From: Pseudomonadales bacterium
GTDB lineage: Bacteria > Pseudomonadota > Gammaproteobacteria > Pseudomonadales > JAHRWD01
Direction: 5' to 3'
Assembly: GCA_016763075.1 (NCBI GenBank)
Contig: JAESUM010000012.1
Span: forward strand, 1 to 45,347
DNA length: 45,347 nucleotides
Positions 1 through 45,347 of this stretch are shown in pieces. Each line of letters opens with the position of its first letter. Position 1 is the stretch's first letter. The notes under the pieces were generated by a model that was given only the letters and a program-made list of their open reading frames with translations, searched no databases and was not told where the DNA came from. The translations under genes were made by a program, and so were the position numbers.

Positions 1-129
1 ACGATGGCTCTGGACTTACAATAATGAACGACCCAATATGGGCCTTGGCGGCATAACACCGATACAGAAATTGACGTTAGCGGCTTAACCTTCCATCTTT
101 AGCTTCGGTTAAAAATGGGGGGATTACCA
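1..129 (+). mobile_element. 3' end of an IS3-family insertion sequence (truncated by window edge)
   Basis: The first 88 bases encode the C-terminus of an IS3-type transposase. About 40 bases after its stop lies a stretch ending GGGGGGATTACCA, at about 117-129. That would be a plausible right terminal inverted repeat, since IS3 elements end in CA and begin TG. The left end is outside the window, so the inverted repeat and target duplication cannot be confirmed. The exact right boundary is inferred. Confidence 0.6.
2..88 (+). CDS. IS3-family transposase, C-terminal fragment
   Basis: An open frame enters from the left edge and ends at TAA (86-88). It encodes 28 residues with the run WTYNNERPNMGLGGITP followed by QKL. 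This is the highly conserved end of the DDE integrase core (rve domain) of IS3-family OrfB transposases, which typically finish with YNxxRPHxxLGGxTPxxK. Only this tail is visible, so I cannot say whether the rest is intact or which IS3 subgroup it is. It lies on the opposite strand to the cox operon and points toward it. Confidence 0.8.
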   Translation, partial: RWLWTYNNERPNMGLGGITPIQKLTLAA

Positions 130-1203
130 TAGCAAGTAAACAGATTGTGGACTCCAAAGAAGTCATTCGAAATACCGCTTTAACACCAAGCTGGTGAAAT
201 AACGGGTGGGATACAGCTAGTAATATATACGATTGCTTTTGCCTAAATCATACCTACTTCCACTACCAGCATTCTAAGTAACTCTATAACTCGGTACTAC
301 ACATCGGCCCCGAGACCTTTTTTATTTCAGGTGCTATTTCTGCGCTAACCCCATTTACGATATGAATGTGAACATCAAGCCCACCCATTCCAGCAGGCTT
401 TATTATCATTGTGTAGGTAAATTACCAGCGTAGTATTAATATTCAGAGTTTGCCGTATACGGTTTATCCAACCAGATACACAAGTAACTCATCATCAAAA
501 TATTAATATTAGGTTCCGTCTCTCGCTTGCGCGCTTGCTCACTAACTACACAGCACCTGGTCTCGCCTTTGCCTGTAATTCAGTTTTCATACAATTAACT
601 CTCATGTTTTGCGCGGGTGCGTGCAAGCTAATGTGTACATGAATAGTATTGCGAACTGACCATGCTCCACCGAAATAGCCGTCGAATAAACCTGGTGAGG
701 AACACCGATAAAAGTAATGAACCTCAATCAACTAGGGAGAGTCTGCAACAAGGAGTTTCGCACCAATTTATTGGAATGGATGGCCTGAATGAGCCAAGGG
801 TACGGACAGGAAGTGTTTGATTGAAATGAGGCCACGCAATAAGCCTCATGAAGGCGATGAAGCAGCTAATGCAAAAACCTAGATCTATGGATAAATGGCT
901 TAATAGAAAGCGTCGTGAGTTCGCAGCTGTACCAGAAAGCTAGTCGACTTATACCAAACCTACGATTCGATAAGTTTAACTATTGAACTCGAATAGCTCT
1001 TACTGAACAAGTAATGCGCGGTGGGCTATTCAATCCGTTTTACCGCCAGTCGCATACAACCACACTGGAAATGCGCTTTGGGCTATACGTGTGCTATGGG
1101 AGCACTGAGTGATCTAGCTGGTTAAGAACTATGGGAAATAGTTTTTCGCTGATTGCTAACAAAGAATCAACCTATCGCTTGGCTCTAGCGGCGATTGGTT
1201 GAA
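130..1203. other. Long gene-free stretch between the IS end and the cox operon
   Basis: There is no ORF longer than about 60 codons and no recognisable protein fragment in any frame I read. The 61-codon minus-strand frame at 546-731 and a 42-codon minus-strand frame at about 284-412 resemble no family I know. A few short plus-strand frames between 780 and 950 are broken by stops. The stretch looks like decayed coding or insertion debris. In Pseudomonas-type cox loci this is where ctaA (COX15), ctaB and SCO1 would lie. The one clear structure is the inverted repeat at 1168-1201. Confidence 0.6.
1168..1201. repeat. Inverted repeat downstream of the cox operon
   Basis: CAACCTATCGC at 1168-1178 pairs with GCGATTGGTTG at 1191-1201 with a single mismatch, around a 12-base loop. 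It lies just beyond the stop of the last cox-operon gene. It may add to termination or be a remnant end of a mobile unit. Confidence 0.55.
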
Positions 1204-1222
1204 CAAAAAAAGCGCAAACGCT
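1204..1222 (-). terminator. Probable rho-independent terminator of the cox operon
   Basis: Read on the minus strand, AGCG-TTTG-CGCT is followed directly by seven T. The hairpin overlaps the stop codon of the PA0111-like gene. The stem is only four pairs, so termination may be weak or helped by the second inverted repeat just downstream. Confidence 0.5.
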
Positions 1223-1766
1223 ACCCAATTTTAGATGCCTTCAACAAAAACTGAATATCCGTCAAGATATCCCGGCCGTCTGTGCCGGGCGAGAATCGCA
1301 AGACTAGGTTGCCGTTCGGGTCAATAAGCCAAATGCTATTGTCATTCGCTGGTAACTTATTATCAGCTAACCAGTTAGCTAGCTCTGCAGTAACTTCATT
1401 AGGCATCGGCCTGTTTGAAGTGTTTTCAGCAGCTACGGGAAACAATTCATGTGCATCGCCCTTTAGCCAAATAGACTGCAAGCGTCCAAACTCCTTACCC
1501 AAAGCCTTATGTACTTGCTGCATTAATATCAACTGGGCCTTGCAGGCTGTATCGCAATGATCGCCAATCATTACTAAGCCCCAACGCCCACCCTGAAGTG
1601 CTGATACTTGCTGAGGTACAACGAGCCCAGGAGTCATCAATTCTCCATGATTACTGGTGCCCGTAGGTAAACCCCATCCAGTACCAATTATTACCCATGC
1701 CGCAATTAAAGGCGCGAAGCCAAAAAACAATAAAAACCTAAGTTGCCATCTCTTGTTTGCCTTCAT
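1221..1766 (-). CDS. Membrane-anchored thioredoxin/SCO-like oxidase-operon protein (PA0111-like)
   Basis: This 181-residue protein has one N-terminal membrane segment (about residues 9-30, FLLFFGFAPLIAAWVIIGTG) and a periplasmic domain. It matches in place and features the conserved hypothetical gene after surf1 in Pseudomonas cox operons (PA0111 type). The periplasmic part has a thioredoxin-like outline: WGLVMIGDHCDTACKAQL contains a CxxxC pair, as in SCO copper chaperones, and IWLIDPNGNLVLRF resembles the closing strands. A role in copper delivery or thiol chemistry during oxidase assembly is inferred. Its start overlaps the end of surf1 by 29 bases, implying translational coupling. It is the last gene of the operon, where ctaA and ctaB often follow. 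Confidence 0.75.
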   Translation of the reverse strand: MKANKRWQLRFLLFFGFAPLIAAWVIIGTGWGLPTGTSNHGELMTPGLVVPQQVSALQGGRWGLVMIGDHCDTACKAQLILMQQVHKALGKEFGRLQSIWLKGDAHELFPVAAENTSNRPMPNEVTAELANWLADNKLPANDNSIWLIDPNGNLVLRFSPGTDGRDILTDIQFLLKASKIG

Positions 1767-2544
1767 GTTCTTCTCTTCTAGTTGTTTTTATAAATAGAAC
1801 TGCAAAAACTAACGCCAACAGCATCCACTGTACGCTATACCCAATATGCATCTGATACTTATTCTTTACTTGTAGTGATGAGGATACTGGCCAATTAGAA
1901 ACAGGTGTGCTGGAGTATACAACCGCGGGATAAAAGTTTTTAGAGTGAAAACTCGAAAGCAATTCTATATCGACATGTTGCATTAACTGGGGCCAAGAAG
2001 GATCAAGCTGTGGATCCTGAAGCTGGAATCCAGCATTTGGAATTTTGAGAACCCCTTCTAAAGAAATCGCTTCGGGAATGGTGTACTCCGGTGATAATCC
2101 AACCGAACGTGCTTGCCACCCAATATTGACAAGCACTCGGTCATAAACCATCGCTTCATTATTTATCGCGACTTCGACCAGCAATTCTCTACCAGCTTGA
2201 TGGTTATTCGTTTTATTATCCAAAAAATAGACTTTTAGTACGGTGCCAGAAATTCTAACCCGCTGAAACGTCTTAGGATTAGCTGGCAACTCTACTAATT
2301 GATGCTTGCTGAACGCCTTATCTGCGGTGTAGCGAGCATCAGCCAGTTCCGCACGCTGCCATTGCCAAACCGCTAATACAACGCATAAACCGATCGCCAA
2401 AAAGGAAAATATCGCTATAGCGATATTTCCGGAAGTCAGAGAAACCTGTTTTTGGTTCTCTGACTGGCTCCCCTCACCTGTCGTTGGTTTCAATGGATCT
2501 ATTGTTTCTAAAATACGTATACCAACATAAATAGTAATAACCAA
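1738..2544 (-). CDS. SURF1 family cytochrome oxidase assembly protein
   Basis: This is a SURF1/Shy1-type inner-membrane protein that helps insert heme a into subunit I of the aa3 oxidase. An N-terminal membrane segment (IAIAIFSFLAIGLCVVLAVW) is followed by the family signature WQWQRAELADAR. The C-terminal membrane segment (VQWMLLALVFAVLFI) near residues 238-252 is preceded by HIGYSVQW, the SURF1 motif. The listed ATG at 2544 overlaps coxC by 37 bases and gives a long, unusual leader of about 40 residues. The true start may lie downstream (for example TTG near residue 17), but no good ribosome site decides it. The leader contains two strong hairpins. The small DUF2909-type gene found between coxC and surf1 in Pseudomonas is absent. 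Confidence 0.88.
   Translation of the reverse strand: MVITIYVGIRILETIDPLKPTTGEGSQSENQKQVSLTSGNIAIAIFSFLAIGLCVVLAVWQWQRAELADARYTADKAFSKHQLVELPANPKTFQRVRISGTVLKVYFLDNKTNNHQAGRELLVEVAINNEAMVYDRVLVNIGWQARSVGLSPEYTIPEAISLEGVLKIPNAGFQLQDPQLDPSWPQLMQHVDIELLSSFHSKNFYPAVVYSSTPVSNWPVSSSLQVKNKYQMHIGYSVQWMLLALVFAVLFIKTTRREEHEGKQEMAT
2407..2428. repeat. 22-bp perfect palindrome inside the surf1 N-terminal region
   Basis: AAATATCGCTA at 2407-2417 is followed immediately by its exact reverse complement at 2418-2428. With the flanking GG/CC it could extend further with one bulged base. It lies in sequence coding for the first membrane segment of SURF1 and is adjacent to a second hairpin at 2434-2465. Confidence 0.8.
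2434..2465. repeat. 12-bp stem-loop at the coxC/surf1 junction
   Basis: AGTCAGAGAAACC (2434-2446) pairs with GGTTCTCTGACT (2454-2465) with one bulged A and a 7-base loop. It begins about 40 bases past the coxC stop in the transcribed direction, inside the apparent SURF1 leader. No T-run follows on the minus strand, so it is not a classical terminator. An RNA processing or mRNA stability element that sets coxC apart from the assembly genes is possible (inference). Confidence 0.7.
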
Positions 2545-3395
2545 ACCACGTCAACAAAATGCCAATACCAGGCGCTCGCTTCAAAGGCAAAGTGATCATC
2601 TGCACTAAAATGTCCCTTGAGTATTCTAATGAACATGGTCGTCAACATAATACAGCCTATCGTGACATGAGCACCGTGAAAACCTGTCAACAAAAAGAAT
2701 GTTGATGCATAGATCCCTGTGCTAAGTGTTAGATCAAGTTGTTGATATGCTTCGATATATTCGGATATTTGTAAGCCTACAAATGTGAACCCTAATAATA
2801 AGGTGATCACCATATATGCTTTGATAACACCCCTTTTTCCAGCTTTTAACGCATGATGCGCTAGCGTAAGCGTAACGCTGGATGAAACCAATAAAATGGT
2901 GTTAATGAGTGGGATATGCCAAGGGTCAATAACTCCTTTGGGTGTACCAAACTGTTCAGAATTCGGGTTATTTAGTAGTGGCCATGTGGCTGTAAAATCA
3001 GGCCACAACATATGAGCCATGCCTTTGTCGCCTTCGCCTGCTAACCAAGGTACAGATAGAACTCGGACGTAAAAAAGAACACCAAAAAATGCAGCGAAAA
3101 ACATTACTTCAGAAAATATAAACCAACTCATGCCTTTTCTAAACGAGACAGACAATTGATCAGAGTATAAATTGCTCATACTTTCTTCGATCACTGCCCC
3201 GAACCAACCAGTGAACATGTACACCATTATTGCGGCGCCCAGCATAAAGAATATTTGACCCCATAAGTCGTCAATACCTGCGGTCATGTTAAATAAAATC
3301 ATACCCAAACCACCTAAGGTAAAAAATAACCCTACAGCGCAAACGATGGGCCATTTACTTGGCTCAGGAATATAATAATGTTCATGCGAATCCAT
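2508..3395 (-). CDS. coxC: Cytochrome c oxidase subunit III
   Basis: Subunit III of the aa3-type cytochrome c oxidase has 295 residues and seven predicted membrane segments. It starts with MDSHEHYYIPEPSKWP, typical of gammaproteobacterial coxC. Conserved features include RKGMSWFIFSEVMFFAAFF (segment III with the buried acidic Glu), the FLLTGFHGAHVTIG motif and the closing EASAWYWHFVDVVWLLLF. It contributes to proton uptake stability and structure of the complex in the inner membrane. It lies 48 bases after ctaG. Its 3' end overlaps the annotated start of surf1. Confidence 0.95.
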   Translation of the reverse strand: MDSHEHYYIPEPSKWPIVCAVGLFFTLGGLGMILFNMTAGIDDLWGQIFFMLGAAIMVYMFTGWFGAVIEESMSNLYSDQLSVSFRKGMSWFIFSEVMFFAAFFGVLFYVRVLSVPWLAGEGDKGMAHMLWPDFTATWPLLNNPNSEQFGTPKGVIDPWHIPLINTILLVSSSVTLTLAHHALKAGKRGVIKAYMVITLLLGFTFVGLQISEYIEAYQQLDLTLSTGIYASTFFLLTGFHGAHVTIGCIMLTTMFIRILKGHFSADDHFAFEASAWYWHFVDVVWLLLFMLVYVF

Positions 3396-3443
3396 AACTA
3401 AATCCTTTATTGGCTTATTAATACATTCGAATACACTGGCGAT

Positions 3444-4031
3444 CTATTTACTACTAATGTGGGCTAAAGCAAACTGCTCTTGTCTTTTAATGCTACTAGA
3501 CACAGCTACGCGCTTACTAAGCCTCGGCGTAACATCAAAAAGCGTATACGATAACGTAATTTTTTTAATGTGTTTAGGTAGATCAGAATCAATAAAAAAC
3601 ACCAATGGCATTTCTTTCACCTGACCCGCGGTTAACGGCTGCTGGTTAAAGCAAAAGCATTCAATTTTGTGCAAATGCGGCGCTGCTTCAGATGGCGCTA
3701 CACTTGGAACTGCCTGAGCGACCACATCTGAATTCGTAGGGTTAACAACCGTAAACGTTATTTTTTTTTGTACGCCGACTTGAACCTTAACTTGCGCTTG
3801 ATTTGGCTTAAAAGGCCAGCTCAGGTTAGCATTATGATTCCCAACGAATTGCACTTTCACGATCCTATCTTCTATGACAGGAAGTGCGTCAACGTTTTCA
3901 TATATGCCAGCGGTTTTACCGTTGATGCCCGCCCATTCACAAAACACCGAATATAGCGGAACTAACAAAAAACCAAACCCAAACATCAATGCACATACAG
4001 CAAGCAACGGGGCCGGACGACCTATTTGCAT
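3444..4031 (-). CDS. ctaG: Cytochrome c oxidase assembly protein CtaG/Cox11
   Basis: This Cox11-type copper chaperone delivers Cu to the CuB site of subunit I. The 195-residue protein has an N-terminal membrane anchor (LLAVCALMFGFGFLLVPLYSVFC) and a periplasmic immunoglobulin-like domain. The copper-binding CFCF motif is visible in HKIECFCFNQQPL (about residues 124-128), followed by the EMPLVFFIDSDLP signature. It starts five bases after the coxA stop, so it is probably co-translated, as in the Pseudomonas cox operon. Confidence 0.93.
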   Translation of the reverse strand: MQIGRPAPLLAVCALMFGFGFLLVPLYSVFCEWAGINGKTAGIYENVDALPVIEDRIVKVQFVGNHNANLSWPFKPNQAQVKVQVGVQKKITFTVVNPTNSDVVAQAVPSVAPSEAAPHLHKIECFCFNQQPLTAGQVKEMPLVFFIDSDLPKHIKKITLSYTLFDVTPRLSKRVAVSSSIKRQEQFALAHISSK

Positions 4032-4036
4032 AAGGG

Positions 4037-5626
4037 CTAGTCAACCTTCGGTGGCGTAGGGAAACTATGGTAAGGCGCTGGTGTAGGAAGCGTCCATTCA
4101 AGCCCTTCAGCTCCATCCCAGGGTAATTGCTCAGCTTTCTCGCCACTACGTAATGTTTTAATTAATACGTATACAAAGATCAACTGACTTGCCCCGAATA
4201 GGAATGCTCCCAAAGAAACAACCATATTGAAATCCGCAAACTGTAACGGGTAATCTGGAATTCTACGCGGCATACCCGCCAACCCTACAAAATGCATCGG
4301 GAAAAAGGTTAAGTTCAAACCGATAAACGAGACCCAAAAATGTAACTTTGCTAATCCTTCGTCGTACATTTTTCCAGTCCATTTAGGTAACCAAAAATAG
4401 ACTGCAGCGAAGATACCAAATATAGCCCCAGGGACCAGAACATAATGGAAGTGGGCAACTACAAAGTAAGTATCCTGATAAACCATATCAACTGGGGCAA
4501 GAGCCAACATGATTCCTGACAAACCACCGATGGTGAAAAGAATCACGAAACCAATCGAGTAAAGCATCGGTGTCTCAAAGGTCATAGAGCCTCTAAACAT
4601 CGTACTTATCCAGTTGAATATCTTAACTCCAGTTGGTATTGCGATAAGCATGGTGGTGTACATAAAGAACAACTCACCCGCAAACGGCATACCAACGGTG
4701 AACATGTGATGAGCCCAAACAACAAACGATAATATTGCGATTGCGATAATCGCGTAAACCATCGAATTATAACCAAACAGTTTCTTGCGCGAAAACGCTG
4801 GTATCACATGAGAGACCACACCAAAACTCGGCAAAATCATTATGTAGACTTCTGGATGACCAAAGAACCAAAACACGTGTTGAAACAGTACCGGGTCACC
4901 ACCACCGCCAGCATCAAAGAATGCTGTGCCAAAGTGGATATCCATCAGCATCATGGTTACTACGCCAGCCAGCACAGGCATTACTGCAATGAGTAGGAAG
5001 GCTGTAATCAACCAAGTCCAACAGAACATTGGCATTTTAAAATAAGTCATGCCAGGGGCGCGCATATTCATAATGGTTACGATCACGTTTATTGCACCCA
5101 TGATCGAAGATGCACCCATCATGTGTATTGCAAATATAAAGAACGTAACACTAGGTGGCGCATAAGTGGTTGAAAGTGGCGCATAGAATGTCCACCCAAA
5201 ATTGGGGCCACCTCCATCCATAAACAATGTGCCGATCATCATTGTGAAGGCAAATGGCAACAACCAGAAACTAAGGTTGTTTAAGCGCGGCAACGCCATA
5301 TCTGGCGCGCCGATCATCATGGGAAGCATCCAATTAGCCAAACCTACAAACGCTGGCATGACGGCACCAAACACCATTATCAGGCCGTGCATGGTAATCA
5401 TTTGGTTAAAGAATTCAGGTTCAACCAGTTGAAGTCCTGGTTGAAATAATTCTGCTCGAACGACAAATGCCATCGAACCGCCAATGAATAGCATTACCAA
5501 GCTAAATACCAAGTACATCGTGCCGATGTCTTTATGGTTTGTCGAAAACAACCAGCGACCTATCCCTTTAGCCGGCCCGTGATCGTCATGCTCGTCGTGA
5601 ACCATATCCGTTGCTTGAGTACTCAT
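4037..5626 (-). CDS. coxA: Cytochrome c oxidase subunit I
   Basis: This is the catalytic heme-copper subunit (529 residues, 12 membrane segments) of the aa3-type cytochrome c oxidase, reducing O2 to water with proton pumping. Heme a and CuB ligands are visible: MITMHGLIMVFGAVMPAF (low-spin heme His), WFFGHPEVYIMILP (CuB His cross-linked to Tyr), VWAHHMFTVG (two CuB His) and YFVVAHFHYVLVPG (heme a3 and heme a His). GHPEVY places it in the A-type oxidase family with the K channel. The start is ATG three bases after the coxB stop. The soluble C-terminal tail carries EGLEWTLPTPAPYHSF, a common subunit I ending. Confidence 0.97.
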   Translation of the reverse strand: MSTQATDMVHDEHDDHGPAKGIGRWLFSTNHKDIGTMYLVFSLVMLFIGGSMAFVVRAELFQPGLQLVEPEFFNQMITMHGLIMVFGAVMPAFVGLANWMLPMMIGAPDMALPRLNNLSFWLLPFAFTMMIGTLFMDGGGPNFGWTFYAPLSTTYAPPSVTFFIFAIHMMGASSIMGAINVIVTIMNMRAPGMTYFKMPMFCWTWLITAFLLIAVMPVLAGVVTMMLMDIHFGTAFFDAGGGGDPVLFQHVFWFFGHPEVYIMILPSFGVVSHVIPAFSRKKLFGYNSMVYAIIAIAILSFVVWAHHMFTVGMPFAGELFFMYTTMLIAIPTGVKIFNWISTMFRGSMTFETPMLYSIGFVILFTIGGLSGIMLALAPVDMVYQDTYFVVAHFHYVLVPGAIFGIFAAVYFWLPKWTGKMYDEGLAKLHFWVSFIGLNLTFFPMHFVGLAGMPRRIPDYPLQFADFNMVVSLGAFLFGASQLIFVYVLIKTLRSGEKAEQLPWDGAEGLEWTLPTPAPYHSFPTPPKVD

Positions 5627-5628
5627 GA

Positions 5629-6747
5629 CTATTTGCCTCCCTTCAATTTATCTACATCAGCTGGTGACAACATATCGCCAACATCATTCCCCCATGCATT
5701 TCTCTCATACGTCAGTACCGCAGCAACTTCTACTGAAGAAAGTTGTTCGCCATACCCCGACATCGCAGTGCCTGGTTTTCCGTTGAAGATAATATCGAGA
5801 TGGGTTTCGATTGGGCCTAATGCAACTGCACTGCCTTTTAACGCAGGGAATACAGGTGCCATACCCATGCCATTAGGTTGGTGACAAGCTGCACAATTTT
5901 TGTTGTAAATTTCCTCTCCTTTAGCCATAAGCTGTTCTTTACTCCAGCTCTGTTTACTCGCTAGTGCTTCCTGCTGTTTAAGCATTTTTTGCTGTTTTAG
6001 CCATATTGCATAATCTTCTTCGGTCACCGCTTTGACCACAATAGGCATAAACCCATGGTCTTTACCGCACAGTTCGGCGCATTGGCCTCTATATATTCCA
6101 ACTTCGTTTATTCTGGTCCAATCTTCGTTAATAAAGCCCGGGATAGCATCTTTCTTCAAAGCGAATGCGGGAACCCACCAAGCGTGAATCACGTCGTTGG
6201 AGGTGAACAAGAAACGTATCTTTTTATTGATAGGTAAAACAAGAGGTCGATCGACCTCTAAAAGGTAATTCTCATTTTTTGTAGCTTTATTTCTGATTTC
6301 GTCTGCAGGCGTTGTATGAACACTGAAGTAATCAAGATCTTCGCCGATGTATTTATATCTCCACTTCCATTGGTAACCGGTTACCTGGATATCGATATCA
6401 GAATCTTCTGAATCGTAGGAGTTAATGAGCGATGTAGTTGCGGGGAATAGAATAATAACCAGAATAATGGTTGGGACAACGGTCCATAGTATTTCAAGAG
6501 AAGTACTGTCGTGAAATTGGTGCGCTTCAAACCCTTTTGATTTTCGATGGTGGAATATCGACCAAAACATAACACCAAAAACGACGACGGAAATTGCTAT
6601 ACAAATGTATAACACAAGCATGTGGAGGTCATAAACAGACGCACTTGTGTCTGTCACTCCACGATTCATATTTAGCTGCCATTCAGACCAGGCAACGGAG
6701 GGCACTAGTGCAAAAAATAACCCAAAAACAGTGACTTTCTTCAACAT
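5629..6747 (-). CDS. coxB: Cytochrome c oxidase subunit II with C-terminal cytochrome c domain
   Basis: Subunit II has 372 residues. A signal-like N-terminus is followed by two membrane segments (about 43-65 and 85-105). The CuA cupredoxin domain has H188, C223, C227, H231 and M234 (in GQCAELCGKDHGFM). A fused mono-heme cytochrome c domain has CAACH at 285-289 and a Met ligand in AMSGYG, so this is a caa3-like arrangement as in Pseudomonas CoxB. It takes electrons from cytochrome c and passes them to CuA. First gene of the operon; AAGGAC lies 7-8 bases upstream of ATG. A possible promoter (TTGGAA, then TGTAGT after about 18 bases) lies in the 90 bases before it but is not strong. Confidence 0.95.
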   Translation of the reverse strand: MLKKVTVFGLFFALVPSVAWSEWQLNMNRGVTDTSASVYDLHMLVLYICIAISVVVFGVMFWSIFHHRKSKGFEAHQFHDSTSLEILWTVVPTIILVIILFPATTSLINSYDSEDSDIDIQVTGYQWKWRYKYIGEDLDYFSVHTTPADEIRNKATKNENYLLEVDRPLVLPINKKIRFLFTSNDVIHAWWVPAFALKKDAIPGFINEDWTRINEVGIYRGQCAELCGKDHGFMPIVVKAVTEEDYAIWLKQQKMLKQQEALASKQSWSKEQLMAKGEEIYNKNCAACHQPNGMGMAPVFPALKGSAVALGPIETHLDIIFNGKPGTAMSGYGEQLSSVEVAAVLTYERNAWGNDVGDMLSPADVDKLKGGK

Positions 6748-6847
6748 AAATAGTCCTTTATTTTATAAGGCGCATCCTTACTACACTACGAAGGATTTCA
6801 CAATTCCAATAACAATATTACGTAACTTAAAACTCTCTTTTTAAAAC

Positions 6848-6885
6848 AAAAAAATTCGATCTATATAAAACTACAATAGATCGAA
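6848..6885 (-). terminator. Rho-independent terminator of the DUF1269 gene
   Basis: On the minus strand TTCGATCTAT (6885-6876) and ATAGATCGAA (6864-6855) form a perfect 10-bp stem with an 11-base loop, followed by seven T. It lies about 55 bases beyond the DUF1269 stop and upstream of the cox promoter region, so it insulates the two transcription units. Confidence 0.8.
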
Positions 6886-6940
6886 GGGGCATTCCAGTAC
6901 TAATTAAAGCCAATTACTACAAAACCTATTAAGGACTCAA

Positions 6941-7471
6941 TCACTTAATAGGTACTAGTGCTTCTGTCTCAAATGGATTAATAAACCAATCATGCTCGCC
7001 GGATGAATTTAACTGCGGGAATTCATTCTTCATTAAATGCTTAACTAAAATATGCTGATCATTTTTCGCATCAAGCATTACTAATAGTTTTCCATTTTCA
7101 ATATCATTGTGAAAGTGAAGGATTTTATAGTTTTCATGATAATTACCCCAAACTGTGCCTGCTATGAGGCCTAGCACAGAAAGCGCTAGCAACCCATATA
7201 ACAAGGTAGAGGTTTCGGCTACAGACCACGGGGAAACAAATAAGGCGAGATAAAAACCGGCAGCTAGACCTGCAAGCGCGCCTCTTTCACCTGAATGAAT
7301 TAAATCACTTTTTTGAAATACATTAGCTTTGTGCAGATGATGTCGATGCAATTGAGCTTCATCCTTAGCTAATATATGGAATTGCCAATCTTCGATACCA
7401 TTTTCATGCAAGGTATCGGATATCAAGTGAGCTTCGTTTATGTCATCAAGCAAGTAATAGATTCTTCTCAC
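6941..7471 (-). CDS. DUF1269 family membrane protein
   Basis: This 176-residue protein starts at GTG (7471), chosen because AGGAGGTG lies six bases upstream and because family members begin MRRIYxLLxD. The longer frame to 7504 lacks this. The N-terminal alpha/beta part (RRIYYLLDDINEAHLISDTL) is followed by the family stretch FQKSDLIHSGERGALAGLAAG, two close membrane segments (about 83-98 and 103-122, glycine-rich) and a C-terminal domain LLVMLDAKNDQHILVKHL. The molecular role of DUF1269 is not established; members often sit near stress or transport genes. It has its own terminator and is probably transcribed alone. Confidence 0.8.
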   Translation of the reverse strand: MRRIYYLLDDINEAHLISDTLHENGIEDWQFHILAKDEAQLHRHHLHKANVFQKSDLIHSGERGALAGLAAGFYLALFVSPWSVAETSTLLYGLLALSVLGLIAGTVWGNYHENYKILHFHNDIENGKLLVMLDAKNDQHILVKHLMKNEFPQLNSSGEHDWFINPFETEALVPIK

Positions 7472-7890
7472 TATACACCTCCTAACGATTAGTCTTTTAC
7501 GCAACTACTTAAACTCTATACGCTCCGGATATTCAATTTCCTTATGAACTGATTATTTAATTGATCCATGTCAATTACTCTATAACATTCCAGCGGTAAG
7601 AAAAGTCAATTTTTTACCGTTTTAAGATCAATATTACATATAGATTTAATATTTCACTTCGTAATCTTCTAAAAACAACAAAATTGTCGGTATTTCCAGC
7701 AAACAAAATGGAATAAACACCTATGATTTGGTAATTAACTCTAGGGGATAATTCCAATATTTCAACATCATTATTGGATATTTAATTTCCATTTACGGAC
7801 ACTACGTATAATGTTTATTTGATCGTGTTTATAGCAGAACATCAGATTACTCAGTGGATGTGAATGGAAGTAAATCGAATTAACGCGCAT
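7472..7890. other. AT-rich intergenic region
   Basis: About 420 bases of AT-rich sequence lie between the DUF1269 gene and the PEP-CTERM gene terminator. It must hold the promoter of the minus-strand DUF1269 gene. I see no gene and no strong hairpin in it. Confidence 0.5.
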
Positions 7891-7916
7891 AAAAAAGCCC
7901 TCGTAACACGAGGGCT
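7891..7916 (-). terminator. Rho-independent terminator of the PEP-CTERM gene
   Basis: On the minus strand AGCCCTCGT and ACGAGGGCT form a perfect 9-bp GC-rich stem with a 3-base loop, running into six T. It lies 35 bases past the PEP-CTERM stop. Confidence 0.92.
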
Positions 7917-7950
7917 CCACTACTCAAACTTTACACTACCATACTGGATG

Positions 7951-8808
7951 TTATTTCGATAACTTGCGCTGGCGCATTCCAAGCCCTGCAAGTCCAAGCC
8001 CCAATAATACAAGTGTTGCTGGCTCCGGAACTGGGTTTGGATTCGGGTTCGTTATTGAACCACCCGCTGAACCAATTCCTACTGCAACGTCAGTCGAGTT
8101 AGTAAACAATGTAGTTAGTCCACCTAGCCCGCTTATCCAACGACCATGGTAAGGGCCCGCGCTTAGATCAGCATTAGTTAAGCCTGGAAACGCCGCCGTA
8201 CCCGCACCCGTCAATGTTAACCCGCTGCCCGAAGAACCGTTAAACGTAAGGCCCGGCAACAACGTACTCAGCCAACCATACTGCCCTGCACCTCCTTCTG
8301 CTTGGCTGTGCAACCCACCACCGCCACCCAGAAAGTTATCTATACCGGTTGCAAATGTGTTTAACACAGCAATTTCGGCACTGGTAATTCCTCCACCAAC
8401 GTGGAAGCCCGACCCAATTTGAAGTATACCGGCATTACCGATATTGAATGCAGCACTGCCATCAAAAAACGATGTAAGGTCCGCTACGCCATCAATCGTC
8501 ACAAAGCTCCAGCCACCGCCACCTGCAAGGCTCGATTCATTGAATGAAGATGCGTATGCCGCATTGGTTCCACCCAACTGTACAACGGTTGTATTGCTGT
8601 TGGTCACACCAGGGGCTAGGTTTTCCAGCACACGCTGCATATACAACCAGCCATCAACGTTATCAGTGCCATTAAATCCACCGTGGTCGTCTGCATCGGT
8701 GAGGTCCAAAATAAATGGACCAGCCACTGCCTGCGAACTAATGCCTATACCCAACGCCAGCACACCGAGGGCTTTAGTTAGATTTTTTATTGTATTTATT
8801 TTCATCAT
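7951..8808 (-). CDS. PEP-CTERM sorting-domain protein
   Basis: This exported 285-residue protein has an N-terminal signal peptide (hydrophobic ALGVLALGIGISSQAVA, cleaved after AVA near residue 29) and a C-terminal PEP-CTERM sorting signal. VPEP at 260-263 is followed by a membrane stretch (ATLVLLGLGLAGLG) and the basic end MRQRK. Exosortase (EpsH/XrtA family) is expected to process such proteins for surface or exopolysaccharide-matrix display; none is encoded here. The mature part is glycine-, serine- and asparagine-rich, with a GGGGG run and an NPNPNPVPEP linker, and no domain I recognise. ATGATG start after AGGA. It is a single-gene unit with its own sigma-54 promoter and terminator. Confidence 0.93.
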   Translation of the reverse strand: MMKINTIKNLTKALGVLALGIGISSQAVAGPFILDLTDADDHGGFNGTDNVDGWLYMQRVLENLAPGVTNSNTTVVQLGGTNAAYASSFNESSLAGGGGWSFVTIDGVADLTSFFDGSAAFNIGNAGILQIGSGFHVGGGITSAEIAVLNTFATGIDNFLGGGGGLHSQAEGGAGQYGWLSTLLPGLTFNGSSGSGLTLTGAGTAAFPGLTNADLSAGPYHGRWISGLGGLTTLFTNSTDVAVGIGSAGGSITNPNPNPVPEPATLVLLGLGLAGLGMRQRKLSK

Positions 8809-8849
8809 TTATATCCTATTTTAATTATAAAAATTTGCTTATTATTCAA

Positions 8850-8865
8850 AGCATAAAACATGCCA
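8850..8865 (-). promoter_or_regulatory. Sigma-54 (-24/-12) promoter of the PEP-CTERM gene
   Basis: On the minus strand TGGCATGTTTTATGCT fits the RpoN consensus TGGCAC-N5-TTGCW. GG and GC are exactly 12 bases apart, TGGCA is complete, and TGC with the following A/T matches. Transcription would start near 8839, giving a leader of about 30 bases with AGGA before ATG. PEP-CTERM genes in other bacteria are known to be controlled by RpoN with the PrsK/PrsR two-component pair. Upstream activator sites are not identified. Confidence 0.7.
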
Positions 8866-9187
8866 CAAAAACCTAACTAATTGATTAACCTAGTGTAAAT
8901 AATTATTTTTTATTGAATGTAACTTCAGGAATTGTAAACTGTAAAGACACCTGACACTTTTTAAAATCCAACCAGCACAACTTTTGATCATATATAGTAA
9001 ATTCCCGGCAGATAAAAACAGCATTCGCACTCATATTTTTAGACCGTTTTTAAAATTCAACCTCGCTCAAGTGCTCGCTTCCAGTTGTGCTCCCTCTATT
9101 TTTTAAAACCTCTATAAATTGTTCCTTCAGATTGTTGATCATCCTCTAATCCCCTATGATTACCGACACTTTTTCACCCAATTTCAT

Positions 9188-11065
9188 ATGAGAGTCCGCT
9201 TGTCTACCACTACCAAAACCATCGTTTGTATATTGTTTACCCTGCTTCCGTTAAGCGCCTCAGCGCAGACAACACGCGCCCACGGTATTGCGCTATATGG
9301 CGACCTAAAATACCCCGCTGAATTTAAGCATTTTGAATACACTGACCCTACCGCTATTAAAGGCGGCGATATCAGGCTTATGTCGACTGGCAGTTTTGAC
9401 ACACTGAACCCATACACTCTTAAAGGAATCAGCCCTGCTAACACCCCCGGAATTTTCCATTTTGGTGTTTCAGAACAAAACGAAACATTGCTTGTGGGAA
9501 CCGGCAGTTACTCAATGTCGGGCGATGAGCCTCAATCGGCTTACGGGTTGATTGCACAGTGGGTTGAATACCCGGAAGACCGCGCTTGGGTTATTTTTCA
9601 CATTAACCCTAAGGCTAGGTTTCACAATGGGGATGCCATCACCGCTGAGGACGTACTTTTTTCATTCAATCTATTGATGGAGCAAGGCCATCCTCGTTTT
9701 CAAAACCAATATAAAGATGTCGATAAAGTAGAAGTGCTTTCACACCTTCAAATAAAATTTAGTTTTAAGGCGGAAGATAATCGCAGCATGCCGCTGCGCG
9801 CAGGCGAATTACCCATACTTTCAAAAGCCTATTGGCAGGACAAAGACTTCACCAAAAATGGGTTAAACATACCCCTTGGCAGCGGCCCATATAAAGTCAC
9901 TAAAGTAGAACCAGGCCGAATGGTGCGCTTTGAACGTGTGAAAGATTATTGGGGAAAGGACTTACCCGTTAACCGTGGCCGCTATAACTTTGATTCGGTG
10001 ACCTATGATTTTTATCGTGATTTAACCGTTGCCTTTCAAGCATTCAAAGCGCACGAATACGACGCACACTACGAATACATTTCTAGCAACTGGAAGACTG
10101 GTTATTATTTTCCTGCCCGTAACGCCGGCAAGGTAAAACAGCTAGAAATACGCCACCGCATTCCCGCCAACGTTCAAGCATTCTTCTTTAATACCCGCCG
10201 TGAGTTGTTCAAAGAGATCAAAGTTCGTCAGGCTATTGGTTTGATGTTTGACTTCGAATGGCTAAACCGCAGCTTGTTCGCGCAGGCATACACCCGCACT
10301 CAAAGTTACTTCGACAATACTGAACTTGCTTCATCCGGCGTGCCCAATGGCGCTGAGCTAGCTTTACTAGAGCCTTACCGCAGCCAACTTCCTGCTGAGC
10401 TATTCAGCCAGCCTTTTACACTTTCTATAACCAAGGGCAACGGTAATTTGCGCCAACAACAAAGAGCTGCGCTGAAGCTGCTGGCCCAAGCAGGCTGGCA
10501 GATCAAAAACGGCAAGCTAATCCACCACGAAACCGGCAAGGCTTTTGAATTTACCCTGCTCTCAGACCAGCCCTCCTTTGCCAAAGTACTGTTGCCGTTT
10601 AAAAAGAACTTGGAACGCATCGGTATAAATTTGGTCATTCGTACGGTTGATCGCAGTCAGTACAAACGCCAGCTCGACGAGTTTGATTTTGATATGACTG
10701 TGTTTGTACTGGGGCAATCTAACTCGCCAGCCCATGAACTACGCGAATACTTCCACTCGACCTATGCCGACACCAACGGAAACCGCAATTACGCGGGTAT
10801 TAAAAACCCAGTTGTGGACGCATTGGTCGAGCAATTGATCGCATCGCGCAGCCGAACACAGCTCATAGAACACGCCCATGCGCTGGATCGCGTGCTACTT
10901 TGGAATCATTACGTGATTCCGCAATACCATATCAACTATCATAGGCTGGCGATCTGGGATCGGTTTGGCATACCCAGCACCACACCCGACTACACCCTCG
11001 GGTTTGAAAACTGGTGGATCAAACCAGATACCTCCAGCAATGGGACTCATAAAGCAAAGGAATAA
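9188..11065 (+). CDS. Periplasmic peptide-binding protein, YejA/NppA1 type
   Basis: This is a family 5 extracellular solute-binding protein (SBP_bac_5), 625 residues from ATG 9188. I prefer this start over the TTG at 9119 because it gives a clean signal peptide (TIVCILFTLLPLSASA, cleaved before QTT). The mature N-terminus HGIALYGDLKYPAEFKHFEY and the KGG that follows are diagnostic of YejA. It captures oligopeptides or peptide-nucleotide conjugates for the YejBEF permease. The pairing with a second paralogue three bases downstream matches the P. aeruginosa npp operon (PA1811-PA1807), known for uptake of peptidyl-nucleoside antibiotics. It has no lipobox. The upstream 300 bases are AT-rich and shared with the divergent PEP-CTERM gene. 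Confidence 0.9.
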   Translation: MRVRLSTTTKTIVCILFTLLPLSASAQTTRAHGIALYGDLKYPAEFKHFEYTDPTAIKGGDIRLMSTGSFDTLNPYTLKGISPANTPGIFHFGVSEQNETLLVGTGSYSMSGDEPQSAYGLIAQWVEYPEDRAWVIFHINPKARFHNGDAITAEDVLFSFNLLMEQGHPRFQNQYKDVDKVEVLSHLQIKFSFKAEDNRSMPLRAGELPILSKAYWQDKDFTKNGLNIPLGSGPYKVTKVEPGRMVRFERVKDYWGKDLPVNRGRYNFDSVTYDFYRDLTVAFQAFKAHEYDAHYEYISSNWKTGYYFPARNAGKVKQLEIRHRIPANVQAFFFNTRRELFKEIKVRQAIGLMFDFEWLNRSLFAQAYTRTQSYFDNTELASSGVPNGAELALLEPYRSQLPAELFSQPFTLSITKGNGNLRQQQRAALKLLAQAGWQIKNGKLIHHETGKAFEFTLLSDQPSFAKVLLPFKKNLERIGINLVIRTVDRSQYKRQLDEFDFDMTVFVLGQSNSPAHELREYFHSTYADTNGNRNYAGIKNPVVDALVEQLIASRSRTQLIEHAHALDRVLLWNHYVIPQYHINYHRLAIWDRFGIPSTTPDYTLGFENWWIKPDTSSNGTHKAKE

Positions 11066-11068
11066 CTT

Positions 11069-12991
11069 TTGAATACAACCCTATTTGTACGTTCGAACAC
11101 ACACACAGCGCGACGCTGGGCTCCACTACCTTTGACGCAACTACTATCCAGCCCAGTACTTTTATCGAGCCCAGTACTTTGGGCAATTGCAATATTCGCA
11201 GCCATCATTTTCAGTACACCGATAAGCGCAGATACCGGTGATACTAACCAAAGCCACGCAATAGCCATGCACGGCCAACCCAAATACCCAGCAGGCTTCA
11301 AACACTTCGACTACGTCAACCCCAACGCCCCGAAAGGCGGCGCTATAAAACTTGCTGTGAATAGCAGCGGTGGTTTTGACAGCCTCAACCCATTTATATT
11401 TAAAGGTGTTCCGGCAGCGGGCATGGGGAATTATTTATATGAAACCCTAACCAAACACTCTGAAGATGAAGCCTTTACCGAATACGGCCTCATTGCAGAC
11501 TCTATTGAATGGCCCGAAGACCGTTCGTGGGTGATTTACCACATCAACCCCAACGCTCGCTTTCACGATGGCCATGCCATTGATGCCGAAGACGTGGTCT
11601 ACACCTTTGAACTGCTCACCACCAAAGGCCACCCGTTTTACGCAAGCTACTATAAAGACATCAAAAAAGTAGAAGCCATCAGCAAAGACAAAGTGAAGTT
11701 CAGCTTTGAAAAAGGCGGTAACCGCGAGCTTACTTTGATTGTTGGTCAACTTCCGGTGCTGCCAAAACATTACTGGCAAACCCATGATTTTTCCAAAACC
11801 ACATTAGAGCCTCCGCTGGGTAGCGGGCCATACAAAATTAGCAAAGTAGACCCCGGGCACTCCATAACCTACCAGCGTGTTAACCACTACTGGGGCAAAG
11901 AGCTCAACGTAAATGTAGGGCGTTACAACTACGACCAAATTCATTTTGACTACTACCGCGACAACACCATTTCGTTAGAGGCTTTTAAAGCTGGCGAATA
12001 CGATTTCAGGGCCGAAAACACCTCCCGAAACTGGGCAACCGCCTACACTGGCCCAGCCTTTGACAAAGGCTTAATCGTTAAAGAATCTATCCGGCACTAC
12101 AACCCAACCGGTATGCAAGGTTTTGTAATGAACAGCAGGCGCTGGCCATTTACCGATGCAAAAGTACGCCACGCGCTTAGTTATGCCTTTGACTTTGAAT
12201 GGACCAACAAGCAGCTTTTTTACAGCGCGTATACGCGTAATAACAGCTACTTCACCAACTCAGAGCTCGCCTCCAGCGGCATCCCAAAAGGTGATGAGCT
12301 AAAGATACTTGAACCCTTTAGAAGCCAACTACCACCCGAAGTATTCAGCACAGAGTACCAACCACCCAAAACCGATGGCAGTGGCCGAATCCGTTCAAAC
12401 CTACGCAAAGCCACCAAACTGTTAAAAGAAGCCGGCTGGAAGCTCGAAGACAAAAAATTGGTCGAAATAAAATCAGGCAAAGCCTTTGAGTTCACCATTC
12501 TTTTAGTCACTCCAGACTTTCAGCGCGTGGTTCTACCCTTTACAAAAAACCTGAAAAAGCTCGGTATTAAGGCAGATATTCGGCTGATGGACACTCAGCA
12601 ATATATTAACCAGTTACGTGGTTATGATTTCGATATGGTGATTCACACCTACGGCCAGTCCAGCTCACCCGGTAACGAACAGCACAGCTTCTGGCATTCC
12701 AGTACAGTCAATACACCAGCGGGGCGCAACTTGGCTGGGGTCAATAACCCAGTGATTAATGAACTGGTGAAACTGGTTATCAGTGCGCCAGACCGGCAAA
12801 CACTGGTCACTCGTACCCGAGCCCTTGACCGTGTGTTGTTATGGAACCACTATGTGATTCCTCAGCATCATATTCAGTCTTTTCGTGTTGCATACAGAAG
12901 CTATTTTTCCAAACCGGCCGTTGCACCGCGCTACGCCTTGGGTTTTGACAACTGGTGGATCAACCCAGATAAACAAGCCGCAGATCGATAA
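11069..12991 (+). CDS. Periplasmic peptide-binding protein, YejA/NppA2 type
   Basis: This is the second family 5 binding protein, 640 residues, starting at TTG (11069) with AGGA six to seven bases upstream. The leader is unusually long: about 36 residues, then the hydrophobic core WAIAIFAAIIFSTPISA with cleavage before DTG. The mature start HAIAMHGQPKYPAGFKHFDY closely follows E. coli YejA. It shares extended similarity with the preceding gene (for example ELASSGxPxGxEL and LLWNHYVIPQ), so the pair arose by tandem duplication. An 18-bp tandem repeat at 11145-11180 doubles the leader residues LSSPVL. It probably works with YejB/YejE/YejF, giving the transporter two substrate receptors. Confidence 0.92.
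   Translation: MNTTLFVRSNTHTARRWAPLPLTQLLSSPVLLSSPVLWAIAIFAAIIFSTPISADTGDTNQSHAIAMHGQPKYPAGFKHFDYVNPNAPKGGAIKLAVNSSGGFDSLNPFIFKGVPAAGMGNYLYETLTKHSEDEAFTEYGLIADSIEWPEDRSWVIYHINPNARFHDGHAIDAEDVVYTFELLTTKGHPFYASYYKDIKKVEAISKDKVKFSFEKGGNRELTLIVGQLPVLPKHYWQTHDFSKTTLEPPLGSGPYKISKVDPGHSITYQRVNHYWGKELNVNVGRYNYDQIHFDYYRDNTISLEAFKAGEYDFRAENTSRNWATAYTGPAFDKGLIVKESIRHYNPTGMQGFVMNSRRWPFTDAKVRHALSYAFDFEWTNKQLFYSAYTRNNSYFTNSELASSGIPKGDELKILEPFRSQLPPEVFSTEYQPPKTDGSGRIRSNLRKATKLLKEAGWKLEDKKLVEIKSGKAFEFTILLVTPDFQRVVLPFTKNLKKLGIKADIRLMDTQQYINQLRGYDFDMVIHTYGQSSSPGNEQHSFWHSSTVNTPAGRNLAGVNNPVINELVKLVISAPDRQTLVTRTRALDRVLLWNHYVIPQHHIQSFRVAYRSYFSKPAVAPRYALGFDNWWINPDKQAADR
11145..11180 (+). repeat. 18-bp tandem duplication in the NppA2 leader
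   Basis: TATCCAGCCCAGTACTTT is followed directly by TATCGAGCCCAGTACTTT, one mismatch apart. It is in frame and repeats six residues just before the hydrophobic core of the signal peptide. Confidence 0.85.
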
Positions 12992-13003
12992 GTAGTAAAC
13001 ACT

Positions 13004-14098
13004 ATGGCCGCATACATTATTCGTCGCTTATTGCTGATGATCCCTACCCTGTTTGGGATCATGGTGCTCAACTTCATTATTGTTCAAATTGCTCCTGGCG
13101 GCCCAGTAGAACAAATGATCGCGCAGCTTCAGGGCCACCAAACTGGCGCTGGCTCGCGCATTGCTGGCAACTCTCAATCTGAGGTTAGCAATACTTCTAG
13201 CCGCTCCAACGACAGCAGCTACAGAGGCGCCCAAGGCCTAGACCCAGAGCTAATAGAACGCATTGAAAAACTCTATGGGTTTGATAAACCAGCCCACGAG
13301 CGCTTTTTTATCATGCTAAAAAACTACGCCACCTTTAATATTGGCGACAGCTTTTACCGCGATGCAAAAGTGATCGACTTAATACTCGAAAAACTACCGG
13401 TATCGATCTCTTTAGGGTTGTGGAGTACCTTGCTAATTTACCTGATCTCGATCCCGCTTGGGGTCAAAAAAGCCGTTACCAATGGTTCAGGCTTCGATGT
13501 TTGGACCAGCTCATTGATCATTATTGGCTTCGCTATTCCGGGGTTTTTATTCGCCATTTTACTGATTGTGGTGTTTGCCGGCGGCAGTTATCTCGACTGG
13601 TTTCCACTACGCGGGCTAACCTCTAGCAACTTTGAGCAAATGTCGTGGCTCGAGCAAATACTCGACTACTTCTGGCACATCAGCCTACCCGTACTTTCGC
13701 TGGTGATTGGTGGTTTTGCCACCCTCACCATGCTCACCAAAAACTCTTTTCTCGATGAAATAAACAAGCAATACGTCACCACTGCGCGGGCCAAAGGCCT
13801 TACCGAACAACGGGTGCTGTACGGCCATGTTTTTCGTAATGCGATGCTTATTATCATCTCCGGAGTACCTGCCACACTGGTGGGTATTTTGTTCACTGGT
13901 TCGTTGCTCATTGAGGTGATTTTCTCCCTCGATGGCCTTGGTTTACTGGGGTTTGAATCCGCCCTAAACCGCGACTACGCCGTGGTGTTTTCTAGTTTGT
14001 ATATTTTCACGCTAATGGGCTTAGTGCTTAAGCTGATTGGTGATATTAGCTACATGCTGGTGGACCCGCGCATCGACTTTGCAAGCAGGGAGGGCTAA
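13004..14098 (+). CDS. yejB: ABC peptide importer permease YejB (NppB)
   Basis: This inner-membrane permease of the DppB/OppB family has 364 residues and six membrane segments. It starts with the standard [24 protein letters not shown] and carries the EAA loop ([21 protein letters not shown]) that contacts the ATPase. A long hydrophilic loop (about residues 45-90, Ser/Asn-rich) lies between segments 1 and 2, as in YejB. It begins 12 bases after the second binding protein and pairs with YejE to form the channel. Confidence 0.95.
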
Positions 14099-14102
14099 CA
14101 GC

Positions 14103-15128
14103 ATGCTCTCCTTTCAAGCCAACCCCGTTAACCAGCGGCGTATCGCCAACTTTAAAAATAACCGCCGTGGCATTTGGTCGTTGCGTATATTCCTTGCGAT
14201 ATTTTTCGTATGCCTGTTTGCCGAATGGGTCGCCAACGACAAGCCCATACTGGTAAGTTTTAACGGCCACTGGGTGACACCAGTGTTGATTGAATACCCC
14301 GAAACAGCCTTTGGCGGCGAGTTTGAAACCGAAGCCGACTACCGCGACCCATACGTTGCTGAGCTTATCGAAGCAAACGGCTGGATGCTTTGGCCGCTTA
14401 TCCGGTATAGCTACGACACCATCAACTACAACTTAGAAACCCCCGCGCCCTCTGCCCCAAGCAGCGCCAATTGGCTGGGCACAGACGACCAAGCCCGCGA
14501 CGTGCTGGCCCGGGTGATTTACGGCTTCCGAATTTCCGTGTTGTTCGCACTGATACTGAGCATATTTAGCTCCATCATCGGTATTGCGGTGGGCGCTATT
14601 CAAGGGTTTTACGGCGGAAAAATAGACCTTATTGGCCAACGTGTTATTGAAATCTGGGGCGGTCTGCCGGTATTATATTTACTGATTATTTTATCCAGCT
14701 TTGTACAGCCCAGCTTTTGGTGGCTGCTTGGGGTCATGTTGTTATTCAACTGGATGACACTGGTTGACTTGGTTCGCGCAGAATTCCTGCGCGGCCGAAA
14801 CCTTGAATACGTTCGTGCCGCCAGAGCATTGGGCCTGAGTAACCCGCGCATCATGTACCGGCACATATTGCCCAATGCAATGGTCTCTACCATGACCTTT
14901 ATGCCCTTTATTTTAAGCGGTGCTATCACCACACTCACCGCCTTAGATTTCCTCGGGTTTGGGCTGCCGGTCGGCTCACCTTCATTGGGCGAGCTGGTTG
15001 CGCAGGGCAAAGCCAACCTACAAGCACCTTGGCTCGGCATCAGCGCATTTGTTGTGTTGGCCTTAATGCTGACCCTATTAATTTTTATTGGCGAGGCAGC
15101 GCGTGATGCATTTGACCCGCGTAAGTAA
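14103..15128 (+). CDS. yejE: ABC peptide importer permease YejE (NppC)
   Basis: This DppC-family permease has 341 residues from ATG 14103. The open frame extends upstream to 14037 but only by overlapping yejB, and homologues begin near MLSFQANPVNQRRIANFKNNRR. It has the N-terminal cytoplasmic tail typical of DppC proteins, then a membrane segment, a large periplasmic loop (about 40-125) with YejE-specific sequence (WLGTDDQARDVLARVIYGFR), and five further membrane segments. EAA loop: RAARALGLSNPRIMYRHILPNA. It begins four bases after the yejB stop. Confidence 0.94.
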   Translation: MLSFQANPVNQRRIANFKNNRRGIWSLRIFLAIFFVCLFAEWVANDKPILVSFNGHWVTPVLIEYPETAFGGEFETEADYRDPYVAELIEANGWMLWPLIRYSYDTINYNLETPAPSAPSSANWLGTDDQARDVLARVIYGFRISVLFALILSIFSSIIGIAVGAIQGFYGGKIDLIGQRVIEIWGGLPVLYLLIILSSFVQPSFWWLLGVMLLFNWMTLVDLVRAEFLRGRNLEYVRAARALGLSNPRIMYRHILPNAMVSTMTFMPFILSGAITTLTALDFLGFGLPVGSPSLGELVAQGKANLQAPWLGISAFVVLALMLTLLIFIGEAARDAFDPRK

Positions 15129-15167
15129 CATGCCTCGCCTTGTGAGCCGCAGCAGGAAGCATTCAAC

Positions 15168-16772
15168 GTGAGCCACCCCCTACTTTCTGTTAAAGACTTG
15201 TCGGTTAGTTTTACCGACGACCAGCGCGCAGGCGATCAACGCACTACTGCTGTAGTCAAAGGTATTTCCTTCGATTTACAAGCAGGCCAAACCCTAGCTT
15301 TAGTGGGTGAAAGTGGCTCGGGGAAATCCGTCTCGGCGTTGTCCATTTTAAAACTACTGCCCTACCCCCAAGCATCCCACCCTTCCGGGCAAATACTGTT
15401 TAACGGCGAAGATATTCTGAGCGCCGACGAAAAACGTTTGCGGCAAATTCGTGGTGGCCGTATCGGAATGATTTTTCAAGAACCGATGACATCGCTCAAC
15501 CCGCTGCACAACATTGAGCGCCAAGTTGGTGAGGTGCTTGAACTGCATCAAGGGTTAAAAACCAGCCGTGTAAAAGCGCGGGTGATTGAACTATTAGAAA
15601 TGGTCGGTATTCCCAACCCCGGTGAGCGGTTAAAGGCCTACCCCCATGAGCTATCTGGCGGTCAACGCCAGCGAGTAATGATAGCCATGGCACTGGCCGC
15701 AGAACCCGACATTCTCATTGCAGATGAACCCACCACCGCGCTCGATGTCACCATTCAAGCGCAGATACTTGAGCTGCTTCAGCAGCTGCAAAAGAAACTC
15801 GGCATGGCCATTTTACTAATCACCCACGACTTAGGCATTGTGCGAGAAGTGGCGGACCATGTGTGTGTAATGCACCAAGGCCAATTGGTAGAAAGCGGCA
15901 CCTGCGAAGCTATTTTAAATTCGCCGCAACACAGCTATACCCAAGAACTCATTAACGCCACGCCAACCGGCGAAGCCGCGCAAATATCCCACACGCCTAA
16001 GCCACTGCTTAGCACTCAACAACTGCGTGTTTGGTTTCCTATTAAACGTGGTATTTTGCAAAGAACCGTTAACCATATTAAAGCGGTCGATGGCATCGAC
16101 ATTGAATTGCTCACAGGCCACACATTAGGAATCGTGGGTGAAAGCGGATCAGGGAAAACCACTCTAGGGTTAGCGATTGCCCGGCTTATTACCAGCCAAG
16201 GTGAAATTAACTTTGATCAGCACCCCATACAAAACCTTAACCAAAACAATATGCGGCCACTGCGCCGTGATATTCAAATGGTGTTTCAAGACCCCTACGG
16301 CAGCCTTAGCCCGCGTATGTCTATTCGGCAAATTATTGATGAAGGTTTACAAATACATTCGTTAGAAGACGCCACAAGCAGAAATAAAAAGATTGAAGAT
16401 ACCCTGGTAGAAGTTGGCCTAGACCCAGCCATTTGCGACCGCTACCCGCATGAATTCTCTGGCGGCCAACGCCAACGTATTGCCATTGCACGTGCGCTGG
16501 TATTGCAACCCAAACTCATTATTCTTGATGAACCTACCTCGGCGCTAGATCGCAGCGTGCAACGCCAAATCGTCAATTTATTGCGTGATCTACAACAGAA
16601 ATACCAAATTAGTTATCTATTTATCAGTCACGATTTATCTGTTGTACGTGCACTAAGCCACCATATCATCGTGATGAAAGATGGAAAAATAGTTGAGAAA
16701 AATGAAACTCAATATATATTCACATCGCCTCAACACCCCTACACTCAAGACCTAATAAAAGCGGCATACTAA
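15168..16772 (+). CDS. yejF: ABC peptide importer ATPase YejF (NppD), two fused ATPase domains
   Basis: This 534-residue protein contains two complete nucleotide-binding domains, as usual for YejF. The first has Walker A GESGSGKS, signature [15 protein letters not shown] and Walker [13 protein letters not shown]. The second has Walker A GESGSGKT, signature [15 protein letters not shown] and Walker [13 protein letters not shown]. Each is followed by the oligopeptide-transporter C-terminal piece ending YTQELI or YTQDLI. Start is GTG at 15168 with AGGAAG eight bases upstream. Its stop codon TAA shares a base with the ATG of the next gene, so the DUF748 protein is translationally coupled. Confidence 0.95.
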
Positions 16773-18724
16773 TGTCAAATAAAACTAGCGCCCACGCAGA
16801 AACACCGAAAAAAAACCCGCAAAAAAATAGTAATACCCTGCATATGGTGCTCGGCATCATCACCGCTATGTTGTTAACCATCACCGTCGCGCTGCCCGAT
16901 ATTGCTCAACTGGTATTAATTAACCAACTCGAACAGCAAGGCGCAGATAACGTAACTATCGACGACCTCGATATAAACCTCTTTAGCGGCAATATTGCCC
17001 TGCATGGTTTAAGCATCACGACACAGGATAATCCGCCGCTTACCATTGGTTATTTGAGTCTTAAAATACCCTACTGGCAAGCGTTCAACAAACAATTCAC
17101 CATTACCAACATTCAACTTCAAAACGCAGTTATTCCAATTGTTAAAACCGACGCAGGCGACCTTATTATTGGTTTAGCACTGGCCAACAATAAGCAGCCA
17201 ACAAACTCAACCGCTGAAGCCCACACTGACCTGCAGGCATCAACCACGCCACCTGTTATTCAACAATGGAAAATAAGCCTGCAGCATCTTCAGTTTGAAA
17301 ATGTGACATTAAAACTACTTAGCAAAGAGCTAAGTAGTTCTTTTAATATTGAAAGATTTGAAATATCAAACCTTACTAATTGGTCTCCCAGCGCAAGTAA
17401 AATCACACTCGATGCATCCGTATCTGACCTCAACAAAAATGATAAAATACAAGTTTTCGCTGAAGGAATACAGCTTAAAACCAGTCAAATAATTAATTTA
17501 AGCCAAGATGGATCGATGATCACGCTAGATTTAAACGCTGATTTTTCTATCGATCAATCTTCATTAGAATATGAAAATTTCAAACTTGATAGCCAACTTG
17601 AAAAGTCCGCTATTGAATTAACCTTTAGCTACGATATGCAAAACGATACGCCGCTGGCCTGGCACATCAACCGGTTTGATTTAAGCCAACTTAATATTCA
17701 ATTCAAAGACCAGAGCGTAGAGCCGGTGTTTTCGCCGGTGTTAGATATCGAGTCATTGCAGGTTGGTGAAATTGGTAATCAAACCCCTGACACCCCCACC
17801 GATCTCGCACTCATCGCAACCATCGACCGTCATTCCAAGGTCTCCCTTACCGGCACGGTAACGCCTTTGGCGAAAAAAATATCGGCCAACATGAAGGCTT
17901 CGGTTAAGGGCTTGGAGTTGGTTCCGCTGTCAGCTTATATTGATAAAGCCATTGGCTATCATATTCACAGCGGTAAATTAGATTTTAATGGCGACATAAA
18001 CATAGCGGATGATCAGCTTGATTCCAGTGCGGTTATAAAAATAAACAATATTAAACTCACACCTGCGAACGATGAAGCGGTCGAAAAGCTAACCAAACAG
18101 TTGACCATGCCATTGGATTTGATGCTGTCGGTTCTACGCGACACAGATAATAATGTTCAGATTGAAATACCGATTCGCGGCGATATCAATAATCCTGATT
18201 TCGATATTAACGATGTATTACAACAGGCCACCGCCAAGGCCACCCGGTACGCGGCGCTATCTTTGCTAAAGAACGCATTACAACCCTACACCACCATGAT
18301 TTCGGTGGCCGAGTTTGCATACGAGCAAGGCAAAGCCCTCACCGCATTAAAGTTAGATCCCATCATATTTCAACCCGAACAAACCCAACTAAACCCGCAA
18401 CAAATAGCTTACTTAACCAAAATATCCGCACTGATGAAAGAGCGCCCAGAGCTACGCGTACGTCTGTGTGGCGTTGGTTTTTTACGTACCCCGCTGGAGC
18501 AAGAGATCGCTCAAATCAAGGGCGATAACGGCGGAGAAAGCACACGTACGCAGCTGCAAACAGCGAAGGCTTTAGGCCATGGCCGAGAGCTTTCTGCAAT
18601 GATTAAGATCCGGCTTATCAATCAACATAAGGTTAGCAGCGAACGCCTGTTTAGCTGCCAAACCACCGTTAAAACCATAGACCACGAGACGACCGGTAAG
18701 GCACAGGTAGACCTTCTACTGTGA
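16772..18724 (+). CDS. DUF748 (AsmA-like) envelope protein
   Basis: This 650-residue protein has one N-terminal membrane segment (about residues 25-45) and a large periplasmic beta-rich region. The start VLINQLEQQGADNVTIDDLD and the later DFNGDINIADDQLDSSAVIKINNIKLTP are typical of DUF748, a relative of the AsmA/TamB-like lipid-transfer or envelope proteins. The C-terminal part (FQPEQTQLNPQQIAYLTKIS and LRVRLCGVG) has the OmpA-like repeat seen in DUF748 proteins. The function of DUF748 is not settled; a role in envelope lipid or protein handling is inference. It is coupled to yejF by a one-base overlap, an unusual partner for an importer. It contains a terminator-like hairpin at 17313-17339. 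Confidence 0.85.
   Translation: MSNKTSAHAETPKKNPQKNSNTLHMVLGIITAMLLTITVALPDIAQLVLINQLEQQGADNVTIDDLDINLFSGNIALHGLSITTQDNPPLTIGYLSLKIPYWQAFNKQFTITNIQLQNAVIPIVKTDAGDLIIGLALANNKQPTNSTAEAHTDLQASTTPPVIQQWKISLQHLQFENVTLKLLSKELSSSFNIERFEISNLTNWSPSASKITLDASVSDLNKNDKIQVFAEGIQLKTSQIINLSQDGSMITLDLNADFSIDQSSLEYENFKLDSQLEKSAIELTFSYDMQNDTPLAWHINRFDLSQLNIQFKDQSVEPVFSPVLDIESLQVGEIGNQTPDTPTDLALIATIDRHSKVSLTGTVTPLAKKISANMKASVKGLELVPLSAYIDKAIGYHIHSGKLDFNGDINIADDQLDSSAVIKINNIKLTPANDEAVEKLTKQLTMPLDLMLSVLRDTDNNVQIEIPIRGDINNPDFDINDVLQQATAKATRYAALSLLKNALQPYTTMISVAEFAYEQGKALTALKLDPIIFQPEQTQLNPQQIAYLTKISALMKERPELRVRLCGVGFLRTPLEQEIAQIKGDNGGESTRTQLQTAKALGHGRELSAMIKIRLINQHKVSSERLFSCQTTVKTIDHETTGKAQVDLLL
17313..17339 (+). 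repeat. Perfect 11-bp stem-loop inside the DUF748 gene
   Basis: AACTACTTAGC and GCTAAGTAGTT flank a 5-base loop (AAAGA) and are followed by CTTTT. It resembles a weak intrinsic terminator 540 bases into the gene and codes for LKLLSKELSS. Confidence 0.75.
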
Positions 18725-18790
18725 TGCAATCAGCCTTATAAAACGCATTAAAGGCTCCATTAGAAATCGAAATTCGAGAACAAAATACCC

Positions 18791-19438
18791 ATGAAAAAAC
18801 CGCAAGATACCCGAGATATTCGCCGCCAATACATCAGCGGATCACTCGAAAAAAAGCAGCTTAACCAAAACCCCACTGAGCAATTTGGGCTTTGGTTAAA
18901 TGATGCAGTCGATGCCAATATCAAAGACGCAACCTGCATGACCCTTGCAACCTGCGGAGACGATGCCATGCCATCGGCGCGCATTGTGCTGCTCAAGCAT
19001 CACGATGAATCTGGTTTTTGTTGGTACACCCATTACCAAAGCGCAAAGGGCCAACAGATAGAGCAAAACCCCAATGCCAGCTTGCTATTTTATTGGCATA
19101 ACCTTGACCGCCAAGTGCGTATTAGCGGTACGGTAGAAAAGTTATCCGCCCAAACATCCAACCACTATTTTGATACCAGGCCACAAGAAAGTCGTATTGG
19201 TGCCATCGCTTCTCCACAATCACAAACCATACCCTCAAGAGATGCGCTTTTACAAAAAGTAAAACAGCAAACCGCAGCTTATGCCGGCAAACAAATAACA
19301 CGGCCAGATTACTGGGGTGGCTACCGGCTCAAGCCCAGTAGCTTTGAATTTTGGCAAGGCCGAGCAGACCGTTTGCACGACCGCTTTCAATACAAAAAAA
19401 GCGGTGACACCTGGACTATTGAGCGGCTTGCGCCGTAA
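18791..19438 (+). CDS. pdxH: Pyridoxamine 5'-phosphate oxidase
   Basis: This FMN-dependent enzyme oxidises pyridoxine or pyridoxamine 5'-phosphate to pyridoxal 5'-phosphate, the last step of vitamin B6 synthesis and salvage. The 215-residue length is normal. Visible are SARIVLLKHHDESGFCWYTHYQSAKG (FMN and phosphate binding), VRISGTVEKL, SRIGAIASPQS and the C-terminal signature FEFWQGRADRLHDRF. It lies 66 bases after the DUF748 gene and may be read from the same or its own promoter. Confidence 0.97.
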   Translation: MKKPQDTRDIRRQYISGSLEKKQLNQNPTEQFGLWLNDAVDANIKDATCMTLATCGDDAMPSARIVLLKHHDESGFCWYTHYQSAKGQQIEQNPNASLLFYWHNLDRQVRISGTVEKLSAQTSNHYFDTRPQESRIGAIASPQSQTIPSRDALLQKVKQQTAAYAGKQITRPDYWGGYRLKPSSFEFWQGRADRLHDRFQYKKSGDTWTIERLAP

Positions 19439-19902
19439 CCACGCAATACGCGAAAAATTGTCTTTGCCTCCCTCTTACCTCTCTTACCTCTCTTACCTCT
19501 CTTACCCGATCAGCTAAACACAACCTGCGGTGCTGCATCCTGCTCACCGTTGCACCCCAATGCCAGCCCTGAGCATACTTAGGTATTCTCAACTTTCGTG
19601 TAGTTGTGCCCCTCATGCGCAGCATCACCAAATTTTATACCTCTAGAATAGCCCTATTCAGTTCGCAGCTCCTCTTTGCTAGGCCCTAATCTGAAGCCGC
19701 AATTCATGCACCTTTTCAGTACCTCCAACAACCTGCCTTGAGCATCTCACGGCGGCTGCTCAATCGATCGTCTATAGTCAAAATTAGAACAACGCTGGGA
19801 AGCAATCAATACGACATGGTAGTGACGGTGACACACCACAAGCGTTTACAGAACGTCGAATATTGACCCAGGCCTTCGCAAGGCATTAGGAGACAAGCAG
19901 AG
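19439..19902. other. Intergenic region before the branched-chain operon
   Basis: It is 464 bases long with no credible gene. It starts with a four-fold 9-bp repeat (19472-19505) just after pdxH and should carry the promoter of the leucine dehydrogenase operon. I see no clear operator. AGGAGA lies before the ATG at 19903. Confidence 0.55.
19472..19505 (+). repeat. Tandem repeat (CTCTTACCT) about 3.8 copies
   Basis: Three exact copies of the 9-base unit CTCTTACCT and a partial fourth (CTCTTAC) lie 34 bases after the pdxH stop, pyrimidine-rich on the plus strand. It is probably a slippage-prone microsatellite. Confidence 0.9.
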
Positions 19903-20937
19903 ATGACCCATGGCATTACTCGCGCTAACTCATGCACGTTGCATACCCACAACAACCCGAAATCAGGCCTTGTTGCCATTATCGCTATTCACAACACCAC
20001 ACTGGGGCCGGCGCTGGGTGGCTGCCGCTGTATCAGTTACCCCGATACCCTCGCCGCCACCGCAGATGTCACGCGTTTAGCAAAGGGCATGAGCTACAAA
20101 GCAGCCTTGGCGGGCATTCAGCAAGGTGGCGGAAAATCTGTATTGATGCGCCCTGCAAAAATTAAAGACCGGCATGCCTATTTTGAGGAGTTTGGCGAGT
20201 TCGTCGAATCCCTTGGCGGCAGCTACATTACCTCGGTAGACAGCGGCACCAACACTGCAGATATGGACGATATCGCGCACACTACGTCGTATGTTTGTGG
20301 CACCAGTTACGACGGTTGCACGCCATCGGTCTATACCGCAATGGGTGTATTAGCCGGCATACAAGCAGCGGTCAGACAACAGATGCACCGCTGGGATATG
20401 GCTGGGGTTCATGTAGTGATTCAAGGGGTTGGAAATGTCGGTTCTTCTCTTGCCATAGCGCTTGAAAAACTTGGAGCAAAACTCAGTTTATCCGATATTA
20501 ACTCCAACACATTAAACGCATGTATGGAGCGGTTAAAAGCACCCGGTGCTGTAAATATTATTCACCCCGACGACGTAGCCGCCGAACCATGTGATGTGTA
20601 TTCCCCCTGCGGACTCGGTGATGTTATTAATCAACACAGCCTTAAAAACTTAGCCTGCAAAGTCATTGCTGGCTCTGCGAACAACCAGCTATCCACTGAT
20701 GCCGATGGTTTATTACTGCATCAAAAGGGCATCCTTTACGCGCCTGATTATGTAATTAATGCCGGTGGTTTGATTGACGTTTCGCTGATCTCTGAAGGTA
20801 AATCTGAGCAACAAGTAGAAACTAAAACCAAAGAGATTGGCACGACTCTAAAAGAGATATTCGAACGTTCAAAAGTTGAAGACAAACCCTGCCATGCCAT
20901 CGCAGACCAAATGGCAGAAAGTATTCTTTACCACTAA
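19903..20937 (+). CDS. Leucine (branched-chain amino acid) dehydrogenase
   Basis: This Glu/Leu/Phe/Val dehydrogenase has 344 residues, deaminating leucine, valine and isoleucine to 2-oxo acids with NAD. Catalytic lysines are K66 (MSYKAALAG) and K78 (GGGK); the Rossmann motif is GVGNVG at 175-180. GPALGGCRCISY with DTLAATADVTRLAKGM is the family signature. Start is ATG with AGGAGA about 11 bases upstream. It heads a run with E1 alpha, E1 beta and E2 of a branched-chain 2-oxo acid dehydrogenase, so its products feed directly into the next enzyme to make branched acyl-CoAs for degradation or for iso-fatty acid priming. Valine or phenylalanine preference cannot be told from sequence. Confidence 0.92.
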   Translation: MTHGITRANSCTLHTHNNPKSGLVAIIAIHNTTLGPALGGCRCISYPDTLAATADVTRLAKGMSYKAALAGIQQGGGKSVLMRPAKIKDRHAYFEEFGEFVESLGGSYITSVDSGTNTADMDDIAHTTSYVCGTSYDGCTPSVYTAMGVLAGIQAAVRQQMHRWDMAGVHVVIQGVGNVGSSLAIALEKLGAKLSLSDINSNTLNACMERLKAPGAVNIIHPDDVAAEPCDVYSPCGLGDVINQHSLKNLACKVIAGSANNQLSTDADGLLLHQKGILYAPDYVINAGGLIDVSLISEGKSEQQVETKTKEIGTTLKEIFERSKVEDKPCHAIADQMAESILYH

Positions 20938-21011
20938 TTTTTTGAACAAAAATACATAAACCAAAACAAAACCAAGAGCGTTTATAAACAAAGAAATTCA
21001 GAGGCTCACCT

Positions 21012-22112
21012 ATGAGTAATGAAGGCAGGAACCCAGAACTCAGAGCGCAGTTTGATATTAATTATTATCAGTTTTTAGATAACCAGGGCACACTGAAAAA
21101 CAGCCTACCAACCTACCTTGAAGATGACAAACTACAGGTAGCGCTTTACCGCCAAATGGTGCTTACCCGTTTGCTAGATGCAAAATGCATCGCGCTGCAA
21201 AGAACCGGAAAAATGGGCACCTATCCATCTACTTTAGGGCAAGAAGCCGTTGGTGTAGGTATTGGCTACGCCATGACAAAACAAGATGTATTCGCCCCCT
21301 ACTACCGCGATATGGCTACCCAGCTAATTCGTGGGGTCAAAATCAAAGACATCCTGCTTTGCTGGGGTGGTGATGAACGCGGCAATCAATCCGAGCAAAC
21401 TCCCTTCGACTTACCCTGCTGCGTACCCATTGCAACCCAAGTCACCCACGCTGCAGGTATTGCCAGCGCAATCAAAATACGCCACGAAAAACACGCAGTA
21501 GTTTCGACATTGGGAGACGGCGCAACGTCGCGGGGGGATTTTGCCGAGTCTATCAACCTGGCCGGTGCCTGGCAGTTGCCGCTGGTGGTGGTCATTAACA
21601 ACAACCAATGGGCCATTTCAGTACCTAGGGAGGTACAAACCGCCGCCCAAACATTGGCTCAAAAAGGCATTGCCGGTGAAGTACGTTGCGAACAAGTAGA
21701 CGGCTGCGATGTATTAGCCGTATACGACGCAGTAAAACGCGCGCTAGCACATGCATACGAAGGCAAAGGTCCAACTCTGATAGAAGCCATTACTTACCGG
21801 CTTTGTGACCACACCACCGCCGATGACGCCACACGCTATAGCCCATCAGATGGGCTAAAAAAAGGTTGGGAGAAAGAACCTATCAAACGCTACCGCAGTT
21901 TTTTACACAGCAAAAAACTGTGGGATGAACACAAAGAAACCGCGCTTTTTGAGCAGTGCGAACAACAAATTAATACAGCCGTACAAGAATATTTGGATAC
22001 CGAACCACAACCACCAGAAGCCATGTTCGATTACCTTTACGAAGAACTTCCCCGCAGCCTAAAAGAGCAACGCCAACAGCTGATCGATAAAACCAGGGAG
22101 GCTCAACCATGA
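21012..22112 (+). CDS. Branched-chain 2-oxo acid dehydrogenase E1 alpha subunit
   Basis: This thiamine-diphosphate-dependent E1 alpha subunit of the PdhA/BkdA1 family has 366 residues. The ThDP/Mg motif runs from GDG at 168-170 to NNNQW at 196-200. It also has GTYPSTLGQEA (about 69-79), YYRD (97-100) and YRLCDHTTADDATRY, the E1 alpha loop normally phosphorylated in mitochondrial enzymes. Together with E1 beta it decarboxylates 2-oxo acids and reductively acylates the E2 lipoyl group. It begins 74 bases after leucine dehydrogenase, and its stop overlaps the E1 beta start by 4 bases (ATGA). The neighbouring leucine dehydrogenase favours branched-chain substrates over pyruvate. Confidence 0.92.
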   Translation: MSNEGRNPELRAQFDINYYQFLDNQGTLKNSLPTYLEDDKLQVALYRQMVLTRLLDAKCIALQRTGKMGTYPSTLGQEAVGVGIGYAMTKQDVFAPYYRDMATQLIRGVKIKDILLCWGGDERGNQSEQTPFDLPCCVPIATQVTHAAGIASAIKIRHEKHAVVSTLGDGATSRGDFAESINLAGAWQLPLVVVINNNQWAISVPREVQTAAQTLAQKGIAGEVRCEQVDGCDVLAVYDAVKRALAHAYEGKGPTLIEAITYRLCDHTTADDATRYSPSDGLKKGWEKEPIKRYRSFLHSKKLWDEHKETALFEQCEQQINTAVQEYLDTEPQPPEAMFDYLYEELPRSLKEQRQQLIDKTREAQP

Positions 22113-23170
22113 ACCATGCAGCAAATACTGAAACCGTTAACGCTACAGAAAATTCCTTCGAATCCGCAAAAGATCCCGTAAAAGAATCCAGTCAAGAAAT
22201 CACCATGGTCGAAGCCGTTAATTTAGCCATGGCATACGAAATGAGAATGGATGAAAACGTGGTGATTCTTGGCGAAGACGTAGGCACCAATGGTGGCGTG
22301 TTTCGCGCCACCGATGGCCTAAAAGCCGAGTTCGGGCTGCGCCGCGTAATGGATACTCCCCTGGCTGAAACACTCATTGCCGGCATCACCGTTGGCATGG
22401 CCAGCCAGGGCCTACGCCCTATCGCTGAAATTCAATTCATGGGTTTTATATTCGCCACCATGGAACACATCATCTGCCACGCAGCGAGGTTGCGTAACCG
22501 CACCCGTGGCCGCTTGAGCTGCCCAATGGTATTGCGCGCACCCTTTGGCGGCGGCATTCATGCCCCGGAGCATCATTCAGAAAGCACCGAGGCCATTTTT
22601 GCACACACCGCTGGTCTACGTGTGGTAGTGCCCTCTTCGCCAGTACGTGCATATGGGCTATTGCTTGCGGCTATTAGAGACCCAGACCCGGTTATATTTT
22701 TGGAGCCAAAACGTATTTATAGAATCAGCAAACAAACCATTGAAGACAACGGCGAAGCCCTACCGCTAGATGTTTGTTTTACCCTGCGCGAAGGCCAGGA
22801 CATTACGCTCATTAGTTGGGGCGCAATGATTTTAGAAACCCTGCAAGCTGCAAACCAATTAACCGAATCCGGCCACAGTGTAGAGGTGATTGACGTGGCC
22901 ACCATCAGCCCGCTGGATATAGACACCATCTTAAGTTCAGTTAAAAAAACCGGTCGCTGCGTGATTATTCATGAAGCGGCAAAAAACTGCGGCGTGGGTG
23001 CGGAAATATCGGCTCAAATTTCCGAACGTGCACTACTGAGTTTGCAAGCACCTATAAAACGAGTCACTGGTTACGACACCATCATGCCCTACTTCAGAAA
23101 TGAAAAATATTACATGCCGTCCACAAAAGATATCGTAAAAGCGGCGATGGAAACACTGCACTACGAATAA
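22109..23170 (+). CDS. Branched-chain 2-oxo acid dehydrogenase E1 beta subunit
   Basis: This transketolase-like E1 beta subunit has 353 residues. After a non-conserved N-terminal extension of about 30 residues comes ITMVEAVNLAMAYEMRMDENVVILGEDVG, the family start. Then follow the FMGFIFATMEHIICHAARLRNRT region, RAPFGGGIHAPEHHSES and VVVPSSPVRAYGLLLAAIRDPDPVIFLEPKR. The ATGA overlap with E1 alpha ties translation of the two partners. The N-terminal extension is longer than usual and could hide an internal start, for example the Met at residue 33, but the overlap supports the listed start. Confidence 0.92.
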   Translation: MNHAANTETVNATENSFESAKDPVKESSQEITMVEAVNLAMAYEMRMDENVVILGEDVGTNGGVFRATDGLKAEFGLRRVMDTPLAETLIAGITVGMASQGLRPIAEIQFMGFIFATMEHIICHAARLRNRTRGRLSCPMVLRAPFGGGIHAPEHHSESTEAIFAHTAGLRVVVPSSPVRAYGLLLAAIRDPDPVIFLEPKRIYRISKQTIEDNGEALPLDVCFTLREGQDITLISWGAMILETLQAANQLTESGHSVEVIDVATISPLDIDTILSSVKKTGRCVIIHEAAKNCGVGAEISAQISERALLSLQAPIKRVTGYDTIMPYFRNEKYYMPSTKDIVKAAMETLHYE

Positions 23171-23266
23171 ATACATTCACAATTATTCATACAAACAAAA
23201 GACTAAACGTAAAATTTAAATTCACGAAAAAACAAAAATATAAAACTAATTTATGGAAGGTACGCC

Positions 23267-24382
23267 ATGAAATATTTCAAACTACCCGACCTTGGAGAAG
23301 GCCTACAGGAAGCTGAAATTGTTGAATGGCATATTAAACCCGGCGACAGCATAAAAACCGACGAACTGATGGTTTCGGTAGAAACGGCAAAAGCGATTGT
23401 CGATATTCCCTCACCACAAGACGGCACCATTCAAACCCTGTTCGGCGATGAAGGCGATATCATTCACGTCGGCGAACCGTTAATGGAGTTTGCCGGTGAG
23501 CAGCAAGAAGACACCGGAACCGTAGTCGGGAAAGTAGAAACACATCAAAGCAGCCATATCTCCGACGATGACTTTATTATTGGAGCAAGCAACGGCGGCA
23601 CTCATGCCAGCCAGCGCTGCACTCCCGCTGTGCGTGCCTTAGCAAAGCGCATGAAAGTAGACCTTAACACCATTCAGTCTAGCGGCGAGCACGGCCTTAT
23701 TACTGCTGCAGATGTAGAGCACGCAGCACAACTAGACGACGAGAAAGGCGCGCTCATCAAGCTGCGCGGTGTACGCCGATCGATGGCCAAAAATATGGCG
23801 CGAGCTCACGCTGAGGTTGTTCAGGTGACCATATTTGACGATATCGACGTCAACGCCTGGCTACCGGGAACCGACACCACCATGCGATTAGTACGCGCTA
23901 TTGGCGTAGCTTGCACCGTCGAACCACTGCTCAATGCCTGGTTCGACGGCAAAGCCATGACCTTGCGGCCCCTCAAAACCATCGACCTTGGCATTGCGGT
24001 TGATACCCCAGATGGGCTGTTCGTCCCGGTACTCAGAGACATTGGAAATAGAGACATCGAAAACCTAAAAGAAGGCTTAGCCAATTTACGCATCGCCGTA
24101 AACGCACGTAAAATCCCACCCTCAGAATTGATCAACGCCGGTATTACCCTGTCAAATTTTGGAACCCTCAAAGGCCGATACGCCAATCCCGTTGTAATGC
24201 CCCCCACCGTTTGTATCGTCGGTGCTGGCGGTATCCGCGAAACAGTTACCCCTGTTAATGGAAAACCAGAGATACGGCGCAAACTACCACTGTCTTTAAG
24301 TTTTGATCATCGCCCAATAACCGGCGGAGAAGCCGCGCGTTTTCTTAGTGTGTTGGAGGAAGATTTGGTTAAGCCTGACTAA
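23267..24382 (+). CDS. 2-oxo acid dehydrogenase E2 (dihydrolipoamide acyltransferase)
   Basis: E2 core of the complex, 371 residues. A single lipoyl domain (about 1-78) has the modified lysine in VETAKAIVDIP. The peripheral subunit-binding domain (about 117-152) is CTPAVRALAKRMKVDL with GEHGLITAADVEHA. The catalytic domain follows from about 160 to the end. The active-site segment is FDHRPITGGEAARF: His348 is kept, but the Asp of the usual HxxxDG motif is Thr352. This is probably a subfamily trait rather than damage, as the rest is well conserved. It lies 96 AT-rich bases after E1 beta. No E3 follows, so a shared lipoamide dehydrogenase encoded elsewhere must serve it. Confidence 0.9.
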   Translation: MKYFKLPDLGEGLQEAEIVEWHIKPGDSIKTDELMVSVETAKAIVDIPSPQDGTIQTLFGDEGDIIHVGEPLMEFAGEQQEDTGTVVGKVETHQSSHISDDDFIIGASNGGTHASQRCTPAVRALAKRMKVDLNTIQSSGEHGLITAADVEHAAQLDDEKGALIKLRGVRRSMAKNMARAHAEVVQVTIFDDIDVNAWLPGTDTTMRLVRAIGVACTVEPLLNAWFDGKAMTLRPLKTIDLGIAVDTPDGLFVPVLRDIGNRDIENLKEGLANLRIAVNARKIPPSELINAGITLSNFGTLKGRYANPVVMPPTVCIVGAGGIRETVTPVNGKPEIRRKLPLSLSFDHRPITGGEAARFLSVLEEDLVKPD

Positions 24383-24792
24383 CAACTACAGTTACCGGCG
24401 CATAATCTACAAAAAATGATGCTATATGCCGACACAACATAATACTTCGCTTCCTTCGCTCTGGCCTGGCCTGGCCTGGGAAATCGAACACAGGGCCGCT
24501 CTCTTCCAATCACATGGGTTCGATACCCATCAGCAAAACATCCTCTGTATTGATTGTGACTTAGCTATTATTAAAATATCAACACTAGATATTGCTCGAA
24601 TTAGGTAGAACACTGCTGTTAGTTCAGCCCCTCACGCAATCAGTTCAAGCACGCTTGCGCCCCAAATTTTGAATATGGCCTCGAGTAGAATAAGCTTTGT
24701 ATTCAGGTGTATCTAAAACTACAACTGATGTGCAATATAAATAATAAGTACAACTACCTAAACCGTTCCAAACTCAATGGTAAATTAGAATT
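24383..24792. other. Intergenic region with a stray tRNA T-arm-like hairpin
   Basis: It is 410 bases long with no credible gene. CCTGG is repeated around 24463-24480. At 24514-24530 ATGGG-TTCGATA-CCCAT is a perfect 5-bp stem with a canonical T-loop, but no matching D-arm, anticodon arm or acceptor stem is found around it, so it is not an intact tRNA. It may be a remnant of one. Confidence 0.5.
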
Positions 24793-25185
24793 ATGTCAAT
24801 TACATTATGGTGCCTGTTCGCCGCGGGCCTGCTACACCTTATCTCAAAAATGCCACTGGCACGTGCGCAATTACAAAGCTCTGAAGGCTATAACAACAAC
24901 AACCCAAGGGATCAACAGGAAGCGTTAGACGGTTGGGGTAAGCGTGCCCTGGCAGCACACCAAAACCAGATTGAAAGTTTCCCGCTGTTTGCCGCTGGCA
25001 TATTGGTTGCAACGGTTTCTGGCGTTACCTCCAGCGTGGTTACCTATTTAGCCATTGCCTTTATCGTTGCGAGAGTTGTATACCTTTATTGTTATCTAAA
25101 AAATATTGCTACGGTACGGTCATTGGTTTGGTGCGTAGGTTTATTCAGTTCTTTGGCGTTGCTGTGCAGTCCGGCTTGGGGTTAA
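24793..25185 (+). CDS. MAPEG family membrane protein
   Basis: This 130-residue integral membrane protein has four predicted membrane segments (about 3-22, 62-79, 80-98 and 108-125). RALAAHQNQIESFPLFAAGI is the MAPEG signature (membrane-associated eicosanoid/glutathione metabolism family), and VARVVYLYCYL is the conserved third-segment motif. Bacterial members are glutathione transferase- or peroxidase-like in eukaryotic comparisons, but their substrates are mostly unknown. It stands alone, with a perfect hairpin about 225 bases downstream. Confidence 0.88.
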   Translation: MSITLWCLFAAGLLHLISKMPLARAQLQSSEGYNNNNPRDQQEALDGWGKRALAAHQNQIESFPLFAAGILVATVSGVTSSVVTYLAIAFIVARVVYLYCYLKNIATVRSLVWCVGLFSSLALLCSPAWG

Positions 25186-25627
25186 ACCAAACATAATAAA
25201 TTACGGGGTTGCGTTAAGCGCAGCATTGACGGGTTTTCGCGATCAATAGCCGCGTTTATTCAGGCGAGTAGTCATAAAATATAGATGCGTCACCAGGGAC
25301 GGCGCCGCTAATAGCGACAAGTTAAACAAACTACAACCATACTAAATCCCAAAGGAATTTTAGCTGATTAACATTTATTTTAGAAAAAACTCAACGGATT
25401 AGGTTTGTAAATTCAGCATCGAAAGATGCTGAATTAATTTCGCATACATGGAAGATAAGAGACCATAAAACTACACGGATACCCTTTTATATAAGTTTAG
25501 AAAGCAGTAAAGTTTAACTATATTTGAATACCAAAAATAGTTTTCCTGCCGCCATTTTCAGGTTTTTTGAACCATATCTATTACGAAAACCGCCACATAA
25601 AAACCTACTTTACTAACCAGCGCTGCC
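25186..25627. other. Intergenic region between convergent genes
   Basis: It is 442 bases, AT-rich, with no ORF of note. It carries the perfect stem-loop at 25410-25435 between the converging MAPEG and oxidoreductase genes. Confidence 0.55.
25410..25435. repeat. Perfect 11-bp stem-loop with GAAA tetraloop
   Basis: AATTCAGCATC and GATGCTGAATT flank GAAA (plus strand), a stable GNRA-type loop. On the minus strand the loop is TTTC. Neither side is followed by a strong T-run. It may be a bidirectional terminator or an RNA stability element between convergent genes. Confidence 0.75.
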
Positions 25628-26752
25628 TTACAAACTTGGGTTTATTAGATATTTTTTACCTGTAGTGGCTTGGGCATATTCTTTAATCGCATCGACTGAA
25701 AGAACATCAATAAGAGATATTTCTTGAGTGTAACTGCTAGCAAAGGTTGTAGTAATCTCGTTGGCAACCCGCTGGCGTAATTCACCAAATCGTTGCATGC
25801 CCATTCTTCCAATGAATGGCGTCAATAACCAACCCCCTACTCCCCAGCACATACCAAATTCACGATTAATAACCGTTGGAGATCTGTCCAAGCTTCCGTA
25901 CAAATACACTTGTTTATAGGTTGATGAACCGTAACGGCTATATTCAGTTGCCGTTGCGTTTGCAGCAGCTTCCATCGCGAACAATATTTGGTCGGTTAGT
26001 TGCCCACCGCCGGTTGCATCAAATGCTATGGTTGCGCCAGTTGTGATCAACGCTTCTGTCAGGTCATGAGTGAATAAGGCCTGCGAAGAGTCGCATACAT
26101 GTATTGCGCCAAGTGCTTTTAGTTGCTGCGCCTGCTCCGGCCTACGCACAATATTTACCAACTGAACGTCATCAGCCAAACAAATTTTGACCAACATTTG
26201 ACCTAAGTTTGAAGCAGCTGCGGTGTGTACCAGTGCACTGTGGTTTTCCATTTTCATGGTTTCAACCATGCTGAGTGCAGTTAATGGGTTAACAAAAGAA
26301 GACCCCGCCTGTTTTGGCATGGTCCCTTCGTTCATTACCAAACAGGCATTGGCGGGCAAACAACGATACTGCGAGTACATTTCGCCGCCGGCTACTCCAA
26401 CGGTTTTTCCTAACAAGGCTTCTGCCCCGTCGCCAGCTGCTATCACTACCCCGGCTCCTTCGTTGCCAACCGGTAATGATTCATCTAAACGAGCTTTCAT
26501 GGCCGCCATGCGGGCCTGCGGGATATCAATAGTCACCACTTTGTCATCACCAGAGCCTGTCACTCTCGCCGTGTTTACATCGGCTGGGCCTATTAGCAGC
26601 CCTAAATCGGAGGGGTTAATAGGTGATGCTTCAATTCTAATGAGCACTTCGCCTGGTTTAGGCTGCGGCACTGACACTTCGACAATAGATAACTCCAATT
26701 TTCCAGCACGGGTAACGGTGGATCTAATTTGTTTAGCAAACTGATGAGTCAT
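25628..26752 (-). CDS. MDR-family NAD(P)-dependent oxidoreductase (quinone reductase-like)
   Basis: This medium-chain dehydrogenase/reductase has 374 residues. The N-terminal GroES-like domain shows PKPGEVLIRIEASPINPSDLGLLIG and LPVGNEGAGVVIAAGDG. The cofactor domain has ALVHTAAASNLGQMLVKIC, a non-classical AAxxLG nucleotide-binding turn. The catalytic zinc ligands of alcohol dehydrogenases are missing, so it fits the zinc-free quinone oxidoreductase or enoyl reductase branch. The substrate is unknown. An insert around residues 62-82 (TARVTGSGDDKVVTIDIPQA) is longer than in typical quinone reductases. It lies downstream of gloA on the same strand, separated by 80 bases. Confidence 0.82.
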   Translation of the reverse strand: MTHQFAKQIRSTVTRAGKLELSIVEVSVPQPKPGEVLIRIEASPINPSDLGLLIGPADVNTARVTGSGDDKVVTIDIPQARMAAMKARLDESLPVGNEGAGVVIAAGDGAEALLGKTVGVAGGEMYSQYRCLPANACLVMNEGTMPKQAGSSFVNPLTALSMVETMKMENHSALVHTAAASNLGQMLVKICLADDVQLVNIVRRPEQAQQLKALGAIHVCDSSQALFTHDLTEALITTGATIAFDATGGGQLTDQILFAMEAAANATATEYSRYGSSTYKQVYLYGSLDRSPTVINREFGMCWGVGGWLLTPFIGRMGMQRFGELRQRVANEITTTFASSYTQEISLIDVLSVDAIKEYAQATTGKKYLINPSL

Positions 26753-26832
26753 TGATCACACCTACTTTGGTTAAATTTGATCACAAGCCTGGCATAGAAG
26801 TAAGGTTTAAAGCGCTCTGCTACCGCACGCGC

Positions 26833-27213
26833 TCAGCGACTTAACAATTCAATCATATAACCGTCAGGGTCTTTAACGAACGCCAGCACGGTTGTGCCGT
26901 GTGCCATTGGGCCGGGTTCCCGAACAATTAAACCACCTGCTTCGCGAATGCGGTCACAGGCTTTGTATACGTCATCTACACCAATGGCGATGTGACCGTA
27001 GGCATTGCCGATTTCGTATTCGCTGGTATCCCAGTTGTGGGTGAGTTCTAGCACGGTGTTGGATTGCTCTTCGCCATAACCGACGAAGGCGAGTGTGAAA
27101 CGGCCTTCCGGAAAATCTGTTTTCCGAAATAACTCCATGTTTAGAACGTCTTGGTAGAAGCTGAGCGAGCGATCTAAATCAGTCACTCGAAGCATGGTAT
27201 GAAGTAGTCGCAT
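26833..27213 (-). CDS. gloA: Lactoylglutathione lyase (glyoxalase I)
   Basis: This glyoxalase I isomerises the methylglyoxal-glutathione hemithioacetal to S-lactoylglutathione, detoxifying methylglyoxal. It has 126 residues from ATG 27213, with GGGGAA upstream; an earlier in-frame codon at 27225 adds four unlikely residues. Metal ligands of the Ni-type bacterial enzyme are visible: His5 (RLLHTMLRV), a Glu in NTVLELTHNW, His in YGHIAIGV and the closing Glu in GYMIELL. In Pseudomonas this gene also neighbours argG. It lies 94 bases after argG, with an inverted repeat between. Confidence 0.95.
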   Translation of the reverse strand: MRLLHTMLRVTDLDRSLSFYQDVLNMELFRKTDFPEGRFTLAFVGYGEEQSNTVLELTHNWDTSEYEIGNAYGHIAIGVDDVYKACDRIREAGGLIVREPGPMAHGTTVLAFVKDPDGYMIELLSR

Positions 27214-27248
27214 GGTGTTCCCCAATTATTATTGTTTAGAGTTTTTTT

Positions 27249-27285
27249 AGGCCGTTGCTAAAAGGTGACCCCATCAGCACGGCCT
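27249..27285. repeat. Inverted repeat between argG and gloA
   Basis: AGGCCGT (27249-27255) pairs with ACGGCCT (27279-27285), and inner GCT (27257-27259) pairs with AGC (27276-27278). On the minus strand it follows the argG stop but the run after it is A, not T. It is therefore a poor terminator in that direction and perhaps an attenuating or processing hairpin. Confidence 0.5.
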
Positions 27286-27306
27286 TATTCTTTTCTATAA
27301 AAGCTT

Positions 27307-28524
27307 CTATTTAAAGCTACGGCCTTTAGATGCAGCAATACGCATTCTTAACGCATTGAGTTTAATAAACCCTGCAGCATCGGCTTGGTTGTATGCGCCT
27401 GCGTCGTCTTCAAAGGTTGCCATGGATTCGTCGAATAAGCTGTCGTCGGACTGACGACCGACGACCATAACGTTACCTTTGTAGAGTTTTAGGCGAACGG
27501 TGCCGTTAACGTGTTTTTGGGTTTCATCAATCATGGCTTGCATGGCGGTACGTTCGGGCGACCACCAATAGCCGTTATAAATGAGTGATGCATAACGAGG
27601 CATCAGGTCGTCTTTTAGGTGAGCCACTTCGCGGTCTAGTGTGATGGATTCAATCGCACGGTGGGCTTTTAGCAAAATGGTTCCACCGGGGGTTTCGTAG
27701 CAGCCACGGGCTTTCATACCTACGTAGCGGTTTTCTACGATATCGGTTCGGCCAATGCCGTTGTCGCCACCCACTTTGTTGAGGTACCGAAGCAGCTCTG
27801 CGGGTGTCATGGGTTTGCCGTCAATCGCAGCCGCATCGCCATTTGCAAAGCTGATATCCATATAGGTGGCTTGGTCTGGTGCATTTTCTGGCGATACGGA
27901 CCACAACCACATTGATTCTTCTGGCTCTGCCCATGGGTCTTCTAAAATATCGCCCTCATAAGAGATGTGCAGAAGGTTGGCGTCCATTGAATAAGGGGAT
28001 TTATTGCCGCGTTTTTTCTCAACCGGGATATTTCTTTCGGTGCAGTATGCAAGCAGCGTGTCCCTTGATGTGAGATCCCATTCGCGCCAGGGCGCAATTA
28101 CCTGAATACCGGGTGCCAGTGCATATGCGCCAAGCTCGAATCGCACCTGGTCGTTACCTTTTCCTGTGGCTCCGTGAGAGATCGCATCAGCACCGGTTTC
28201 TTCAGCGATTTCTACCAAACGCTTGGCAATTAACGGCCGCGCTATAGAAGTACCTAATAGGTATTCGCCTTCGTAAATGGTGTTTGCGCGGAACATTGGG
28301 AAGACAAAATCAGCTACATATTCTTCGCAGAGGTCTTCAATGTAGATCTCTTTAATACCCATTGCTTCGGCTTTTGCGCGGGCAGGTTCTACCTCTTCGC
28401 CTTGGCCAATATCAGCGGTGAAGGTAACGACTTCACAATCATAGGTTTCCTGTAACCAGGTGACGATTACGGAGGTATCTAACCCGCCTGAATAGGCAAG
28501 CACGACTTTATTGATATCTGACAT
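27307..28524 (-). CDS. argG: Argininosuccinate synthase
   Basis: This ligase joins citrulline and aspartate with ATP in arginine biosynthesis. It has 405 residues from ATG 28524; the open frame reaches further up but homologues start near [18 protein letters not shown]. The ATP P-loop is AYSGGLDTS at about 9-17. Also seen are [16 protein letters not shown], the citrulline/aspartate region, and IAPWREW. The type I length is normal. GGGG lies about 9-12 bases before ATG. It is part of the Pseudomonas-like cluster gloA-argG-motY-rnt. Confidence 0.97.
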
Positions 28525-28836
28525 TGGAGGTAACCCCTTTTCTAAAACTTGAACAAACAACGGAACCACTGAAAAATACTACGAAGCAGCACTACAGCAA
28601 AGGGGGCATTTTATAGAATTGGCGAGCAGATACCAGCGGCTATCGCGCGGATGGGTGGCAATCTTTTTAGGAATGTTCGGCTGGGCAGCCAATAGGCACT
28701 TAATACACCGCTGAGTAACGCTTATTGTTAGCGGTTTGAGGCAGTGCTTGACGCTAAAATTACCAACGCTGATGATTGGCGCAGCTCAAATCCAGTTTCA
28801 ATCTCAATCTAGCCTAAAACCCAGTAAGCTGGCTAG
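28525..28836. other. Intergenic region upstream of argG
   Basis: It is 312 bases between argG and the 3' end of motY, holding the argG promoter. A weak CCAG-CTTA-CTGG hairpin followed by GTTTTAG lies on the minus strand close to the motY stop and may end motY transcription. I see no gene. Confidence 0.45.
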
Positions 28837-29774
28837 CTATGAGTCTTCAAGCAGACCGGAGCCTTCAATTTCATCGTCATCAACCATTTCTTCAACCGGT
28901 ACTTTATCTAAGCGGATGGTGACTCGGCGGTTTTTAGCACGGTTTGCAGCATTGGTATTTTTTGCTAGTGGGTAATGCTGGCCGTGATAACGTGTGCTGA
29001 TCAGCTCGTCTGGGACTCCGGCACTCACTAAGTACGCCAACACCGTTTCAGCGCGGTTTTTAGAGAGTTCGACATTTTTTACTTTACGACCAACGTCATC
29101 GGTGTAGCCATCGATATACACCTCGTTGACTTCTCTATCGCCTTTCATATAAATGGCGACAAGGTCTAAAAGCTCCATGGCATCTTCGTCTAACACGAAC
29201 TTACCGGAATCAAAATGTATTTTAGAACGTGAAATTTGATCAAAGTTGGTGGGCAACAAGTTGACCAAGCAGCGGCGGTAATCCTGAAAGGCATTTCTAA
29301 AATTCACCGGCTGCAGACCAACCTGAATTTTCTCTGATTCGAGAAATTAGAAGAGCGTGTGAACAGCGGAGCATTACCAGAAGCCAATTCTGACAGTAGT
29401 TTCTCTGACATCTTCTCATCTAAAATAACCGGGTAGCCACGATACTTAGCCCGGGTCACTGCTACAAAGCCCAAATCACGCTGGTAATTGCCGCGTTTCC
29501 ACATCGGTGTTTCAATCTTTATGGATGCTTTTCCCGGTGCCATTAGGTTTTTTTCAGGGTCGAGATAAAACCTTGGGGTCTCGCCTGCCCTTGCGTCAAA
29601 TACGGCTCTGCCAAAATCGGGTATGGGTTGTTCAAGCCTGCATTCAAAAATTGAGCTTGAAACCTGCCAAACAGCCGTATCCATCCGGGGTTTCCAGATA
29701 GACGCTTGCGCAAACGCAGTTACAGCGCCAAGCAAGGTAGCCAGTACAAGTTGGTTCGATGTCGATATTTTCAT
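28837..29774 (-). pseudogene. motY: Sodium-driven flagellar motor protein MotY, split by a -1 frameshift
   Basis: Two overlapping frames together make one MotY. The first (29774-29304) has a signal peptide (LVLATLLGAVTAFAQA) and the MotY N-domain (SSIFECRLEQPIPDFGRAVF). The second (ending 28837) has the domain joint and an OmpA-like peptidoglycan-binding domain (IHFDSGKFVLDEDA, IDGYTDDVGRKVKN, LSKNRAETVLAYL, NRRVTIRL). At the A-run 29328-29331 a -1 shift changes SNQRKF to SNQRKIQVGLQPVNFRNAF, which fits MotY across the joint, giving about 312 residues (Vibrio MotY is about 293). MotY forms the T-ring around the stator. Causes may be one lost A (mutation or sequencing error) or frameshifting during translation. 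The gene is otherwise free of damage. In Pseudomonas pyrC separates motY and rnt; here it does not. Confidence 0.85.
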
Positions 29775-29963
29775 CAGCGCCTTGATCGATTACTAAAGAT
29801 AGTTTATTGACTACCTATTTGATCGGCGGGTTGTCGCAAATCTTTAGGTCGATACGCGGGATTTATAGGTATATTTCAGGGATGGACTGCACAGACGCTC
29901 TTTAGCAACGGGCCCGATTCAGGTAGGATTCAGGATCGACTCTAATTTGAACAGGGAATCCCC

Positions 29964-30593
29964 TTGAACAGCGACAACCCAAGCCCGATCAATAACCGTT
30001 TCCGAGGTTTCCTACCTGTCGTGGTAGATGTTGAAACCGGCGGCTTCGATCATAAAAAAGATGCTTTACTGGAAGTGGGTGCGGTGATTATCGCAATGGA
30101 TGCCAAAGGTGAGCTGTACCCGGATAAGACCATGTTTTATCGGATAGAGCCGTTTCCGGGCGCAAACATTGAAGAGTCAGCGTTGGAGTTCACGGGCATT
30201 GACCCGTTTCATCCGTTTCGCATGGCAGAGATTGAGGAAGACGCGCTACCGGAGTTGTTTTCAGAAATCCGCCAGGCTAAGAAATTCAATAACTGCAGTC
30301 GTGCAGTGCTGGTTGGCCACAATGCAGCCTTTGACCATAATTTCTTATTTGCTGCGGCTGACCGCTGTAATATTAAACGGAACCCGTTTCATCCGTTTTC
30401 GATGTTCGACACGGTTTCGCTGGCGGCACTGGCTTATGGCCAAACGGTATTGGCTAAATCATGCATTGAAGCGGGTATTGAGTTTGATAACGACAAAGCC
30501 CACAGCGCCAAATATGACGCGGTAAAAACCGCTGAGCTGTTTTGCATCATCATGAACCGCTGGAAGTTCATGTCTGACAATTGCCCTAGCTAG
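29964..30593 (+). CDS. rnt: Ribonuclease T
   Basis: This DEDDh 3'-5' exoribonuclease matures tRNA (CCA end turnover), 5S and 23S rRNA. It has 209 residues. Motifs are D22/E24 in VVVDVETGGFD, the second Asp in VGHNAAFDHNFL, and the last His and Asp in KAHSAKYDAVKT. Start is TTG (29964) with AGGGAA about eight bases upstream. The FHPF segments around 83 and 140 are typical of RNase T. Divergent from motY. Confidence 0.96.
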   Translation: MNSDNPSPINNRFRGFLPVVVDVETGGFDHKKDALLEVGAVIIAMDAKGELYPDKTMFYRIEPFPGANIEESALEFTGIDPFHPFRMAEIEEDALPELFSEIRQAKKFNNCSRAVLVGHNAAFDHNFLFAAADRCNIKRNPFHPFSMFDTVSLAALAYGQTVLAKSCIEAGIEFDNDKAHSAKYDAVKTAELFCIIMNRWKFMSDNCPS

Positions 30594-30678
30594 GGCTGCT
30601 CGACTAATATCACGCTCCTAACGCCATCAAGCTAACTCCGCCTAATTAACACCACCAACCAGCATTCAAACACCCCAC

Positions 30679-30703
30679 AAAACTAAGCCGGGTTAAACCG
30701 GCT
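30679..30703 (-). terminator. Rho-independent terminator of gor
   Basis: On the minus strand AGCCGG-TTTAAC-CCGGCT, a perfect 6-bp GC-rich stem, is followed by TAGTTTTGT. The TAA stop of gor lies in the loop. Confidence 0.7.
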
Positions 30704-32045
30704 CCCGCATCGTTACAAACTCTTCCGCTGCTGTCGGGTGAATACCTATCGTGCTATCGAGCACCTTTTTGGTGATACCCATTTTCATGGCGGCAGCTAA
30801 CCCTTGAACAATCTCCCCTGCCTCGGCACCCACCATGTGCAAACCGACTACTTTGTCGCTTTGCTTATCGACCAATATTTTCATTAGGGTTTTTTCATCG
30901 CTGCCACTGAGCGTGTGCTTCATGTGGGTAAAGGTAGAAAGAAACACGTCTACTTCTGCATATTTTTGTTCGGCTTGCTGCTGGGTTAAACCTACGGTGC
31001 CAATGCTTGGCTGACAAAAAACTGCGGTTGGAATGTTACTGTAGTCAACCGTGTCGTCGGTGCCCGAATATAGGTTTTTCGCCAATGTCATACCTTGAGC
31101 GAGCGCAACCGGGGTTAACGCTGGGGTTCCAATCACGTCGCCTAAAGCGTAAATGGAGGGCTCTGTGGTTTGAAAATGGTCATTAGCTTGAATGGTGCCA
31201 TTACCATTTAGCGCAACATTTACTGTATCTAGCCCTAGCCCATCGACCAAAGGTTTACGCCCTGTGGCATATAAAATGGTATCTGCAACAATGACTTCGC
31301 CGTTATTTAAAAACGCTGAAAGAGAACCATCGGGGTTCTTTTCTACCCGTTCTATATCGGTATTAAAGTGTAGGTTGATGCCTTTTTTCTTTAACTCTTG
31401 CGCTACAAAATTTTGCACGTCTGGGTCAAATCCGCGCAAAAACAGTGGCCCGCGATAGAGCTGGTGGGTTTGTGCACCCAGCCCGTTAAAGATTCCGGCA
31501 AACTCAACGGCGATGTAACCGCCACCCACCACCAGCGCACGTTTTGGAAACTGGTCAAGATAAAACACTTCGTTGGAGCTAATCACGTGCTCGCGGCCCG
31601 GAAACTCCGGAATAAACGGCCAACCGCCGGTCGCAATCAAAATACGCTCGCAGCTGTAGGTTTTCCCGTTTACCTCAACTGAATGTGGGCCAGTGATGGT
31701 GGCTTTGCCGTCAATCAAGGTTGCACCGGCGTTACTCAGTAAATTTCGATAAATACCCTGTAACCGGTCGATCTCGGTGGTTTTGTTATCCCGCAGGGTT
31801 TCCCAATTAAATTGAGCCGGCTCAACGGTCCAACCAAAACCGGCGGCTTCATGCATATCTTCGGCGTAGTGAGAGGCGTACACGAATAGTTTTTTGGGCA
31901 CGCAGCCTACGTTCACGCAGGTCCCACCAGGGTAGCGCTCTTCTGCCACCACTACGCGTGCGCCCAGGCTTGCCGCAATTCGGCTAGCTCGCACACCACC
32001 GGAGCCTGCGCCAATTACAAATAGATCTACGTCATAGTGACTCAT
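30693..32045 (-). CDS. gor: Glutathione-disulfide reductase
   Basis: This FAD flavoenzyme reduces glutathione disulfide with NADPH; 450 residues. FAD motif [17 protein letters not shown] (12-28), redox cysteines C43 and C48 in [18 protein letters not shown] motif [14 protein letters not shown], second FAD motif YALGDV, and the C-terminal active His in [11 protein letters not shown]. It supports the glutathione used by the nearby glyoxalase. The Arg pair that contacts the NADPH 2'-phosphate is in the expected region ([12 protein letters not shown]). The terminator hairpin includes its stop codon. Confidence 0.96.
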
Positions 32046-32285
32046 AATACTTCTCTTCTTTTGGGTGGCTTGCCTAAACAGCTTGGCAACAAGGTGGTTG
32101 GTTTGACAGGTTCAAATGGGTTTTGTACTTTAATGACAAGTTCACAATCAAACAATAACATTCTATAGAGACACGCGCGCACGCGACATTGTTACACTCT
32201 CATACAAATAAATATTCAATACAGCAGTTTGGGTAGCGCGTAGGGTTTCTTCCAACAAAAAGCTGCATCGCAGCGGGTGAAAACA

Positions 32286-32714
32286 ATGACAAACGATGAA
32301 ATGAGCGTACTGATCCGTAAGCATTTGCCGCCAGCCATTAAGCTGATCGGTGGCGATATTATCGAGATAGACCAAGAAGCCGGCGAAGTGCAGATGTCGT
32401 TTATTATTGGAGAAGAGTTTTGCCACTCTAAAGTCATTGTTCAGGGTGGCTATGTCAGCGCAATGTTAGACGCCTGTATGGCGCACGCTGCATCGACCCA
32501 TTCTGGTTTAACCAAAAGTGCATCAACGCTGGAATTAAAGGTGAGCTTTTTAGGTGCCTCTAACCCTGGGACATTTCGTGGTGTCGGGCGGGTAGTACGA
32601 ATGGGTCGCTCGATCGCTTATACCGAGGCCAGCTTGTTTAATGAAGCCGAAGTAGAAGTTGCACGCAGTAGCTCAACGGTGAAGCTAATACCAAGCAAAC
32701 CTCGAGACTCTTAG
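32286..32714 (+). CDS. Hotdog-fold thioesterase, PaaI-like
   Basis: This single hotdog-domain protein has 142 residues from ATG 32286. An earlier GTG (32277) is in frame, but GGTGA six bases before the ATG favours the later start. The helix segment GGYVSAMLDACMAHAA is the PaaI family signature, with the catalytic Asp in LDACM, and AYTEASLFNEAEVEVARSSSTVKLI closes the fold. Such enzymes hydrolyse acyl-CoA or aryl-CoA thioesters; the substrate is not evident. Divergent from gor, alone. Confidence 0.82.
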   Translation: MTNDEMSVLIRKHLPPAIKLIGGDIIEIDQEAGEVQMSFIIGEEFCHSKVIVQGGYVSAMLDACMAHAASTHSGLTKSASTLELKVSFLGASNPGTFRGVGRVVRMGRSIAYTEASLFNEAEVEVARSSSTVKLIPSKPRDS

Positions 32715-32785
32715 TATTTGGCTAACTAGTGTTTAGCTGATTAGCGATTGGAGGGTTCGCTGCTGGACGATTCGCTGCTGAGCAA

Positions 32786-33145
32786 TTAGCTATCGGCAGC
32801 TGCCGCTGATGGCACTTTTCGTTTTTGCACAAAGTAGCGCAGCAATACCAAGCTCCAAAATACCGCCAGTAGTATGGCCATTGGTTTAATGTGGATGAGC
32901 GCCTCTTGCGGTGTTGTCATTACACTTTGAACCAGCCCAACTACTGCCGCCGGTGCCCAGTATGCAACTTCAACATCTATAACGTGCCAGGGCGCTAACA
33001 AAAATGCAGCAACAATAGATAACATTAACTTAACTATCAAATAGTTACGGAACTTACCGAACAAGTTACGCAAGAAATAAATAAAACCCAAAGTACAGAC
33101 AATATACCCAAACCACCCCAGCAAATAGCCGCCGAATCCGATCAT
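32786..33145 (-). CDS. Small conserved membrane protein next to ycgN
   Basis: This 119-residue protein has three to four predicted membrane segments (about 5-25, 38-54, 63-78 and 86-104) and a short basic C-terminus. I do not recognise its family. It lies 16 bases downstream of ycgN in the same direction, so it is probably co-transcribed. Alternating tryptophan and glycine at the N-terminus (GYLLGWFGYIV) suggests a tightly packed bundle. No function is assigned. Confidence 0.65.
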   Translation of the reverse strand: MIGFGGYLLGWFGYIVCTLGFIYFLRNLFGKFRNYLIVKLMLSIVAAFLLAPWHVIDVEVAYWAPAAVVGLVQSVMTTPQEALIHIKPMAILLAVFWSLVLLRYFVQKRKVPSAAAADS

Positions 33146-33161
33146 AACGTCACGCCGTTAT

Positions 33162-33605
33162 TCATAGCTCAACCCAATCTATAATGTGCTCTTCCCAGCT
33201 ATCTGGATCAATAAGGTTTTCTGAAATCGATTGCCCCTGCACCGAGTGGCCGGTGTCATGCACCCCCTCATCAGAACCACAAACCAATGGGTGCCAGTCG
33301 GCTAGCTCACCGGTTTGTTCAAGCACTTTGTAGGAACAGGTGCGCGGCAACCACGTAAGCTCTCGCACTAGCTTTGGTGTTAGCTGAAGGCATTGCGGCA
33401 CTTTAATTGAACGATTCTCGTATTGCGTACAGCGGCACGTTTGTGGGTCGCTGTAGCGGCATACAATTTTTGTGATTGCGATATCGCCGGTGTCTTCATC
33501 TTCTAGCTTTTGCAGGCAGCACTGACCGCAGTTGTCGCAAATTGATTCCCACTCGGTGGGGCTCATTTGCTCAAGAGATTTAGTCTTCCAAAAAGGTTGT
33601 TCCAT
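33162..33605 (-). CDS. ycgN: YcgN family cysteine-cluster protein (UPF0260)
   Basis: This 147-residue protein has the hallmark CxxCGQCC cluster, CDNCGQCCLQK, near residues 23-30. Further Cys in KIVCRYSDPQTCRCTQY and WLPRTCSY are typical of the YcgN/YkgJ family (proposed zinc- or iron-sulfur-binding). Function unknown. Its length and the ending DPDSWEEHIIDWVEL match E. coli YcgN. It is near ycgL and rnd, an arrangement also found in Pseudomonas and E. coli relatives. Confidence 0.92.
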   Translation of the reverse strand: MEQPFWKTKSLEQMSPTEWESICDNCGQCCLQKLEDEDTGDIAITKIVCRYSDPQTCRCTQYENRSIKVPQCLQLTPKLVRELTWLPRTCSYKVLEQTGELADWHPLVCGSDEGVHDTGHSVQGQSISENLIDPDSWEEHIIDWVEL

Positions 33606-33730
33606 AATTCGCTAGTCTGCGGTGTGCGATTGGTTTTCGTTGAGTAATGGGCCAAAGTAGCAGGCCAGGCAGCGGGGCAAGCAACCAGCTAAGTAGTTAT
33701 ACGCCATGCATGATAAGAGTATGCACCGCG

Positions 33731-33988
33731 CTATTCCGGCGGCACCAACAAACTCTCTATTTTGGGCGGTAGTTGTAAATAATAGCCCTGACTTTGAATC
33801 GATGAGATCACGGTTTCGGGGTCAGCGCGAGCCAGCTTTTGGTCTGGCTTGATCAGCATGGTCATTGCAAGGCTGGGCGCACCAAACATCTCTTTTAAGG
33901 TATCGGGCACATCGGCCAAGCCTTTGGCCTTTTCGACGTAAAGGTACATCTCTTGTTTACGTCCACTTTTGAATATCGAAATAATCAT
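33731..33988 (-). CDS. ycgL: YcgL domain protein (UPF0745)
   Basis: This small 85-residue protein is of the YcgL family. The start IISIFKSGRKQEMYLYVEKAKGLADVPDTL and LLIKPDQKLARADPETVI-like features (MLIKPDQKLARADPETV) are the family core. It is a small single-domain alpha/beta protein of unknown function, almost always next to rnd, as here (77 bases after rnd). Confidence 0.93.
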   Translation of the reverse strand: MIISIFKSGRKQEMYLYVEKAKGLADVPDTLKEMFGAPSLAMTMLIKPDQKLARADPETVISSIQSQGYYLQLPPKIESLLVPPE

Positions 33989-34065
33989 GATTTTTGCATG
34001 TTCACTTAACGGGTTTTATTGGAAGTTTTGGTAGAGCGGGCCACCGGTTGATGCTCGGTCGGGGC

Positions 34066-35256
34066 TCAGTCAGGGCTCAGGTAGCGCTTGGCACAATCTA
34101 GTAATGGTTGCTCCAATAACGGTGCTTTCCAACCACCTAAACTAGCGGGCATGATCACCTCAGAGGCACTCATATAATTGCTGATCAATGCTTCAAGATC
34201 TCTTCTAGTTGCCAGAACTTCTGAAGCAATATCAATATGTTCTGCAATACTCTTAACAATCTTACTAAACTCTTTATAGCAAGCTGATGCCTGCCCTCGA
34301 AGAGGCGGAAGGGGAGCTCTTAATGAGGTTGGCGCATCGGTAGTTTCCACCACATGCGCCATACTTAAGATATCATCAGCATAGCGTTTTAGAGCTCCGG
34401 GGTGGATATCTTCAATACTTGAAAGCGCCTGCAAATTAGCCGACTGCAAGCGAGCAATGGCCATCAACTGGCCATCTTTCAATATAAACGAGCGTGGCTT
34501 ATCTTCTGCCACGGCCTTTTCTTCACGCCATTTAGCCAGCAGCTGCAAAAACTGCAGCCCTTTTGCATCGAGCTTCCAAGCGGTCTTAATTTTTAGATAG
34601 GCTTTGTCTGGGTCAGGAATCCAGCTTCGCGTGCTGGTAATACGGCTCATCTCTTGCTCGAACCATTCAAGCTTACCCTGAGCCTCTAGCTCGCCTCTAA
34701 AGCGCTTAAACACCTCGGGCAAATAAACCACATCCAATACCGCGTAATCGAGCTGCGCATCAGTTAAAGGCCGCTGCACCCAATTAGAGCGAGTCTCTTC
34801 TTTTGGGATGGTGACCGCGAACATATCTTCAATCAGCCCTCGGTAACCCAAGGAATATCCTTTGCCCAAAAAGGCCGCAGCCACTTGGGTATCAAATAGC
34901 GGTGTGGGGGCCATGCCTACCAATTGGTCAAACAGCTCCAAATCCTCTGAAGATGCGTGCAAGATTTTGACCACTGATGGGTTTTCAAAAAGGTCAACCA
35001 GATCAGAGAAGTCTGGAATCGCAACCGGATCAATCAAATAGCCATTCTCGCCATCGTGAATTTGAACCAAACCCGGAATCGCGTAGAACGTTCGGGTACG
35101 CACAAACTCAGTATCAACGGCGATGCAATCGCATTCGGCCCATTTATCGGCAAGCTCTGCGAGTCGTGCTTGGTCTGTTACCAGCTCAGCATCTACGCGT
35201 GGTGCACGCTCGTATACGGGCTTTTCAGCTACTTTTTTATCCAAAATTTCAGTCAT
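34066..35256 (-). CDS. rnd: Ribonuclease D
   Basis: This DEDDy 3'-5' exoribonuclease acts in tRNA 3' maturation; 396 residues. Exonuclease motifs are CIAVDTEFVRTRTF (Asp and Glu), ILHASSEDLELF (Asp) and YAVLDVVYLPEV (Tyr and Asp). These are followed by an HRDC domain (about 215-290, KWREEKAVAEDKPRSFILKD) and a second helical domain. The start ATG overlaps the end of recR by eight bases (the ATGACTGA arrangement), so translation is coupled. Confidence 0.95.
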   Translation of the reverse strand: MTEILDKKVAEKPVYERAPRVDAELVTDQARLAELADKWAECDCIAVDTEFVRTRTFYAIPGLVQIHDGENGYLIDPVAIPDFSDLVDLFENPSVVKILHASSEDLELFDQLVGMAPTPLFDTQVAAAFLGKGYSLGYRGLIEDMFAVTIPKEETRSNWVQRPLTDAQLDYAVLDVVYLPEVFKRFRGELEAQGKLEWFEQEMSRITSTRSWIPDPDKAYLKIKTAWKLDAKGLQFLQLLAKWREEKAVAEDKPRSFILKDGQLMAIARLQSANLQALSSIEDIHPGALKRYADDILSMAHVVETTDAPTSLRAPLPPLRGQASACYKEFSKIVKSIAEHIDIASEVLATRRDLEALISNYMSASEVIMPASLGGWKAPLLEQPLLDCAKRYLSPD

Positions 35257-35854
35257 TCTCGATTACCTTTCTACCTGCCAACGCATGGGACAGGGTATTA
35301 CCATCGACGTATTCAAGCTCTCCTCCCATGGGGATACCATGGGCAATTCGCGAGACTTGAAGCGCACTAGTTTTTAATTGTTCAGAAATATAATAGGCGG
35401 TTGCTTCGCCTTCTACGGTGGAGCCGGTAGCCAGAATCACTTCTGTTACGGCGTCTTCTTCGATAATTTTAAGCAGCTCCGGCATACCAATTTCTGCCGG
35501 GCCGATTCCGTCAATGGGTGATAACCGGCCCATCAAAACAAAGTACCGACCATCGTAACTACCGGCTTGCTCTACCGCCATTAAATCACCCGGCGCTTCA
35601 ACCACGCAGAGGATTTTGGCATTTCGTTTAGGATCAAGGCACAACCGGCACACAGGCTCTTCGGTAAAAATTCTGCAACGCTGACAGTGGTCAACACTTT
35701 GCATGCAATCGTGGATTGCAGCCGAAAGCTGAACCCCGCCCTGGCGATTACGCTCAAGCAGGTGCAACACCATGCGCTGCGCGCTCTTGGGGCCAACACC
35801 CGGCAACACTTGCAGGGCTTTGACCAACTGATCAGTCTTAGGGCTTAGTAACAT
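35249..35854 (-). CDS. recR: Recombination protein RecR
   Basis: RecR of the RecFOR gap-repair pathway is a ring-forming DNA-binding protein; 201 residues. Helix-hairpin-helix LQVLPGVGPKSAQRMVLHLL (about 14-33), zinc finger CQRCRIFTEEPVCRLC (about 56-71), and Toprim domain VVEAPGDLMAVEQAG through TGSTVEGEATAYYI. The C-terminus RIAHGIPMGGELEYVDGNTL is the conserved Walker B-like tail. It sits in the usual place after dnaX and ybaB. Confidence 0.97.
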   Translation of the reverse strand: MLLSPKTDQLVKALQVLPGVGPKSAQRMVLHLLERNRQGGVQLSAAIHDCMQSVDHCQRCRIFTEEPVCRLCLDPKRNAKILCVVEAPGDLMAVEQAGSYDGRYFVLMGRLSPIDGIGPAEIGMPELLKIIEEDAVTEVILATGSTVEGEATAYYISEQLKTSALQVSRIAHGIPMGGELEYVDGNTLSHALAGRKVIEND

Positions 35855-35920
35855 ATGAGATTACGAAAAAGTAACGTGCAGGTTAACGGAGCTATCAAAT
35901 TAACGGGCCGGCAAATCAAC

Positions 35921-35950
35921 AGGCTATCAGGCTATCAGGCTATCAGGCTA
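35921..35950. repeat. Tandem repeat (AGGCTATC) 3.75 copies
   Basis: Three perfect copies of the 8-base unit AGGCTATC plus AGGCTA lie in the 109-base gap between ybaB and recR. It is a slippage-prone microsatellite that alters only spacer length. Confidence 0.9.
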
Positions 35951-35963
35951 AAAAACTATGCGA

Positions 35964-36290
35964 TCAAAATGGCATTTTAAAACCGTCGGGCATTTGCAGC
36001 CCACCGGCCAAGCCAGACAACATCTCTTTGTTCTTTTCTTCGACTTTACGCACGGCATCGTTCACCGCTGCAGCTAGCAAGTCTTCCAGCATATCTTTGG
36101 GCTCGCTCATTAGGTCAGCATCGATCTCGACCTTTTTGACATCATGACGACCGGTCATAACCACTTTAACCAATCCTGCACCAGACTCGCCGCTGACCTC
36201 AGCATTTGAAAGCTTTTCTTGGGCTTCTTTCATCTGTGCTTGCATTTTTTGGGCTTGCTTTAGCATATCGCCCATACCATTTTTCAACAT
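35964..36290 (-). CDS. ybaB: YbaB/EbfC nucleoid-associated protein
   Basis: This small DNA-binding protein of the YbaB/EbfC family has 108 residues. Gln- and Met-rich start [20 protein letters not shown] forms the helical dimer arm; the middle [24 protein letters not shown] is the family strand-turn motif, and the C-terminal helix ends with [12 protein letters not shown]. It binds and bridges DNA and is coded between dnaX and recR, as in most gammaproteobacteria. It begins 27 bases after dnaX. Confidence 0.95.
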
Positions 36291-36317
36291 CTGAACTCCT
36301 GGTCTTGTAACCGGTAA

Positions 36318-38450
36318 TTAGCCCAACGGCTCTATCGAGTCGTAATCAATCTTCCCAGAAAATTGACTCACCAACTGTTGTACGTTCGGGTCTTGCTCAA
36401 TTTGTTCTACTGCCAATGCTTGGCGAGCGGCTTGGTTGGCCAGCTGAATCTGTGATGGGGTTTGGTATGCCCCAAGGCTAGCTACCACCTTATATTGCAC
36501 CCGAACCTCTCTGCCAATTTGCTGCGACAACGCCGTCGCGATTCGTTGCTCATTTTCAGGGTTCAAAAAGGTACTGTGGGTATTATCTAACAGCAGGAAA
36601 AAGCATTCGTCAGTCCGCGACTCAAGCGCGCTGTTTATAGCCAACATACGGCTCACGCCCTGCAATGAAACTCGCTCTATCATGTCGGCCCAGTCTTGAT
36701 CAAAAGGTGAACCACTCACCAGCTTTACTGCTGGCGTTTCACGCTTAACTGGCTGGAACACTTCTGGCTCTTCCGCTGCATTAAGTACAGAGTTAGATAC
36801 AGGATTAGCGGCTGAATTAAGCGCCGAATTAACCGCAAGCTGAGCTACTGGTTGACTCATAGCAACAGGGATATCTACCGGTGCAAGCTCGCCAAGTGGC
36901 GGGGCAGTTTCCATGCTTGGCGGCGACTCATTAACGCTAGGCGTTCGAGGTGTTGAAGGCGTATGAGGTGCTGCCATCGGCTTTTTATCACCTCCCGCTG
37001 AGGCCATGCTATTGGCCAACGCTTGCCTTGCAGAACGAACCACCCCTTGAGGCGCTGCGCCTTGAGCAGTAGCAGTAGCAGTAGCAGTAGCAGTAGCAGT
37101 AGCAGTAGCAGTAGCAGTAGCAGTAGTGTTACCAGCAACATCAGCGCGAGTCGAAGCCAGCGCAGCACTAAACTCAGTTGAGGTCGACTCTTCGATATTA
37201 TTATTATTTACTGAACTTTCAACAGCTTGAGAGGGTAATGAATTGTTATTTCGAGGCATTGAGGCTGTACCAGTGGCTGAGCTAATACCGCCTTGCTCCC
37301 CTAATCCAGGTTTACCTGGCGGCGTTGTGGCTGGCGCTGTCCCGCCCTTGCGCGAGCCAGATTGCGAGCCTGGCCGGAAGGCCAACATGCGCAACAGCAC
37401 CATCTCAAGTGCGTTTTTCATGTCGGGTGCATCGGGCAAATCACGCCTGCCGGTCAATGCAATTTGATAGAACAGTTGCAAGTCTTCAGGGCTAATACGG
37501 CCCGAAAGAGCTTGCATCACTTCGGGTTCCCATTGGTTCTCGTCAATGGCCCCTGGGACCATTTGAACCACCGCAAGCTGATGCAACCAACCAATAAGGT
37601 CCGCCAGCAAACTCGCATAATCTGAAGTATGTTCAGAAACCTGCTGAACGATACTTAAAATGGTGGGTGCGTCTTGATTGATCAATGCCTCTAACAGGTT
37701 TTGAACCACGTCTTTGCCAATCGTGCCGAGCATCAATCGCACGTCGGCATCCAGCACTTCTCCGGCACCAAAAGCCAGCGCTTGATCTGTAAGGCTAAGC
37801 GCATCGCGCATACTGCCATCAGCAGCTCGGGACAACAGTTTAAGCGCGGCGTCTTCGTATTTGATTTGCTCTTGACCCAATACCAATTCCAGCTGCCCAG
37901 CAATGGTCTCTGGAGTAATACGCTTGAGGTTAAACTGCAGGCAACGCGACAATATAGTAACAGGCAGTTTTTTAGGGTCTGTCGTTGCGAACAAAAACAT
38001 AACGTGGGGCGGCGGCTCTTCCAGTGTTTTTAACAGCGCGTTAAAACTGTGGTTGGAGAGCATGTGCACTTCATCGATTAGGTACACTTTGTAGCGACCA
38101 GCAGAAGGTGCGTACTGGACGTTTTCGAGCAGTTCGCGGGTATCTTCTACTTTGGTACGCGAGGCGGCATCTACTTCAATGAGATCAACAAACCGGCCTT
38201 CAGAAATCCCCACACAGGCAGAGCATTGCCCGCAGGGTTGGGAGGTAATACCGGTTTCACAGTTGAGACACTTTGCCAATACGCGCGCGATAGTGGTTTT
38301 ACCGACACCACGGGTGCCGGTAAATAAATATGCGTGATGCAACCGCTGGTTGTCGAGCGCATTAACCAATGCTCTAACCGCCAAATCTTGGCCTACGGTT
38401 TCAGAAAAACTGCGGGGGCGCCATTTACGGGCCAGAACCTGATGAGTCAT
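36318..38450 (-). CDS. dnaX: DNA polymerase III subunit tau (and gamma)
   Basis: Clamp-loader subunit, 710 residues from ATG 38450; the open frame extends to 38561 but only through the SRP RNA gene. The start MTHQVLARKWRPRSFSETVGQ is the family N-terminus. AAA+ motifs are GTRGVGKTT (Walker A), the zinc cluster CxxCETG-CGQCSAC, and VYLIDEVHML with PVTILSRC (sensor 1). The last domain binds DnaE and DnaB. A long low-complexity linker (about residues 360-590) contains ten Thr-Ala repeats from a perfect hexanucleotide repeat (37066-37125). I see no E. coli-like A AAA AAG frameshift signal in the linker; whether a short gamma is made is unclear. Confidence 0.96.
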   Translation of the reverse strand: MTHQVLARKWRPRSFSETVGQDLAVRALVNALDNQRLHHAYLFTGTRGVGKTTIARVLAKCLNCETGITSQPCGQCSACVGISEGRFVDLIEVDAASRTKVEDTRELLENVQYAPSAGRYKVYLIDEVHMLSNHSFNALLKTLEEPPPHVMFLFATTDPKKLPVTILSRCLQFNLKRITPETIAGQLELVLGQEQIKYEDAALKLLSRAADGSMRDALSLTDQALAFGAGEVLDADVRLMLGTIGKDVVQNLLEALINQDAPTILSIVQQVSEHTSDYASLLADLIGWLHQLAVVQMVPGAIDENQWEPEVMQALSGRISPEDLQLFYQIALTGRRDLPDAPDMKNALEMVLLRMLAFRPGSQSGSRKGGTAPATTPPGKPGLGEQGGISSATGTASMPRNNNSLPSQAVESSVNNNNIEESTSTEFSAALASTRADVAGNTTATATATATATATATATATAQGAAPQGVVRSARQALANSMASAGGDKKPMAAPHTPSTPRTPSVNESPPSMETAPPLGELAPVDIPVAMSQPVAQLAVNSALNSAANPVSNSVLNAAEEPEVFQPVKRETPAVKLVSGSPFDQDWADMIERVSLQGVSRMLAINSALESRTDECFFLLLDNTHSTFLNPENEQRIATALSQQIGREVRVQYKVVASLGAYQTPSQIQLANQAARQALAVEQIEQDPNVQQLVSQFSGKIDYDSIEPLG
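37066..37125 (-). repeat. Ten perfect copies of a hexanucleotide in dnaX
   Basis: The 6-base unit GCAGTA (plus strand) occurs ten times in a row without error. On the coding strand it gives (Thr-Ala)10 in the linker between the clamp-loader core and the DnaE/DnaB-binding domains of tau. Changes in copy number keep the reading frame and only alter linker length. Confidence 0.97.
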
Positions 38451-38526
38451 ACGCGGGTTACTTGCAAAGATTAGGCTGAACGTAACGGGTGTACAGCGCA
38501 AGAATAGCGAACGGAAAACTGGAAGC

Positions 38527-38633
<107 letters not shown>

Positions 38634-39038
38634 CCATCGAAAACATGTGCAGAGGCGGCTTTTTCAAGTCGTTATCCATCAATACAATGCGGTATTGCGG
38701 ATGCCCTTCACAAGACGGCGAATTGTCCTCGAAAGTGCTTTTTTTGCAAGCACTGGATGGAAAACATGCGCTCAAATGTATTGCGCTGTTCGGACGCCTT
38801 AAATAAGAGTCACAACTCGTCGTAGTGTTATGGCGGTATACGGCCATTATCTGCGAGGGCTGGCAACAGGTATGCCAGCAGCCAAAACCATGGTGTTTGG
38901 CCGAGGCATACAGTAAAGTAGCGCACATCTAGAACACAGCGCACTGAACGCTCAATTCTAAAACCCGAATCCGCAACATTGGCCCAGCTTCACTCCAAGG
39001 TGAAGCGGACGGACATTCTTTACAAGAGCATTCAAACC
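38634..39038. other. Intergenic region between ffs and ycaR
   Basis: It is 405 bases of divergent promoter space with no credible gene. AGTGCTT and AAGCACT at 38734-38754 form a small 7-bp inverted repeat with a T-rich loop. The open frames that cross it (for example minus strand 38458-38928) run through the SRP RNA gene and look non-coding. Confidence 0.5.
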
Positions 39039-39230
39039 ATGATTGACCCAAAACTGCTAGAAATATTGGTCTGCCCAGTAACTAAAGCGCCCCTCACCTA
39101 CGACAAAGATAAGCAGGAGCTAATTTGTAAAGCCAGCGCCCTAGCCTACCCTATTCGCGATGATATTCCGGTGATGCTGGAATCCGAAGCACGGCAGCTA
39201 AGCACTGAAGAGCGCGACGCACTTTCTTAG
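39039..39230 (+). CDS. ycaR: Trm112-like protein YcaR
   Basis: This small 63-residue protein is of the Trm112/YcaR family. The start [19 protein letters not shown] (from ATG 39039; the frame continues upstream but homologues begin here) and [18 protein letters not shown] are the family core. Only one CxxxxC-type Cys is visible (LVCPV), so the zinc site of eukaryotic Trm112 is incomplete, as in E. coli YcaR. It is usually next to lpxK and kdsB, but here it stands alone, downstream of the ffs region and ended by a bidirectional terminator. Confidence 0.9.
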
Positions 39231-39291
39231 CCTGCCTTTAGAATACAAACACCCATCAAACCAGCTAAAGATTGATGAGATAAAGAGTAAC

Positions 39292-39320
39292 AAGCTAACC
39301 CACCTAACGGGTTAGCTTTT
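39292..39320. terminator. Bidirectional terminator between ycaR and hisI
   Basis: AAGCTAACCC (39292-39301) and GGGTTAGCTT (39309-39318) form a perfect 10-bp stem with a 7-base loop, followed by TTTTGT on the plus strand. One arm contains the hisI stop codon (39312-39314), so the end of hisI is part of the hairpin. Confidence 0.8.
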
Positions 39321-39740
39321 GTAAAGATCTGCTGGGTCTATCAATACGTCTCCAGTAACTTTCACCACACTACCCGTCACTTCCAAATAAAAGCAATGTC
39401 GACGGCCTGTATGACAAGCCGGGCCGGTTTGATCAACGATCGCCAGCAATGTATCGCCATCACAGTCTATTTTTAATTGCTTCAGCATTTGAACCTGCCC
39501 CGAAGACTCACCCTTGCGCCAAAGCTTTGAACGCGAGCGCGACCAGTAGCAAACGCGGCCCGTTTTCAGGGTTTCATCCAAGGCATCGCGGTTCATCCAG
39601 GCCATCATTAACACCTCGCCTGTTCCACTTTGCTGAGCAATGCAGGGCACCAATCCCTGTTCGTTATACTTTAATGAATCTAACACTTCGTCTAAATTAA
39701 TCTCAGTATTTTTTGATTGGCTTTCAATTTTTTTGAACAT
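39312..39740 (-). CDS. hisI: Phosphoribosyl-AMP cyclohydrolase
   Basis: This enzyme catalyses the third step of histidine biosynthesis, opening the purine ring of PR-AMP. It has 142 residues from ATG 39740. The core VLMMAWMNRDALDETLKTGRVCYWSRSR with KLWRKGE is unmistakable. Mg sites are DCDGD (92-96) and zinc cysteines are C93, C109 and C116 in IDCDGDTLLAIVDQTGPACH and TGRRHCFY. It is a stand-alone HisI without the HisE domain. It is far from any other his gene here and is divergent from pyrC. Confidence 0.96.
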   Translation of the reverse strand: MFKKIESQSKNTEINLDEVLDSLKYNEQGLVPCIAQQSGTGEVLMMAWMNRDALDETLKTGRVCYWSRSRSKLWRKGESSGQVQMLKQLKIDCDGDTLLAIVDQTGPACHTGRRHCFYLEVTGSVVKVTGDVLIDPADLYKS

Positions 39741-39828
39741 GGTGAGCAATTGCGACCCAAAAACTAACGCGGTTTGATAAGATCGCGAAGCATACCTAAC
39801 TTAAACCCTTCAGGGTAGAAACCGCGCT

Positions 39829-41169
39829 ATGAAACAACTCTTAATCAGCAACGCCACGGTTGTGAACGAAGGCAAAATCGAACAGCTCGATATTGTTATT
39901 GATCAAGGACGTATCGATCAGATCGGGCCGGACCTTCAAAACGTACCCACCAAGGCGCAAATCGATGCTACCGGTAAACATTTATTACCAGGACTGATTG
40001 ATGATCAGGTTCATTTTCGTGAACCCGGCCTTACTCATAAAGGCGACATCGCACACGAATCGGCGGCGGCTGTCGCTGGCGGCATCACCAGTTTTATGGA
40101 AATGCCCAACTGTAATCCACAAACAACCAATTACGCGGTGCTTGAAGAAAAGTACAAGTTGGCGGCAAGCCGATCACTGGCAAATTTTTCGTTTTATTTT
40201 GGTGCGACGAACGTCAACATGGAGCTGATCAAAGGGCTAGACCCAGAAAGCTGCTGCGGCATTAAAGTGTTTATGGGCGCCTCTACCGGCAATATGCTGG
40301 TTGATGACCCACGGATTTTGGAGCAATTGTTCGACTACGCACCCATATTATTAGCTGCGCATTGTGAAGATACACCGATGATCACCGATAACGAACTGAT
40401 GTATCGCCAACGCTACGGTGATGAAATACCGTTTAAATTTCATCCGCAAATTCGCTCCGCAGAAGCCTGCTACAAATCGTCTTCAACTGCAGTAGCACTT
40501 GCTAAACGTTACGGTACCTCGTTGCATGTTTTGCACCTTACCACCGAACGAGAGCTTGCCTTGTTTGATGACAGACCCTTGGCGCAAAAACAGATTACCG
40601 CCGAAGCCTGTAGCCATCACCTATTTTTCAACGAAGCGGACTACGCTGAAAAAGGTGCGTTAATTAAGTGTAACCCAGCTATTAAAGCCAAAACCGATCA
40701 AGAAGCAATACAACAAGCCGTTATCAACGGCGTGATTGATGTCATCGCGACAGACCATGCCCCTCACACATGGGAAGAAAAACAAAACAAACATTATATG
40801 AAGGCACCCTCTGGCTTGCCGTTGGTCCAGCACAGCCTTCAGAGTCTACTTGAGCACTACCATAATGGCTTATTTAGTCTTGAGTTGATTGTCGAAAAAA
40901 CCAGCCACGCGGTGGCACAGCGTTTTCAAATTAAGGAACGTGGGTATATTCGAGAAGGCTACTGGGCAGACTTGGTATTGGTTGATCTAAACACCCCACA
41001 AACCATTGCTCGTGAAGCTAATCTATCGAAGTGCGGATGGTCGCCATTTGATGGCTATACCTTCCGCTCAACCGTTAACAGCACGTTAGTCAATGGAGAA
41101 TTGATGTACCAAAACAGCAAAATCCTTTCAGACCAAAAAGGTCAAAGACTGCTGTTTAATAGAGGGTAA
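39829..41169 (+). CDS. pyrC: Dihydroorotase (IDDQVHFREPG subtype)
   Basis: This amidohydrolase of the class I dihydroorotase group cyclises carbamoyl-aspartate to dihydroorotate in pyrimidine synthesis; 446 residues. Metal-site motifs include GLIDDQVHFREPG (about 55-67), where the first His of the usual HxH is Gln60; the bridging-Lys region IKVFMGAST; AAHCEDTPM; LHVLHLTTERE; and IATDHAPHT with the catalytic Asp. The DDQVHFREPGLTHK segment is the form I associate with Bacteroidetes dihydroorotases and some gammaproteobacteria. It may therefore have been acquired laterally or be an old alternative type. A hydantoinase or allantoinase role is less likely. Divergent from hisI; a hairpin terminator follows. 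Confidence 0.85.
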   Translation: MKQLLISNATVVNEGKIEQLDIVIDQGRIDQIGPDLQNVPTKAQIDATGKHLLPGLIDDQVHFREPGLTHKGDIAHESAAAVAGGITSFMEMPNCNPQTTNYAVLEEKYKLAASRSLANFSFYFGATNVNMELIKGLDPESCCGIKVFMGASTGNMLVDDPRILEQLFDYAPILLAAHCEDTPMITDNELMYRQRYGDEIPFKFHPQIRSAEACYKSSSTAVALAKRYGTSLHVLHLTTERELALFDDRPLAQKQITAEACSHHLFFNEADYAEKGALIKCNPAIKAKTDQEAIQQAVINGVIDVIATDHAPHTWEEKQNKHYMKAPSGLPLVQHSLQSLLEHYHNGLFSLELIVEKTSHAVAQRFQIKERGYIREGYWADLVLVDLNTPQTIAREANLSKCGWSPFDGYTFRSTVNSTLVNGELMYQNSKILSDQKGQRLLFNRG

Positions 41170-41177
41170 TTAATTTT

Positions 41178-41197
41178 ACCGGAGAGCTTCGGTGTTT
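41178..41197 (+). terminator. Probable terminator of pyrC
   Basis: ACCGGA-GAGC-TTCGGT (six pairs, one G-T) begins nine bases after the pyrC stop and is followed by GTTTATG. It is a short stem with a short T-run, so termination efficiency is uncertain; the converging PilZ gene ends 10 bases further on. Confidence 0.4.
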
Positions 41198-41202
41198 ATG
41201 AA

Positions 41203-41970
41203 CTAACCGCCGGGGCTTTTACGCGCCTCGCGCTGAAGGTGCAGCACATAACGCCCTAAGGTGCGTTGCTCTACTTTGTTGAGGCCCTTAAATTTTAATC
41301 CGCAAATTGTAATATCGCGCTCTTCGTCATAGAAAAAATGACGCACTTCAGCGGGGCCATTAATAAAATCATGGTCAGGCAAGCTGATTTCACATTCAGA
41401 TAATTTATCGCCTACGCATAGCTCAGTCTCGAGCTGCCCTAAAATCCGAACACCCACACCCCGCGCACTAAGATCAACCACTCTTCCCCGTATCGAAGGG
41501 CCTGCTGCGTTAAGGCCATCATCCGATGGCGCCAACACTGCATCACAATTTTGAGTTAAGCCCACCGCCATTCTAAAAAACTGCCGCCGTTGTTGGTAAA
41601 CCAGTTTTTTTGGGAATTTAATTTTGTATGAAAGCACACCCTTTTCTGACTCAACAGACAGAATCTGATTGCTTTCAAAAAATAACGGGATACCTCTGCA
41701 CATCGCACGAACAGAAAAAATCTCTCCGTTACAAAGTGCGTCGTTACCATTTTTAGGCAGTAATTCGTCAATATATAAAACGTTTTTGGTGCTGTCTACT
41801 TCTACCAACAAACTCACATAAGGCGTTAGTCGGTCGTTAATGCGCACAGTTAACTGACTTCGGTTTTCTACGACGGTGGCAAGTGCTTTTCCTATTTCAA
41901 CTGGATCTACCAAAATCTGATCTTTTGGGATCTCCGCGCTAGCATTATTTTTTTTACTATTTTCACTCAT
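41203..41970 (-). CDS. YcgR-like PilZ domain protein (c-di-GMP receptor)
   Basis: This 255-residue protein has an N-terminal YcgR-type domain (about 20-118) and a C-terminal PilZ domain. The c-di-GMP motifs are complete: RxxxR in QRRQFFR (127-133) and the D/NxSxxG motif DLSARG (166-171). YcgR proteins bind the flagellar motor when c-di-GMP is high and slow swimming. The location is not with flagellar genes, but motY is 12 kb away in the window. The long acidic N-terminal tail (MSENSKKNNASAEIPKDQ) is unstructured. Not in an operon with pyrC, which converges on it. Confidence 0.9.
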   Translation of the reverse strand: MSENSKKNNASAEIPKDQILVDPVEIGKALATVVENRSQLTVRINDRLTPYVSLLVEVDSTKNVLYIDELLPKNGNDALCNGEIFSVRAMCRGIPLFFESNQILSVESEKGVLSYKIKFPKKLVYQQRRQFFRMAVGLTQNCDAVLAPSDDGLNAAGPSIRGRVVDLSARGVGVRILGQLETELCVGDKLSECEISLPDHDFINGPAEVRHFFYDEERDITICGLKFKGLNKVEQRTLGRYVLHLQREARKSPGG

Positions 41971-42132
41971 GTGGTCAATCTTATTTAGCCTCTATATTGA
42001 ACGCGGGGCAAGCCCAAAATACGCAGGCATTTGTACACAATATCAATATAATATTCAATTTGGTGCAACGCACTTTCCCATCATCTTATTATTCTTCCAA
42101 TGTGTTTATTAAACGGATTTTAAGTCAGCCTT

Positions 42133-42822
42133 TTACAATTCCGGATCATCTCTAATTTCAATCATTGTCCGGTAGAGTATGCCTTGGGCTGTACCCAGCA
42201 TTAATGATTCACGAATCATATCGTCTTGATCCACTTCTTTTGCATGCGTAACGAGCTTTTCAAAGGTAGTAATGTAGGTGGTCGTATGACGACGGCGCAC
42301 CTCTGTACTATAGAACAAATCATGTATAGGTTGCGGCTGACCATTTTCATCAAGGCGAAGGTTGATCATCATCACTATAAATACCGACTCATTACCGCTA
42401 CTGAGTTGCCGCCAGAGGTCATCCAGCTCAGCGCCAGTATGGCGTTTATTCCCTGTCGTACCTTGGCTAGAAACATAAAGAAATCCGGCAACAACTGCCA
42501 GTTGCCCCATTACCAATTCTGACATTTTCAGAAAGCTGTCTCGGTGCGATTGCTTGGCTTGTTCTGCCAATACTACGGTATTTTCTTGTAGTGCCTGTTG
42601 TTGCAAGAAATACCCTATTACCAGCCATAAAAACGCCAAGGGTGCGAAGCTACCTTCAAAAAAACCGCCCATCACATCGGCTGGTTGAACGATAAATTCG
42701 CGCCAACCGATGATTTCAATAATGTAATATCCTGCCAACACAAACCACAGCAACGTGATCATAGTGCCTATAGATATCAGTCGATGATGTAGCGATCGTT
42801 CTGAATTTCTGATGATGTTCAA
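42133..42822 (-). CDS. Unrecognised membrane protein with two N-terminal membrane segments
   Basis: This 229-residue protein starts at TTG (42822). An in-frame ATG 60 bases downstream (MITLLWFVLAGYY) is an alternative, and no clear ribosome site decides. Two membrane segments (about 19-38 and 55-72, GSFAPLAFLWLVIGYFL) are followed by a helical cytoplasmic part: a short Gln-rich coiled-coil-like stretch (LQQQALQENTVVLAEQAKQ), then LVMGQLAVVAGFLYVSS, and a soluble C-terminal domain (VFIVMMINLRLDENGQ, TTTYITTFEKLVTHAKEVD). I do not recognise the family. Nothing nearby indicates its function. Confidence 0.65.
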   Translation of the reverse strand: MNIIRNSERSLHHRLISIGTMITLLWFVLAGYYIIEIIGWREFIVQPADVMGGFFEGSFAPLAFLWLVIGYFLQQQALQENTVVLAEQAKQSHRDSFLKMSELVMGQLAVVAGFLYVSSQGTTGNKRHTGAELDDLWRQLSSGNESVFIVMMINLRLDENGQPQPIHDLFYSTEVRRRHTTTYITTFEKLVTHAKEVDQDDMIRESLMLGTAQGILYRTMIEIRDDPEL

Positions 42823-43093
42823 TCTGAATCGTCCCTAATATATGGTGCGGTTTTCGTTCGCCGGTTCATTGCGCAAGCCGGCTAGCCTGTTTTCACTGAT
42901 TTGCAGATTATGGTATGAGCGAAAAAAACTCAATCATTTCTACTGTTTGTGCGCATCTTGGGTATTGATGAACTAACCTGCCAAAACTAACCTATTGTGA
43001 ATGAACCCCTCAATCAGGCCAAATTCAGGGCAATGTTGCGTTGAGTTGCGTAGAATAGGCCGCCCGCTCAACCTGACCCTCACAGACCTATAC

Positions 43094-45347
43094 ATGACTG
43101 ATTTTTTCGCAAGCACCGTTCCCGGCCTCGAAGACATACTCACCGCCGAATTGCAGCAACTGCAGATTGATAATGCAAAAGTAACCCCTGGCGGAGTCTA
43201 TTTCAGTTCAGAGTTAGCGCAAGCTTATCAATTGCTATTGTGCTCACGCGTCGCCAACCGGCTGACCTTAGTGCTCGCACAAGAAAACTGCATGGGCGAC
43301 GATGATCTCTACAACATCACAGAATCTGTACCCTGGGAGGAGCACTTTAATATTCGCACCACCTTTGCGGTTACCTTCAACGGCAAAGCCGAATGGATTC
43401 GCAACAGTATGTTTCCAAGCTTGCGTATAAAGGATGCGGTGGTAGATCGGTTTCGTACCAAAACCGGTGATCGCCCAGATGTTGATTCCAAAACACCACA
43501 GCTTCGGGTAACCGGCTACCTTAAAAAAGATCGCCTCACCATAGGCTTAGATCTAACTGGCGATAGTTTGCACCGCCGCGGGTATCGTCAGCAGGCAGGT
43601 TCGGCGCCACTAAAAGAAAACCTAGCCGCCGCCATTATGTTGCGTTGCCGCTGGCCTGATCCAAAAAACGAGCAGGAATATCTGCTAGACCCGATGTGCG
43701 GCTCAGGAACGTTGTTAATAGAAGCAGGGTTAATTCTCACACAAACACCGCCGGGCTTATTAAGACCCAGCTTTGGTTTTGAGCACTGGAACGGTCATCA
43801 GCCTGATGTATGGCTTGAGCAAAAAGAGATCGCTACAGCAAAACAACAAACACCTAGTACCAATACACCGGTTATTTTTGGCTATGACCAAGACCCGCGT
43901 ATGGTTGCCATCGCTAAACAAAATATAAAAGCGGCTGGATTAGAAGCGCTTATTCAAGTCAAAGAAGCATCACTAGAAAACCTAGACCCTGGGCAATTTG
44001 AACAAATGGGCCAAGGGCTTTTGGTGACTAACCCACCCTACGGTGAACGAATTGGCGACCAAACAGAACTGGTCCCGCTCTACAAAAACCTAGGTATAAA
44101 AATAGCCAGCATGGTCGGCTGGCGCGCTAGTGTGTTTTCTGGGAACCCTGAACTGGTTCATGAAGTTAAAATACAGCAGCAACGTGCGAACAAAATGAAA
44201 AATGGAGCCCTACCCTGCGTATTGGCTCATTACAAACGCTCGGACGAAGAAACTGCACCGCGCCTAGCCAGCCGAGATGAAAAAAGCATTCCGAAGTTTT
44301 GCGACTCTTTAGCCAATCGCATTAAGAAAAATCAGCGCAATTTATCGAAGTGGGTGAAGAATAACGACATCCATTGCTACCGAATATATGACGCTGACAT
44401 CCCAGAGTTTTCTCTGGCTATTGACCGATACGAAGACTCTTTTTGTATTCAAGAGTACGCAGCGCCTAAAACCATTGACCCGGCAACCGCCCAAAAACGT
44501 TTAATGGGCGCAGTAAAAACAGTCGCCGCTATCTTTGATCTTGACCAAAAAGAGATTGCCGTTAAGCAACGTACCAAACAGCGCGGTGACAAACAGTACC
44601 AGCGCCTCGAACAAAAAAATGAGTTCTTCGCCGTGCGCGAAGGCTCTCATCAGTTTTTGGTTAATTTGTATGACTACTTGTATACAGGTTTATTTCTAGA
44701 TCACAGGCCCATGCGTGCAGCAATTGGCGACCGAGTCAAACAAGCCACACAACAGAACGCTCAAAAATCTGGCCGGCCTTTCCGGTTTTTAAACCTATTT
44801 TGCTACACCGCAACGGCAACGGTGTATGCTGCCAAAGCTGGTGCGGTGCAATCTGTTAGCGTAGATATGTCACACAACTATTGCAGCTGGGCGATCGATA
44901 ACCTTCAATTAAATGATATTGATACTCGCCAGCACCAAGTGATTCGCGCCGATTGTATCGTTTGGTTGGAGCAAAATAACGAACAATTCGACCTTATCTT
45001 TTTGGACCCACCTACTTTTTCAAACTCGAAGAAGATGGAAGATACTCTCGATATTCAGCGCGATCACGTTGAACTCATTAAATCAGCTGCCAAGAGACTG
45101 GCCCCAGGCGGTGTATTGCTATTCTCTAATAACTTTCGCCGGTTTAAGCTTGATGAAGCCGCGCTGGTGGAGTTTGAGATCAGCCACATTTCAAGCCAAC
45201 TGACCGACCCTGACTTTCAGCGCAACAAAAAAATACACCACTGTTGGGAAATCCGGTCGAACAACACTGTAGAAACAGCGGTTGATTCACCCGCACCCGC
45301 ACCCGCACCCGCACCCGCACCCGCACCCGCACCCGCACCCGCACCAA
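43094..45347 (+). CDS. rlmL: Bifunctional 23S rRNA methyltransferase RlmKL (3' end outside window)
   Basis: This fused enzyme makes m2G2445 (RlmL) and m7G2069 (RlmK) in 23S rRNA. The frame opens with MTDFFASTVPGLEDILTAEL and stays open to the window end (751 codons). N-terminal THUMP/ferredoxin-like part (about 1-165), then the RlmL methyltransferase with LLDPMCGSGTLLIEAG and NPPYGERIGD. The RlmK half has LNLFCYTATATVYAAKAGA and IFLDPPTFSNSKKM. After the usual C-terminal HHCWEIR a short acidic linker leads into nine Pro-Ala repeats from a perfect hexanucleotide repeat, an extension not found in E. coli RlmKL. I checked the frame at four points; no frameshift seen. The stop lies beyond the window. 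Confidence 0.95.
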   Translation, partial: MTDFFASTVPGLEDILTAELQQLQIDNAKVTPGGVYFSSELAQAYQLLLCSRVANRLTLVLAQENCMGDDDLYNITESVPWEEHFNIRTTFAVTFNGKAEWIRNSMFPSLRIKDAVVDRFRTKTGDRPDVDSKTPQLRVTGYLKKDRLTIGLDLTGDSLHRRGYRQQAGSAPLKENLAAAIMLRCRWPDPKNEQEYLLDPMCGSGTLLIEAGLILTQTPPGLLRPSFGFEHWNGHQPDVWLEQKEIATAKQQTPSTNTPVIFGYDQDPRMVAIAKQNIKAAGLEALIQVKEASLENLDPGQFEQMGQGLLVTNPPYGERIGDQTELVPLYKNLGIKIASMVGWRASVFSGNPELVHEVKIQQQRANKMKNGALPCVLAHYKRSDEETAPRLASRDEKSIPKFCDSLANRIKKNQRNLSKWVKNNDIHCYRIYDADIPEFSLAIDRYEDSFCIQEYAAPKTIDPATAQKRLMGAVKTVAAIFDLDQKEIAVKQRTKQRGDKQYQRLEQKNEFFAVREGSHQFLVNLYDYLYTGLFLDHRPMRAAIGDRVKQATQQNAQKSGRPFRFLNLFCYTATATVYAAKAGAVQSVSVDMSHNYCSWAIDNLQLNDIDTRQHQVIRADCIVWLEQNNEQFDLIFLDPPTFSNSKKMEDTLDIQRDHVELIKSAAKRLAPGGVLLFSNNFRRFKLDEAALVEFEISHISSQLTDPDFQRNKKIHHCWEIRSNNTVETAVDSPAPAPAPAPAPAPAPAPAP
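45288..45341 (+). repeat. Nine perfect copies of a hexanucleotide at the end of rlmKL
   Basis: The 6-base unit CACCCG occurs nine times in a row (followed by CACC) and codes for (Pro-Ala)9 in frame with rlmKL. The repeat runs to six bases from the right edge of the window, so its full extent and the C-terminus are not visible. Confidence 0.95.

Follow-up and report, generated by a model that had tools for sequence, protein, structure and literature searches.

The dnaX gene of a Pseudomonadales bacterium carries a perfect hexanucleotide array that encodes ten consecutive Thr-Ala pairs in the disordered linker of the DnaX protein. Replication slippage, in a tether able to accommodate added length, probably produced the array. 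The event is of an ordinary type but in an unusual location, and it falls within a recurrent pattern. The array lies in a stretch of 45,347 nucleotides, referred to below as the window. The window genome and the one congener compared with it are designated G000 and G001, respectively.

A hexanucleotide array within the DnaX linker

Coordinates of all features are given in Table 1. Tandem Repeats Finder described the array with a period of 6, 100% matches and a score of 124, the highest of 20 rows for the window. Our own scan of the window recovered the same array, with the same borders and no mismatch. The original prediction, ten error-free copies of a six-base unit in dnaX, was confirmed by both methods. 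The interval that it gave, 37066–37125, describes this array but is one base out of codon phase. On the minus strand, the units are read only as the codons ACT and GCT.

Table 1. Features described in the text, with positions in the window unless stated otherwise.
Feature	Position	Strand	Basis or remarks
dnaX, encoding 710-aa DnaX; ATG at 38450	36318..38450	minus	reading frame and Pfam
Linker, residues 363-580, predicted disordered	36711..37364	minus	pLDDT and Pfam
Perfect AGCAGT array, 10.3 copies	37065..37126	minus	Tandem Repeats Finder and own scan
(ACT GCT)10, encoding (Thr-Ala)10	37065-37124	minus	DnaX residues 443-462, codon-phase reading
T_AAA_AAG at linker Lys-Lys-Pro, residues 489-491	36981..36987	minus	motif reading
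Second perfect hexanucleotide array, CACCCG, 9.7 copies, Pro-Ala (CCC GCA)	45288..45345	plus	tail of methyltransferase gene, contig end
RlmL-like tail, Pro-Ala site	window 45288-45345; L147 8341-8394		congener codons CCT GCT
Perfect array of 8-bp unit CAGGCTAT, 3.9 copies	35920-35950		between two genes
Perfect array of 9-bp unit CTCTTACCT, 3.9 copies	19472-19506		no open frame >72 codons
FtsY pieces	L371, L366: ends of G000 contigs C90 and C56; L372, L365: end of G001 contig C16, start of C12

Chance does not account for these perfect tandem units. When the linker codons were shuffled 5,000 times, period-6 runs reached 19 bp at most, compared with 62 bp observed. Given the codon usage of the gene itself, ten identical Thr-Ala codon pairs have a probability of 1.8e-10. 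The array is an in-frame hexanucleotide simple sequence repeat (SSR). We also searched the 2,653,718-base genome, blind to codon choice, for four successive ACNGCN units. The dnaX array was the sole match. Codon-scrambled Thr-Ala runs of at least four pairs, which the original prediction had named as a sign that the protein rather than the DNA repeat is conserved, are therefore absent elsewhere in this genome. Single-strand folding of the array is nothing out of the ordinary (z 0.85 for the minus strand, -1.00 for the plus strand) and we discarded an unusual DNA structure. A different minus-strand frame remains open for 110 codons through the array (36875–37168) and contains around twenty leucines in a run. 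This frame is probably a by-product of the repeat unit.

The product belongs to the DnaX family and is of the tau type. Briefly, the AAA core, the lid (PF22608), domain III (PF12169) and the tau domain V (PF12170) all match Pfam models above cut-off in one frame. By these models, residue 357 is the last of domain III and residue 576 the first of domain V. Both these borders and a predicted structure place the array between the two domains, and so in the linker between clamp-loader core and tau C-terminal domains, as had been proposed. The pLDDT falls below 50 at residues 363–509 and 511–580, and the predicted linker has no helix or strand before residue 583. The model was built from 24 sequences, has a mean pLDDT of 65.4 and served as a sign of disorder only. 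Domain IV of tau is described as unstructured with flexible linkers (PMC11869525) and the tau linker is termed flexible (PMC4703070) in excerpts of these papers. In the window gene the linker comprises some 220 residues (218–224) and the array supplies 20 of them.

Arrays recur in dnaX linkers across the order

We surveyed dnaX genes for perfect arrays of at least 24 bp, with a period of 4–15 and at least 3.5 copies. The order sample comprised dnaX from 52 of 56 genomes, window included, mostly from different families. Three of the omitted genomes gave a fragmentary dnaX match (G003, G018 and G033) and one gave no match (G027). The named sample consisted of 80 loci retained from one scan, mainly Pseudomonas and near kin. 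Loci L025 and L055 are apparently one contig, which means that at least one gene is common to both samples. In the retrieval of dnaX, blastp at first overlooked 5 of 110 genes and phmmer missed none.

Arrays were present in 4 of the 52 order relatives, the window among them, and in 15 of the 80 named loci. The unit has six bases in 17 of these 19 carriers; L015 and L062 reach 24 bp by a nine-base unit only. Different carriers have different units, including CCGAGC, CCTGCA, TCCGGC, GGCTCC, CTGCAC and CCAGAG. In genes for which both ends of the linker could be set, every array lies inside it (18 genes with arrays of at least 20 bp, and L191, judged from its linker sequence). In L077, dnaX is truncated by the contig end. 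At the protein level, 19 dipeptide repeats of at least four units occur in 18 of 132 dnaX genes. Nine are Ala-Pro, eight are Glu-Pro and one is Glu-Gln; the Thr-Ala repeat of the window completes the set. We built a quick tree of the dnaX core (130 rows, L003 and L027 excluded), which has many long branches. The 19 array carriers need 17 changes on it. Nearly every array is therefore a separate event.

Linker length also varies. It ranges from 42 to 267 aa in the order sample (51 genes), and the median is 154 aa there and 197 aa in the named sample. The congener has no repeat at the site, and its dnaX linker spans 141 aa compared with 224 aa in the window gene. Outside the order, 52 genomes of the class sample had a match and 28 of their dnaX genes were read; of 30 loci returned, two were set aside as the window and as an order genome counted before. 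None of the 28 has an array of at least 20 bp. Domain V could be placed in 23 of the 28, with one further placement giving an impossible result, and the linkers of these 23 span 32–149 aa. The lengths are rough because the domain V model came from order proteins.

Short motifs were seen in the variable linkers as well. PPW or L/V-PW followed by D, E or N is found in 12 of 52 order genes and 62 of 80 named genes. The motif DEPP is found in 2 of 52 and 53 of 80, respectively.

Closely related species differ in their arrays. The core dnaX DNA of L070, L072 and L092 is 93–95% identical. A first array has 5.2 copies in L070 and 7.5 in L072, and is absent from L092. A second has 5.5 copies in both L072 and L092, and is absent from L070. 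Similarly, Glu-Pro units number four in L048, three in L040 and one in L042, with the cores of L040 and L042 94% identical to that of L048. The variation in copy number anticipated by the original prediction thus occurs among related species, in genera other than that of the window. The comparison supports quick turnover of such arrays.

Array density in dnaX and in other genes

The 80 named loci (1,027,137 bases) contain 22 arrays of at least 24 bp. Sixteen fall in 46.8 kb of dnaX linker, a density about 56 times that outside. The remaining six have a period of 7. For comparison, we looked for the FtsK, AceF and ZipA genes in every third of the 80 named genomes (27 in total). Perfect arrays of at least 20 bp were found in none of these 80 control genes (FtsK 0/26, AceF 0/27, ZipA 0/27) but in dnaX of 5 of the same 27 genomes (Fisher p 0.0008). 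At the 24 bp threshold, dnaX scored 4/27 (Fisher p 0.003). FtsK was missing in one genome and its frames were truncated by locus ends. The controls are three linker proteins among many, and FtsY and RlmL lay outside the 27-genome survey. Indeed, dnaX is not unique, because FtsY and RlmL bear such arrays in the genus of the window.

The window itself contains four arrays of at least 24 bp. Besides that in dnaX, one lies in the tail of a methyltransferase gene, which we take to be RlmL. Another separates two genes, presumably recR and ybaB (Table 1). The G000 sample has eight perfect arrays of at least 24 bp, with units of 5 to 9 bp, in 577,715 bases. A genome-wide excess in G000 was considered and discarded, as none was clear at either threshold. 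Arrays of at least 40 bp per Mb number 10.4 in the G000 sample, 9.0 in G001 and 9.7 in the 80 named loci. At 24 bp the corresponding values are 13.8, 9.0 and 21.4. The named loci were all chosen around dnaX and contig ends are plentiful in the G000 sample, and for these reasons neither provides a neutral background.

The frameshift site

In excerpts of two papers, A_AAA_AAG is given as the shift site of E. coli dnaX (PMC5009743, PMC3711429). Of the 52 order relatives, 31 have an in-frame A_AAA_AAG in the linker or beyond, as do 13 of the 80 named genes. Among the 28 genes of the class sample there is one A_AAA_AAG, close to the end of the gene. In 19 of the 31 order genes a single sense codon precedes the -1 stop. 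Across the order sample the heptamer takes the slippery frame 31 times, compared with 6 and 2 times in the other frames. The site presumably works in the relatives.

The window gene lacks the E. coli type of cassette, an in-frame A_AAA_AAG with a close -1 stop. Neither this heptamer nor any other in-frame slippery X_XXY_YYZ heptamer is present in window dnaX. Some 80 bases further downstream than the array there is a T_AAA_AAG sequence, followed by 14 sense codons before the first -1 stop. It is a probable eroded remnant of the A_AAA_AAG site of relatives. The frameshift route to gamma looks to have been lost in the genus of the window, because the window has T_AAA_AAG only and the linker of the congener has no Lys-Lys. 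The original prediction had linked the array to the region where E. coli makes gamma by frameshifting, and that part did not hold for this linker. With no in-frame slippery heptamer in window dnaX, a role for the array in frameshifting or gamma production was ruled out. With both samples pooled, arrays occur in 18 of 88 genes without A_AAA_AAG compared with 1 of 44 with it (Fisher p 0.004). That arrays follow loss of the frameshift site was nonetheless rejected: p is 0.29 and 0.11 for the separate samples, and independent tree pairs give no support.

Origin of the array

Slippage is the likely origin, in line with the original prediction. All ten Thr-Ala pairs use identical codons and therefore the DNA unit itself was multiplied. 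Across the dnaX set, 12 of the 19 dipeptide repeats are codon-perfect, compared with 0.05 expected. In the mechanism that we propose, a short Thr-Ala stretch in the disordered tau linker would have grown to ten identical six-base units. This growth would not have been removed because a six-base unit preserves the reading frame. The array would now act as a plain added spacer, with no switch-like role. We infer that it is neutral or nearly so. Lost mismatch repair was dismissed as a cause. For mutS and mutL, the two repair genes examined, models match above cut-off and without stops in both G000 and G001.

Some observations speak against plain neutrality. Arrays were found in dnaX of 5 of 27 genomes and in none of the FtsK, AceF or ZipA genes, and 17 of the 19 dipeptide repeats in the dnaX set contain proline, being Ala-Pro or Glu-Pro. 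Furthermore, other proteins of the genus keep a dipeptide while differing in codons. At the same place in the RlmL-like tail, Pro-Ala is encoded by CCC GCA in G000 and CCT GCT in G001. The Glu-Pro array of FtsY uses CCC GAA and CCA GAG, respectively. In both congeners FtsY is in two pieces at contig ends, each ending within the Glu-Pro array, and we infer that the two pieces per genome belong together. To judge from the codons, there may be selection at the peptide level in these two proteins. The same could apply to dnaX if an extended, low-complexity tether were favoured and slippage merely supplied and re-homogenised the coding DNA. However, the Thr-Ala array has no proline, is missing from the congener, shows no such conservation of the dipeptide in the genus and is not matched elsewhere in the genome by a codon-scrambled run. 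GC-rich codons and linker composition could also yield proline repeats unselected. Peptide selection is an unlikely explanation for the array. We also weighed an error of the draft genome, which comprises 95 contigs, with the copy number wrong or the repeat itself false. Perfect arrays of at least 24 bp, with periods of 6 to 13, lie within 200 bp of 7 of the 82 contig ends examined in G000, as expected if the assembler stopped at repeats, and repeats may account for many breaks of this assembly. However, the dnaX array is internal to its contig, within a single open frame, and like arrays exist in dnaX of genomes that are complete, P. aeruginosa PA7 (L073) among them. An assembly artefact is extremely improbable, although the exact copy number of ten is provisional.

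The original prediction further envisaged a tunable spacer between clamp loader, polymerase and helicase. In this reading, or in that of a contingency locus, copy-number slippage would adjust their spacing to advantage. The array is indeed perfect, in frame and suitably placed, and copy number varies among close Pseudomonas species. Nevertheless, we found no positive evidence for tuning. Ten copies shift the ideal size of a 224-aa chain by only 4.6–5.5%. The congener manages with no array and a much shorter linker, and linker lengths of relatives vary far beyond the slippage of a few units. In addition, the 6-bp unit lies within the frame and causes neither frame shift nor switching, so the array is not a phase-variable (contingency) locus. 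We regard a tunable spacer as very unlikely. The function that fits the linker best is that of a plain, length-tolerant tether, in which slippage probably produced the array.

Comparison with known repeats

The array is a further case of a known kind of repeat. Like hexanucleotide SSRs in other bacteria, dnaX arrays consist of perfect short units, turn over rapidly between close species and are likely to arise by slippage. Unlike switching SSRs, the dnaX array has a unit that is a multiple of three and cannot turn expression on and off. It also differs from the usual examples in being located in a replication gene rather than a surface or regulatory one. Alternating X-Pro spacers occur in TonB and in the E2 component of pyruvate dehydrogenase. 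These resemble dnaX arrays in placing an alternating dipeptide in a tether, and the arrays of relatives are mostly Ala-Pro or Glu-Pro. In contrast, (Thr-Ala)10 does not have proline at every second residue and would not be expected to form a stiff polyproline-like rod. The E2 parallel is further limited, since no perfect array was found in AceF from 27 relatives. Reports of repeats of 6–9 nucleotides are rare according to an excerpt of one paper (PMC4692102). With E. coli dnaX the window gene shares its identity, domain order and linker region, but not an in-frame A_AAA_AAG. The hexanucleotide array has no counterpart in excerpts of accounts of the E. coli gene (PMC5009743, PMC3711429). Among the open-licence papers inspected, judged by title or the start of the abstract, we found none on such arrays in dnaX.

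A broader reading treats the Pseudomonadales tau linker as a mutational hotspot exploited by selection. In-frame arrays would repeatedly arise, expand and disappear. Tether length or stiffness, fed by slippage, would thereby evolve fast and the Thr-Ala array would be one recent event. We consider this quite unlikely. If the wider pattern does not hold, the case still shows slippage feeding disordered linkers, and it cautions against inferring function from a single perfect repeat. If it does hold, a tether that couples the parts of an essential machine would be among the fastest-changing pieces of that machine, and nature would already offer graded tether lengths for testing.
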